A stretch of 64,000 nt of DNA from positions 11,885,501 through 11,949,500 of the forward strand of contig NC_058496.1 in assembly GCF_020382885.2 (NCBI RefSeq). Direction: 5' to 3'. The first letter of the stretch is position 1; every line of letters starts with the position of its first letter. Made by a program: the position numbers and the translations under genes. Below the pieces are notes generated by a model. The model made no database searches and was not told where the DNA came from. It was given only the letters and a program-made list of their open reading frames with translations. Positions 1 to 64,000 of this stretch are shown here, piece after piece. Origin of the DNA: Scatophagus argus (taxonomy: Eukaryota; Chordata; Actinopteri; Scatophagidae).

Positions 1-1168
1 TGGAGAATATCGGTTTGTAACAAACATTTGTGCACACATCTGGATTTTTGCAGTATGTCCAAAGAATTAGGGGGATTCTGCGATTTGTCTATTTCCAGTA
101 GACTTGACACTGTGAAACATGTTCTAGCAAATTTGTTCCCTTCACATGTAGAACTATCAGGACAGATAATAGAGAGGATTTTTTTTTACCAATTTCTAAG
201 TAAATGTATTCAGACAGAGAGAGCCACATAGAGAGACATAGTGGGAATGGGTGCTGCTAGTACAATAGATCTCCTGCACAATCTCCTCCTACCAAGAAAT
301 TGTACTTGCTGCTGTATATCAGCTAAACCAGCAAATGTCACCTGCTTGTCAATATTATAGCCTGATAGTGCATCAGATACACAGTGTTTACATGGTAAAT
401 GTTTTTATGATGATCTTTATCAAACCAGGACTGTAGGATATGCTGATATAGTCATATGTTTCCTGATATCTTCTCCATGACAAAACCTGTTTATTAGCTC
501 TCGTCATGTGTACAGATTGATTATCAAAATGTTTTTAGCTATATAATTTGGATATGGTGTTTCACTATGCACCCTATTATGGAACACCAGGTCTACTGGT
601 GGTTGGTCTGTCCTCTTATGCAGGACTGAGTGTTCCTCAAAGGATAAACCATTTTCATTGTATACACTCCATGACTTTTCCTCCCTCTTTCCTTGCACAC
701 CCCTCAGGCCAATTTGTGATCTGTTTACACAAAATAACTTGTAATCTTATTTGGCAAATGGCCATGAAATTTGATGATATGCCTTTTTTAATTTTGTTTA
801 GCATAACTGCCAAAAATCAAGCATGCCAAAAATGCTGTTCATTTTATTGAACATGTCATTTTATCTTTTTGTTTTATTAGCTTTAAACCAGTGATTTGAT
901 TTTGAAAAATGACTGCTGTAAGAACAGATAAAAGAATATTGCAGTAATGCTGTAAGGTGACCTCTGCTATATACTGTAGATTTTTAAAATTCAATGTCTT
1001 ACAGGACTCACTCTGTAGTTTCTTTGATTAACTATAATTATCAATTCATTAGTCTACACATGATCAAGTGCATTCACAGCCATTACTTAATTTGTTATGT
1101 TCAGTGATAGAAATAGCTTAAAGTGTTTTCGTCCTGTTCAAACTGAACTTTTGCCCTCTTCCTGCCAG
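1..1168 (+). other. ghr intron sequence
   Basis: No exon was recognised before the acceptor at 1167-1168. The stretch is AT-rich, with no fibronectin-like reading frame. It is read as the intron preceding the exon equivalent to mammalian exon 6. Confidence 0.7.
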
Positions 1169-4100
1169 TGCGTCCTGACCCACCAGTGTCTCTAAACTGG
1201 ACTCTGCTGAATATAAGTCCCTCTGGGCTAAGTTATGATGTCATGGTCAACTGGGAGCCTCCGCCCTCTGCAGACATCGAGGCAGGCTGGATGCGTATTG
1301 AGTACGAGATCCAGTACAGAGAAAGAAATACCACAAAGTGGGAAGCAGTAAGTCTCTTGTACTTGCTCTTACGTTTTCTCTCTTCGACCTTTGCTTCTGT
1401 GCACATGTTGTTTTGTGTCCTGACACATGTAAACATACACCTTAAAACTTCTCAACATGCCTCTGTGCAGTCACACAAGCTCATACAAATACAAACACTC
1501 ATGCTCCCTCTTTAAAGTAAATTGTAGGTAGGTCATACAGGCACGGTTTCGTGTTTCCTCCCCCCCTCCGGACACTTGCTGCTAAAATGCAGTGTAGCTT
1601 TGTTGGCAAGGCGGTGGAAGCCAGACCAAGGCCCTCTGGGAAAACACAGCCTCTCTGAAGGAAGTGAAGGGAGGGATCTGTAGGTCGGAGGCCATGGGAC
1701 ATTGAACAGGCTTATATTCATTACTGCTTGCCTAGCCAGCCAGTCTGCAGGATTTGAAACAGTTGTAGAACCCTTCATTATAACAGTATGTCCTCTGTCT
1801 GATGGATCTGAAATGCTTTGACAGTTGCACCTTTGGAAAAGTCATACAGATACCAGAAATAATCACTGAACTCCTGACACCCTGATTAGCTACAGACAGC
1901 TTCAGCTGGAGCTCCTCCTGTCGAAATTAAAAAAACATTTTCTTTTTGCTTTTTTTTTCTTATTTTATTAAAGTTCCTTCTCTGTGGTTCTGTCCTATCT
2001 CTCTTTTCTATGTGTTTCTGTATGTCAGTTATCGACGCAGCCTCAGACCCAGCAGACAATCTACGGCCTGCGCATAGGAACGGAGTACGAAGCGCACATC
2101 CGCTGCAGGATGCAGGCCTTCACAAAGTTTGGAGAGTTCAGTGACTCCGTCTTCATTCAAGTGACTGAGATTCCCAGCAAAGGTAAGATCATGGTGGGCC
2201 ATGAATGAAGCTGTCCATCTTTTGGTTAGATGCAAAGAATAAATATGACTATCCTGCTACTTTAAGGTCGGACAGATGGGGTGAAGTCTGGAAAAATTAT
2301 AGTAGAGGTGACAGCAATGACGATGATTGGTTCTTTTTCATGTTGTTTTTAGAGTCTTCTTTCCCGCTCAGACTGGTTCTTGTTTTTGGGGTTGTGGGCA
2401 TCCTCATAGTCATCACGCTAATTGTCATCTCCCAGCAGCACAGGTAGGAATGGACTCTCTCACTCTGTCATGCATGTACACCAACAGCATCCAAAGTACA
2501 CTTCAGCCTCTTCTGAACTAACAATGACACACATGTACTCACAACTGGGAACAGATTATTTTCATCATGTCTTCCCTGCTGTTACAGATTAATGATGATT
2601 CTGTTGCCACCGGTTCCTGCACCCAAAATTAAAGGCATCGATCCAGAGCTGCTAAAGGTACATTTATGTCTCTCTTGTTATCCTACCATGTCTGTAGTTT
2701 TTCCTATGTAAACATACATACTAGATACTGTACTTACACATTGGGGCATGCCTGGCCATGGCTTGTTACAGATGTGTTGTCATTGGTGTATAAGTTGGCT
2801 GATATTTAAGAAGAAATTGCGGTACTCAATAAGCAAAAGATGCTGCATGCTTACTTCAAAACGGTGGCAGCATTACATAGTTAATCCAAGTTTAATTGTA
2901 AAATGCCCTACTACTGCATATCTGCATCCATATTTTTTAATAAGTAATTGTTACTGGATTCATGTTATCTATTTATTTTCCAAAACAAATAGGAGCTTAT
3001 GTATTGTCATATTTACTCTCATAAATCTCATATTAGTCAGCCTCTAATACATACATGTATACTATATTCTATTGTATTGAACAAAGAGTAAAACTGTAAC
3101 CATCAATAATTCACAGAAGCCAACACGTGGTACTGGGCATTGTTTATCCGCTAAAGTGATTATGTAAAGTGTTGTGTAACCACATTTTTTAAAATGACAT
3201 TTCCATTGTAATTTTGATCAAAAACAGACACTGCTGGACGTCAGTGTGGTTCAGCTGGCGGAAACATTGCAGGTCACGTAATCATCACATAACCCACTGT
3301 CCCCCAAACACGCAGCCTGTTTGTCATTTGTGCCAGCTATCAAAATAAAAGCAAAAATGTCCATAAATAATTTGAAAGCAAATAGGCACTCTTATTTTAT
3401 GTAAGTAAACAAGGATGGGAGCACCACTGAGGGATAATAAGAAGTGAAGAGGGTCTTGGTAGTATTGTAGGTGTATTGTTGCCAGATGATGTGGGATGCA
3501 TTTAACAGGCAGTCTGTTTGCTCTTTACAAAACAACCTCACCCGCGGATCTCAGAGAAAAAAACATCTCTGGACCGGAATAAATATAATAATAATGCTGC
3601 TGCTGCTTCATGCTCAGAAAATGGTGAAATACAAAGTGCGTTGGGTTTGTAGCTCCAGTTTACATGTTAGTCACAATGCTGTACAGAGAATAGGAAAAGG
3701 TAAGCCTTACTTATTATTATGACTTTCTGCAGTCTGATTACCATATTCACTTACATAAAAATTTGTGCACATGCAGAAGGGGAAACTGGATGAGTTTAAT
3801 CTAATCCTGAGTGGTGGAGGAATGGGTGGCCTGCCAACTTATACGCCAGATTTCTACCAAGATGAACCATGGGTGGAGTTCATCGAGGTGGATGCCGAGG
3901 ATGCAGATGCTGTAGAGAAAGAGGACAACCAGCGCTCAGACACCCAGAGGCTTCTGGGTCAGCCCCGACGCGTTAGTCACCACGTGAATATGGGGTGCAC
4001 CAATGCCATCAGGTACTGCACAGATATTTGTGTAAAACAGTGTGTTTATTCTGCCCGAACACTCTACAAATGTGATTACCTGTTTTTTTTTTTTTTAATT

Positions 4101-4919
4101 ATTATTATTTTATATTTATTTTTTATTATTTTTTCCCTCTCCACCAGCTTCCCTAATGATGACTCAGGCCAAGCCACCTGTTATGACCCAGATGTGCCCG
4201 ACCAAGACACCCTGATGCTGATGGCCACACTGCTGCCAGGCCAACCTGAGGACAGAGAAGCCTCCTTCGATAATGTAGAAAGAGGTCCAACCCCAGAGAC
4301 ATGCGAGAGGCCCCTCATCCAAACCCAAACTGAAGGGCCCCAGACTTGGGTCAACACAGACTTCTATGCCCAGGTCAGCAACGTGATGCCCTCTGGAGGA
4401 GTGGTGCTGTCTCCTGGTCAGCAACTGAGAATCCAGGAGAGCACTTCAGCCACAGAGGATGAAACACAAAAGAAGGCAAACGAGCACAAAGGCAGCAAGG
4501 AGATGAAGGAGGATAAAAAGCAGAAGGAGTTGCAGTTTCATTTACTAGTAATGGATCCTGAAGGAAACGGCTACACCACGGAGAGCAACACCCAGCAGAT
4601 CAGCACTCCCCCTAGCTCCCGCATGCCTGGAGAGGGATATCACACCATACACCCTCAGCCAGAGGAGACCAAACCTGCAGCCACAGCAGAGGATAGTCTG
4701 TCACCTTACATTCTTCCTGACTCTCCACAGTCCCAGTTCTTTGCCCCTGTTGCAGACTACACAGTGGTACAGGAGGTGGGCAGTCAGCACAGTCTGCTCC
4801 TCAACCCGCCTCCCCATCAGTCTCCCCCTCCCTGCCTACCACAGCATCCCCTCAAGGCCCTTCCTGCTATGCCTGTAGGTTACATCACCCCAGACCTTCT
4901 GGGGAACCTCTCACCGTGA
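1169..4919 (+). CDS. ghr: growth hormone receptor, 3' part (partial, 5' exons outside window)
   Basis: Single-pass class I cytokine receptor that signals through JAK2/STAT5. Coding exons: 1169-1347, 2029-2182, 2353-2443, 2588-2657, 3777-4012, 4148-4919; all introns are GT-AG and the phases join without a stop. The 179, 91 and 70 nt exons match mammalian GHR exons 6, 8 and 9 as I remember them. The first two encode the membrane-proximal fibronectin III domain with FGEFSDS, the GHR counterpart of WSXWS. The third holds a hydrophobic membrane span ending in SQQHR. The fourth carries the proline-rich Box 1 ([11 protein letters not shown]), the JAK2 site. The next carries the WVEFIEVD Box 2-like motif. 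The last exon holds tail tyrosines, including YTVVQEV and GYITPDLL, and ends in GNLSP. The tail is split by an extra intron absent from mammals, which I believe is typical of the teleost GHR1 copy; the a/b assignment is not certain. Confidence 0.95.
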
Positions 4920-7900
4920 AATGACAGTGCCATTAGGCCTTTAGGTGTAGAGATGATTGACAAGGAAGTCACCTGCATTCGCAGAAGCTTCTTTCTACCT
5001 GATTCCTGCTGGAAACCATATAATTTTCAGCACACAGTGTAGGTGAGCACATACAGGTGTTTGTTTTGAAAGGATGCTAAAAGGGAGACATGAGAAGCTA
5101 CAAGCTGTATTCTTGACTCTTTTACATCTGCTCCATCTATTGATTTGATGCAGCGGCAGCCAAATGTAAACAAACCAAATGCACAGTTTCCTCTATTTGC
5201 TCACATCCATGCACAACACACACACACACAGTTAACAGGCTGAGACTGTGATTGTAATGAGTGCAAAAGCATTAGCTCACTTCTTAACTGCCTCGGGTCG
5301 CATTACACCAGTCGCTAGCTGTGTTTGCGAGCAATGACAATGTTGTCTTAATCTTACAGAGAGATGTCAGCGTGTGATAGATTGGGAGAAGACAAGCACA
5401 TTCTAGTCATGTATTTCACGCCACATGGAGAAGAAGTGATTGCTGTTGTTGGTACCTCTTGCTGGCAGAGGTGTTTTGCCGCCCAATTGTGGCTTATTTT
5501 ATATTCTAAAATTTCTTATGTCATCATGTCATCTTCTTAGTACTTCAATAGAAATATATTTTTTTATACAAAAAGGCATTAGCTTAAAGAAAAACCCACC
5601 ATGAGATACAGTTGAAAACACAACTATGCAGTTTTACCTCACATTCCTGGCTTCATTTTGTTTAATGGTACGCTGTTCATATTTTCATGAATAAGTGGCC
5701 AAATGTAGATGATATGATGTCACACTAGAGTTTAATAGAAGAAATACTTTCAGCAAATGTTAAAAACATCCAGCAGGCTATGAATGTACACACAGAGACA
5801 TGAGTATTCGGGACAAAATGTCACCATCCTCTCATTGAATAATAGTACCATTTTATCTCTTTCCTTCTGTGGGGGATACTGAATGGCATTCTTGGAAATG
5901 AAGGAAATCACAAACTGAAGGAGAAGTAGAGGTGACAAATTCAATATTTGTTTCAATTTCAATATTTCTTCCTAAACTAATTCCCAGAATGCAGTGCAGA
6001 TTGCCGGCTGATTCTACGTGTCCCAGCAGCATGAACTGAGTTGATTTATTGTCATTTTATTCTGACATGCGTACTGAACATGTCAGTTCTTGTAGCAAGA
6101 GGAAGGACGTATTCAGATTCATTTATTCATTGCTCAGTAACAACAGTGTAGTGTAGTACACTGAGCACCCCCAAGTGCCTTGCTCATGGGCATGATGATA
6201 AAGTCGTTTAGCAGAGGGGAAGGGACATGGACACACACACACGCACACACACCCAGCACACATCCAGCATTTCATCCTGCAGCCAAGTCGCAGCCAGCGC
6301 TCACTCATAACCTGTCACTTTAATGGAAACCTCTTAGGAGTCATCTTTCAAATCTGGAGTTGTATTCTTCTCATGTTGCGTTGTTATTGCAGGGACAGCA
6401 ACTGGAATAAGTTGAAAGACTGTGAAAGTGTGTAATAGCTGTAATTAGCTAACATTTTATACTTATTATCTGCCAAGTATACCATGTTAACAAGCTGTGC
6501 CTATGATAGTGTTATTGGCTTGCCATTTCTGTGCTAAAATATAATTATGATTTTTGCATTGCTATGTACAGCTAAGTACAGCTATGTATTGGCGAATTGG
6601 TGTAAAGCCTTTGTGCGTAGATTCACTACTAAAAACATTAACCTGCATGCACATGAACACACACACACACACATTTCTGAGGCCACTAAACCCAAATTTG
6701 TTCATTTCAGATAATGCTTGTAAAGCTTATCACAATTTCCAGGTCAAATGTTTTGATTATGATTAGGTGCTGAAAGACTTTACATGACTTCCAAGTTCTA
6801 GTTTGATAGAGCAGTAAATTCATAGCTAGAAATTAGTATTTTTCAGAAAATCTGAATCCGATAAGACATGGACTCCTAGTTACTTTGCTTTTAATAACCA
6901 AATTCAAGTTGTTATGTAGGCAGAATCTGTTGCTCACTCACATTACAGTGGAAAATTACCCTCGGTTATTTGACAGTCTAATCAGTAATCCATGTAATAA
7001 TGGTCTTTGTGGGTGAGAGGATAGCAGAGTTTTCATCCCATTAATTCTACAACCACAAAAGCTTTGACAATGTGTCTGTGACACTCACAGCAGCATAGCA
7101 TACTGCATTAAAGAAGCAAACTAAGCTTAGTTCAATATAGAGCATGCAATGAGTGTGGATTTGTTATACAACATAATGAATTTCATTTCAACAAGCCCAT
7201 GAATGAGTCAGAAGCATTGCTAGTATAAACATCAAGGCAGCCTTCAAATAGTCACACCACACCTTAAACAAAACATACACAACTTCACAGTGTTTAGGAG
7301 ATTTGGAATCATGTTGTTCAGGAATCATCCTTGAGATAAGCAGGCCAATGACACAGTAAGAATAGGTCTCTTGTATCAGACAATCTCATAATGAAGAGAA
7401 ACAAAGCAAGAGCCATGAACTGACAATTTTTTAATGTGAATATGGTAGATATGTGCCATTTATCTCTTTGTGTGTCTTTCTTTTTTTGAATAAAGCTCAG
7501 TGTTCTGTTGTTGTTGCCTAGTGCTGATGATACCAGCAAGTCAATGCTGTTGCAGAAAAGTCTTAATATATTTACTAGTGCCGTAAAATTGCGAGTATGT
7601 ATTTTTTTATTTCACTAATCACAACGTATTGCTGCTCAGTACATGTATTTTCCCTGCGTTCGGCCTTACTGTGGTGGGATGGGGTCATTCAAGCGAGTAC
7701 AAAGACCACTATTGTGTTCATGTATAAATGTTTGTGAAAACGTTCAAATTGGATGGCATTCGACAATGTTCTGCATAAGAGGGATTGGATTATTTGTCTG
7801 ATTTATCTGTACAGCCGTCTGGAACAGTAGGACTGGTTGTGCCCCAGAGTCGAGGCAGTCATCTCGTGATGCATTCACAGTGTTTACGTCCATCCAAAGA

Positions 7901-9330
7901 TCCCCAGAAGGCTTTCTGCATATATGAAGGAAGATCAGATTATGGAGAGAAGCACTGGCAAGGTTCTGTTTGTACCATGGTGATTGTGAACGTGTGCAAA
8001 CTGGAATATGCAATGGAATTATTATGATATTGAGGAAAAGTTAGAAAAACAAAAAAAAGTTCAATCACTGAAAGTGTTTTTTTAAAGGGTTACAGTGAGA
8101 AAGCTAAATTGGGAGGTGCTTTTTTTGTTCAATCTTACCAGCTTACTGTACAGGTGTTTACTACATTGTTTCTGCAGTTTTTCTTTTTCCTTTTTTAGCC
8201 AGTTCACAGTGAGCTCATTTTTAATGTAGTGTAATGTAGTTTGCAACTGTTGTTTCAAGCTTATAAATGTTACGGACACTTTAGAGCAAGCACTTTGTAC
8301 ACATATATATCTGATGTTTAGCATTCAGATTTTCTATTTTGGACTAAATCAAGTCTATGAATTGCCTGTTATTACAGAACATAGAACGTGTTTTTTATTC
8401 AGCACAATAACCAGACAATGAGGATCCTTCTCTATCAATAAGCTTCAGTTTTGTTCTACAGAGTTTATGTTTGTCAGACATATTTTACTCTACCAGATTG
8501 ATAGGATGATGTACTGTAATGGAGTATTTAATGTGTGCTACAAGATTTATGGATAGATAGAGCATATAGATATAGTTTTTATGAAGTCATATCAAAATAT
8601 AGGCAGAGTGAAATAGTTATACTGTAACTCAACACTCTTTTTCTCCCACTATGTGATTTCAGAATTTCATTATTGAAAAGTACATTTCAATGGGCTACAG
8701 TGTTTTATAAAGATGTATTATGGCCTCCAGGTTTCTTGATGTTGTGTCGGTTCAAGGGTGGCTTTTGTCGCTCTGTTCAGCCTGAAAGTAATCTTGAGTG
8801 TTGGAATTTGTGCTGGTTGCAGCTCTTTATCAAACAAAGAGCATTCAACCAGACATTTCTTCAGCTTGTTTGGGAAATAGTTTAATTCTTGACTTGAGTA
8901 AAGTCACACCCTCTTTTTTTATGGCTAAGTTCAGTGGCTCCACTTTGAATTTCTATTCACACGTTATTTGTCTGCTTTGAGCCCTCAGATCAACCCACAG
9001 CCTTATCTGACAGCAGATATAAAACAGTAAAAATAATCCATAACGTCAGCAGCTGCACTGCAGATGTAAGTGAGGAAAGACACATCGCCATAATTTATTT
9101 AACTATTTGTCCTGACTTTGCTACATTTTTTTCGTGCCTCAATCATAACTTTGGATCCTCTTGAACTTGGAGCCGCTGTCCTTGTCTGTTGGCTGCTGTT
9201 TTACTCAAGGCCAAGAACTGTGGTGACCTTTGATGGGTTGATGTTGTTGTCTTACCCAGATGAGCCTTTCTGGTGTTGTATGTGTGATCAATAAGCTCTC
9301 AACAAGTTACACAATAAATGTATATACAGC
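4920..9330 (+). other. ghr: probable ghr 3' UTR / 3' flank
   Basis: There is no convincing reading frame in this 4.4 kb. It holds CA repeats near 5216-5230, 6231-6252 and 6657-6673. A canonical AATAAA at 9313-9318, followed by a GT-rich tract, is the best poly(A) site downstream of the ghr stop. A single 3' UTR of this length is possible but unproven; other AATAAA hexamers occur earlier, for example near 7490. Confidence 0.45.
9313..9318 (+). terminator. poly(A) signal, candidate for ghr
   Basis: AATAAA followed about 25 nt later by tcttgtctgtgtgtgtttg, the usual downstream GU-rich element. It lies 4.4 kb after the ghr stop, so assignment to ghr is an inference. Confidence 0.45.
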
Positions 9331-9374
9331 ATCTCAATCATCTTGTCTGTGTGTGTTTGTTTTAATCATCATGA

Positions 9375-9990
9375 ATTCAATTCAGTTCAGTTTATTAAAT
9401 CAGTGTTTTCTCATGACACTTTCCAATTAGAGCAAGTCTAGAGCAAACTCTTAAATTTAGTCTTTAGTAAAGAGAGACCCAACAAAACCCCCATGAACAA
9501 CCACTTGGCGACAGTGGCGAGGAAAAACTTCCTTTTAGAAGGCAGAAACCTCAGATCAGACCCCAGCTCTATGAGGACAGCCATCTCCCTCGACCGGTTG
9601 GGTTGTGAGAGAGACGGGTGGGTGGCACAGACAGAGACGCATAGCAACAGCAACAATAACAGAGTATTGGAATGATAACCTGATAAAACCTGATATTAAC
9701 AGTAATGATAATGATAGCAGTAATAATAATAATGATGCAGAAATATGACTCAGTTAGTGACCTGCATTAATGGGACATGAATGGGTACAGAAGGAGAATT
9801 AGAGGAGGAGAGAGAAGCTCAGTGCATCATGGGAGATGCCCTGGCAGTCTTAGCCTATTGCAGCATAACTAGGCGCCAGCCTAAGCCAGCCCTAACCATA
9901 AGCCTTACCAAAGAGGAAAGTTTTAATTCTACTCTTAAACAGAGAGAGGGTGTCAGCAGAAGCAGCCCGAAAGATGACCCGAAGATGATT
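9375..9990 (+). mobile_element. teleost interspersed repeat (non-autonomous, SINE-like)
   Basis: The block contains cacttggcgacagtggcgag, aaaaacttccttttagaagg and ctcgaccggttgggttgtga, followed by an AT-rich spacer and the tail ggcgccagcctaagccagcc with a motif of the type gaggaaagttttaattctac. I recognise this as a dispersed teleost repeat, often found in percomorph introns, and not as a gene. Short ORFs in it are artefacts. Boundaries are approximate. Confidence 0.75.
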
Positions 9991-11904
9991 AAAAAAATAA
10001 AGAAAGAAATAAAAAAAAAAGAAAACATTTCACTCATTTTAATTCTTATATTTTCAAAAATTTTCCTGTAAATCTAAAACCTCTTTCCTAACTGTGTATA
10101 GTTTAAATTGGACTCATTAGGACCCAATGTAATTTAATTATCTGATGTTGTGTCAGAGATGCAAACGTAAATTAAACAAATTACATTTCACCGAGTTATC
10201 AAGATCTTGTGACAGGTTATAATCTCAGTCCCATTTGAAAGATAACTCAACAAATTCTGTTCACAAGACCTCAGATGGATTTGTGCATGAGTGTCTGAGA
10301 GAGGGGAAAATAAGAATTATGTGGTGGTTGTAGGGTGGAGAGTGTGTACTTTGTGTTTGTGAACTACACAGAAGCACTTTGTGGTGTGTGTGTGTGTGTG
10401 AATGAGTTCACAGGTGTGTGGTTCTCTCTGTTTCTCTAGCTCTCTGCTGCACTAAGCGGAGAGGAAAAGGCTCCAGAAACAGTCGTGCATTGTGGAGAAA
10501 GCATATCGGACAATTAAGACAGAGGCTGTGTATTGCGCTGCTCTGTGTGGGGCTGATTGAATCAGAGAGACAGCCACTCACAGCTCTTCGTCTCAGGACA
10601 TTGCAGGTAATTACCCATAAGTCACTGTTCCCCTGTATTGGATCTTCAGCCCAATTACGCCCACACAAGCAGTCCACCTCGGCCTAATTTATTACCTCTG
10701 GTTGCTTGTTGACCTTTTCAGGCACACAGTCCGACAGGCAATTCAGATACATTACACTGAGCAGAGGGTGTTGCGCTTTCAGCCTTGAAGACAATTTCTC
10801 AGGCGTTCAACAGGCGTTGACATCACTATGTAAGTGTAAGCATAGAAAAGATGAGCTCTAGGTGCTTCTTTCAGTGATGGTTCCTTTGTTAATATCACAT
10901 GCATCACAGTCATTCTAAATAAAGGCAGAAACTAGAATGAATAGAATTAAAGCTATTCCTTATTGTGTTTTCTGTAACTCTGCAGTCTATCATGAGCATA
11001 ACCAACACAAAAAGCATATCATCAATCTACAGTTTGTGCATGCATATATGTCACAAACCAGCTGTATGGTTGAGGAACAAAAGCATAATCTACAATTCAC
11101 CAAATAGGATGGATTTTGTTTTGTCCATGTTGAAATGAGTTCCACTAAAGTGAAAGCGTTTTCTGAAATGACTGGAGCTCGCTTTTGTCCCTTTCACTCC
11201 TGGACATGTGATGCAGGCCTATGTGTTGCTCATGTGCTTGCAAAATCAGGAAAGCCCAAACCAGTGGAGCTGAAATTGTTTTTACATGTGTGACAGGGAA
11301 AAAAGACGGAAAGACGGCTAATACGCGGACACCTGAAAAAATGAATCAGAATAAACAAGCGACTTTAGTTGATCATTTGAAGTGAAGAGGCACTCTATTT
11401 AGGCTCATTTGGGCGGAGTTCTCAAAGTGCTAAGCCAGTATGAGGTCAGTGGGGAGGACATGCTCTATCAGTAAACTCACCAGTGAGCTATTGAGACTGT
11501 GGTGGTGTTTTATTGTGTAGACTTCCATCGCCCTCTGCTGACAACACGCTGTACATAAATTTACTCCAGAACACGTTGGTGAAAACCACTTAACAACATA
11601 CAGGCCATACAGAAATAAGATCTGTGTATTGTTGAACGTAAATGACCTGGTGCAGATCACAAATATCATTCTTTTGAAAGGATTCTGAGTAAGTCACATG
11701 CATCCGTCCTATCAGGCACGTGCAGACTAGTTGCCAAATGCCACCAAGAGTCCCGCCCCTCGGACATACAATCCACAGCAGACCCCACAATTCCTCTGAC
11801 ACAGCACAGACAGTCAGTATGCTTAAATGTACTGTACACATTCACAGTCAGCCTTTATGTTTTGAAATAGACAAGAACACACACACATACACAGAGCAAA
11901 CTAA
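9991..11904. other. intergenic between ghr and selenop
   Basis: No coding exon was recognised. In mammals CCDC152 lies between GHR and SELENOP; no coiled-coil exon is visible here. A non-repetitive block at about 10400-10790 looks like a possible conserved regulatory element (see findings). A short GT repeat lies at 10382-10400. Confidence 0.5.
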
Positions 11905-11924
11905 AAAAAAGCAACCCAACCATC

Positions 11925-11930
11925 TTTATT
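11925..11930 (-). terminator. selenop: poly(A) signal of selenop
   Basis: AATAAA on the minus strand, about 1.15 kb after the selenop stop and beyond the SECIS element. It implies a 3' UTR from 13084 to about 11905. Confidence 0.7.
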
Positions 11931-12429
11931 CAACTCTCACTTTTCATGTTTGACAATCTTAATACAGTTCTCTGTGCAAGCATCGGGTTTTCAGGGTGAC
12001 TGTCATGTTTCCACAGATGCCATCATTAAGTACAGAGTGTATTCAGCAGTCATTCATTGCTTCGCTCTTCTATTCCTCCTTGACCTTTACTAAACACTAT
12101 ACCCTTTTTTGTGAGTAAGCCTTGTATAAATGTGTGCAATTTGCAATCTACATAAGAAATCCAGTGAATGCAAAGAATAGAAACCGATACTTGTAAGTCA
12201 AGTACTCAACATTCAAAAAGTGTATGTTTGTGGTAAAAGATACAACTGATCTACGTTTAAGCATGTGGAATCAACAAAACAAAAAAGAAAGTCATTCGCG
12301 GTAATAACGCTGTTATATGTGCTCAAGAATGATGATGAGTAGCACGCTCTAAAGACAAACACAGCACTGGTATAAAATTTTCTTTGCTTTTAAATGTATT
12401 TTAAAACTTATACTCCAGTGCTTTAAGGT

Positions 12430-12467
12430 CCCCCCCCCCCCCCCAAAAAAAAAAAAAAAAAAAAAAA
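12430..12467. repeat. poly-C / poly-A tract in the selenop 3' UTR
   Basis: Fifteen C followed by 23 A on the plus strand, which is U23 followed by G15 in the selenop mRNA, between the SECIS element and the poly(A) signal. Length may be affected by sequencing error. Confidence 0.9.
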
Positions 12468-12664
12468 GATTTCTGGCAGTTGCCTAATTCACAGAATCGG
12501 ATGTGCTGTAATAGTATTGTCTTTTATGCTTCCTTGGTCATTTGTTTTCTTGTGCAGTATTTGCACATTTAATGTGTTTTTTTTCTTTTCCTTCAAATAT
12601 CCTCTGATGTTGAACTTTGAAAGGTTTTAAGTGTGTATCATGTTCCTGAACTGCCCTCTCCTCT

Positions 12665-12735
12665 CTCTCCTGCCTGACTTCAAACAGACGCCACTAGGGC
12701 ATAGTTTCCGCATCTGGTTTCATTGTGGATGGAGA
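12665..12735 (-). promoter_or_regulatory. selenop: SECIS element (form 2-like) in the selenop 3' UTR
   Basis: On the mRNA strand AUGA lies at 12723-12720, followed by 12 nt, then AAA at 12707-12705, and UGA at 12682-12680. The helix AACCAGATGC / GCGTCTGTTT pairs in nine of ten positions, counting one G-U. After the AAA bulge ACTA-TGCCC-TAGT can form the mini-stem of a form 2 SECIS. It lies about 360 nt after the stop codon. It would recruit SECISBP2 and direct Sec insertion at the upstream UGA codons. Confidence 0.85.
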
Positions 12736-13084
12736 GAGCAAACTGGAAGAGGCAGTTTATGAACATGACAACCACATACACTCCTGAGAAAGGACGAGAG
12801 CAGGCCACTGACAGACATGCTGAGGCAGGTCAAATGTGATGTAGATTTTTCTATTATTTGCATATCTGTTGCCAAATGTTAGGAGTTAACAAGCTGTCAA
12901 TACCATGTTTTGGTCGTGTGTTTATCTACCTCATTTTGTCTTTATCAGTGCTATGTTGGACCTGTTCGTCTACCCCATGGTGTCAGGGATGCCCTGCCCT
13001 CTCCCAGGGTAATACTTGTTGGTAAAAATAGCTCTTGGCCCCTGGTGTTTCTGGTCTTAATTTGAAGCTGATATCAGAGCCAGC

Positions 13085-14701
13085 TTACAGCTGCTCTCAT
13101 CCTCAGCTTGCACCTTGGGGTCAGGCTCATTGGGCTGGCTGAGGCTGCTGTCAGTCAGCAGGAGGTGAGCGTCACTGTCAGGTCTCCCTAACGTTATTGG
13201 CTGCTTCACCTATCAGCCCGTGTCACTGTCAGGAGGCGGGCAGCGCCTCATCACAGTGTCAGAGACCGACTGGCTGCTCACTCCCCGCCTCACCAAACAG
13301 CCTGCGTCAGTGTCAGCATCAGCTGACTTTAGGAGAGGCCTCATTGTCAGAGCCTGCTGTCCACTGTCAGCTGTGCTTTGATTTTCACCTAGCCTTCTCT
13401 GGTGCTCAAGGCCTCACAGGGGCTCCATGGGCCACCTGTGGCATGTGGTGCATGTGTGCAGCTTGCTGCATCTGGCCTAAATCTAAATGATGTTGCCTTT
13501 GAGATACATCAACATCTTGCTCATGCCCCTGGTGTCTAACACCACCTTGATGACTTTGACTTTGTCCATGGTCACTGCCATGGCCATCGTGACTTCCGTG
13601 ATGATGACCGTGGTTGTGATCACGTCCATGGCCAAAGCCACGGGGATGGAAACCATGATTATCCTGTCTGTGGCCATGACCATGGTGATGTCCATGATGG
13701 TGTCTATGTCTGGTGTCTTCCTCTGCAGGCGGGATTCCGTCTGTGTCAGGTTGTGCATCTGCTTTATCTTTGCACTCCTCTGGGGTTTCAATGCTCTGAG
13801 GAAACATTGAGAAATGGACAAAGAGCAAGAAGAGATGAGCTTGACTTTGACATAAATATGTTACAATCATAATACTTGTTTGTTTAAAATAATGTATTTT
13901 CTTTCAGATATATGTGGTCTATACCTCATATGTGCACTCGCCACAGATGCGTCTGCAGTAGGTTTCTCTGATTGCACTCTCCACATGACCTTGTCCAATG
14001 ATGGTGTAAGGAAGTGAAATGTGGTGGGTGAGACGGCCACACCTGATTGTGAAGGGATAGAAAAACAAGGTGAGTGAAAGAAAAAGAAAAATATTTTCCC
14101 CTGAGTTTTCTTACAAAATATGAATGAACTGTCTACTACAAGTAACAAACCTGTCATAAATGAGAAAGTCATCTTTCTCCCCCCCGAGCGCCTGCCAGAC
14201 ATCAGGCTGTTGCACATCCTGTCTGTAGAGAGTGATGTTCTCTGACAGTTTCTGTGCCAGCAGGGGGTGAAGGCGCTGTGCTTGCTCCCCCCTGTGGTTA
14301 ACGACCATGTAGACCACATCCTTCAGACCCTGATTCTCAAGCTTCTGGTGCAGGCCATCCATCCTGCTCAGATGAGGGAAATCAGAGACCACAAGTTTAA
14401 AAATCAGTTGCAAAGCAACTTTTTTACTTGAATGAAAGTGGTCAGTGCACAAAAAAGAAGTCAAGGTGGATATTGCCTATCGTGTGATGACCACGTACCT
14501 GGAAGCCTGCACCAAGCAGAACAAACAGCTGGCCTGTAAAAGGGCCACCACCGTCACACGACCCATTGCGTCCCTCATCGGATCCACCTCCCCGATCTTC
14601 CAGGCTGGCGACAGCTGACAGCGAGGCCCGCCCCCGTCACTCTCTGCACCGCCCCCATGGAGCAGGCAGAGAGTGACGAGCAGACTGAGGCACGCCCACA
14701 T
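13085..14701 (-). CDS. selenop: selenoprotein P, Sec-rich form (16 in-frame TGA codons)
   Basis: Secreted hepatic selenium-transport protein. Coding exons on the minus strand: 14701-14499, 14363-14151, 14042-13925, 13795-13085, total 1245 nt, 414 residues. Residues 1-19 form a signal peptide. A thioredoxin-like domain follows, with CLFC at residues 59-62 where most relatives have UxxC, then the family motif [12 protein letters not shown]. Residues 208-302 are rich in His (many HHGH units). After that the frame passes through TGA at residues 308, 315, 321, 337, 339, 341, 357, 367, 369, 384, 386, 393, 401, 403, 409 and 411 and ends in TAA at 13087-13085. The spacing (SUCUHUR, ETUQUR, GUEQL end) matches the Sec-rich tail of fish selenoprotein P as I remember it. 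A SECIS element sits in the 3' UTR. A standard gene caller would truncate the protein at 13406. Confidence 0.95.
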
Positions 14702-15340
14702 CCCCGTGGCGCCTCCTCACTGCCCCAGTCTTCCGAGCGCAAAGAAGAAGGAGATTATAGTGGGGAGGAGGGAGAAGTTGGGGAAAGAGGGAGGAGATTA
14801 CATTGGATGTTGATCAAACTCAGCATACAAAAGTGATAGGATTGTACAAAAGGTCAGAGAAGTGTTATCATGATTTCATTCTCCCTAGGAATCATCCCAA
14901 ACTGTTGCCTCTTTTTACACAAGTGCTCACTGGAATGGATAAAGTAACGGAGAGTAGACTCCCAAAGACCAGAGTTAACAAAGCAGTTTATTTGAATTGG
15001 TGCTTGCGATGTTTTCAGACGAATACGCATACGAGGGTCATATTGTTAAACACGATGAACAGCATATAGTCGAACATGAAGCGCGTTTAAATGTAAAAGT
15101 GTAACATGTAAATTTTCTGCACCATATTAATTCATAAATGAGAGGCAGAAAGGTTCATTTATGTGGAAAATGGTCTGTGAGCTGCTGTATGCTCTCAAAA
15201 CGGTGCATACAAAATGAAAACATTTGTATTGCGAAATGCACTAATACCATGTGTTTTAGCATTTATCCATTTATTTGTCGTAGCAGTGAAAGGAAACGCC
15301 AATGAATATGTTTTAAAATGTAGTGAATTCTCTCACTTAC

Positions 15341-15480
15341 CGTTTGGTTATAAAGTTATCTTCTCTCTGCTCAGCTCTGCCTTGCTTCAACTCCTTGAAC
15401 AAAAACAAGTCCCTTCCTCCCCTGCTCTCCCCTTTTATACTCTGCCTGTTGTTTTCTGTCTGGATGGAGGACAAAGTTCA
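15341..15480 (-). promoter_or_regulatory. selenop: selenop promoter, TATA box, HNF4-type site and non-coding first exon
   Basis: On the minus strand TATAAAAGGGG lies at 15439-15429, with GGACAAAGTTCA (plus strand, 15469-15480) about 30 bp upstream. The latter is a DR1 half-site pair of HNF4/COUP type. About 60 bp of expected first exon follows the predicted start near 15405 and ends at a good donor, ACG|GTAAGTG, at 15341/15340. The likely acceptor is GGGGCAG|TGAGG, giving a second exon from 14719 with ATG at 14701. HNF4 control fits the known liver expression of SELENOP; the start site is inferred. Confidence 0.75.
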
Positions 15481-18400
15481 GCCCCAGCTGCATGCTGATG
15501 CCTGCACTTTTTCAGGTTAAACAGTGCATGATCCCCTTGTTGACAGGATATAAACATTTTTTAACGGAAAACGTTTCGTAGCAATGAGAATAAGTCATCT
15601 CTTGTAGTATTGTGTTGAAGTATTTCAGCTCTGGAGATAGTGCCTGCATTGCCTTGCAAATTAAAATGTGCTTTTACGCTGTGAGAAGTTTATTACTGAG
15701 GTGTCTTGTGAGACTCTAAGTACATGGAATAACATCGTTCAGTTCTGTTTTTTACTCTCAGTGCAGAGAAGGGAAGTGAAAGAGGACAGAGGGCGGGACT
15801 TTGGTCAGTGTCATGTTTCTGCAAGGTCCACACAAACACAGCTAGACAGGACTCATTCAGCATGCACAAGTGGAATAACTGAAGTATATTATAAAAGAAA
15901 GTGTCATGCAGTTTAATACACACAGAGTAAAAAATTAGGAAAAGTTCAACAGGGCACAGTATAATATTGTATAGTATTGTGAACACATGGTATTATTCCA
16001 GTTCAGGGCTGGTCAAAGAATGTGTAACTAAACAGAAAAAAGAGGGGGATTTAGCTCATTGAGCTGAATATTTAAAATCTGTCAGGTGCTGGAACTAATT
16101 TACAGTTTCAGGCACCTTACCAAATTAGTATATTAAAAAGTATAGAAAAAGCTGTAAATGGTCTCAAAGTCTAATCAGGCAGGTGTGGTTATGTATCTGC
16201 AGATGTGGGCCGTGTTGTTTGGAATGTTGACAGCAATGATAAGAGATCACTAAGGTGGAAGGTCAGTGATGTGGTGGTTGAACAAAAAAAGTGTTCATTT
16301 TCATCCATGGTGATTTTGAGACTTCACTTTGCAGTGTCGTTGGGTTGGGCTTGCCACTGTGTCCACTTCCTGTATATTTCTGCAGTCAGCACTGTAACTT
16401 CTCACAATTTCAATAACTGAGGTTGTACAAAGCAAAGTCCAACGATTAATTTAGTTATCAGGGGTTCTGACAGGAACACTTAAACCGCACACTGAAGCGA
16501 AGTTAACTGACTTGGTGGTAGAATATTCTGTAACAGTTGGTAATGTACTTTGCTGTCAGAATACACAAACAGCATATACAAACCATAAAGGGAGCATCGC
16601 AAGTGACCTCATAATTACAAACTAAGTTAAAATTTGAAATTTCTAAGGACACCTAAATACAAACAGACTAGAACAAAAACCTGTGGAGGCTGTGGTGCAG
16701 CAGAAAACATTCATCAGTGCACTAAGTAAATGTAATTAACAGTGTCTTATAAAACCACCTGATCAGCACAGTTAGATATGACTGTGGTGTGGCGGTCAGC
16801 TGATACAGCACAGCATGATAAGTTACTTTGAGTGTCCTGCCGGGACTTGCTTGTTCTCTCACCGACTGTTACTTATTTACAGTGTAGGCCTGTGGTATGG
16901 TAACACACGCTCTTTATCAGGGCACACTGACCTACATAAAAAAGTGCATGTCAATGAGGTTCAGTAGATATGAAATGATACGATTCATCCACACTAAAAT
17001 GACACAAAAGATATTAGTACAATGTCTTGTAAACCTTTGGTTTACAACCTATGGTTGTAAGGTAACAGATGACCCATTATGTACAGTTTTTTCAAAGCTG
17101 ATAATAAGATAAGATAAGATGACACTTTATTGACCCCTGAAGGGAATTTTGGTCGTTACAGCAGCCAGCAGGACAAGACAGAAAAGGTATAAAAAAAGAT
17201 ATAAAAGAATAAATGAAAAAAAAAATAATAACAAAATAAAGAAAAATAAAGAATACTTGTCCAATGATGTCCGCATCATCAGAGAATTTCTGGATATGAT
17301 CAGCTGGTTGTGTTGTAGTGGAAGTCTGGGTAAACAGAAAGGGAGAGTCGTTCCTATGCAGTATTTTCAATTATTCATTGCATCATAATTTGTACTTTGA
17401 ACCTTTCTTTATTCTACATGTTCAATTTTTAATTTATTTTCAAATGGCTGTATTTTCTATTTGACCATATAAAATTTGCAGTGCTTGTATAATGTATGAC
17501 AATTGAATCAAATGCCTTTACACAAATCCAGGAAAACAAAATAAATAAATAAAAGTAAAAATAAATGAAAAAAATCATGGTGATGGCAGTAGTTACACCC
17601 GTCCGCTTGCTATCTCCTCCCCCAATGCACCCCTTTATCAAGGAGATTACTGATTGGACCTCATCTCTGGCAGATGAAATTTTTTACTGAATTTCAGGTC
17701 ACAGCCTGACAGTCGCTGGTACTCAGACTACGATGCATCACAACACCAGAGGATGCCAAGAGACAGTCAGCTGTGATAGCTGTGTACAACAGAGCCAAAA
17801 GCTTAAATTTCCAGTAGTGCCTTATGGAAGATCTCCAGTCAGTCACCTGCTCTGCTGATCTATGCAGAGGATGCAATTCACAGCATCAGCACCAACAGCG
17901 TGAAGGTTTTTAGATGAAGATAGGCCACCTCTTTCCAGCCTTCTGCTAGACACACTTGTTCTTCCTTTCACTGTTATTTTTTCAGTTTAATCAATTATCA
18001 TATCAACTAGAGATGTATTTTTAACTTGCATCCCACCTTTACTTGCTTACTTTAGTACTTGCCAAGGAAGACAGGACAGGCTATTCAGGAAGTTAATCCA
18101 GAGTCAGAGGATACTGAGAACTTGCTAGTAGACAGCCTGTTAGGTCATAGTCCCACCACTGTGCTCACAGTGCCAACTTGTGTTCTCAGTCCAGTTCATG
18201 CGGCAACAGTGAATGGTGGTTGCTACCAGACATCAGGAAAAACTGAACACAGGGAGTGTTAGGTCATCTAAAAAGAAGGCTGAATTTACCCCTGAGGTGG
18301 ACAGTCAGAAGATAAGTGCCCTTGACTTCACAGCCCTGCTTGTGGCCACAGTGGATCATTTTTTCTATATTTTATAATAATTTTTTTCATTGGCATGGAA

Positions 18401-18720
18401 ATATACATAGCTGAAGTATATTTTGTGATATTGTCTGGTATGGATCCCTTTACATAGGTGTAGAGCTCAATATTTCTTCTCCTACTGCTTACCAATAACA
18501 GTGAAACAACAACAACATAAACATTAGTCTTTTATTTTGATAGGTAAGAGACATTGATTTCTTTTCACTGTTAACTACACTGAAGATAAAGATGTGGTAT
18601 GAACTGAATCTGAATAAACTTCCATTTTTGGGTAACTGTTGGCTTGCTTGACTTCTAGTATTTAGTGTAGATAAAAGTATAGATTAAAAGGACATGCATG
18701 TAAACACTTGTCACGCACCC
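15481..18720. other. intergenic between selenop and znf131
   Basis: The two genes are divergently transcribed, selenop leftward and znf131 rightward. No coding exon was recognised. It contains a GATAA-tailed repeat at about 17103-17200 and AT-rich filler. Confidence 0.55.
17103..17200. repeat. GATAA-tailed interspersed repeat, copy 1
   Basis: Tandem aagat/gataa units, then ctttattgacccctgaaggg and aattttggtcgttacagcag. It is the same family as the copy at 21244-21345. This is a common short teleost repeat whose exact class I cannot name. Boundaries are approximate. Confidence 0.65.
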
Positions 18721-18895
18721 TCGTCACTAAGCAACCGCCAGTGGCGTCCTTGACGTCGCAAGGCTTTCTGGGAATCCGAGGCCTGAGGGTTGAACGACCG
18801 CCCTTTTTGGAGCAACGAGAGTAGAACAGTCGTACATGCGTCGAGGGAAATATTATCGCAAAACAACTTTCTGAAGCAGCGTAACCAAACTTGGG
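18720..18895 (+). promoter_or_regulatory. znf131: znf131 promoter and probable non-coding exon 1
   Basis: A CpG-rich patch in AT-rich surroundings, with no TATA box. It contains gacgtcgcaaggctttctggga; the TTTCTGGGA part resembles a ZNF143-type site. A donor TTGGG|GTATGT lies at 18895/18896, and the next acceptor in frame with the znf131 leader is at 19901-19903. The exact start is unknown. Confidence 0.5.
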
Positions 18896-19020
18896 GTATG
18901 TATATCGATGGTTTTTGACGCGTATTTGGATCTATTGCGGTTAAAATCAGGAAATCTGTCTGGGAAAAGTGTATTTTAATGCGCGGTTTGATGACGTAAT
19001 GTTGATAGTCAAACGCGAAA

Positions 19021-19130
19021 TGGCGAGTGCAGTAAGAGGCCCGTTACCAGCAGCACTCTGGGCTTGTACTGTGCTTATTTCTTTAATGTTCCTATATCGA
19101 AACCATTACATGTGTATACCCAGTCCTGGT
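19021..19130 (+). other. candidate alternative first exon with signal-anchor-like reading frame
   Basis: ATG at 19020-19022 (aaATGGCGAGT) opens MASAVRGPLPAALWACTVLI and continues through a hydrophobic stretch (SLMFLYRN) to CIPSPG, where a consensus donor CCTG|GTAAGT follows at about 19130. It lies inside znf131 intron 1, just after the CpG-rich promoter. I do not recognise the peptide and cannot find its partner exon. It may be an alternative start, a small separate gene or chance. Confidence 0.25.
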
Positions 19131-19921
19131 AAGTTGGACTTTGGTTGCATGTATTATAGAGCATGTTAAATGACTTATTTTGTTCTTCCGTGTGGAGACA
19201 GGATTGTAACAGGATCTTTGCTAACTTCAGTTAGCATCTCTAGCAAAGCTGTTGACGTTAGCCAAATGAGCAACCATGTGTTGGAACATTGGTTGAATTA
19301 TATACTCGTCCCCTCGAGTGGCAAGTCAGGAATATTTTGAGAAACGTGATTTTAGTATTTGTACACTTTGTTTCGGAGTTCTGGCAAGACTTGCGTGTAT
19401 CCAGGTTTGGACAAAATGCGGTTTTGTATGCGATGGCCCCTCATCTTGATTTCCTCGTTCTGTATAATACTGTTGCGCTGTGAAGCCCTTTTCAGATAAT
19501 TCCACATTGTTTCAGCCCATTTCAGTGGTTGATCGGTTGCAGGTCTGCTGGCTGTGCTTTCAAACGTTGTATTCACTGTTCACACAATCTTCTTAGATTT
19601 TTGCTTATGTGTTATGAAAATGACAGTCAACAGTCTGCTTAAAATATTGTGCTAATTTTATTTTCAGTTTTGTTCATCACCACTAAGTGATTTTAGGTGG
19701 AAAAAGATGTGTTGAAAGAGAAATTCAGCTGTGATTTTGCTTTCTTAAGTAAGTTGTTTCTGATGTCAGCCATTCTCAAAATCAGGTTTTTTTGTTTTCA
19801 ACAATGCATCGAAGTACAAGAAATTTGTAACCAGGAGTCCGGTTAACTCAGAGTGGCTCAAACAGTACTGAATTGTATATCGGTCATCCTCTTTTTCATG
19901 CAGAGAGGGATAAGGTCGATA

Positions 19922-22900
19922 ATGGCGGCTGAGGTGGAGGCGGATGGAGGCAATGAGTACCCTGCACATTACAAAGTCATGATGGACAAACTTAATGAAC
20001 AACGACAGCTGGACCAGTTCACAGACATCACCTTGATTGTGGATGGTAAGAAGTATCCTTTATAGGTCATCTGTATGATATCTTGGTGAAATTCCTGAGC
20101 ATTGTTTCTATTTGCATGTCTTTTGTTTCTTGCAGGACACCAGTTCAGAGCCCATAAAGCAGTGTTGGCAGCATGCAGTCAGTTTTTCCATAAGTTCTTC
20201 CAGGATTTTACACAGGAGCCACTGGTTGAGATAGAAGGTATTCTGTGCTTCAGATAACTTTATGGAAAAAAAAAGGTGGTCAGACAGCTCCTCAGTTACA
20301 GGAAAGACTACTTAGTTGTAAGTGATGTGGATGTGGACAATATGGATTTTAAGGTTATTACACAAACTACTTGTCCAGAGAAAGGTAGTTCCTGGGTCGG
20401 TTTGCAGTCATTGTAATGACTTCAGTTGTGTCTACATGAAGTTTTGCAAATCCTGAATATAACCGATCATTTGCCATATATTTTCCTGCCAGATAAGTGG
20501 TTAAAAGAAATTTGATAAAATTTAGTTTAGAACATGTCTTATTGTCTGAACGCATGTATTGCTTGCGTTACTGTTGCTACTTGTAGAATAATCATCATAT
20601 TCCCGATTAATATGTTATAATTGATAAGAACAATGACCAGAGCTATGAAAATGTGACCAACTCATTATTTTAAAAAGTAAAATCTTAATATGGCAATATA
20701 TATTAGAACCATATGTGTTACCAAACATTGTTAGTTTGGTAGTAATCACTGTGCTACATACTACATTTGCAGGAGTGAGTAACACAGCCTTTCGCCATCT
20801 GATGGAGTTCACATACACAGCAACACTAGCTGTAGCTGGAGAAGAGGAGGCCTATGATGTCTGGAAGGCTGCTGAATACCTCCAGATGCAAGAAGCCATC
20901 AAAGCGCTCAACAACAATAAGTAAGACATTTATCTGACCTGTCGCCTATCGCTGCTTGTGTCACTATAAGAATTTCAATCGTGTCATTTACATTGTAGTA
21001 GTGGTGAAGCGTTTTATGAGGTGAATTAGTGTTATTCCTCCTTAGGAAAAATGTTGTTAAACATTCTTAAACATGTCTCCCAAGAAGAACTCGTTTTCTC
21101 TTGTAGGATAAGTGACAACCCCTCACTGACTGCAAAGAGCAAAGGTAAAAAGAGGAAGATTGCTGAGACAACAAATGTGATTACAGAAACCCTCCCTTCA
21201 GTGGAAGGGGAACAGGTCAGTATGGTTAGATTGATTGTGGAATTTAAGATAAGATAAGATAATCCTTTATTAGTCCCATTACTGAGAAATTGCAGTGTTA
21301 TAGCAGCAAACAGGATATAGAGGGTGCAAAGCATGCAAGGATAAATTTAAAATTTTTAAAATTTAAAGTTGTCTCCAGTACAATCCCAATATTAAAAAGA
21401 ATCTACCTATTTTTTTATGGCTTCAGTACAATTAATGCTTGTATTATTTCAAATATGTTTTGAAAAATATCATTACCTCGATTCTTTTGACAACCTGTAC
21501 AGAATTAAAAGAAAACTTACCCTTACTTTGTTCACGCATGTAATTGTCGAGACTGAATGTCTTCAATGCTCTCCAGGTGGAGATTGAGGTGATAGGGGAG
21601 GGGGCCATTGAGGTGGAGGAGACTGGACTAGAGGAGGTGGTTGATGCAGCAAAGAATGCTCAGGCGGGGTCCGATGACTCTGCTTTGGCTCTTCTTGCTG
21701 ACATAACCAGCAAGTATCAGCAAGGGGAATCTCCACTTCAGGTCATCAAGAAGGGAGGAATAGAAGAGGTATGTTTAGTTGTATTGTACAAACCGATTTA
21801 AGTTGTTTTTTGGCTTATTAATGGGTAAATTATGGACATTCAATAAGTATTCTAGATGTGATAGGATTTACTTGTGCTTGCCTGTGGTTCTGCTTGGCAG
21901 GAGGTGGTGTATCAAGAGGAAACGGTGACTGCATCCAAAGTTCTGGAGAACGTCGAGGTTGTAGAGGTCCAGATTTCCCAAGTGGACAACATGTTCCGCT
22001 GTAACAAATGTGACCGTACCTTCAAGTTGTACTACCATCTCAAGCAGCACTTGAAAACACACCTGGGCTCACTGGAAAAACCCCATGTGTGCAATCACTG
22101 CGGTAAAGCCTACACGCGGGAAGGTGCCCTGAAGCAGCACATCAGTACATTTCATTTCGATGCAGAAGAGCTGTCTCGAAACCAGAAACCGCAGAAGAAA
22201 GTGCATGTTTGTGAATACTGTAAAAAGCACTTTGACCACTTCGGCCACTTTAAGGAGCACTTGCGGAAGCACACTGGTGAGAATGATAAGTGGTTGTGTT
22301 TAAATTTCTCAATATGCAAAATACTCAACTCAGTACATTCGTAATTATGTAATGTTGACTTATTGCTTGGCTTTGTATGCCTCTCTGTAGGAGAAAAACC
22401 TTATGAGTGTCCAGATTGCCATGAACGATTTGCTAGGAACAGCACACTGAAGTGCCATATGGCAGCCTGTCAGAATGGGGCTGGAGCCAAGAAAGGACGC
22501 AAGAAACTCTATGAATGCCAGGTACAGTTTGTCCAGAATCTGGTCCATCAAGCATTTCCCTCCCAGTGCAGTGTCTTCAGAAAAAAGAATATCCCAGTAT
22601 TTTTTTTCACAATTCTGTAAATATTTTTATTCACTTAATGCAGAAAGACATCTGGTATATGCCTCCGTTAGTGTGCAGACTTAATCATTAAGTAATGTAC
22701 TAACACTATGTTCTGATGTACTGTCATACAGTCTCTTACTCTGGTGGTTCACTGTGGGAAATGAAGATGCTGCCATGCATGCAGCTGTAAGGACTTCATT
22801 AATGGAAAAATATTCTGCAGCTGATTGTATAATGTAGTCAAATTCCAGTTCTTGAATATTTCAGTTGACTAATTGATTAATCTTATGATCTTCCAAGGGG

Positions 22901-23557
22901 TTGTCTCTCTCACCTAGTGAATCTTATTTTATCAGTTTGCTTCCTGTGTTACTCAGAGGAGAGAATGCTGATGGCCCTCTGTTTTATTCTGTGATGGCGA
23001 CATACTATTTTCTCCTCCACTTCATCCACCAGGTCTGCAGCAGTGTATTCAACAGCTGGGACCAGTTCAAAGACCATCTTGTGAGCCACACAGGAGTCAA
23101 ACCCAACCACTGCACCATGTGTGACATGTGGTTCACACACCCAAAAGACCTTAAGGCCCACCTGAAACTCATCCATTCCACTGATGACAAGTCAACTGAG
23201 GAAGTGGTCATCACTGACTCTGCAGCCGCTGCCGCCCTCGCCATCGCCACACAGAGCATAGAAGGAGCCGAAACTGTCCTGCTTGATGATGGAATCCAGG
23301 TGGAACACGTCACAGTGGAGCCTGTGGATGTGATGGAGATGGAGGAGACCGCGACGGTTGTGGTGGAGGACGGTGGTGTGGCCGAGATGTGCGAGGAGGA
23401 CGTGGAGAGATTAAAGCAAGCTGGGGTGCAGATCCAGGTGGTGCATGTGACCACGACTGAAGTAGACGGGCAGCAAGTAGTGAACTCGCAGGTGGAAGTA
23501 CAGATGGAGGATGAAATTGTGAACGTAACGGAGGCAGAACAAGCAGTGGTCGTATGA
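19922..23557 (+). CDS. znf131: zinc finger protein 131 (BTB/POZ, six C2H2 fingers)
   Basis: Nuclear BTB zinc-finger transcription regulator. Coding exons: 19922-20045, 20136-20237, 20773-20920, 21107-21215, 21577-21768, 21901-22276, 22391-22521, 23033-23557; 1707 nt, 568 residues, phases consistent. The BTB domain covers residues about 20-125 (QFTDITLIVDG, AHKAVLAACS, FTQEPLVEIEG, DVWKAAEYLQM). A basic KGKKRKIAETTNVITE segment resembles a nuclear localisation signal. The conserved DDSALALLADITSKY motif follows. Fingers begin at residue 257: CNKC, CNHC, CEYC (HFGHFKEHLRKH), CPDC (ARNSTLKCH), CSSVFNSWDQF and CTMCDMWF. The last 110 residues are acidic and Val/Glu-rich. The match to human ZNF131 (623 residues) extends over the whole length, with a shorter C-terminus. 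The start is chosen as the first ATG after the acceptor at 19903, in good context. Confidence 0.96.
21244..21345. repeat. GATAA-tailed interspersed repeat, copy 2 (znf131 intron)
   Basis: aagataagataagataatcc, then tttattagtcccattactga and gaaattgcagtgttatagca. It resembles the copy at 17103 and lies in the intron between 21215 and 21577. Confidence 0.7.
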
Positions 23558-23673
23558 GACTGTGAAAAGAACTCCGTCTTAAATGACCTGTGGGACACTC
23601 TGTCAGTCCCGAATGGCTGCATTATCCTGCAGCTAAAAACTTTATTTTCCAAAAAGAGCACTGCATGTGTAAA

Positions 23674-23679
23674 AATAAA
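23674..23679 (+). terminator. znf131: poly(A) signal of znf131
   Basis: AATAAA 117 nt after the znf131 stop, followed by tgtcctgctgtgtgcc, a GU-rich downstream stretch. Confidence 0.75.
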
Positions 23680-23699
23680 GCATGTCATCTCTATGTCCT

Positions 23700-26600
23700 G
23701 CTGTGTGCCAACACGTTGACTGGTTTGTTTCCCGCCATCCTCACTCCTTGAACTCTCAGCTATAGACAGAGTTATGGAAATGTTGCCATTTCCTCATCCT
23801 GATTCTGTATTTATTTTAAAGCCGTTTGCCATCCTGTATTGTTGTTGACTCTTCAGTGCTTCTGCAATCAGTTTTCATGTGTTTTTTTTTTCTCTGTGTG
23901 TCTTTACTTTTACCTCAAATTTAGATTTTGTTCTTTCAGTTTGTCACCTATCAAAACAAGGATTGAAATGATCCTGTCACAGCTCATTGACAGCTCAGAT
24001 GTAGCGCTGTTGTCCTTCAGTGCTGATGCTACAGTTTTGTTCAAGCTTATTTTCATATTGACTTTTGGTGGGTTTTTTTTTTGTAGGAAAAACTCAGATG
24101 TGGAACAAAGTTAGTTTCCAGAATAGGCTACAAGTCTTATATGCATCTACTGAGATCTTAATAACATTAAATCAAGTTAGTGAGGGCATAGATACATTGA
24201 GAAATGCTGTCGAGTTTAAGATACCTGCATAATTTTGGTTTTTATTTCCACAAAGCTGTTGTAACCAGTATTTTTTTTTTTACCTTTGCAACGGATTAAA
24301 TGTGAATTGTGAAATAAGCTGCTAATAGTGATGAATCCCACAAATGGTCGCCCAACTACAGTTCCCCTTAGCTCCTCAGACTTTTTTGTCTTTCTTCTCA
24401 TTGTTTAGAGTTTTTATTTTTTATTTTACTATTTTGATTCAGTCTCTCTGCTCTCATCGGCATCGTTTCCAGGCGCAGCAGTCAGCTATCATCAGAAAAA
24501 GCTCCGGTTAACCCACTGTGAAATGATACATACAAGCTGGTAAGATAAAGGAGCAGTTTTTCCACCGATGGAAATCAGAGCTGAAGATGACTTTCATCAG
24601 GTGGCCTGAAACAAAACACTGAAAATAGTCGCTGAAGTTGCTCTGTATGTAAATAGACAACACTTCTCAATTGAAGATGGATGCTGTCAACGATGTGTCC
24701 ACAGCTCGTTTCCACTGCCCCCAAGTGGTTTAAAAAAGTTTGTGTTGTTACTCACTAAATAAAGACAACAGGCTGTATTACACTGAAGTACCAAATAAAT
24801 CCATTCATCCGTTTTCTCTACTAAATTCTTTACAACATGGGCCAACATCGTTCATTGTTGACCTTGGAAAACGTGGTCTGACAAAAAAAAGGGACTTGGG
24901 ACACGACAAGCAAACGCCATCCGCTGAAGAGGAGCGGAGAGTGACATGCAAATGAAAGACCCCGATAAAGCGAGAAAGTGGACCGCTAAGTGTTTTAGTC
25001 AGTTTGATGAGGTTTTGGCACGGGGGGACTTCATCAGTGGCGCTCTCGCTCTCACAGACGACAACATTGACACTGAGACCCCTCTTGCAATCCCGTTGAG
25101 GCCTCCCGCTGGTCCCCTGACCCCACAATGAACCTGTGTTGTGCTAATAACGTGGTCGGTGACCATGGTGCGTGACGTACACAGGTCGGGTTACCTGGTG
25201 AGTCTACCGCCTCACAAGTCGGACAGCTCCTGTGGTCCTGAACACAAGTGAAGCTATAATTCTGGCTGCTTATTGGATAAGAGATACACGGCGGACCCTT
25301 TAGTCCGCCGCTGATTGGTCGTTCCACCTGCCAGTCAAGCGGATTTCCTTCACAACAGACCGAACCGGGTAGCAGCTGCTGCTGCAGAGCCAATGCGCTC
25401 AATGTCACCTGCCACCGAAAAAGATGATTTTACAGCGAGTTCGGTAGAGCTTGTCTTCACGGCCTAATTGACGATATTCACCCAAGTAAGATTCCCAAAT
25501 GTAACGTCTTTGGTGTTTTTGCACTGGCGAGGTTGTAACGAGAAATTCGCTTGCTCATAGGGAATGGCCTGCTGCGAGAAGATGTTAACTGTTGACTGTC
25601 ATTGAACACCGACAGACGAGTCACTTCATTGATGCACTGCAAGATTTATTTATTCCAAAGCAGGTTTGTGTTTTTTAAGGGTAGTTCAATTCTAACAGTG
25701 ACAAAACAAATCATGGCTGGAGACTCAGTAGCACTTTGACGAATAATCTCTTAAAGGGGTTACAGCTCGTATCGTGTGGACCGAGAACGAGGCTCATAAC
25801 GTGTCTTTAATAATCATTTGTTTTTCTTAAGAATTTAGCTCCATTGTAGTCGTTAAATTCAACGTACGACTTCTGAAAAGGCTCGCAGCGCATCACTTGG
25901 CGGCTAAGCACGCACGTGACGCACGCACGCGCGCTGTTCGAGATAACAAACTTAGGAGATCCGATTCACCGATTAATCTCCTTTGCTGTTTTAAAGCACG
26001 CATCGTAAATGAAATCGGGACGGAGAAGGGAAGAGTTTATCTGCACCTGTTGCACTCTGATGGACGGTCTGTCTGTCTGTCTGTCTGCATGCAGTATGCA
26101 TCATAACTCGGCTCTCGTCTCTTTAAGCATAGTTTGGCTGATGTCACCAAAGGTACATTCACGGACTATAAAAGCAATCCTTTGTGAGATAAAAAAAAAA
26201 AACAACAACTTTCCTGTGACTACAAGAAAAGCAGACGAAACAAGCTAAAACCGTAACTGTTTATTGTGAATATACACACAGACTGGCGTATTTGCGTTGG
26301 TTTCTGTGTTTGCTGATAGCAAAGAGGCAGGAGAGGTTTGAGTGACTCAGCAGCCAGTTTTGGATACCCTGTATTACATGTCTTATTGAACTGAACCAGC
26401 ACGCTCCATATTGTGACTCTAAGCTGCATGATCCATGTGTCTTAGCCTGTTTAAGAAAAAATAAGGGAAGCTTTGTGAGTTCCTCATTGAATAGTGAAGC
26501 AGGTAAAGCTAATGAATTGCATTTTTTTAAAAAAAGTAATCTTTTCAGTCCTGCCTTAATCATTCTCCCCAGTGTGGGATTAGAAGTTGAATATATTTCC

Positions 26601-27990
26601 ATGTTTTTCAAGCAAAAATAGTCTTTTCTGGGATCTGTTTACATCCGCCTGAATGAAATTTGTTCTTGATTTTTATTCTTTTGATGGTCAGTCAGTCAGA
26701 GCACATGAAACAATGTGCTTCATGTGTTCTTTCTTTGATGCCAACCTCTTTGAAGCGCTGACAGTGAATAACATAAACTCTTAGATGGCTCTTTAAAGCA
26801 GGGAGAAATAAATGACCAAAAATAGGTTTTGATTTGGACCACCTCCAGGTGCAGGGTATACGGTGTCTTCTGCATTATGTTAGTGTGTTCCCGGCACACA
26901 GTGTCATGGTAACTTTGTTGAGGCCTCAGAGACTCTCGCTCTCTCTCTCCAAGATGTACTGGCTGCTATTGAGTAGGGCATGTTGTGTGTTGTCAGGGCT
27001 AGAGATTAATAGTGTGTGCTGTATGTATGTATTTTTCACAACTACAGTGATACAAAACAAAATATATATAAAATCAGGGGTGAAAAGAGTAACATAGTTT
27101 CTTTCTCATCTTCTATTTATCATTAAGTTTAGTTGACCATTTGCAAAGCTGTGTTTGAATTATTTCCAACTGCTGCAGTTTTAGTTCATCTGCAGACGCC
27201 TGCAGCTTTTGGTTCGGGTTATGTGTGTCAGAAGGAAGGGGTTTACAGGTTAGTCTGTCTTTTTGGAAATGTGAAATATTTGCGCCATAGATTCCAGAGA
27301 GGCCTTCCTCGCCGTTCCTAAGGCCCGTAGTGTTCATTGTCGCGGCTCTTTCACTGTTGAGCTCTTTATTCTTGTCAGCCGTGCATCTCAATTAACACAC
27401 TGGGGAGCTTTGTGTGGAGAGGTCTTGCTGTGTGCGTGCGTGTGTGTGTGCGTGCGTGCGTGCACTTTGTGTCTGAATGCATAATGACGGTGAAAAGGAG
27501 AGAATGGGACACGAGCGCTGACACAATGAGGGAATGTATGTAAAGTGAGTGCAGCTTTTTAGCTTTTACAGTCAGACGTTTCATAGCTCGCGACGTGAGA
27601 CAAAGCTTCTCCGTTCTCTTAGTTTGCCTTGCTACAAGCACAGGCAAGCGTTTTGGAAAAAGTGTGTAGTTCTTAATCCACAGCTGCTCTGGATGGGCTC
27701 TCGTGTTTTTCGTTGTCGGAGCGCGTGAAGAGGCTGCTGATGCTAGCGGAGTGCAGCAGGCAAACCCTTCTCCTTCTCTTTCTGGATTGTTTGACAGATG
27801 ATTGATTGCCTGGTGAGTAAGGACTCGTACTTGGCAGGGCTGGTAGTGTTCACTGATGAAGGACTGGCTGTTTGCAGACTCATAAACCTGTTTGTGGGAA
27901 TCAGTGTAATGTTTTAATTGAGTGACTGTTCAAACGGTACATCTCTCTGTAATCCAAACTTGAAACACAAAAGTTGAGTGGATTCGATAC
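23700..27990. other. intergenic between znf131 and nim1k, left part
   Basis: No gene was recognised. A CpG-rich patch at about 24940-25960 includes two coding-like frames at 24740-25131 (separate entry) and gcacgtgacgcacgcacgcg near 25912. A GTCT repeat lies at about 26067-26088 and a GT/GC repeat at 27428-27463. The patch could be a distant nim1k promoter; no spliced product can be shown. Confidence 0.45.
24740..25131 (+). pseudogene. coding-like frames broken by a frameshift, unknown identity
   Basis: Two reading frames abut. One ends at 24955 (DLGHDKQTPSAEEERRVTCK). The other starts at 24946 and ends at 25131 (KARKWTAKCFSQFDEV ... PLRPPAGPLTPQ), in a shifted frame. Composition and codon use look protein-like and the area is CpG-rich. 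I do not recognise the sequence. It may be a decayed gene, an exon of an unrecognised gene, or a chance ORF in CpG-rich DNA. Confidence 0.2.
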
Positions 27991-28007
27991 AACTTTCCAT
28001 CTGTTTG

Positions 28008-28330
28008 CTACCACTGGTCTAGGGGCCAGGTGGCAACAGGCTGAGCACAGTATAGTCTATACGTTCCTCTGTCCAGCAAGGCTTTCAGCTCCTCCTGAGG
28101 GATCCTGAGGGGTTCCCAAGAAACATGAGATATAATATTCCTCCAGTATGTTCTGGCTCTACGTTCTGGTCTCCTACCAAATGTATGTGCTGGTGAACCC
28201 TCCTCATCAGATGCATGAACCACCTCAACTGGCTCCTTTAGATGCAAGGGAACAGCAGCTTCCTCTGGGTGTCTGAGCTCCATCGCTAGGGTGAAGGTGG
28301 TCCACAGGGGGAGCTCATCCAGCCTGAAGA
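28008..28330 (-). mobile_element. degenerate RTE/Rex3-type LINE 3' end
   Basis: Translated on the minus strand it gives KEPVEVVHASDEEG, then GRRPERRARTYWRNIISHVS and WEPLRIPQEELKALLDRGTY. This follows the well-known C-terminal tail of teleost RTE/Rex3 retrotransposons (LRWLGHL, GRRPRGRPRTRWRDY, WERLGIP-EEL). No reverse transcriptase domain is present, so this is a 5'-truncated dead copy. Confidence 0.75.
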
Positions 28331-31200
28331 GGAAACCCGCTTAATCTGCTTGTTTCTGTAGTCTCCTTCATCACCATAGATACCTTTGTTAAACTTCACA
28401 GTTGTACTCCAGACATCCCTTCCGTACAATCTTGCTTTTATTTTCACTAATTTTTTGTAGCTTTAAGGAGCCAGGAGCAGATTGCAAAAAGTAAATTAAG
28501 CAATTTTCTGAAGCTCTAACCAGTTAATTTGTGGTGACTTATAGTGCTGTAACAGTCAATTTTAGCTTCAGTTTACAATCAGACATGTATGAGCAAGATA
28601 CAGCATATTAGTGAGGTTTCTCATTCTTCCATGAGTGCTCTCTTATAGTCTGTTTTTGTGTTTATGTGTAAATCCATTAGTCTGTTTACTCACACATGGG
28701 TACTCTGAGGCTCAGCGCAGCACTTTATAACTGTAAACATGGCATCGTGTGCTCTTTTTGTTGACACTCAGTGCCAGTTAATGCCTAATCCTCAACTAGA
28801 AAAAAAAGGCAAACAAACACACTCAGTCAGTGTCCATCACCAAGCAACCAGGTAGATCTGTTTTCCACTGGAAGCAAAGCACAAAGCCATCTGGGTAACT
28901 CATCTGTATAGACCCAATGTGTCCACTTGAAGTAATTATCAATGGGTCCAGTTGGTTATTAAACTTGTTACACTCAGCATGGTACTCCCTGTTAAAGGTT
29001 AAATATACAACATTCACTGATGCTATCACAGTAGAGCACCTGAGTCTCAGACCAAAGCAAATGTGCACGTCTTTCACTGAACAAAGTTGAAACGAAAAAG
29101 CCCATCTGGACACACACTGCTCAAGAAACTCAGATAAAACTGTAAAACTAGGCAGTGCTGACTGAATATGAGTCAAAATTATGTTGCTGCATGGCCTATT
29201 TCTTGTTTAAAATGTTTTCAGAACCATATTGCAGTGTAGTGTTTCGCTCTAAAATGAGAAAGTTTAGTTGGCTTTGAAATGCAGGCTCCTGTGTGAATAT
29301 GAATCAAAATTATGTTACTGCATAACCTGTTTCTCACTTGGAATGATTTCGTAACCATATTGTAGTGTCGGTCTACTGTTTACCCGTATGATTAAGTTTC
29401 TTAACTGGCTGCCAGGTGAAAAACAGCTGCGGGGAGAACAGAAAGGGACTCACATGCACGGACATGCATGCGTGGCCAGCACGGCTACCAAAAACAAATA
29501 ACAGAAAAGCTCAGATTGCAAAACAGAGATGCTACAGTTGTGATGCTATTAAGTAAATATTCTCATACTCTTGAAAAATAAAATTTCCAGATAAAAATTC
29601 TTATTGCTCCCCTTTAACCATTCATATGTTTATGTCATACGTGGTCGTCCTCCTCATTCTTTTTATTTACATTCATAAAAGGCTGGTGTTCTGGCCTTGT
29701 CGCTTTGTGCTGCAAAGTGGAGGCCTCTCGTCCCTTAGCAGATCCTAAGATCAATGCTTAGATATTCATGGTGCGATCGTTGGAAGGTGTTTGAAAGCTG
29801 GGAGACTGGAGGCCTCACAAAGGAGAATTGCTTTGATTTGCCAGCTTTAACATAAATCCATTCATCTGAATATAGAGGCCAATGAGAGAACATCTTTCAA
29901 AACACCATGTTACACCACATTAACTGTTTACACTCCTGCTTTACACGCACACACACTCTCCATGTTGAGTCATGACGTCTTCTTCTGAACAGCCTAAGTC
30001 ATTTTATGATCGATACGCAGCTGAACACCTTGTTGAAGCAGCTTGATTAATTACTTTTAATGACCTCAGAAACGAATTTCTTGACATTTTTGAACCAACT
30101 TCACTCCGTCATCTTTTGAGGATAAGGAAAAGATGAGACCAAAAATAAACCACATATTCAGTCACAAATTTATGTTTTGATACAGATATAGTTTTTATCA
30201 AAACTTACTGGAGTAAACAGAGGTTATTAGTGTAAATGTGGTGGGGGGGGGGGGGGGGGGGGAATCAGTATATATTTATTGTGCTAGTGAGTTTAGGATA
30301 CCAGGACTGTTTTTGTTTGATTGAATTGAAATTAACTACAGGGACAACATGAGCATCCACTGCAATTATGTGGCTCCTTTATGTGTCTTAATTATCGAGC
30401 TACGGCAACACAAGCAATTCTTGTTGGTGGTAAGAAGTACTCTGAGTAATTAAACACCATAATTTATTTATTTTATTTGGCTGGTTTAATGCAAACTCAG
30501 GGTTCACCTCTGTTCGCCTTTTTGGTTCCCGCTCATGGGATGTTGTTAGAGGTTTGTTTTCTGTGCTGCATGCAATTATCACCTAATTACAAACTTGACT
30601 ACCTCTACACACTGTACCACCCACCCATAGTGACTGTCATCATTCGCACTCTCCATTAGAAATGAAAAGGGTTAGTCAGGTTGTAAGTATCTTCTTGGTG
30701 GTTGATTAGTTTATTATTTGCTGTTCGATTTGATTTGTTAACTTTGGCTCGCTCTCATGGCAACCTCAACCTGCATTGAGCTTGGAACAGGACTCAAGCA
30801 CTAAATTAAGTTACTTACAATATGCATTAACTGGCACTCAGGCAGATATTGCACTTGTGTTGACATGTGCACACAGAGGGTGGAAACACATGGTTTACAC
30901 ACATGTTTGACTTGACTTCATTTTGAAAATTGTGAAAATGATTAATCAAGTGGCACAGTTACAAGTAGGGAAAACAAAGAAAACACATTAAAACACACAA
31001 AAAAAATAGCTGATAAAAAAGAAAAAGGAAGGTCTACAATGAGCATCAAAACATTAATTACATCTATTTTTATTTCTGATTTGTTCTCATTTCCAGGTTG
31101 TGTCACTAAACACCCCGTAGCTGTACCCTGACACTATCATCTGTTCAACCTCTTTCGTCCAACCTCCCCCCTCCTCCATCCAGGTCCTCTTCCCCTCCTC
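28331..31200. other. intergenic upstream of nim1k, right part
   Basis: No coding exon was recognised. A pair of similar stretches occurs near 29165-29235 and 29295-29365 (tgaatatga.tcaaaattatgtt.ctgcat). A G20 run lies at 30243-30262. Non-repetitive blocks at about 29720-29940 and 30380-30660 are candidate regulatory elements. Confidence 0.4.
30243..30262. repeat. poly-G run (G20)
   Basis: Twenty consecutive G on the plus strand. Such runs are G-quadruplex prone and often misassembled. Confidence 0.9.
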
Positions 31201-31210
31201 CTCAACCTGC

Positions 31211-31631
31211 GGCCTATTTATACCCTGGAGACTCAAAAGAGCCCATTAAACCTCCGCAGAGACAACAGTGAGCATGAATCCGATAACGCAAGGTCGCTCT
31301 GATCTTCAGCCTCCTCACCTTTTCTTCAGCGGCTAAGAAATCTAAGGCTTCAGCTAGTGGATCATTGAGATGCAACAAGACTACAATTGCGCCAAGCTTC
31401 AGAAGACAAATTTTCCCTGATATTCCATTGCGGTGAGGACAGTTTACAGCTTCAAATTTTGGATGCAGCATGTACTTGGGTCCATGGACTGGGGGTTTTG
31501 TTCTGCTTTCCTAAATTACAGGAAACCATCTGAAAAATTCATATTATTTATTAGTTAACTCAGTTGTCTTAATAGTTATGTGGGAAGGACACTGAAAGAA
31601 TTCATCCTCAAAATGGCTCACGTATATGAAG
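31211..31631 (+). promoter_or_regulatory. nim1k: probable nim1k promoter and 5' non-coding exon
   Basis: A TATTTATACC element lies near 31214-31223 after a pyrimidine-rich stretch. A consensus donor GAAG|GTAAGTAG lies at 31631/31632, the best donor upstream of the first coding acceptor at 32055. The exon start is not determined. A seven-codon upstream ORF starts at 31613. Confidence 0.45.
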
Positions 31632-31963
31632 GTAAGTAGAAGTTTTTGTGAATTACACTCAATATAAACTTTTACTTTGCATGTAATTTAATGGATAACA
31701 GTACAACAATAATGTGTAATGATTGACTTGCTGCTAGCTATTTAACTTCAGTTTTATTTCACATCATGGAGATGTTGCTCTGCATGTATTGCTCTGTAGG
31801 ACGACGCTGTAGCTACTGTGTTCACAATCTAAACATGGGTGCTAATACTTTAGCCTGTAAGTCTCACAAGAAAGATAGAGTTAATGTGGTACTGCTTGAA
31901 GAAGAAGAATAAGTTTATGAGATCCTACCATGCAGTTCAGTACAATGAGCCATATTATAATAC

Positions 31964-31988
31964 TTTTTTTTTTTTTTTTTTTTTTTTT
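31964..31988. repeat. poly-T run (T25)
   Basis: Twenty-five T in the nim1k leader intron, about 70 nt before the first coding exon. Confidence 0.9.
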
Positions 31989-32056
31989 GTGCATCCAGCC
32001 CTTTACCAGTCCCAGCCATGAGCTAAGCCCATGCCACCCTGGGTGTCCCTTGCAGG

Positions 32057-35000
32057 ATGACTGCTGTCTGCCCCTCTGACAGCAGCCCAGAAGGGGCTGA
32101 AGCTGGGGCCGGGACAGCAGGCTGCAGGGGGTCGGGGGCAGCAGGCACTGCCAGGAACATCTCGGTTTCTGGGGCAGAGACCGGGGAGTCCAATGGAGAT
32201 TCTGTCGGGGGTTCAATTGGAGGCACATCTGTGGTCACTGCTGGTCAAAGGTACACCCGCTGGAGCCGCCAGGACAGCTCAGACATCAACACAGACGATG
32301 AGGGAGCCACCATTCGGCGCCTCACCCCGCTGGAAAGGCTGAACCTGGACATGTGTCAGGATGAAAGGTAGGAGTCAAGAGATGATGCAGGAATCTCCTT
32401 TTATTAAGATTCACTGTATTTCTGTTTGCTTTTTGACTTGACACGAGGAGAAATTTTTACTGTAGTATCTCATAAGGAATACGTTGTGTTACATCTGATG
32501 TTCTCTAATCTGGTCACAGGGTGGTCCGTGAGCTTACAGTGGGCAGAAGGATCGGCTTCTACAAAATTCGAGGAGAGATCGGCTGTGGGAATTTTTCTCA
32601 TGTCAAGCTGGGAATTCATGCCCTCACCAAAGGTAAGAAACTACAAGACATTGGTGAAATAAAGCCGTTAATTCACTGTAAAGATAAAGTGATAAATAGT
32701 TTTTACTGAACAACCAACACATTCATTTTTAAAAACAAAAATCTTAAGTAAGCTCCCATTTGCTCTCTAATCTGGAGTTTTATTAAATTTCATTGATAAC
32801 TTGGCTTATGAACTGTTTCCATCAGGGAGCTGTAACATTGACACAAGAGCGTCCTCGTGTAGCAATTCACCAACAAGGCGATGTGTGCCTGGCCATGGGG
32901 CTGATTCAGCCACAGAAAGACAGACTGTCTGCTGCCCTTGAACAGATGGATTGATTAGAGATCTCCAGTTTCCTTAGCGACGGCTGAAATTGCTGCATGC
33001 CTCATCAAAGGCTAAAGAGGAGGAGGATGAATGTGTAGCTGTGTGTGTGTGTGTGTGTGTGTGTGTGCACTCTGTGTTCTTAGGGTTTTATGTAGTTTAC
33101 TGTGTGCCTTTCTATGTCATGCTATGTGTGTGTGTGTGGGTGCATGTAAGTGGTATCATTTAGTTTTCAATAAAACAATATGAGCTGCGGTGCATTTTGT
33201 ATGCTCCTATTGAAAGCTATGTCACGGCTGAAAGGGAGCCTAAAACCGGCCTGAATAATGCATACTGACGCACAATTAGATATCTCAACACCGTTTTGCC
33301 ACTTCAGAACTTTTCTGTATTCGGTTACCTTAAGTCTATTTTACTTTGCTTTATAAATCATTTAGCTAAATTCAATAAAGATATCAGTTGTTTGAATATG
33401 ATATATGTGAAGTATTTTTATCTTTACTGTCTGTAAAATTGCGTACATTTTGAAACTTGCATTATGCTTTCCTCTCCACACATTTTCAAAGGTGCAAAGT
33501 AAAATTTGATTCCAGGGTGATGCTGCTAACTCAGTGCTCTGTTTCCCTGTTATATTTCATCTCCACCCTGACTCAACCCCTCCATATCTGCTCAGGTCTG
33601 AAGTATAATGTGACAGAGAAAAGCAATTTTTCTTCATTTACAAAAGCAAATTTCTTTCTAAGATAGGACTAAAAGTAAGAATTGACCCCCCTGAGAGAAC
33701 ATAATCAAGGAAATTGGTTTCTCAGGGCAGCTAATCCTCCATCAAATTATCTAGAGCAGAGCATCAGGCTGGTCACTTCAGGGGTAATTCTGTGTTTGCA
33801 AGGTGAAACCAGGCTTACATTTTCTAACCTCCATATAGCATTCACATAACACATCTAATATCTCACCTATCAGAAACGTGGAGTTCTGTTAATGATGAAA
33901 CGCACAATGGGAACACTCAACATCTTATTTCTTTAAACGAACAAACAAGATTTTTTTGGTTTATCTTCTCTCTGTACGACTGACTCTTCTGTAGAAATGT
34001 GTTGTCGCAGATCACTGACCTTAATCTTCTTCCTTGGCTTCACCAGACAAAGTGGCCATAAAGATCCTAGACAAAACCAAGCTGGATCAGAAGACCCAGA
34101 GGCTGCTGTCCAGAGAGATCTCCAGTATGGAGAAACTACACCATCCCAACATCATACGCCTCTATGAGGTTTGACTTACACACACACTCTCATCCTGATT
34201 CACATATGAACTTTCTCTGATACCAGTAGGTTTTCTCAGTGATCCCTACATCTGGATGACATCCGGTATATTTTCTTCTTTAGGTGGTGGAGACACTGTC
34301 ACGGTTACACCTGGTGATGGAGTACGCAGGGGGAGGGGAGCTCTACACCAAGATTACTACAGAGGGGAAACTCTCTGACACTGAAAGCAAGCTTGTCTTC
34401 GCTCAGATCCTGTCTGCTGTTAAACACATGGTCAGTACATATGAGTTTACATTGAAGTGGTATGTTAAAGAAACGTAAGAGAGAATAAAATCTCAGTCTG
34501 AATGTAACCTAAATATTAGCAATAAGCAAATACATCATCATCTGTTACCTTATCTGTATGCATATCTGTACTCAGAAGATCTAAGATGAATGCAGAGAAA
34601 CTTTCCCCCTCCTTCACGTTGTTGTGAAAACAGCCTTCAAGTGTCAAACTCTGCACTAACATTCTGCCCAGTGAAGCTCAAACATCCACATGAAGAAACA
34701 TGTTTAAGTGAAGGGGGGCAGTTTTACTGTATCCTCACTACTAGAATCAAACACTCCCACGTTAAACAAAATGAGTTTGTAAATTTTTTTGACAGAAATA
34801 ATATTGTTAATGAAAAGCTGTATTGTTGTTAAACCTTGGTGGATTATGTATTTACAGTGAACGTAGGTGACACTTCCATAATGCAATTTCTCCTTGTCAA
34901 CCACAGCATGAAAACAACATCATCCACCGCGACCTGAAGGCAGAAAATGTCTTCTACACCAGCAGCTCTTGTGTCAAGGTGGGGGACTTTGGCTTTAGCA

Positions 35001-35665
35001 CGCTGAGCCGCCGCAGTGAGACCCTGAACACTTTCTGTGGTTCTCCGCCTTATGCGGCTCCTGAGCTCTTTAGGGATGAGCATTATGTTGGCATCTTTGT
35101 TGACATCTGGGCCCTGGGGGTGATGCTGTTTTTCATGGTGACAGGCACCATGCCATTCAGGGCAGACACTGTGGCCAAACTGAAGCGATGCATCCTGGAT
35201 GGGGCCTACGTCTTGCCCTCGTGGGTGCCAGAGGCATGCCAGAGGCTGATCAGAGGAATCCTCCAACCCGTACCATCTGACCGCTGCACAGTGGAGCAGA
35301 TGATGGGCTGTGAGTGGCTGCTCCCTGTGGACTTCCCGCGTGCCATGGAGCCATTTAAACTAGACCCATCCTACCTGGCAGAGGGCGAACCATCTGAACT
35401 CATGGAGGAAGAGATGGAGGTAAAGGCAGCACTGGAGACACTAGGAATAACCTCAGAACACATCCTCAACAACCAGGGGAAAGACTGCAGGAGTTCCATA
35501 ACAGGGGTGTATAGGATCCTGCTACACCGTGCTCACAGGAGACGGGCTGTTGAGAGCATGCCTGCAGTCACAAAGGCAGTCGGACCAACTACAACGAGTA
35601 AAAAGGAGCGACTAAAAGTGTACCGCAGTTTGAGGCACACATCTAAACTCTGTGTGATTCTGTGA
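32057..35665 (+). CDS. nim1k: NIM1 serine/threonine protein kinase
   Basis: AMPK-related kinase, activated by LKB1 in the known family. Exons: 32057-32367, 32520-32632, 34047-34168, 34284-34430, 34907-35665; 1452 nt, 483 residues (human about 436). Residues 1-103 are a low-complexity Gly/Ala/Ser leader ending in [13 protein letters not shown]. The kinase domain starts near residue 118: glycine loop [15 protein letters not shown] lysine K147, HRDLKAEN at 238-245, DFG at 258-260, the T-loop Thr in NTFCGSPP at 273 (LKB1 site), and APE at 282-284. All catalytic residues are present, so an active kinase is expected. The C-terminus contains [15 protein letters not shown] and SSITGVYRI and ends HTSKLCVIL, near-identical to human NIM1K. 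The start is the ATG two bases into the exon after acceptor CTTGCAG. Confidence 0.97.
33041..33067. repeat. GT microsatellite in nim1k intron
   Basis: About 13 GT units. The intron from 32633 to 34046 holds no other coding signal. Confidence 0.9.
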
Positions 35666-35736
35666 CAAAATGCTTTCCGTTGCTTTGGAAATGAATTGAC
35701 TGTGATCTGGGATGAGATTGCATGTATTTCATTATG

Positions 35737-35742
35737 AATAAA
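35737..35742 (+). terminator. nim1k: poly(A) signal of nim1k
   Basis: AATAAA 72 nt after the stop, followed by gtgtttttcaatct. It implies a very short 3' UTR. Confidence 0.7.
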
Positions 35743-35759
35743 AAAAGTGTTTTTCAATC

Positions 35760-37130
35760 TAACAGTTCAAATTGAAATCATGGTAAATAACCCCACTCAG
35801 CTCCTGAAATCTGGGCTTTCTTACTTTACTGTCTTTCCTCTAGTACGTAAAATTAGTCTCTGTGAGAATGTTGCTGCCAGTGAATCATGGGCACATTTTC
35901 CAAATCCCTCATGAAATCTGATTTATTTAATGATGATTAGATGGCATACACAAAATTTTCTTGGGGTCATGCAGGCCAGATATTTATAGTCCACACCCTT
36001 CTTATGCTCAGTTGTGGGACCACCCCATGAGAACTCAATGTAGCATAAATTAAATCATTAGAAATCCACAGCATTTCGTTGTGGTGATAAAGTGGTGAAA
36101 CATGCAGTCAGTACATGAAATGTGGTGTCTTTAATGTTTAATTGCACTTTTCTTTGATGCCTTAGTTTTCTATCATGTTATGAAATCAGGCAGACTGGTT
36201 GTGACACCTTACCTTCTTATGTGATGTATCTCTATGAGATGTAAGACTGATTGACCTGAATGACCTCACTCTAATTTCCCTTTGGCCTAAAAATGCCAAT
36301 AAATATTACTAAGCTCCAAATACCAATATACCTACCACCAAAGTTATAGCTGTTCATGTGGTGAAATCAGTTTTCAGTTTGGACTCAGGCAATTTCAGTA
36401 TGAGTTTCATTAGGTTTTTTTAATTATCCGATTACATGTTAATGCTCACGTGTTGATTAAAATAAATTTAAAATTTAAATACATCAGCTTTTGATGCTTT
36501 TGTGTTTGTGTGTATTTTATAATTTTAACCCTTTACTACATTCTGTAGCCCTGAATCCTGTTTGTCTCTCACCCGTCCCAAAACATTTTTTTATTTCTAT
36601 ACTTTATGGCATGTATGACAAGTGTGTGTGTGTGTGTGTGTGTGTGTTGTGAATGTTTTTTTTTTTTTTTTTTTTTTTTAACATCCACTGATATTAGCAG
36701 GCAAATGATGCTATGGGTGAAACAAGCCTAATCAAACACTTTGAATCAATACATTATACAAATATTCTGAACAAATACTGTTAAAATTTTTTGATTTGAT
36801 TTTTTTAAATGAAAACCTTTAATGTGTTCAGTAGAGCATTTACGCTAAAGAAACTCTAAAGGATAATTCACTTGCACTCTGTAATTGCTTAGCATTTTGC
36901 TTTTTTATTATATATACTCAGCAAAATATTGTTATAGTATAATACAGACTCCAGTATGCCGGTGTGGTACATAACAACACTTAACACAGTTATGGGGTAT
37001 TTTTTTTAATCATATTAAAAATGATACTGATAACTATTTAAAATCAAGTTCGTTTCATGTTGTAAGTTGCTTATTATACAGCTGCCACATATGTGTGTGC
37101 AGAAAACATCATGAATGGAAGTAAGTATGG
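35760..37130. other. intergenic between nim1k and creb3
   Basis: AT-rich, no reading frame. It holds a GT microsatellite at 36622-36647 and a T run at 36657-36679. Confidence 0.6.
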
Positions 37131-37136
37131 TAATGT

Positions 37137-37344
37137 ACTACATTTCCCAGAAGCACCTATGGCGGCTACGTACTCATATCCGCCTTTACGTGATGACGCA
37201 ATTTTTGCCTTGTTGGAAGGTGGTTTCGGGAGGAAGTGCTGTGACGGTTGACGGGCTAGCAGTGAAGAAACGCTGAGAGTAGAAAAACCCAAAGGCACCC
37301 GGACGCACTCACTCGAATGGTATTTTGTCTCCTGCCATTGAAAG
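37137..37344 (+). promoter_or_regulatory. creb3: creb3 promoter and non-coding exon 1
   Basis: actacatttcccagaagc at 37137-37154 matches the ZNF143/SBS consensus, and tatggcgg just after it matches YY1. Together they mark a typical TATA-less promoter. A donor GAAAG|GTAAGA lies at 37344/37345 and the next acceptor is TACAG at 38675. The 5' leader contains an ATG at 37317 (see findings). Confidence 0.6.
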
Positions 37345-38675
37345 GTAAGAAAATTAATGTCGACATTAACTGTGTTTAATGTTTGCCAGTGTGTTTAATG
37401 TCACTAGGGACCACGCCTTCTTGGCTTTATAAACAGTGAGAAGATGAGTAAGCGAACAATGGCTCATCGATGTTGCTCTTTATTAGCCGTGAGGACATTT
37501 CTTTCTGTCCGTCATTGGAGTATATGATGCAGGATTTAAATTAAGTGCTCATGAATCATATTGCTCCTATGCGTTCAATGCAACGTTAACTAGGTCAATT
37601 AGATGCTACAAGACAATACTCTTCATTGTGCCAGACAGCAAAGCCTACGGGCATCCGGGCTGCATCAGTGTTTTTTGTTTTTTTTCTTTTCACCTCCACA
37701 CACAGTGCATTGCAGAAATGGTCCTTTCCTGACATTTAATGCGGACTAAACATCGTATTTGTTTTGACACTTGATACTGTGTCCTGATCTCGTGACAAAG
37801 ACATGTGGGGGCGGGGTCCAGTATAAGGTGAGGTCATGATGGGTGATGATGCAATGATGCAATGTGAAGCTGTTCACATGGCTCTTAAGTAAACGTGGTA
37901 TTGTCCCATTGATGGAGACGTACTGTCTGTTGTACTTTAAGCCCCACCCTAAAAATTGTGGCTATCGAGGTCATTAAACTCCTTTTTAGTCAAAACAGTC
38001 ATTACGTGCATTTGCAGTCTACACATGGAGGTTACTTTAGTGTGTTTATGCAGGCTGCTCGGAACCACTAGTAGTGTTTACTTTTCATCTCTGTGCTGAC
38101 GATCACGAACAGTAATGATGTTGAAAAATGGAAATTCTGCCAGTAGCAGTTAGCAGCTAGCAGTTATTTTCATTTTTCATTAATCTGCCAATTATTTTCA
38201 CTATTGATCATTTAGTTTATGAAATGCCGCAGAATTGTCAGAAATGCTCATCATAGTTTTGAGAATCCCAAAATGTTAAATTCGAACATTCAAAACCTAA
38301 AGGCTGTTCTTTATTTATTTATTTTTCTTTCAGCAATTTGATTAGTCGACTAATCATTGCAGCTCTAAGTAAAATGTAAAGGTTTTTCTGGGTGTGATTT
38401 TTGAAACTATGACTTTTCATCACAACCTCAGAAAGTCTTTTTAATTGCTTGTTTTGTTTAATAGACAGTGCAGAATCCAAGGATATTAGAGAAAAGGCAG
38501 AAACAAGCATCAACAACCATTTATCTATTTAGCCAAATAAATGTCTTAGAAAATAAATCACATTTATCCTGGGGGGGATTTTGTTTTGCACAAAGAATAT
38601 CATAAAAGCACCATATTGTCGATAACATTGCTAACATATATTAAGCTTAATGTGAATGCTGTGTTGTTGCTACAG

Positions 38676-41600
38676 ATGTCATTCACTGATGACCTTCCTG
38701 ACATGGAGGGAGCAGACCTGTTAGGGTTGCTGTTCCACTGTGAAGAGGATGGGTCTACTCGGCCCCTCTTTCCTGATGAGAATGGCCTCATCGAATCCTG
38801 GCTGTCCGAACAGGATGTAAGACTTCATTCACAGAAAATAAATTTAAACTGTTGTTGTTAACATTTCTATTGAAGACAATATTCAACCATATTGTTGCCT
38901 TTATTTTTGAATGAGAACGGTCAGAATCCTGCTACTATTTTCAGAGTTTATGTAATCTTGATGTTGCTTTTGCTTGAAATTGGGTTGATTAACTAAGCGC
39001 AGTGGTAAATGTTCAGGGTTAGGACACAATAATTTCAACACCACAGAGCAGCTTAAAACACATGAGCCGAATTACTTCACTGCTATATGTTAATTCTTTT
39101 TATAACACAGGTTTTTTTTTCTCCCAGATGCTGACAGGCATGGATACTGAAGATTTTCTGTCCAGCCTGTTAGAGGGTGAGGACAACATGGAGGCTATCT
39201 GTCCCTCTCGTTCTCCTATGGGCAGCGACAGTGGTATATCTGACGACAGCAGCACTGGGGTTGGAAACCACAACCTTCTGGGATGCCCGAGTCCCCAGGG
39301 CAGTGACAGTGACAGTCCCAGTTACTCCCAGCCCAGTCCGGTGCACTCTGACCTTGCCCTGCCCCCCGAAGAGGTGCAGACAGAGAGCCTGGAGGCTTTA
39401 ACAGTCCAGGCTGATCACTGCTACTCTCTGCTGCAGAGCAGAGGCCAAGACATGGATGTCCTGCAGAGTGTGAGGGCAGAGAAGCCAGATACAGATGTCT
39501 TCATTGACCTGGGTATGTGTAATCCAAGAATTCTTTGCTTTTTTGTGACTTTTATAGCCTTAAATCCATGGAAAACCCATGGTTGTAGTGGACATTTTGT
39601 GGAAAGGACATAATGAAATGAGGCGCACTTAATTCTCTAGCAGATAAGAACTGCAGATTAAGTTCATTTGAGATGTCTTCCTCTTGTGTTAGATGACTTG
39701 GTGAGTGAGGCAATGGAAGAGGACATCACGACAGAGCTGCCCTGCACTTTGGCAATCGAAGATTCAACTGAACCCAACAAAACCAACCAGGTCAGTAGTT
39801 TTCTTTTTTCACACATTTGCTTGTTTCCTTGGTTAACCTGAAGAGTTTGCTTGAAGAAGACTGAAAGTTTCGGTTTGGTATACCTCATATGTTTGTGATA
39901 TGACTGGCGAGCTGCGTATCCAGTTTATGTTTCACTGTGCAATCACAAATGCGGCAGGTGAATAAACATCTTTTTCTTTTCTTCCTCCAGTTCCAGTTCA
40001 AAGAGATTGTCCTCACTGAGGAGGAGAAGCGGCTTTTGTCAAAAGAGGGAGCAACTATCCCCACACACATGCCTCTCACAAAGGTATTTGTTGATGAAAA
40101 ATGTTTATTTACTTTGATTGATGATTTTGTCAGGAGCTTCCAGTTCTTGATGATGTTTATGTTATAATGAGCATAATCAGAGGTACATCAGAACTTTTGT
40201 TGTTCGTTTTTGTTGCAATTATTGTACAGAAATCCTAAACAGTGTAATGATTTTATTGTTTAGCCATATGGGAATGTTTTTGTTAAAGCCCTGATCTTGC
40301 TTGATGAATATTCAAATTGATTTTCTGTTTGATTTTTCTGCGGCAAAGCTACTGTGGGCTGTTATGCGCAGATCGTCTGGTGAAAGCCTCCTCTTTGTTT
40401 AACAGGCAGAGGAGAGGACACTGAAGAGGATCAGGAGGAAGATTCGCAACAAGCAGTCTGCTCAGGAGAGCCGCAAGAAGAAGAAGGTGTATGTTGATGG
40501 ACTGGAAAACAGGTGAGATGAAGAGGTCGAGAATGAATTCCATCTGTTAAATTCTTGAAGAGAGATACAGACATCTCTACATCTGTTTGTGAGATAGCAG
40601 TCTTTCTTTATACGACTCTGCAGTGGTTGACGGGGTAGAGTAGCCAAAACTAAACTCAAGCTGGCTTCATCCAAGAGCACAATTAGTAAAATACACTCAG
40701 CATTTACATGCTGTTAGCTTGACTATTTACAGGAGGAGTAGTTTTGAAGCATGGCATACTTTGTGAAGTTGGGACTGGATCCTGCTGCGCTGCGTGCTGT
40801 CAGTTCGTCTGTAAATATTCAGTGACAGTGTGATTTGAAAGCCATACTTCTGTAGGCATTATGCTGGTGGCATGGATAAGCTAACAAATATTTTTGTGTC
40901 TGGAAAGGGTTTTATTGGTAGGCCCAGAAAAATCAATCATAGTCCAGCTGCGTAACTCTGCGAATGTTGGAAATGTTGTAATTTCACACAGCCCAAATGT
41001 TGAAATTTCCCACCATGTGGATGGATAAAGATGATAATTACTAAGTTCATCTCTACCACAGGGTTGCCATCTGTACTGCACACAACCTGGAGCTACAGAA
41101 GAAAGTCCAAATGCTTCAGAAACAGAACATGTAAGAACTTTCAGATATTGCTTCTGCATTAATATGTGATAAGTTGACATCACTTACTGGAAATCTGTCC
41201 TCTTGATTCTTACAGATCTTTGATAGAGCAGCTGAGGAAACTGCAGGCTATGGTGAAGATGTCCACCATGAAGGCCAGCACAACCAGCACTTGTGTTATG
41301 GTAAATTTGTTGACAAACATCTTATTCTCTCCTGATTATATTTCTCCTATCAGGTGTCAAGTTCTGTGTCACGCAGCAGTATTTTTTTTTTTCCATCACT
41401 CACTCTTTGGCTTTGTCCTCCAGGTGTTCCTGCTCTCTTTCTGTCTCATCATCTTCCCGTCAGTCAATCCATTTGGCAGAAACGCAGAACAGAAGGAGCT
41501 CTACACACCTTCCTCTAGTAAGTTACCTGTCAACCTTGCCAAACCATATCTGTTTGATACACTTACTTTAGGTTCTTTGTATAGTTCATAAAAGTTTGAC

Positions 41601-42153
41601 TTGTTATAGCCAACTGCATCTCATCACCTTAATAGATGTCCAAGTGAAAAGCTTCTCTGACCGCTAATGCAGTGCTGTTTTATTTATTTTATTTCTGCTG
41701 TTGTCATATTTCATGAATTTCTTGTCCAGCAGTGTGGCTTTGTTGCTTAGCTTTCACTATTTGTTCATTATTGCAGTCATTTCCCGGACCTTGCGCTCTG
41801 TGCCGCTAGAAAGCGCTGATGCCGTCTCCTACCTTGAGTCTGACGAGGACGAGATTGTGTTAGTGCCCCAAGCAAAGCTGGATAACACTGAAGCCATCTT
41901 CGCCAGTGGTCAGAAGAATCACACCCCCGACTACCAGAGGGTGGAGCAGCCTGACTCGGAAACTGGAGTCAACAGCAACTCCTCGGCGGACTTCCCCAGT
42001 CCCACTCAGCCTAAGGAGATGACACCGGGGCCAGCTGGGCCCTTACAGGAAGCGTCCGCTGTGGCATATGAGGTCACAGGATCCAAGGATAACTGGATAG
42101 ACCGGAACCCTCCGTCTGTCATATTGCAACAGCACCGCTCAGATGAGATGTAG
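38676..42153 (+). CDS. creb3: CREB3/Luman-type membrane-bound bZIP transcription factor
   Basis: ER-resident factor that is cleaved in the Golgi to release an active N-terminal part. Exons: 38676-38816, 39128-39512, 39693-39790, 39991-40083, 40406-40512, 41062-41130, 41216-41300, 41424-41517, 41777-42153; 1449 nt, 482 residues. The N-terminus is acidic ([17 protein letters not shown]), followed by [15 protein letters not shown] at residues 143-146 fits the HCFC1-binding motif of Luman. The bZIP basic region is [13 protein letters not shown] at 254-266, with a leucine zipper from 272 to 307. The membrane span covers 324-340, followed by the S1P-type site RTLR at 361-364. The C-terminus contains PPSVILQ, as in CREB3. 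The family is certain. CREB3 is preferred over CREB3L3/L4 because of [21 protein letters not shown] and PPSVILQ, although SDSGIS and the DEM end recall CREB3L3/CREB3L4. Confidence 0.85.
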
Positions 42154-43349
42154 TAGGAAGATGTTGACAATACAACCAGCAGAGGGAGCCATATTCTTAA
42201 TGTTTTAGCTAGCAGAGGGAAGCTTAAGCTTACATGAGGAGGAAGGGATGATTCCAGTAATTATCAAGATATATGATCAGTCTTTCTGTCCCCCCCAACA
42301 GCCCTCTGATGTACTACTACCCCCTGAGGTACTACTATTATTACTTTATTTGCACTTTGTTCTTATTTTCTTGTTCCAGTGGACAAAGAAAGATTTCCAT
42401 ATCTTAGCAGTGCAAACTACCTGATAAATGGGACACTGATAATAAATATGCTTGCACTGCTGGAAGATGGATGCTATTTAGCACTGAGGGCTCTCATGGA
42501 GCTAATGACCAAATTTTGCAAATCTGTGGGCACCACTACAGGAAAATTTGTAACGGCAGTAAATTACTTCAGGGGAAGTATTACTTAATTGCATTATTGT
42601 TTATCGGCAAATTCTAGGGAATGAATTGTGTTACGTTAATCCCCCCCCAGTAAATTATTGTGAAAAAGTAGTCTATAGCAAACTAGCCAGAAACATCCAT
42701 TGCATCGTAGAAGATAGTCTGCTTGTTTCTCATAAAGCTTGAACAAAGTGGTTGACCACCGTAACGCTTGAGCCATTGCAGGACATTTGGCCATTTAGAA
42801 GACTTGTAAAGTTTGTCAGTAATTCCCTTGTAACAAGGGTGTCCATCCTTCTTTTTAATTTTGGAATGCTTTGTTTTTACTTTGTACAGTAAGGCAAGAA
42901 AAAAAAGTCTGCAAAAAATATAGAACAAAACACAGTCGGTCATTGTTAATCAGCCACTGTCTACCCCTTAATCTCCAACTCCAACTATGACTTCAATGGA
43001 CAGCTCATGTGTGCACAGAGTAAGGGGTTTGATATATTTGCTCAGTAAATCGTGTTACAGGAAAATGTAACCAAAAATGTAATGACCTGTTTTGTCAGTG
43101 ATGCATTTTTGTTTTGTTTTTTTTGTGTATTTTTTATGTTACTGGTAGTAGTAAATGAGATCTAAATGGTATTGGAACTGCGTTTTGTTATAATCAACAG
43201 TCAATGAGAATTTAAATGTTGATCGTGTTGAACAAATGCACTGACGGACGACATAGTGCAAGAAGGGAATGTAAATACGCTTTAATGATTGTATGCTCTT
43301 CTGTACAGTTGAACTCATTATGTATAAGACATGTCTGGACCTCTATAAT

Positions 43350-43355
43350 AATAAA
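43350..43355 (+). terminator. creb3: poly(A) signal of creb3
   Basis: AATAAA about 1.2 kb after the stop, followed by gacttggttttgtttc. There is a second AATAAA near 43856. Confidence 0.65.
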
Positions 43356-43379
43356 CTTTTTATAAAATCAGAATGACTT

Positions 43380-45700
43380 GGTTTTGTTTCACAAAGGAAT
43401 AGAGGAATCAATTTTTCAACTTGAGGCCGTTGACAATACAATATCTACATTGGATTTAATTTTGTTTAAAATAACCCTTCTCCGTTTTCATAATCTTTGT
43501 TCATTCAAGACGGTCTTCTTTAACTGTCCTACAATGACAAAATGGTGCTCCTGTAGGACTTCTGGGACAAACAGTCTGGAACTATTTACCAAAGCTTCTA
43601 ACAACTACATTTTTTTTTTTTTTTTAGAAATTGTGTACTTCTCTTGGGGTCATGTAGGAAGACTGTTACCAATTTATCTTCCATTGGGATTTTCACAGCC
43701 AGTGTGGGGTTTCCCCTGTCCTCTTTGCCAAACAACTGCTTTCAGAGCTGTAAAAGCCACAAAAGCTTCCAGATATAACGGTAATGTTGTCAGACTTTAT
43801 CACAGAGTGCATTTACACTCATTTATGTAAATAATGTGAATTTACATGTGTGAATAATAAAGGATATTTTGAGGATCTTCTGGAGAGGGTGGGCATCTTC
43901 AGGTCATATTTACTGGACACATTCTTGCGCCGTGGCTGGCAAACAATATTTACCTGACTTGACAAGTAACCCCAGCTGTCGGGGAATAACAACATACAGG
44001 GACTGGCTGGTGACTCACAAGTGTGAGGTCGAAATCATGAGTCACGAGCTTATTCGACATGTTGAGACTCGTTGTGAATGAGGGGAAAGGTCAGCTTCTC
44101 TGACTGACCAGCAGGTGGCGGTGTTGGCCAATATTTCTGACACTGAGCGCTGAGCACTCCGTGCAGGGTGAGCAGCGGCTCCATAGATGATGTAGATTAG
44201 GTTAAAGGTCATCCTGTTATCATATAAGCATCTTCATTGGCATTCAAACAAATGTCAGAGTGATTTGTTATTTGACTCATCGCTTGACAAGAAAACAACC
44301 GTCAACAGCTTGTGTTTTCCCTGTAATTAGACTCTGTGGTGCCAATGCTGTGTGGTATCCTATTAAAAGTCTATTAGGGGTGCACATTTTCTTCATGATT
44401 GCTTTGCACGATTTTCAGTCTGTTGTAGCCTTGCCCACTCATGTCTAGTCTAAAATGCTTATTCTAGTCTGCAATAGACAGAAGTTTCAAGTTAAGACAA
44501 GACCAGACGACTGGTGTGTAAACATGCACATCTGTCTGAAAATGAATGAATGATGTTGAATGTAAACATATGCAGTCCCACTGATAAGATAAACTGGCCT
44601 GAAAGCTACCGGCTGCGGGAGGGGCCCAAGCGCATCTGTCCAGCATCTGCCCCACGGGTACTGAATGGAGTGGGGTAATTAACGCACGGAGGACGCAGGC
44701 GCGGACACACACACACACACGCACGCACGCGCGCACACACACATCCCCCAGCCTCCATGACGTGAGTATTGTTGTGACACTAAGTCGCCACGCGTCACAC
44801 TGGTTTCTTTTTAAATGGGCGAGGAAAACAAAAAACAAGACAAAAACTGGCGTGTGGCCACCACGAGCTGTTTTGACCTTTTTTGCTCCTAAACGCCACC
44901 AAGAAATCACGCCCTGCTCGGGTCAGATCTCGCTCAGTTCTGTAGCCCATCGGGCAGACTGTAAACACAGCAACACGTTGAGTAACACGCAGACGGGATG
45001 CGCGCATGTGCAGGTGTAGCATCAACAAGATGTTTATTAAGGCCAAGGAAGTGTTACGCTGCAGGGAAAGTTCGGATGGCCTATAAATAACATACCAGTG
45101 ATTCCCCACGCTGGGGAAATCCACTTCTTAGACGATTGTTCCAGAGTTTATCAGGGAATAGATTAATGTCATTACTCGTCCCACTGCTTTATTTTCACCC
45201 ACAGCAAAGGCTCAGCAATTTACCTTTTACTGATCTGCGTGCTCAGTTACATTGTCCCCTGCGAGGTGATTTGTCCTGCCCTCTGGTTTTATAACTGTCA
45301 TGAGGAAACATAACAATTATATAACATAACAAACACAAGGCAGACTTACTGGTATTCAGTAATGAAGTGGTAAATAAAACGGTGAATGACTTCCATCAGC
45401 GATATGAAAACAATCACTTTACTGAAAGGAGAAATAAAAGGATGCCAAAATTGTTTTCAAACGATCTCATAGTTTGTTCTTCAAACGCGTCTATTAGCCA
45501 TCACACATCATAAATTCAGGTCGTAAACACGTGCATTTGACATAATATAATATGTAATATATTGTATAATTCATGTGGTCAGCTGAAGCCACAGTGGGTT
45601 GAGACTCTGTTGTGTCAGTGGAGCTGTTTGCAGTGACTCTGAAAGGCTATCGTAAACAGGACTTTTAGTTTTTGCTCACTGTGGTGATGTTGGATGTTGA
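43380..45700. other. intergenic between creb3 and gadd45g
   Basis: No coding exon was recognised. CA repeats lie at 44705-44743 and a GT repeat at 45735-45753. ORFs over the CA repeat are Cys/Val low-complexity artefacts. Confidence 0.55.
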
Positions 45701-45782
45701 CAAGGTAAGAAGGAATCGGTGGTGGGTGGACTGGTGTGTGTGTGTGTGTGTGTAGGGGGGTTCTTGAAAGGTTGTAATTTTG

Positions 45783-45960
45783 CCCCACGTGGGGTTGTCA
45801 ACATGGTCTGCGTAACTGCCCGGGGACTTTTGCTTTCCTCACCCATGATGCTCTGAGCCAATGGTAGGAGGCAGGAGCGGAAAAGACCGCCCCATTGCCG
45901 AGAAACTACGCTCATCTGCTATAAATCCTCCCACAGCCTGTTCGGAGCTCAGAATAACGC
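45783..45960 (+). promoter_or_regulatory. gadd45g: gadd45g promoter: E-box palindrome, CCAAT and TATA
   Basis: CCCCACGTGGGG at 45783-45794 is a perfect 12-bp palindrome with a CACGTG core. GGGGACTTTT near 45822 resembles a kappaB half-match. GAGCCAATGG lies near 45856, and TATAAAT at 45920-45926. Transcription should start near 45950, giving an ATG-free leader of about 80 nt. Confidence 0.7.
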
Positions 45961-46032
45961 AAGAGGCAAAGACGAGAACGACGCGGCTTTTTGTGCTCAC
46001 TGCAAAATCCCGATCGCGCTTGGATTATAACT

Positions 46033-46904
46033 ATGACTCTGGAAGAGATCCGCGGACAGGAGAACACGATGGAAAACGCAGACAGGTAAATATTCTTCAC
46101 ACTGATCCCCCACTGTTCTAGCTTCTGGGTTAATGCTTTATCTGTTTATCAAAATGCGCCCCGGTGTTCTGATGATGTGTGTTTTTCTTTGTCAAGGGTG
46201 CAAAGTGCAGGCGCAGCCCTGGAAGAGCTGCTGGTCGCTGCTAAGAAGCAGGACTACCTGACAGTTGGAGTTTATGAGTCTGCTAAAGTCATGAATGTGT
46301 AAGTATTGCAATTCGTGAAATGTTCAACTACAGTCACAATTCAAAAAGAATTGTATAAGCATAAGCATGAAAGAATATGTTCTGACCAGCTTTCTTGTCT
46401 TTTCCACAGTGACCCAGACAGCGTGGCGTTCTGCATCCTCGCCACTGATGAGGAATACAAGTGTGACATCGCTCTTCAGATCCACTTTACCCTCATCCAG
46501 GCTTTCTGCTTCGACAACGACATCAACGTGGTGCGCGTTAACGACATCGAGCGCCTGGCCGACCTCGTGGGTGCAGACGAGACCGGCGAGCCCAAGGACG
46601 CGCACTGCATACTTGTCACGGTACGTTCCCGGGAGCACCCACTCAGTCAGCCACGACAGCCAGTGAATCATGCATGCATCACCGTCTGAATTTTCTGCAC
46701 ACGTTGCCCAGGAATCCTACTGCAGTGTCTGCACATTCTGTATTTGTGGCAGGCGATCTGACTCTAAATATCTCTTTATTTTCATTGCAGAGCCCCAGTG
46801 CAAACCCATGGAAAGACCCTGCTCTGGACAAGCTGAGTCTGTTCTGCGAGGAGAGCCGCAGTGTGTACGACTGGGTGCCTACCATCACACTGCCAGAGCG
46901 CTGA
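46033..46904 (+). CDS. gadd45g: growth arrest and DNA-damage-inducible protein 45 gamma
   Basis: Small acidic stress sensor of the L7Ae/L30e fold that binds MTK1/MEKK4, PCNA, p21 and CDK1 in the known family. Exons: 46033-46085, 46197-46298, 46410-46620, 46791-46904; 480 nt, 159 residues, the same as human GADD45G. It starts [10 protein letters not shown]. Conserved blocks are [53 protein letters not shown] and [12 protein letters not shown]. The end ([20 protein letters not shown], then [11 protein letters not shown]) fits gamma better than beta (WVPYISLQER) or alpha. The four-exon layout with a 102-nt second exon is the family standard. Which teleost copy (ga or gb) is not decided. Confidence 0.93.
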
Positions 46905-47591
46905 ACTCACATTCCATTAAGAGTGCTTCACTCATGAAGATGATGAAGATGATGAAAAGAAAGTCAAGGAGCTGAGCTTCAGCTGGGGGTGCCAAGCCTT
47001 TCTGCTTCACTTGTCTGGATTAAGAGTCCTTGGCTGTAACCCCCTGCGAGAGCACAACCTTTCGGTGCATTCTGGGTCAGCACGTTGGTTCTGGATTACC
47101 CAGAGGAAGGGTTCCGGTTCAGAGGTCAAGTGTGGACTGGGCCGTGTGTAGGTGAAGTGGACAGAAAGCCTTATGGACACAGAGAAGGATTTTGGACTGC
47201 ACTGCGTAGTGCATGAAAAGATGCTAGGTTTTGACCCAGTTACTGCCCTAGATAAAAGGCAATGGAGAACTGAGCAGAGAAGGTCACGGAGATGGAGAGT
47301 GTGCAAGAAATGGACTTATGAAAGTGCAGAGGCTGGACTGAATCTAATCAGATGGGAACAAGGAGCAGGTTGCTCCTGAAAAGGGTATCTGAAAATGCCT
47401 CAGTGGACTTTACTTTTCCAGTGCAGCTACCAGGAAGTTCTTGGAGTAAGCAGAGACTTTGCTTGCAAATCCTGATTCGAGCTGTGTCTGTAACCCTGAC
47501 ACATATTCATGGACTATTATTGTTGCTTTCAGATATGCAGAGAAAACAATGCAATATCCATCTGAATTGTATTCATTTTGAATGTTTTGTG

Positions 47592-47597
47592 AATAAA
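47592..47597 (+). terminator. gadd45g: poly(A) signal of gadd45g
   Basis: AATAAA about 690 nt after the stop, the first good signal, so the 3' UTR is about 46905-47615. Confidence 0.75.
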
Positions 47598-47619
47598 CAT
47601 TTGAAATCAAACTCATCCT

Positions 47620-50600
47620 CCCTTGCCAGTCATTTATCTTTCACATTAAGCTTCACAGATCATTGGGACTTAGCGGACCTCGGGTTAGCTAAGTTGCAGC
47701 AAAGCGTGGGAAGTTGCATCAGATGACACAGACAGTATCAGGAAATGTTGTATGATTAGCTACCAAGTAAAAGAGAAGAAATAAAATGAGGTTAGAAGAT
47801 AGACAGTTGGGTGGTTGTGAGAGAGTGATTAATAGACAGACAGAGAGAGAGAGAGAGTAGAGTAGTTGCAACATAATGATGCTTGTGACATGTACTCTTT
47901 CCATTCACTGATCCTTTACTGCTCATAGACCAGCTGCCTTATGCGACAGCTTGCACAATCGCTGCGGCCAGAATCAGGGCCGCAGCCGGGGGGCTTACAG
48001 GAAAGAGGTTTCTTTTGTTTTCTGTGCACAGACAGCTGAGGCAGGAGAGGTCTGTGTATCAGTGAGTAGTGTGCTTACTTGTAGTTTTGTGCATCCAAGT
48101 GGAAATGGGAAGCTGTGTTATATTACTATAATTTTGTTCTGCAGTAGAGCGCTGAGGTTAAACTTTATATATCAGAGATGCACTGTTGGGAAATTTACCA
48201 TACTGCAGTTTTTCATGTGTGAAAATCCACATTAATAAATCCTGCAATGGCTTACAAGATTCATGCAAACCATTAAGCAACGCACATGGGGAAAGTGATG
48301 AAAGACAACACTTTTTGCAGTCCTGTTGACATGCACACACAGCCACGTGCAGTCATACCATAGAAAATGAAATGAAACTTTAGCAGAATGAGGGTCAGTA
48401 TGACAATCAGTGACAGGCAAGGAAGGGGAAGTGTGTGAATGTTTTGTGGTCGCCTCTGAGCTGAAGCTGACAGTAAAAGGTGGGCCACATCAAAGAGGCG
48501 GGTGACTTCAGAGGAACTCATCTCACTTTTCTTCGCAACACCTCGACCTCCAGCAAGACACTGGTCATACCTTGCATGTGTGTGCGCCTGAACACATAGG
48601 TGCACCCAAGCTTTAACAGACACACACACTCACACTCACACACTCACTCACACACACACACACAGTCCCTCACTGCTAAGACTGATCATAGGTAGTTGCT
48701 AGGCGTTCTAAGAACAGAGGAAGCTTTCCTCTGAAAGAATTACTCATTACTCAGACAGAATTACAAAAAACAAGTTTATGAAGAAGTAAGACTGGGACTT
48801 TCCATTCCATGGGCATTACTATCTGCACAAGTGGCCAAATGAGAGACAACAATACTATAAATGCTGACAAAACTAGTCATTTTCTCACATGCACTGTCAA
48901 AACTGTAGCTAGATTGGACACAGAGTGTTGTGAGGCACCAGTTGAGTCCAGTATGGCTGATGACTATTTGTCTGTGGATGCTACAATCAATAATCTGTTA
49001 TAAAATCTACTACAAAATCTTGTGAAATTTTCCTGCAAAAGTCCTGGCCAAATGACAGGGCAGACCGAGGCACATCTGAAATGTTTCAGACTGCAAACAA
49101 AAAGTATTTTTATTCAGCACGTTTCCAAAAGCACTCATACTATTCAGGGAATGTTGTCTGTGCAGGTCAGTGTTCTCCAGGCAGCTTTTCTGTTTAGTGC
49201 CATGAAAAAAAAAAAAACAAGACTACCAGCAACAACAGCAGAGGCAATCATGTCTAATCTTGACCTGTTTTTGGAAAGAGGCAACATTTAATGCCTCAGA
49301 GAAGATCCATTTTCTCAAGAGAATAAATATTGACATTTTTTTTATTACGTGCTCTGAGTAAACAAAATAGCATTGGCTAAGTGTATGGTAGTTACAGTTA
49401 AGTACTAAGTGTATTTTTGACTAAATCCTTGATCTATTTTGTGCATAAGTGACACTGATGGTCTTCTTTAGATCAAATCTTTCTTTGTGCTGTCCATAAT
49501 CATAAATTCTCCATGTCTACTTCAGTCAGGCCTACAACATCAGCTATCTAATCCCTAATTTCTGCGGCATCGACTCATGCAACCCCTATGCGAGATTGAA
49601 ATCAACAACACGCCTGTTTCATATGCTGTCTTCTTTCTGTCTACATGTGTACTGCACGTGAGCCAGCAGAGAACAAAAAAAAAGACTAATGGAAAGGGTT
49701 TCTCGCCTCTGCTGCTATTTGTATGGAGTTAACAAACGTCTTCTCCCCATGCTGGCTGTGGTGCCAAAGCCTGGAGCAACAGTCCAGACTGTCGAGGCAG
49801 CCCGACTGTCTGCACGAGGTCTGAGCCAGAGATCCAGAGCTACGATAGACTGAAAGGGAGGGAGCAAAACCAGACAGATGTGTGCTCTGACTCAAACATT
49901 AGAACATTAGTGTTTTCAACTGTGGCACAGAAAGATGGTAAACATCAAGCGGTAGTTTACTCCAGACTGCTGTTTCTTTTCTGCCTATATGAAATTCTGA
50001 TAATGAGCTTTGTTCTATTTCACGCTTGGCACAACGCAACAATCAGCAAAACATCCAGCTTGCCGCTTAACTACTGCAGAAACTAAATGTAGTTAGATGA
50101 TTAAAAGGCATTCAATTGATAACTTTGCTTCTTAAAGAAAATGCCTCACAGTTTGGTAAATACTTTTATCCACTCTCTTGCAAAGAGTTAGATGGAAGGA
50201 TCGATACACCACCCTTATAGCTGTCAACATGATGCTGAAGCCTGCAGCCCGTTAGTTCACAAAGACTGGTACAACACAATCACAATCACTAAGGTCTGCT
50301 GGTTTTGACTGAGCTGTGCTTTCTGGATTTGGAAAGTTCATTTTCAGCCTTTCTCCACTGATGCTTTCAGGGATGTTTTCAAAAAGTTGGACATTATAGG
50401 CAGAATACTTGAATAAGACTGCCAAAGGGAAAAAAAAGTCAGGGATCCTTGGTGTAAGAGCCTTTTTTGTGCGATTAAACTTGAGAATCTTCCGGCATAT
50501 GACATCCCAATATCATTTTCCTTCCTGGGACCACACTGAGAGAGGAAAGAAAATGCATATTGTTCATATTTTACACATTTGTTTTAAGCTGCAAAATTTG

Positions 50601-53220
50601 TCCTGTCACTTACTGCGTGACTGTTTTAACTCCGGTGAAATGTTACTGTATGTGTTTCCATATTGAGATATGATTCCCAGACTTGTGGTTCAACTGTAAA
50701 TGCTAAATGTTTCAGAGGGACTTGGGGAGAGTGATACGCCGCCCTTCCCAGAGCCATTACTTTCATTGGGAACTGCGGCCCGTTGTTCCCATTCCCCTTC
50801 TCCATCTCACTTACAGTAACCACAGTGAGATGAGATTACACCATGAGCTGGCAGGCATCATCCCATCTCACCCCACCCAAGCTCTCAGTCTATCTCTCTC
50901 TCTCTCTCTCCTTCGTGTGGCCAGATTGGTACCATGAGCTCACGGCCCAGCTGGCTCAGGCAGGCAAGAGAGAGAGAGAGAGATAGATAGATAGATGGTG
51001 TTGGGTGTCTCTAATCTAAGTATGTGTCACTCACTGGAGAAATGAACTGCACCCTAGCTGCTTCTGCTCCTACTGTTGCTCAGTGTAGAGTGAGCTCACT
51101 CCTCAGAAGCTGTGTGATGATCCAGCACAATGTGCTACTTTCAGAAGTTCAGTTCAGTTCGGATTAAAGGTGCAGGGAATTTCTCATCGCTGCGGTGACT
51201 AAGGTGAATCTTGTGCAACAACATGTACAAACACTAAGGCTGCTGTTTGTGAGAAGGCTGTCAGTATGACCTGACACGGGTGGTTTTTGAGTTTTGTGGT
51301 TGTGGTTAGGGCTGAGGTAGCTGTAAATGTTGAAACATACACAAACATACCCACACACCTGAGCACCTGCGATGACCGTACCACGCTGGGAGAGATGAGA
51401 TCACATGATCCAAACCTCTCAGCACAGAAGTAATGATCGCGGTCATCTTTCTACAAAGCCTATAATCAAACTGAGTAAAACAGCTGTGTGTGTGTGAGCC
51501 ACACACACATACCTGACCTACACGTTAGAGATTCATTGTGTCCCTTCAGAGGAGTAGAGTGACATACACATAGCAGGTCATTTACAGATGAGGTCATGAC
51601 ATACACCTAACTGCCGTTACTGTGAAATACTACTTTTGGCTCTCCGGTCAAAACCAATGAGACACTTGTCTTAAATATAATAATAATAACAGCTGGGCAG
51701 AGAGAATTTAGGTTTTAGGTTTTAATTCTGTCACTATTTGTGCAGGATATAATCATTTGGGTGTTTGTTTTCAAATTGGTAGGTCTGCAAAAATTGCCCT
51801 GGGATTGCATCAGGGTGTTTGTACAGTAGCAACCGAATGGATTGACTGGATGAAATGTGTGATTTCTGAGCGCAATGTCTATATCACTCACACAAACAAG
51901 ATTATGTGTCTGTCTGCCGTCATTGGCTTAAAATATTACACGAGCCATGATAGCAGTGACTTTATGTAAACTTCAGCAGCTAAATTTAGATCAAATGGTC
52001 CAAGTGCCAGATTTATAATTTGATTGAAGAATCACACACCCTCACAACAAACATGCCAAGTACCTAAAAACAAGAACTCTGAGATGAGTAAACAAGTAAC
52101 CCTCTCGAACAAATCAAGAATGTCACCTGATTGCACAAGTAGTGATATGATGCCAACGCATTGATCAAATGAGGCTGGGTCTGTAGGCTTGCCTCTTCAC
52201 ACAAGCTGCAATGAGATAACTGCGGGGAACGGCTATTTCAGGACGACTGAAACAGCTCAGAGAGTCTTAGGAGTCTTCTAATCTCGTCTGGTTTGTTCTG
52301 ACAAAGTAGAGAAAAGACAAGAGAAAAGGACAGTAGAAAATGAAAGTGGAAAACAAGCCTTAAGTGTATGCCTCCAAGTGTGTTATCATTCACTAAAGAC
52401 TATGGTATTTAATGAATGCAATGCATTTTTCACTCGTGCTTTTTCCCTTATCCCCCATCTGTCTCTGGATTCTGATCATATTTTCTGGTGTACTGTGGCT
52501 GCCAGTGTGGCTGAGGTGAGGCGATGCTAAGTGATTTGCCAAATATGGGGAGCAGCCTGTAACCTCGGCGGGCCTGACACATTACTGACATAGCTGAGCT
52601 TATCCTTCCAGAAGCACATGTACTCAAAGTCGTGCCAGGAATCTCCACTCATTACCTGTGGTCCTCATGCAGCGCAGCGGACCGGAAGGCATTGCCATAG
52701 AAGTGCAGCCTGGAGAAGAGGGCAGATACAAACAGACATAAAGACATTCACATGAAATTTGGAGAAGTTGTAAGCTATTTGCTCATCTGACGATAATGTC
52801 TCTGCTCTGTACTGGCATGCAAGGGGCAGGCTGAATGACTGAGTTGATTCAGGGATAGATAGAAAGAGCATAAAAATAAAGAGACAGACACATTGCATGG
52901 ATGGTGTGAATACCAAATTCCACCACTCTGATGTGTAAGACTATTTCAGGCCAAACAAAGTAGCATCTGAAATAGCCACATTAATTCTTACTCATGGCGA
53001 CTGTTTGAGTCAATTGCAGTGTTGGCGCATGCACACGTGCCACAAACTCACATAGAAAAAAAGAGGAAAAAAGAGGAGAGAAACAGGAAGACGCTGTCCG
53101 CTGAGCATTCATTGTTTTTTTGTTCACGCTACGATTCTGTGCAAAAAGGAGGCAAACTTTAGGGAAGTACATAATGCTTTGGTACAGCCAGTGCAGAGGG
53201 GTCAAGGCAGCATGACATAT
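47620..53220. other. gene-poor region downstream of gadd45g, part 1
   Basis: No gene was recognised. It contains CA (48618-48665), TC (50890-50911) and GATA (50979-50997) repeats. Two short exon-like segments on the minus strand at 52656-52709 and 52992-53046 are described in findings. Confidence 0.5.
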
Positions 53221-53224
53221 TTTT

Positions 53225-53279
53225 AGAGAGAGCGTGAGAGAGGGAGAGGGAGAGAGAGAGAGAGAGAGAGAGAGCAAGA
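53225..53279. repeat. GA-rich microsatellite
   Basis: Mostly GA units with interruptions. It creates a long low-complexity ORF on the minus strand. Confidence 0.85.
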
Positions 53280-55150
53280 GCACAGATGGAACAGTGTGAC
53301 AGACTGCCTTTCTGCTTTCAGTGCACACGCTGATTAAGAAACCTAGAAAGAGGCTGAGGAGCCATGGAAGGACATGACTCGCCCTGACACAGGGAGAAAA
53401 AGAGAGAAAGAATGAAAGAGAGAGGGAGGATGCCATGAGATGAAGGAAAGGAAAGAGATTGAGCATATAGAGAAGCAAAGCAAAGGAGAAGAGGAGGATC
53501 CCTGACAAAAGGCCTTGTTTGCTTGTGCTGTGTCGTCACTCAGTTACAGGTCAGGGTTATTTGGGGAAGGATGATGCAGGAGCTTATCGTGACGGCCTCC
53601 TGCTCCTGCACAAACAAGTTGACTTTGTTGGAAAGCGCGTGCATGTATGTAAATGTAATAGTAAATTGTGAATACTTTCAAACTGCATACATGCACACAC
53701 ACGCTACGTATGTACACAACAAAGGCATATGATAACCTTGGTGAAGAAGTTAAATATTAAATTGACAACATGTTTTCAGCTTTCCTATATGCACGGTGGT
53801 CTTAGATGTTTTCTCGCAAGCTAAAAACATGCTCCTTGAACTACTAAGGTATTGCATAATAACATCAGATCTGGACTGACTGACCATGTACTTGGCAACA
53901 TATCTTATCTAGTAGTGCCTCTTCAACAACAGCCTCTGAACAGCCACTAACAGTTCAAAACAAACAGCAGCTGGCTGCATGTTCATGTTCTTTGCCTCAA
54001 CTGGCAGCAGTCAAAAGGAACAATGAGACTTAGTACAGCTGATGAAAGCAAAACATGATTTTTTTTTTCTTTTTACAATAACAATGAGGTAAAAGTCTGA
54101 CCAGAAGAACGAGAAGAGTTTAAGTTGTAACCTTCGTCGTGCATGAGAGAACAATGACAGGTTTGCACACTGCAGCACCACGTTCAGCATTTCGATTTGA
54201 GATTCCTCCCAGAGGATGATTCAAAAGTGCAATTAGAAATTTGCATAGGGTACAAAATGAGAGAGACATGTTTTTCAAGGACTTTTCAAGGGAATGATGC
54301 AACTGCCCCTCTTCCTTGCACTTGTTTTTTTTTCATAGCAACATACCTCACTTAACCTAGTAACACACTGAGGGTGCATGGCAACAGTGGTTCAGTTTAT
54401 CCCGCCTCCTCTTCCACTCTCTGTACTTCTACATCCCTCTTTTACAATATAAAGCAGATACTTTTGCATCTGAACAAGCCCCATGTTTGTGTGGGTACTC
54501 TGTCATTGATGAAAAACAAAAATAAGCTCTTTTTGTTTTGCTGGTGTTACTTAATCTGCAGGGATGGAGCGACAGATAGGGGGAGAACGGGACAAAGCGG
54601 GGGGGCTGTGCTTCAGGGCCCGAGTACCAGCCAATCGGAGGGCAGGATTAGCTAGAGGCAGGCATAAATACATGTTGTTGCTGTTGGTAACAGAAATCTG
54701 ATTGGCTGTTGGGAGTTCTTGCTCAATGGGATAGGTGTCTCAGTGTGTGGGTATTTTGATCACTGTTATGAATGTGTTTGTCTGCTGTTATGCTCTTTAA
54801 TAACCTTGTTATTCTTCTCCCTTCTGTTTCCACTTACAGCAGAGGACTTAATGGTCCAGTCACTGAGGCCATACCATAGTGAAATGTCTGAGCTGTTATG
54901 TACCACTCTGTGCTAAATCCTCCTGAACTTTGGTTACCTTTAGCTGATGGCCTGTAGAGGAAAGGCCATATTATCCTAGTAAACACACACAGCAGCACAA
55001 AAGGCTGGACATCCTATGAAATTGACGTTGCAGTGATGTGAAGCTGGAGGACAGGTCACTGACACTGCTGCTGTCCATAGTGTTCCTGCACCTACTTCCT
55101 ACACTGATTATTGCTGACTTGCAGCACACATGTTGGCAACTCAACATACA
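53280..55150. other. gene-poor region, part 2
   Basis: No gene was recognised. It holds the first copy of an 18-bp CCAAT-containing duplicate at 54629-54646. Confidence 0.5.
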
Positions 55151-55155
55151 TATAA

Positions 55156-55359
55156 ATACACTATATAGACAAAAGTATCCAGACAGACTTTTTTTATGGG
55201 TCTGTTTGTCAAATCCCACAGAAATACTTCAAAATTTTACAGAACGCTGCTGGAAGCTGTTCAAGCTGCAAAGCTTTTAGAATTTAGAATGCAATGTCAT
55301 TAAAGTCCCCACTGGTGTAATGGTCAGGTGTTCCAATACTTCTGTCCATAAAGTGTATA
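55156..55359. mobile_element. non-autonomous DNA transposon (MITE) with terminal inverted repeats
   Basis: The left end tacactatatagacaaaagt and the right end acttctgtccataaagtgta are imperfect inverted repeats, flanked by TA-rich sequence. The interior includes cattaaagtccccactggtg and taatggtcaggtgttcc, known from a widespread fish Tc1/mariner-like MITE family. About 204 bp, no transposase. Confidence 0.75.
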
Positions 55360-58300
55360 AATATATGGTTTAGTATACTGTCCACTAGTCTGTTGTTCTG
55401 AGGATTTTCTTTATCTGAAAACTTTGACTCAGATTTGATGGTACAATGATATAAAGTCACACACAAACAACATGCCTGCACCCAGTCACACTGTGTTTAC
55501 CACAGAGTCAGAGAGAGCACACAGTGCAGCACATGCCGGATTTGTTTACATGTGGTTTCTTCCTGAAAGAGGCGGTGCCACACACCCGGCATTCCAGTGT
55601 TGCTTTGGAAACAGGGCTGCCACAGTAGCCAATCGGAGGGCAGGGATTATGACATGTGTGTTTATGCGTGTGAATTAATCAAACAGTGGTATCTATCTGG
55701 CAGGGTGTTGATGGGGGGAGAGTTTTTAATCAGCTCACTCAAGGAAGAAAACACGCTTGGCAATAATACCAGGATCAAACAAACTCATGGTGCTAAGCCA
55801 ATTAAAAATCAACAGTCTAATCTCCCAATGAAGGGTTATGAGGAGTGGATGTGTGTACATCTGCTTGTGAGTTTTTCAGTGTGTGCCTGGTTGCACGTGA
55901 TAAATGCTGAACACACTGCTGAATGCTCTTATTTTTGCCAGTTTGACAGAAACTTCATAATTTTCATTTCTTGACCTCAGGGTCATATAGAGGCTATGCG
56001 TGTTTGTGCATGAGCAACTGTCACTCTAAAAGCAGTATCCTGAGCATGTGTGAGGTTATGTGTTTGTGCATGTGCATGAGTGTGCTCCTGTGTATGTTTT
56101 TCTTATACAGCTGTTATTGTTATGACAGAGGCTGATTGTTGGTTCTGTCACCTGTTTTAGGTTCCTTTACCGTCAGGGTATCGTTGTCTTCCAGTTACCA
56201 CTTATCACTGTGGACACACACAAAACGCAGAAGCTCTGCTATCTATCCAGTTATAAAATATGGCAAACTCACACACAATAGAGCACAAACAAAATTCAAG
56301 CCACATGTTGACTAATGAAGGAAAATATAAAGACTGTGATGAAAATGATTGCAACGGCAGTCAGATGCTATAATTTCCTTTCATGTTTTGGTGAATGCTT
56401 TACAGCTAGATTTACAATTTACATTTTTATATAAATTGCATTTTAGTATTTTTTTTATTATCTTTTATTTCATATAGTAAAAGTATAAGTAAGAGGTAGT
56501 AAGAGACTAAAATTATGACTGATGTCTTTTTTTTTGCAAATGTTTAATAGCGGCAGTAAAGTGAAAACACTTTCAGATATTTGCAGAGGTGTAAAGAGTG
56601 AAAAGAGTGTAAGCGTGGTCTGTGTTTTCGTGTGTGATTATGTGTGTGTGTACATATGTGAATGTGTGTGTGTGCGTGTTACCTGCCACACAGGATGCAG
56701 CTGCAGCAAGTAAACAGTAGTTCCACAATAGTGAGTAAGTGAGTACATCTGTATGTGAGCATGTGTTTTACTTTTTACTTTATTTCCCTAAAACAGGGGC
56801 TTCTTTGAAATCTTGGTCTGTCTGTCCTTCTGTTCTCAAAATCCACAGGCAGCTCTTCAGCTGAATATCCCTCAGGGCAGGAGAGCGGTAATCTAATCAG
56901 TAAATCACGTTTTTTTTCTTTGTCCTCGGACAACCTGCTAAGCATGTGAGTACAATCATGTTTGCCTAATCACTGGAAAATGGGGTGTAGTAATTGAGAG
57001 ACAGTTCATCCATCGGCAGGATGGACAGACAAATGCAATAAAGACAAAGAGACTGATCCCATGTCAGCTTATTTATACTGCATTTGTTGGAGAAAAGCTG
57101 AAACATTTTCTTTTTCCTCAGACAAACCTCTTCTTCCTTGAGTTCAGTGAGAATCTAAAGCATTCCTTTTGTCCCGGTCTAATAGCAGTGCCAGAGTGCC
57201 AGACAGACAGTTTATGAAACAAAGAAAGGGGCTAGCCAACCACAACATCCTCCGCAGACTCCTCAACTCTACCCAGCAACTACTGTACACTGACACTGAA
57301 CCAGTGTGTTTATGTTAAAAACAAACACAGCCACGCATGTGTGCTCACAGACATGAATGCAGACCACAGATGAAAGCTATCACTGGGTTTGTGAGTCAAA
57401 GAGGATCTGTAGGTTTGTCAGTTTGCTTGAACGTGTGTGGCTCGTTTGTGTAGATCTTGTGTACCGGAGTGTGCAGCTGGCCTTTGCACAAATGGCTGCA
57501 TGCACTGTGTTGAGCTGTATGTATGCAAGTAGGAGGAATTAGGAAGTTCTGCATCTGCTGATTGCCTTCAGTAATTTCTTGTACAGTACATTGTACTGTG
57601 TGCAGTAGTGTGCGTGTGGGTGGTCATAATGATATGCAGACATACATGGGGGCTCCGTGTGGGCAAGCTTTGTCCACACAGCCTCAGAGCAAGGCAAACT
57701 CTCGCTGACGTCTGACTCTGAAAGTGACAAAGACGGACTTTGTTGCCGTTGTGGGCGAACTGAAAGAACCCGGCCTTTGAACGTTTTGATTGCGTATGTG
57801 AATGTATGTGTGTGGGTTGGGATGTGGGCGTGTGTCTGAGAGTGAGGGAACTTTAATTCCTACAGCAAAGTAAAGTGTACCTTCATTATTATTAATGATG
57901 GAGGTACAGTCTCTTTCTTTCACGATCTTTTCCTTCACACATTTTAAAAATGAATGAAGAATACCCCACACAACGCACAGTGTAGTTTGCAATTTCAGCC
58001 CTCTCTCCGGTCTACCTCTCTCCCATAATGCCCCTCTACACCCTTTCCTCCTGTCATTATTACAGGTCTTTATCTAATAAGTTCGTGTGTGTGCGGCCTG
58101 CACCACGGAGTATTCGTGCCATACCCTTTCAGCACTTCCACCTCTCTATCTTTGCAAAGCCAGACATGAGTCGTCTCTCATTCAAATACAAATCCTCTTT
58201 GTTGGCATAGATTCAAAAGCACTGAATGTCTCTCTAAACACACACATGCACACACGCATAAATGCACGCACACACAAGACCCCCAGGACTTGTTTCCTTT

Positions 58301-59275
58301 GATCTGGATCTTACTCAACCATAGACAGGACAGCAGGTGTGAGGCAGCCGTCAGGTGTGTGTGTTTATGTGTCATCAGCCATATGGCCCTTTAGCTGCGC
58401 CTAACCCACCTCATGCACCCACTCAAGCAAATCGTACAAACACACTCTCACTTTCACCCTGTCGCCAAAGCAGCTGCAGTATTTAAGAAAACACTCTGAC
58501 TGGTGAGCACACAACTGAGGGCAAATCACAGCAGTTCCTAGGATGATATTCCACCAATAAAACGGATGAGGCTGAATGCAATCAGCAGCTGAGCCAATCA
58601 GGGAAAGAGAGAGCTCAGCCAATCGCAGCAGGAGCCAGAAAGCCGAGCAGTTAGAGATAGAGATAAACCAATCAGAAACTCAAGACTGAATCCATTGATG
58701 TGTTGTTTTTGAAGCTCTACCAGGAACTTTTCCTTTATAGTCAAACGTGCAAGATTTTAAAATCCTTACTCTGTATTCCTAACTTTATGGGTATTAACAC
58801 TGAGGGTAATCCAAATTTACAAGACCGGTGTGTTACAGAACAAACTCTTCTATGTTTTTTTCAAAGATACTGAAAGACTGAAAACAGGGGTCTGTTGCAG
58901 ATGTTGCAAGATGATGAAATCACAGAGCAAACAGCAGTGTCTTTGTTTTTTCTTCTTTTGACAGATTTTTTTTTTTTTAAAAAGTTACTCATAACTGCCC
59001 ATTGTATGCATCCCTTTATGTTTCTGTAAGTGTGTCAGTGTGTATGTCCCAGGTCACCCTAAACCCTCTGACTTCATGGACAATAAAGCAGAGAAGCGTG
59101 TCATTGACACACGTGCTGCCAACTGTTGCTGAGACACAAAGCGAACATAAAAACCACTTTACTGACTGTGAAGGCCCCCCTCCCCATGACCACGGCACAC
59201 TCCAAAATCATGAGCCACACATACACACACCCCTATCCTGGCTCCATTGTTCCAAATGAATGAGTGGATGGGGTG
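55360..59275. other. gene-poor region, part 3
   Basis: No gene was recognised. Second copy of the CCAAT duplicate at 55627-55644. Tandem CCAAT boxes at 58554-58672. A non-repetitive CpG-containing block at about 57640-57790. Confidence 0.5.
58554..58672 (+). promoter_or_regulatory. cluster of four same-orientation CCAAT boxes
   Basis: CCAAT at 58554, 58594, 58619 and 58668. The last three are followed by TC, and gagccaatcagg is a full NF-Y consensus. Spacings are 40, 25 and 49 bp. No TATA box or coding exon is seen downstream, so its function as promoter or enhancer is inference. Confidence 0.4.
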
Positions 59276-59277
59276 TG

Positions 59278-59280
<3 letters not shown>

Positions 59281-59319
<39 letters not shown>

Positions 59320-59321
59320 TG
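59281..59321. repeat. GT microsatellite
   Basis: About 20 GT units with one interruption. Another GT tract lies at 59906-59932. Confidence 0.9.
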
Positions 59322-59901
59322 AGGACAGCTGGCTCTCTGGCTCCATCAGTAGCAGCTGCCCCAGCCTCAGGCCCTCAGGGTGGAACAGTGTAGATTAGAA
59401 GGTGGCTGGGGTGGGGTGAGTGTGTGTGCGTGCATGCGTGTGTGTGTGTGTGGCAAGGAGATGTGTGGCACAGTCTGTGGCCTGAAACTCAATGAATGGA
59501 GGAGAGGACCTCTCCCCTTCTTTGTTCCAGCAACTGTGTCATTTTCTTTTTCAAACCCTCTCCATTTTTGTTTCTGGCTTGTAATCCCAAAAAAACAAAA
59601 GGAAGTGCATTTTTCCTAAATAGAGAATTAGGATACAATGTAATTAGAGGGAAAGAAGGAGCAGACAGAGAAGGGGAGACAGAGGCAGAGACAGTGAAAG
59701 TAGCCAGCGACAGCCAGTCCAAAGGCTAGACAGCAGGATGGAGACACCGACAGACATGGAGAGTTTTGGGTCCCCACTGGGTGCTGAGTGGGGGCCAGCT
59801 ATGGTGGCTTAGCGACAGCTGTTACTCCTGCCTATAGGATATCTGAGCCAGGCCTTTTCAAAAATACAAGACCGCAATGAAGAATGGAGGCGCTACTTTT
59901 C

Positions 59902-59932
<31 letters not shown>

Positions 59933-62900
59933 CAGAAGGAGAAATAAAGAGCTTTTGAACTCGATGAGTGTGGCACACTTCACCTTAATGTCTCTGCAAA
60001 TAAAAAGAGCATTCTGGGTGAACTGATAGGAAGGAGGGAGGCAGACAGACTTTCAACCCCCCAAAGAGACATTTATAGCCTTGTTTTCATACACGTCAAT
60101 TTATTTAGACAATGGCGTCCCCAGGACAGAGCCGCAGTTTGTTGACACAGAGGAGTCATTCAGACCTCTACAACAACATGTTAGTTGCACGGCAATGAGG
60201 ACTTTTGATACTCATGCAAACCTGCCTATCAAAAGCCCCATCCTGCTCTGATCCAGCCTTTACCCTGAAAAGTACACAGGGCTGAAGGTTAAAAGCCTTA
60301 AAGAGCATTGAGTCATACATTTGCAAAATCCAGGTGATGGAGATAAATTATGGAAAAAAAATAAATGAGATGAAGTTTAACCTGATAGATAGCATATGAC
60401 ACATCTAATGCAATACTGACCTTCAGAGAAAATTGTGCAAAGTATGTCTCCATGCTTTCATCAAATGCTAATGCAAGACTGACTCCCAACTGATTCTTGG
60501 ATCTAGACTCTTTGTTCACCCCCTTCACACTTCTGTCCACCTCCTCCTCCCTTCTTGGATCCTCCGCATGCACTGCAAACCCACTGACCTCTCTTGCTAA
60601 GGCAGCACATCAGTCTGATGCAGAGTGACAGCTCTATTCGGGGTGTCATTGTCTCCCATGACAACCAACGAGCGATGTTTAATTAGGGTGAGAGATGCCC
60701 CAGAAATTAAAATGACGGTTGATTCAATTACGGAGCCTTTGTCTGCTCTTTGTTTGCGGCACACATTCTTATTAGTCATAACGAAAAAGTCGTTTGTCTC
60801 AAAACATAACTTTGCTGGAAAAAGCACTTTTTTTTTCTTTAATGTGTCGCATTAGGGTATGTGATCCCACATGCATGCTGAGATCAGGAAAATGAGTGAG
60901 TGAGTGAGTGAGTGGCTCATTCAGAAGAGGAAAGAGAATATGTTTTAACTTATATTAACAGCAGCAACCGCCTGGGGTGTCTCAGCAGATCTTAAGTTTC
61001 CCTGCAAGCAGTGAGACTTAAAATTACATCATCTCAATATGATAATGAATAGAAATTTGACCTAAATAAACACATATATTATGAATACTATATAATCTAT
61101 TGTTCTTTTAAAATATCATATTGTACAGTACATTTTCTAACAAAATACTCTACACAGTAAACAAATGTTCTTTACTGTAAGTAACATGATTTGAGTAAAG
61201 CAATGCTTGGAATCCATGGCTTCTATTATTTTGGTAACAGCTGCATCCATTTCTGTTAATCTTAGGAAACACATTAGCAAATATTGGCTAATTCCACCCT
61301 CAGCTGCCAGGGAAGTATTATGAGGTCTTCTGTGCACTTGGCAGATATAATAGGAAACTATTCACCAGGTAATTACAAAGTAAACAGGACACAGAATGTA
61401 TTAAAGTGTTTATTTGTACTTTAACGCACTTAGCTGAGTTTAAAAGCAAGGAAGTACTTGAAACAAGTAGAGGAAAAAATGTTTAGATATGTCGGCTTCA
61501 GTCACCTGGACCTGAGTGAAAAGTTAATTTATGTTAATTATATTAAAATAGAAACTTTACTTCATCCGTGTTTTTCCCAATCTAATAGTATATTTGTAAT
61601 GCAACACTGTAAATATTTTGAAACTTATTAGAAACTCTCTCATGTCAAAGAATGAATCGGTTGTATATTTATTATTTTATATTGATTTCTTTCTGAATTT
61701 TTATCCTGTACTTTTTTACCCTCAGTGATCCTCTGACAATCTGTTGAAACAAACCTGAAAACAGAAATCATTCTGCTATTTGCCACTCTGCATTGGCTCA
61801 TCTGAGCGGACAGCTGCAAGTTTTACTTAAGGAGTCACAACAAAAAGTTCATACAACACACAAAGAATCGCTTTCTTGGTAATTAGCCAGTAAAGGGCAG
61901 ATAATTATGTCAGTTCAAGACAAACCTTTGATATGCAACACTGTTGGTACATTTCCATCAACATACTGATAAAAACGAATCCCACTGCAGCCACCAGTGA
62001 TGCCCATATTTATCACAGAACAATTATAAACGAGCAGAAACCATGTCAGCTGATTGTGATGACCTTTGACACAGATGAGCTCGGGCACCTGGTCCGGTTT
62101 TCCTGACACACTCCACTGTCTGTTTCGACTACATCTTATCAGATTTGTACCTGACTCAGACGACCGATTGGAGAAATGCTACAGAAGACACAAAGCCACA
62201 CATGTACACACACACACACACACACACACGCATGCACACACCTGTTCACATCAAATAAAAGCCATGCTTCTGCTGTTATGTATGCAAACATACACATATG
62301 GATGCAGAGTCTTGCACATGCGTAAACACAAAGACAATATACTTTCAGCGGTGTAATTCATTCTCTCCCCTATCTTGACTGTTTGCACTTACAACAACAC
62401 ACGTTGCTGCATGGCTGATAACAATCTGTCTGCCTCGGCTATCTAACGCTGTACCTGCATCGACCTGTCAAACCCTCCGGTTTACTGCCGACCCATCTTC
62501 AGCCTACCTGTTTGCAACTCCTGAAAGTCCTGATTTAACAAGGCAAGTTTTTTTGGATTGCTGTTGTTTTTTTTTTTAATGTATGACGACATTCTTATAT
62601 TTACCACAACAAACTGGGTAGTTTCTTTCCTAAATACCACTGTGTCTACGTCGCCATCAATCCACCATCAGGTCTTTGTGTACATGGTTGCATGCCGGCT
62701 GGTTGATCTAATCTGATCCAACTGTCTAACTTCTGATGTAATATGTTATTTCATGAGAAGAGAAGCACTTCCCCAAATGGTATGAGGTTGTGGGTATTTA
62801 CAAAGGTGGGTAAGCGCTTTAGAGAGCACTTAAACAGACAATAGATATTTTCCTCCATCATGCAAAGAATTCTGAGCGCTTACAGCTTGCATTGTCATTG

Positions 62901-64000
62901 GAGTTTTACTGAAGAAATAAATGGATAATTTCATCATGACTGACTTGCTAAAATGCACACAGAAAGACTTCAAGATTTATGTGTGCATAAAGATTTTCAT
63001 TGAATCCTTTATCAAATATCCCTGTGATTGAGAATCTTCACATTATGTTGTGTTTTCACCCTTGACAATAAAATGTACAACAAAACCTTGCACTTTCTAC
63101 TTTTCTTTTTGGCACCTTTACATATTAAACATTGAGAAATATAACATGTTCAGCTGTTTTCTTAAGCTTGCAGGCATCACAAAAGGCAGAGTGGACAAGC
63201 CAGCAGAGCACACACAGATGCACACAAAGATGCACAAATACAAAGATGACTTGCCAGCAAATTTACAGTGGCCCGAGGCAACAGTTGAATCTCGTAATAA
63301 AACTCTTTACCGTCAGATGGACACAACAAAGACAGGTGCGTATTTGCGTGCGTGTCATGGGTGTATTACTGTTTGGTGCAAACTCTGAACTTTATACATG
63401 CTGTGTAAATAAGGAGTAAGATAGGCAGTGGCTCTAAGCTGCTATTGAAATGGCTATAAGGCAGTTGGCTGGGGTGATTTCAACAAACAATATATTATCA
63501 GAAGAACTGTTTCACCTACATTCCGGGTTTAAGTTGAACTTCTCTGGCAGCAGCATCAGGAACACCATGAGACCTGAATGTTCACACAGTATGTGTGTGC
63601 TCACAAGTGCATTGAAAGGTCCCTCATTACGAAACTGAATTGAGCAAAAACTACAATGTAGCAAGCAGCAATTACATCTGATATGTACATCTGCACAAAT
63701 CAGACCCAGCAAAATATGATGTTTTCCTGTAGTGGTTTTTGGCAGCATGTAAAATTAAAGGTCTCTAGAAAGATAAAAAAAAATACTTTCTGTATTGAAT
63801 GCATATATATGAACCACGTTTCTTCTTTAATCTGCTTCTGCACTTAGCACCACCATGTGTGCACCAGAGCACACAAGATTCAAAGGATCCAGCACCATCT
63901 TCCTTAACGCTGAAAGACTTCTCACAGCTCAGGCATGGGGTGTTTGGTTTACTCTGCCCTATCTAAGAAACACTCAGTATTTCTCAGGTAGGATTCAATT
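59933..64000. other. gene-poor region, part 4, with candidate conserved non-coding blocks
   Basis: No gene was recognised to the end of the window. It contains GTGA units at 60894-60914 and a CA repeat at 62206-62229. Blocks at 60600-60800 and 61915-62110 look like conserved regulatory DNA (see findings). Confidence 0.45.

Follow-up and report, generated by a model that had tools for sequence, protein, structure and literature searches.

A four-exon gene on the minus strand of the 64,000-nucleotide stretch of Scatophagus argus DNA analysed here (the window) is very probably fish SelPa, present once in the genome and encoding a secreted selenium carrier in which 16 UGA codons are decoded as selenocysteine (Sec), with the first UGA of the gene absent and a single recognised SECIS element (SECIS 1). 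The Sec-rich tail that was reported in the preliminary description of this DNA is, as stated there, ordinary for fish SelPa. That description overlooked a cysteine at the N-terminal Sec site and the occurrence of only one recognised SECIS. A gene in which the first UGA, and perhaps also SECIS 2, is gone but 16 tail UGAs remain offers a direct way to ask how ribosomes prepare for serial UGAs. It would also separate the two jobs of selenoprotein P, the selenium-carrying protein of blood, such that the selenium transport tail stays in SelPa and the Sec redox site is found only in its paralogue SelPb.

Gene identity and the Sec-rich tail

The gene runs from 14701 to 13085 and comprises four coding exons separated by three GT/AG introns. 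Its 1,245 coding bases form a frame unbroken by TAA or TAG and encode 414 residues, with Sec residues spanning positions 308-411. Coding exon 1 (14499..14701), which is followed by a GT donor, encodes the signal peptide and the thioredoxin-like start of the Pfam SelP_N domain. Coding exon 2 (14151..14363) and the Cys-rich coding exon 3 (13925..14042) both have AG/GT junctions that keep the frame, and the last exon (13085..13795) carries the His-rich region, the Sec-rich tail with its Pfam SelP_C match, and the TAA stop. When the 414-residue protein is compared with Pfam, SelP_N (PF04592, E 2.3e-87) and, with TGA read as Sec, SelP_C (PF04593, E 2.7e-12) are both present, and the His-rich middle region has 29 His within residues 200-307.

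A growth hormone receptor gene (PF12772, E 1.2e-76) adjoins SelPa on the other strand, an arrangement that we take to be the vertebrate SELENOP neighbourhood. In mammals, CCDC152 is the antisense neighbour of SELENOP; a tblastn search of this genome with human CCDC152 matched nothing, the best E value being 1.0. Conserved synteny is reported in PMC6301783, where the term ‘GHR’ is absent from the main text. A search of the whole assembly with 14701-14151 returned one match, 100% identical, and therefore no second SelPa copy was seen. No relative was found among viral contigs, and the one match in a search of solved structures (E 0.17) was discarded as an alignment to a His tag. Taken together, the Pfam domains, exon structure, SECIS and growth hormone receptor neighbour identify the gene as fish selenoprotein P (SelPa, SELENOP), a known gene type, and support the earlier assignment of its tail. 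Elsewhere on the plus strand of the window, the open reading frame at 34871-35665 encodes a protein kinase domain (PF00069), and that at 46303-46689, which has no Pfam match, presumably resembles GADD45, as judged by eye.

The tail occupies 13088..13408 on the minus strand. The preliminary description had placed 16 in-frame TGA codons from 13408 to 13099, with neither TAA nor TAG in frame ahead of the TAA at 13087-13085, and every one of these codons was confirmed. Its recoded stretch of 108 codons corresponds to 107 codons plus the stop, and the part of the protein upstream has the 307 residues claimed for it. The expected similarity of the TGA-read tail to other selenoprotein P sequences was also found, as the tail by itself gives a SelP_C match at 4e-14; the agreement in Sec spacing with fish selenoprotein P was assessed solely against the SelP_C profile and a human sequence. 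Nine Sec codons precede a UQU motif, two lie within it and five follow. By analogy with the proteins described in PMC5133445 and PMC4699779, UQU would be the binding site for ApoER2, and the layout then fits the published selenoprotein P plan of five Sec after that site (PMC4699779). From these sequence features we infer Sec recoding at the tail UGAs.

We also considered that 16 TGA codons might be an accident of low complexity. Among 20,000 first-order Markov sequences with the tail's own composition, the mean number of in-frame TGA codons was 3.7 and the maximum 15, such that none of the 20,000 reached 16. However, the antisense of the His-rich repeat (13548-13868, plus strand) reaches the same number, with 16 TGA and no TAA or TAG among 107 in-frame codons, and for this reason the number of TGA codons cannot settle the question by itself. 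The accident was rejected on the SelP_C match, which decides the matter, and the count itself was not relied on.

Cysteine at the N-terminal redox site

Where the N-terminal Sec codon is expected, SelPa carries TGT (Cys59; 14525..14527, minus strand), whereas the corresponding codon of SelPb is TGA. Residues 59-62 read CLFC, changing the UxxC motif to CxxC, and Sec is absent from this motif in SelPa. The Cys59 codon, which is in frame, lies exactly 26 nt before the end of coding exon 1 and the first intron, the same distance as for the SelPb TGA, and this spacing between the first UGA and the intron is described as highly conserved (PMC5133445). The N-terminal UxxC Sec is itself described as conserved, with one per vertebrate selenoprotein P (PMC4699779, PMC3473315, PMC2397514). 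The sequence gives good support for replacement of the redox Sec by Cys. The gene is still called SelPa, as a variant, because orthology rests on domains, tail and neighbourhood.

SelPb resides on another contig (C13). Its Sec codon (TGA at L008:2753-2755, in the motif KASUQFC) is the one Sec it keeps, its SECIS lies at L008:5188-5253 (25.6 bits with Rfam and 15.3 in the genome-tuned scan described below), and its last exon ends with TAG and has no in-frame TGA. Sec-type redox activity of the selenoprotein P family may thus survive in this genome through SelPb. A third SelP_N match, on contig C3 (E 9.9e-4; 26.4 bits, above the Pfam cut-off of 23.2), was taken as spurious because its frame enters a Thr-His microsatellite repeat.

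The SelPa genes of zebrafish and other fish share their domains, exon plan and Sec-rich tail with the gene described here, but differ from it in having the N-terminal Sec rather than Cys and two SECIS elements rather than one that is recognised. Zebrafish SelPa has 17 Sec (PMC2397514), and with one N-terminal Sec as the rule (PMC4699779) its tail would hold 16, as here. Fish SELENOP can have up to 37 Sec (PMC12822975). Substitution of Cys for Sec is known at other places in the family: in medaka, a tail Sec is replaced by Cys, and in Xenopus SelPb the redox Sec is also Cys, although SelPb lacks the Sec-rich tail (both PMC2397514). The available passages of PMC2397514, PMC3316567, PMC6301783 and PMC12822975 describe no fish SelPa with Cys at the redox site, from which we do not claim that such a gene is unreported.

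SECIS elements in the 3ʹ untranslated region

The preliminary description had noted a SECIS element downstream of the tail, and one such element is supported. SECIS 1 (12669..12731, minus strand) has an ATGA quartet starting at 12723, AAA in the apical loop and TGA starting at 12682. It matches Rfam RF00031 with 30.4 bits (E 0.0027), short of the gathering score of 35, and a default Rfam scan of the whole window gave no match. With the genome-tuned scorer it reaches 15.0 and is the sole site with a score of at least 14 from 13084 to 4920. Other measures are less distinctive. The unconstrained fold of this stretch is not that of a SECIS (z -1.39, with 21 of 200 shuffles equally stable), and in an earlier constrained-fold scan of the window SECIS 1 came third among 35 sites, after two located elsewhere. 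A candidate polyadenylation signal, AATAAA, is found at 11925..11930 on the minus strand. There is also an ATTAAA at 12573, after SECIS 1 and before this AATAAA, and thus a short mRNA ending just past SECIS 1 is possible.

The power of these searches was gauged on control selenoprotein genes of the same genome, namely seven glutathione peroxidase genes with an in-frame TGA (drawn from 17 GSHPx matches, those without TGA being left out) and four deiodinase genes (from seven matches). The Sec codon was visible in the motif scan in 10 of these 11 genes; the exception, L043, has one in-frame TGA within its deiodinase match. Rfam detected a SECIS on the coding strand in six of the 11, the weakest at 22.3 bits (E 7.4), and absence of an Rfam match is consequently weak evidence. 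One of the deiodinase genes (L046, contig C6) has two SECIS-like elements, scoring 16.4 and 14.7 and located about 280 nt apart 3ʹ of one Sec codon; possibly this gene has two SECIS elements, or one of the pair is a decoy.

The weights of the genome-tuned scorer were set by hand after inspecting 14 elements of this genome, including SECIS 1 and that of SelPb, and all 14 score from 15.0 to 19.6; six of them (L010-L012 and L016-L018) are Rfam matches with no gene assigned. A downstream site of at least 14 was found in 10 of 12 selenoprotein genes (the 11 controls and SelPb), and in seven of these 10 Rfam had detected an element beforehand, weakly in one case. A fairer test of the scorer is given by the five genes that Rfam missed, where three reach 14 (16.6 to 19.1). 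The remaining two (L042 and L045) have nothing above 12.4, and the stretch of the second, a dio2 gene, may be too short. No site of at least 14 occurred in 125.9 kb of background sequence (maximum 13.1) or in 49.7 kb of antisense sequence from the control loci (maximum 12.7). Previous filters had been less sensitive, as one set returned nothing from the untranslated region, missing SECIS 1 itself, and another found the SelPb element and missed SECIS 1. Likewise, neither SECIS 1 nor the SelPb element was listed in a genome-wide SECIS search in which 150 of 13,487 candidates were scored.

Scored in this manner, the region from 13084 to 4920 has no second site of at least 14. The next in the 3ʹ untranslated region scores 9.9, a value reached by 28 background sites, and the next-best outside it scores 11.8 at 7312, well past the likely end of the mRNA. 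The 9.9 stretch lies where a SECIS 2 might be expected, just 5ʹ of the AATAAA at 11930 (11960..12050, minus strand), and is not supported as an element. Its 5ʹ SECIS half and perfect 6-bp helix I could be read as a SECIS 2 relic, but this idea was set aside because six of the 73 ATGA/GTGA-N12-AAA sites scanned have such a helix (the 73 include the four of the untranslated region itself, one with the helix). A search with Rfam of 789 bases around the expected place yielded no SECIS at E values up to 10. When looser apical loops (CA, CC or AC) are allowed, a site at 11845-11794 scores 12.6; eight background sites are as good, two of them with at least 14, corresponding to an expectation of 0.13 per 2.1 kb. 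This site may still be an element, though it falls beyond the AATAAA at 11930. Overall, the view that SECIS 2 is missing from this SelPa is moderately supported, and we regard it as somewhat probable.

Proposed decoding with one SECIS and competing explanations

In the proposed mechanism, selenocysteine would be inserted at all 16 UGA codons that the last exon contributes to the SelPa mRNA, by use of the SECIS that lies 376 to 685 nt downstream. According to PMC5133445, the main task of SECIS 2 in mouse selenoprotein P is decoding of the first UGA, SECIS 1 acting on the later UGAs, and deletion of mouse SECIS 2 gives less protein while the long form remains. With UGA 1 gone, SECIS 2 on this mouse model would be left without its chief role and might decay, in agreement with the sequence observed here. 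Loss of UGA 1 may therefore have relaxed selection on SECIS 2, the full tail may be decoded with SECIS 1 alone, and SelPb would now carry the Sec-type redox activity. Changing the first mouse UGA to a Ser codon (U40S) raised selenoprotein P about twofold, mostly as the short form (PMC5133445). This mutant suggests that a gene without UGA 1 decodes its tail poorly, but every Sec codon of the tail is retained in the fish gene. Either this fish has another way of readying ribosomes, or SECIS 1 alone might be enough in this gene.

We tentatively propose that SelPa of this fish represents a natural double loss, in which UGA 1 and SECIS 2 have both gone while the 16-Sec tail is still decoded by SECIS 1 alone; this is plausible, if short of probable. 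Moreover, we hypothesize that the two losses are linked. A double loss of this sort would mean that vertebrates retain SECIS 2 for the sake of UGA 1, and that the first UGA is not needed to ready ribosomes for the tail. The authors of PMC5133445 encountered no species in which a long selenoprotein P occurs in the absence of SECIS 2, although one SECIS was later predicted for salmonid SelPa2 (PMC6301783).

Some explanations would do away with the variant, or with the Sec-rich protein altogether. The chance that SelPb, and not SelPa, is the gene described here is negligible: the SelP_N and His-rich parts are common to both, but SelPb is accounted for on the other contig, with its one Sec and a TAG-terminated last exon free of in-frame TGA, and it is in the window gene that a Sec tail occurs together with a neighbouring growth hormone receptor. 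It is highly unlikely, too, that translation truly ends at the first tail TGA, giving just the 307-residue His-rich protein and leaving the tail untranslated or decaying. The standard code reads TGA as a stop, and the predominance of short protein in mice with a Ser codon for the first Sec (PMC5133445) might be taken to favour such an outcome. Against it stand the presence of a SECIS and a tail frame that retains five Sec after UQU, a SelP_C match and freedom from TAA and TAG, features not kept by a long-dead stretch. An assembly error or rare allele at codon 59, the species truly having TGA (Sec), is improbable but less so, given that TGA and TGT differ by a single base. The contiguity of the assembly (570.7 Mb in 48 contigs, suggestive of long reads), the single, identical match of 14701-14151 and the 1,245 coding bases in frame without TAA or TAG all speak for a sound sequence, and none of them addresses that single base.

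The explanation that bears most on the double loss accepts the redox Cys and holds that SECIS 2 is present and unrecognised, making the gene a two-SECIS SelPa. We regard this as quite possible. Detection by Rfam of only six of 11 controls, the two of 12 genes that the scorer misses and the loose-loop candidate at 11845-11794 (12.6) all leave room for it, whereas the genome-tuned scorer passes SECIS 1 alone between 13084 and 4920, and Rfam finds no SECIS in the 789 bases at the expected place.

Comparable losses, natural or engineered, bear on the proposed loss of UGA 1 and SECIS 2. Salmonid SelPa2 has 16 Sec and one predicted SECIS, as here (PMC6301783). Which Sec it lacks relative to the 17 of SelPa1 is not specified in the available passages of that paper, where all Sec positions are called highly conserved, and salmonid SelPa2 would count as a second such case if its missing Sec were the N-terminal one. 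The mouse U40S and delta-SECIS 2 alleles are engineered losses of the first UGA or of SECIS 2 (PMC5133445). They differ from the fish gene in that each was made separately in the laboratory, the first UGA gave way to Ser instead of Cys, and the mouse gene has 10 UGAs, whereas 16 tail UGAs remain here.
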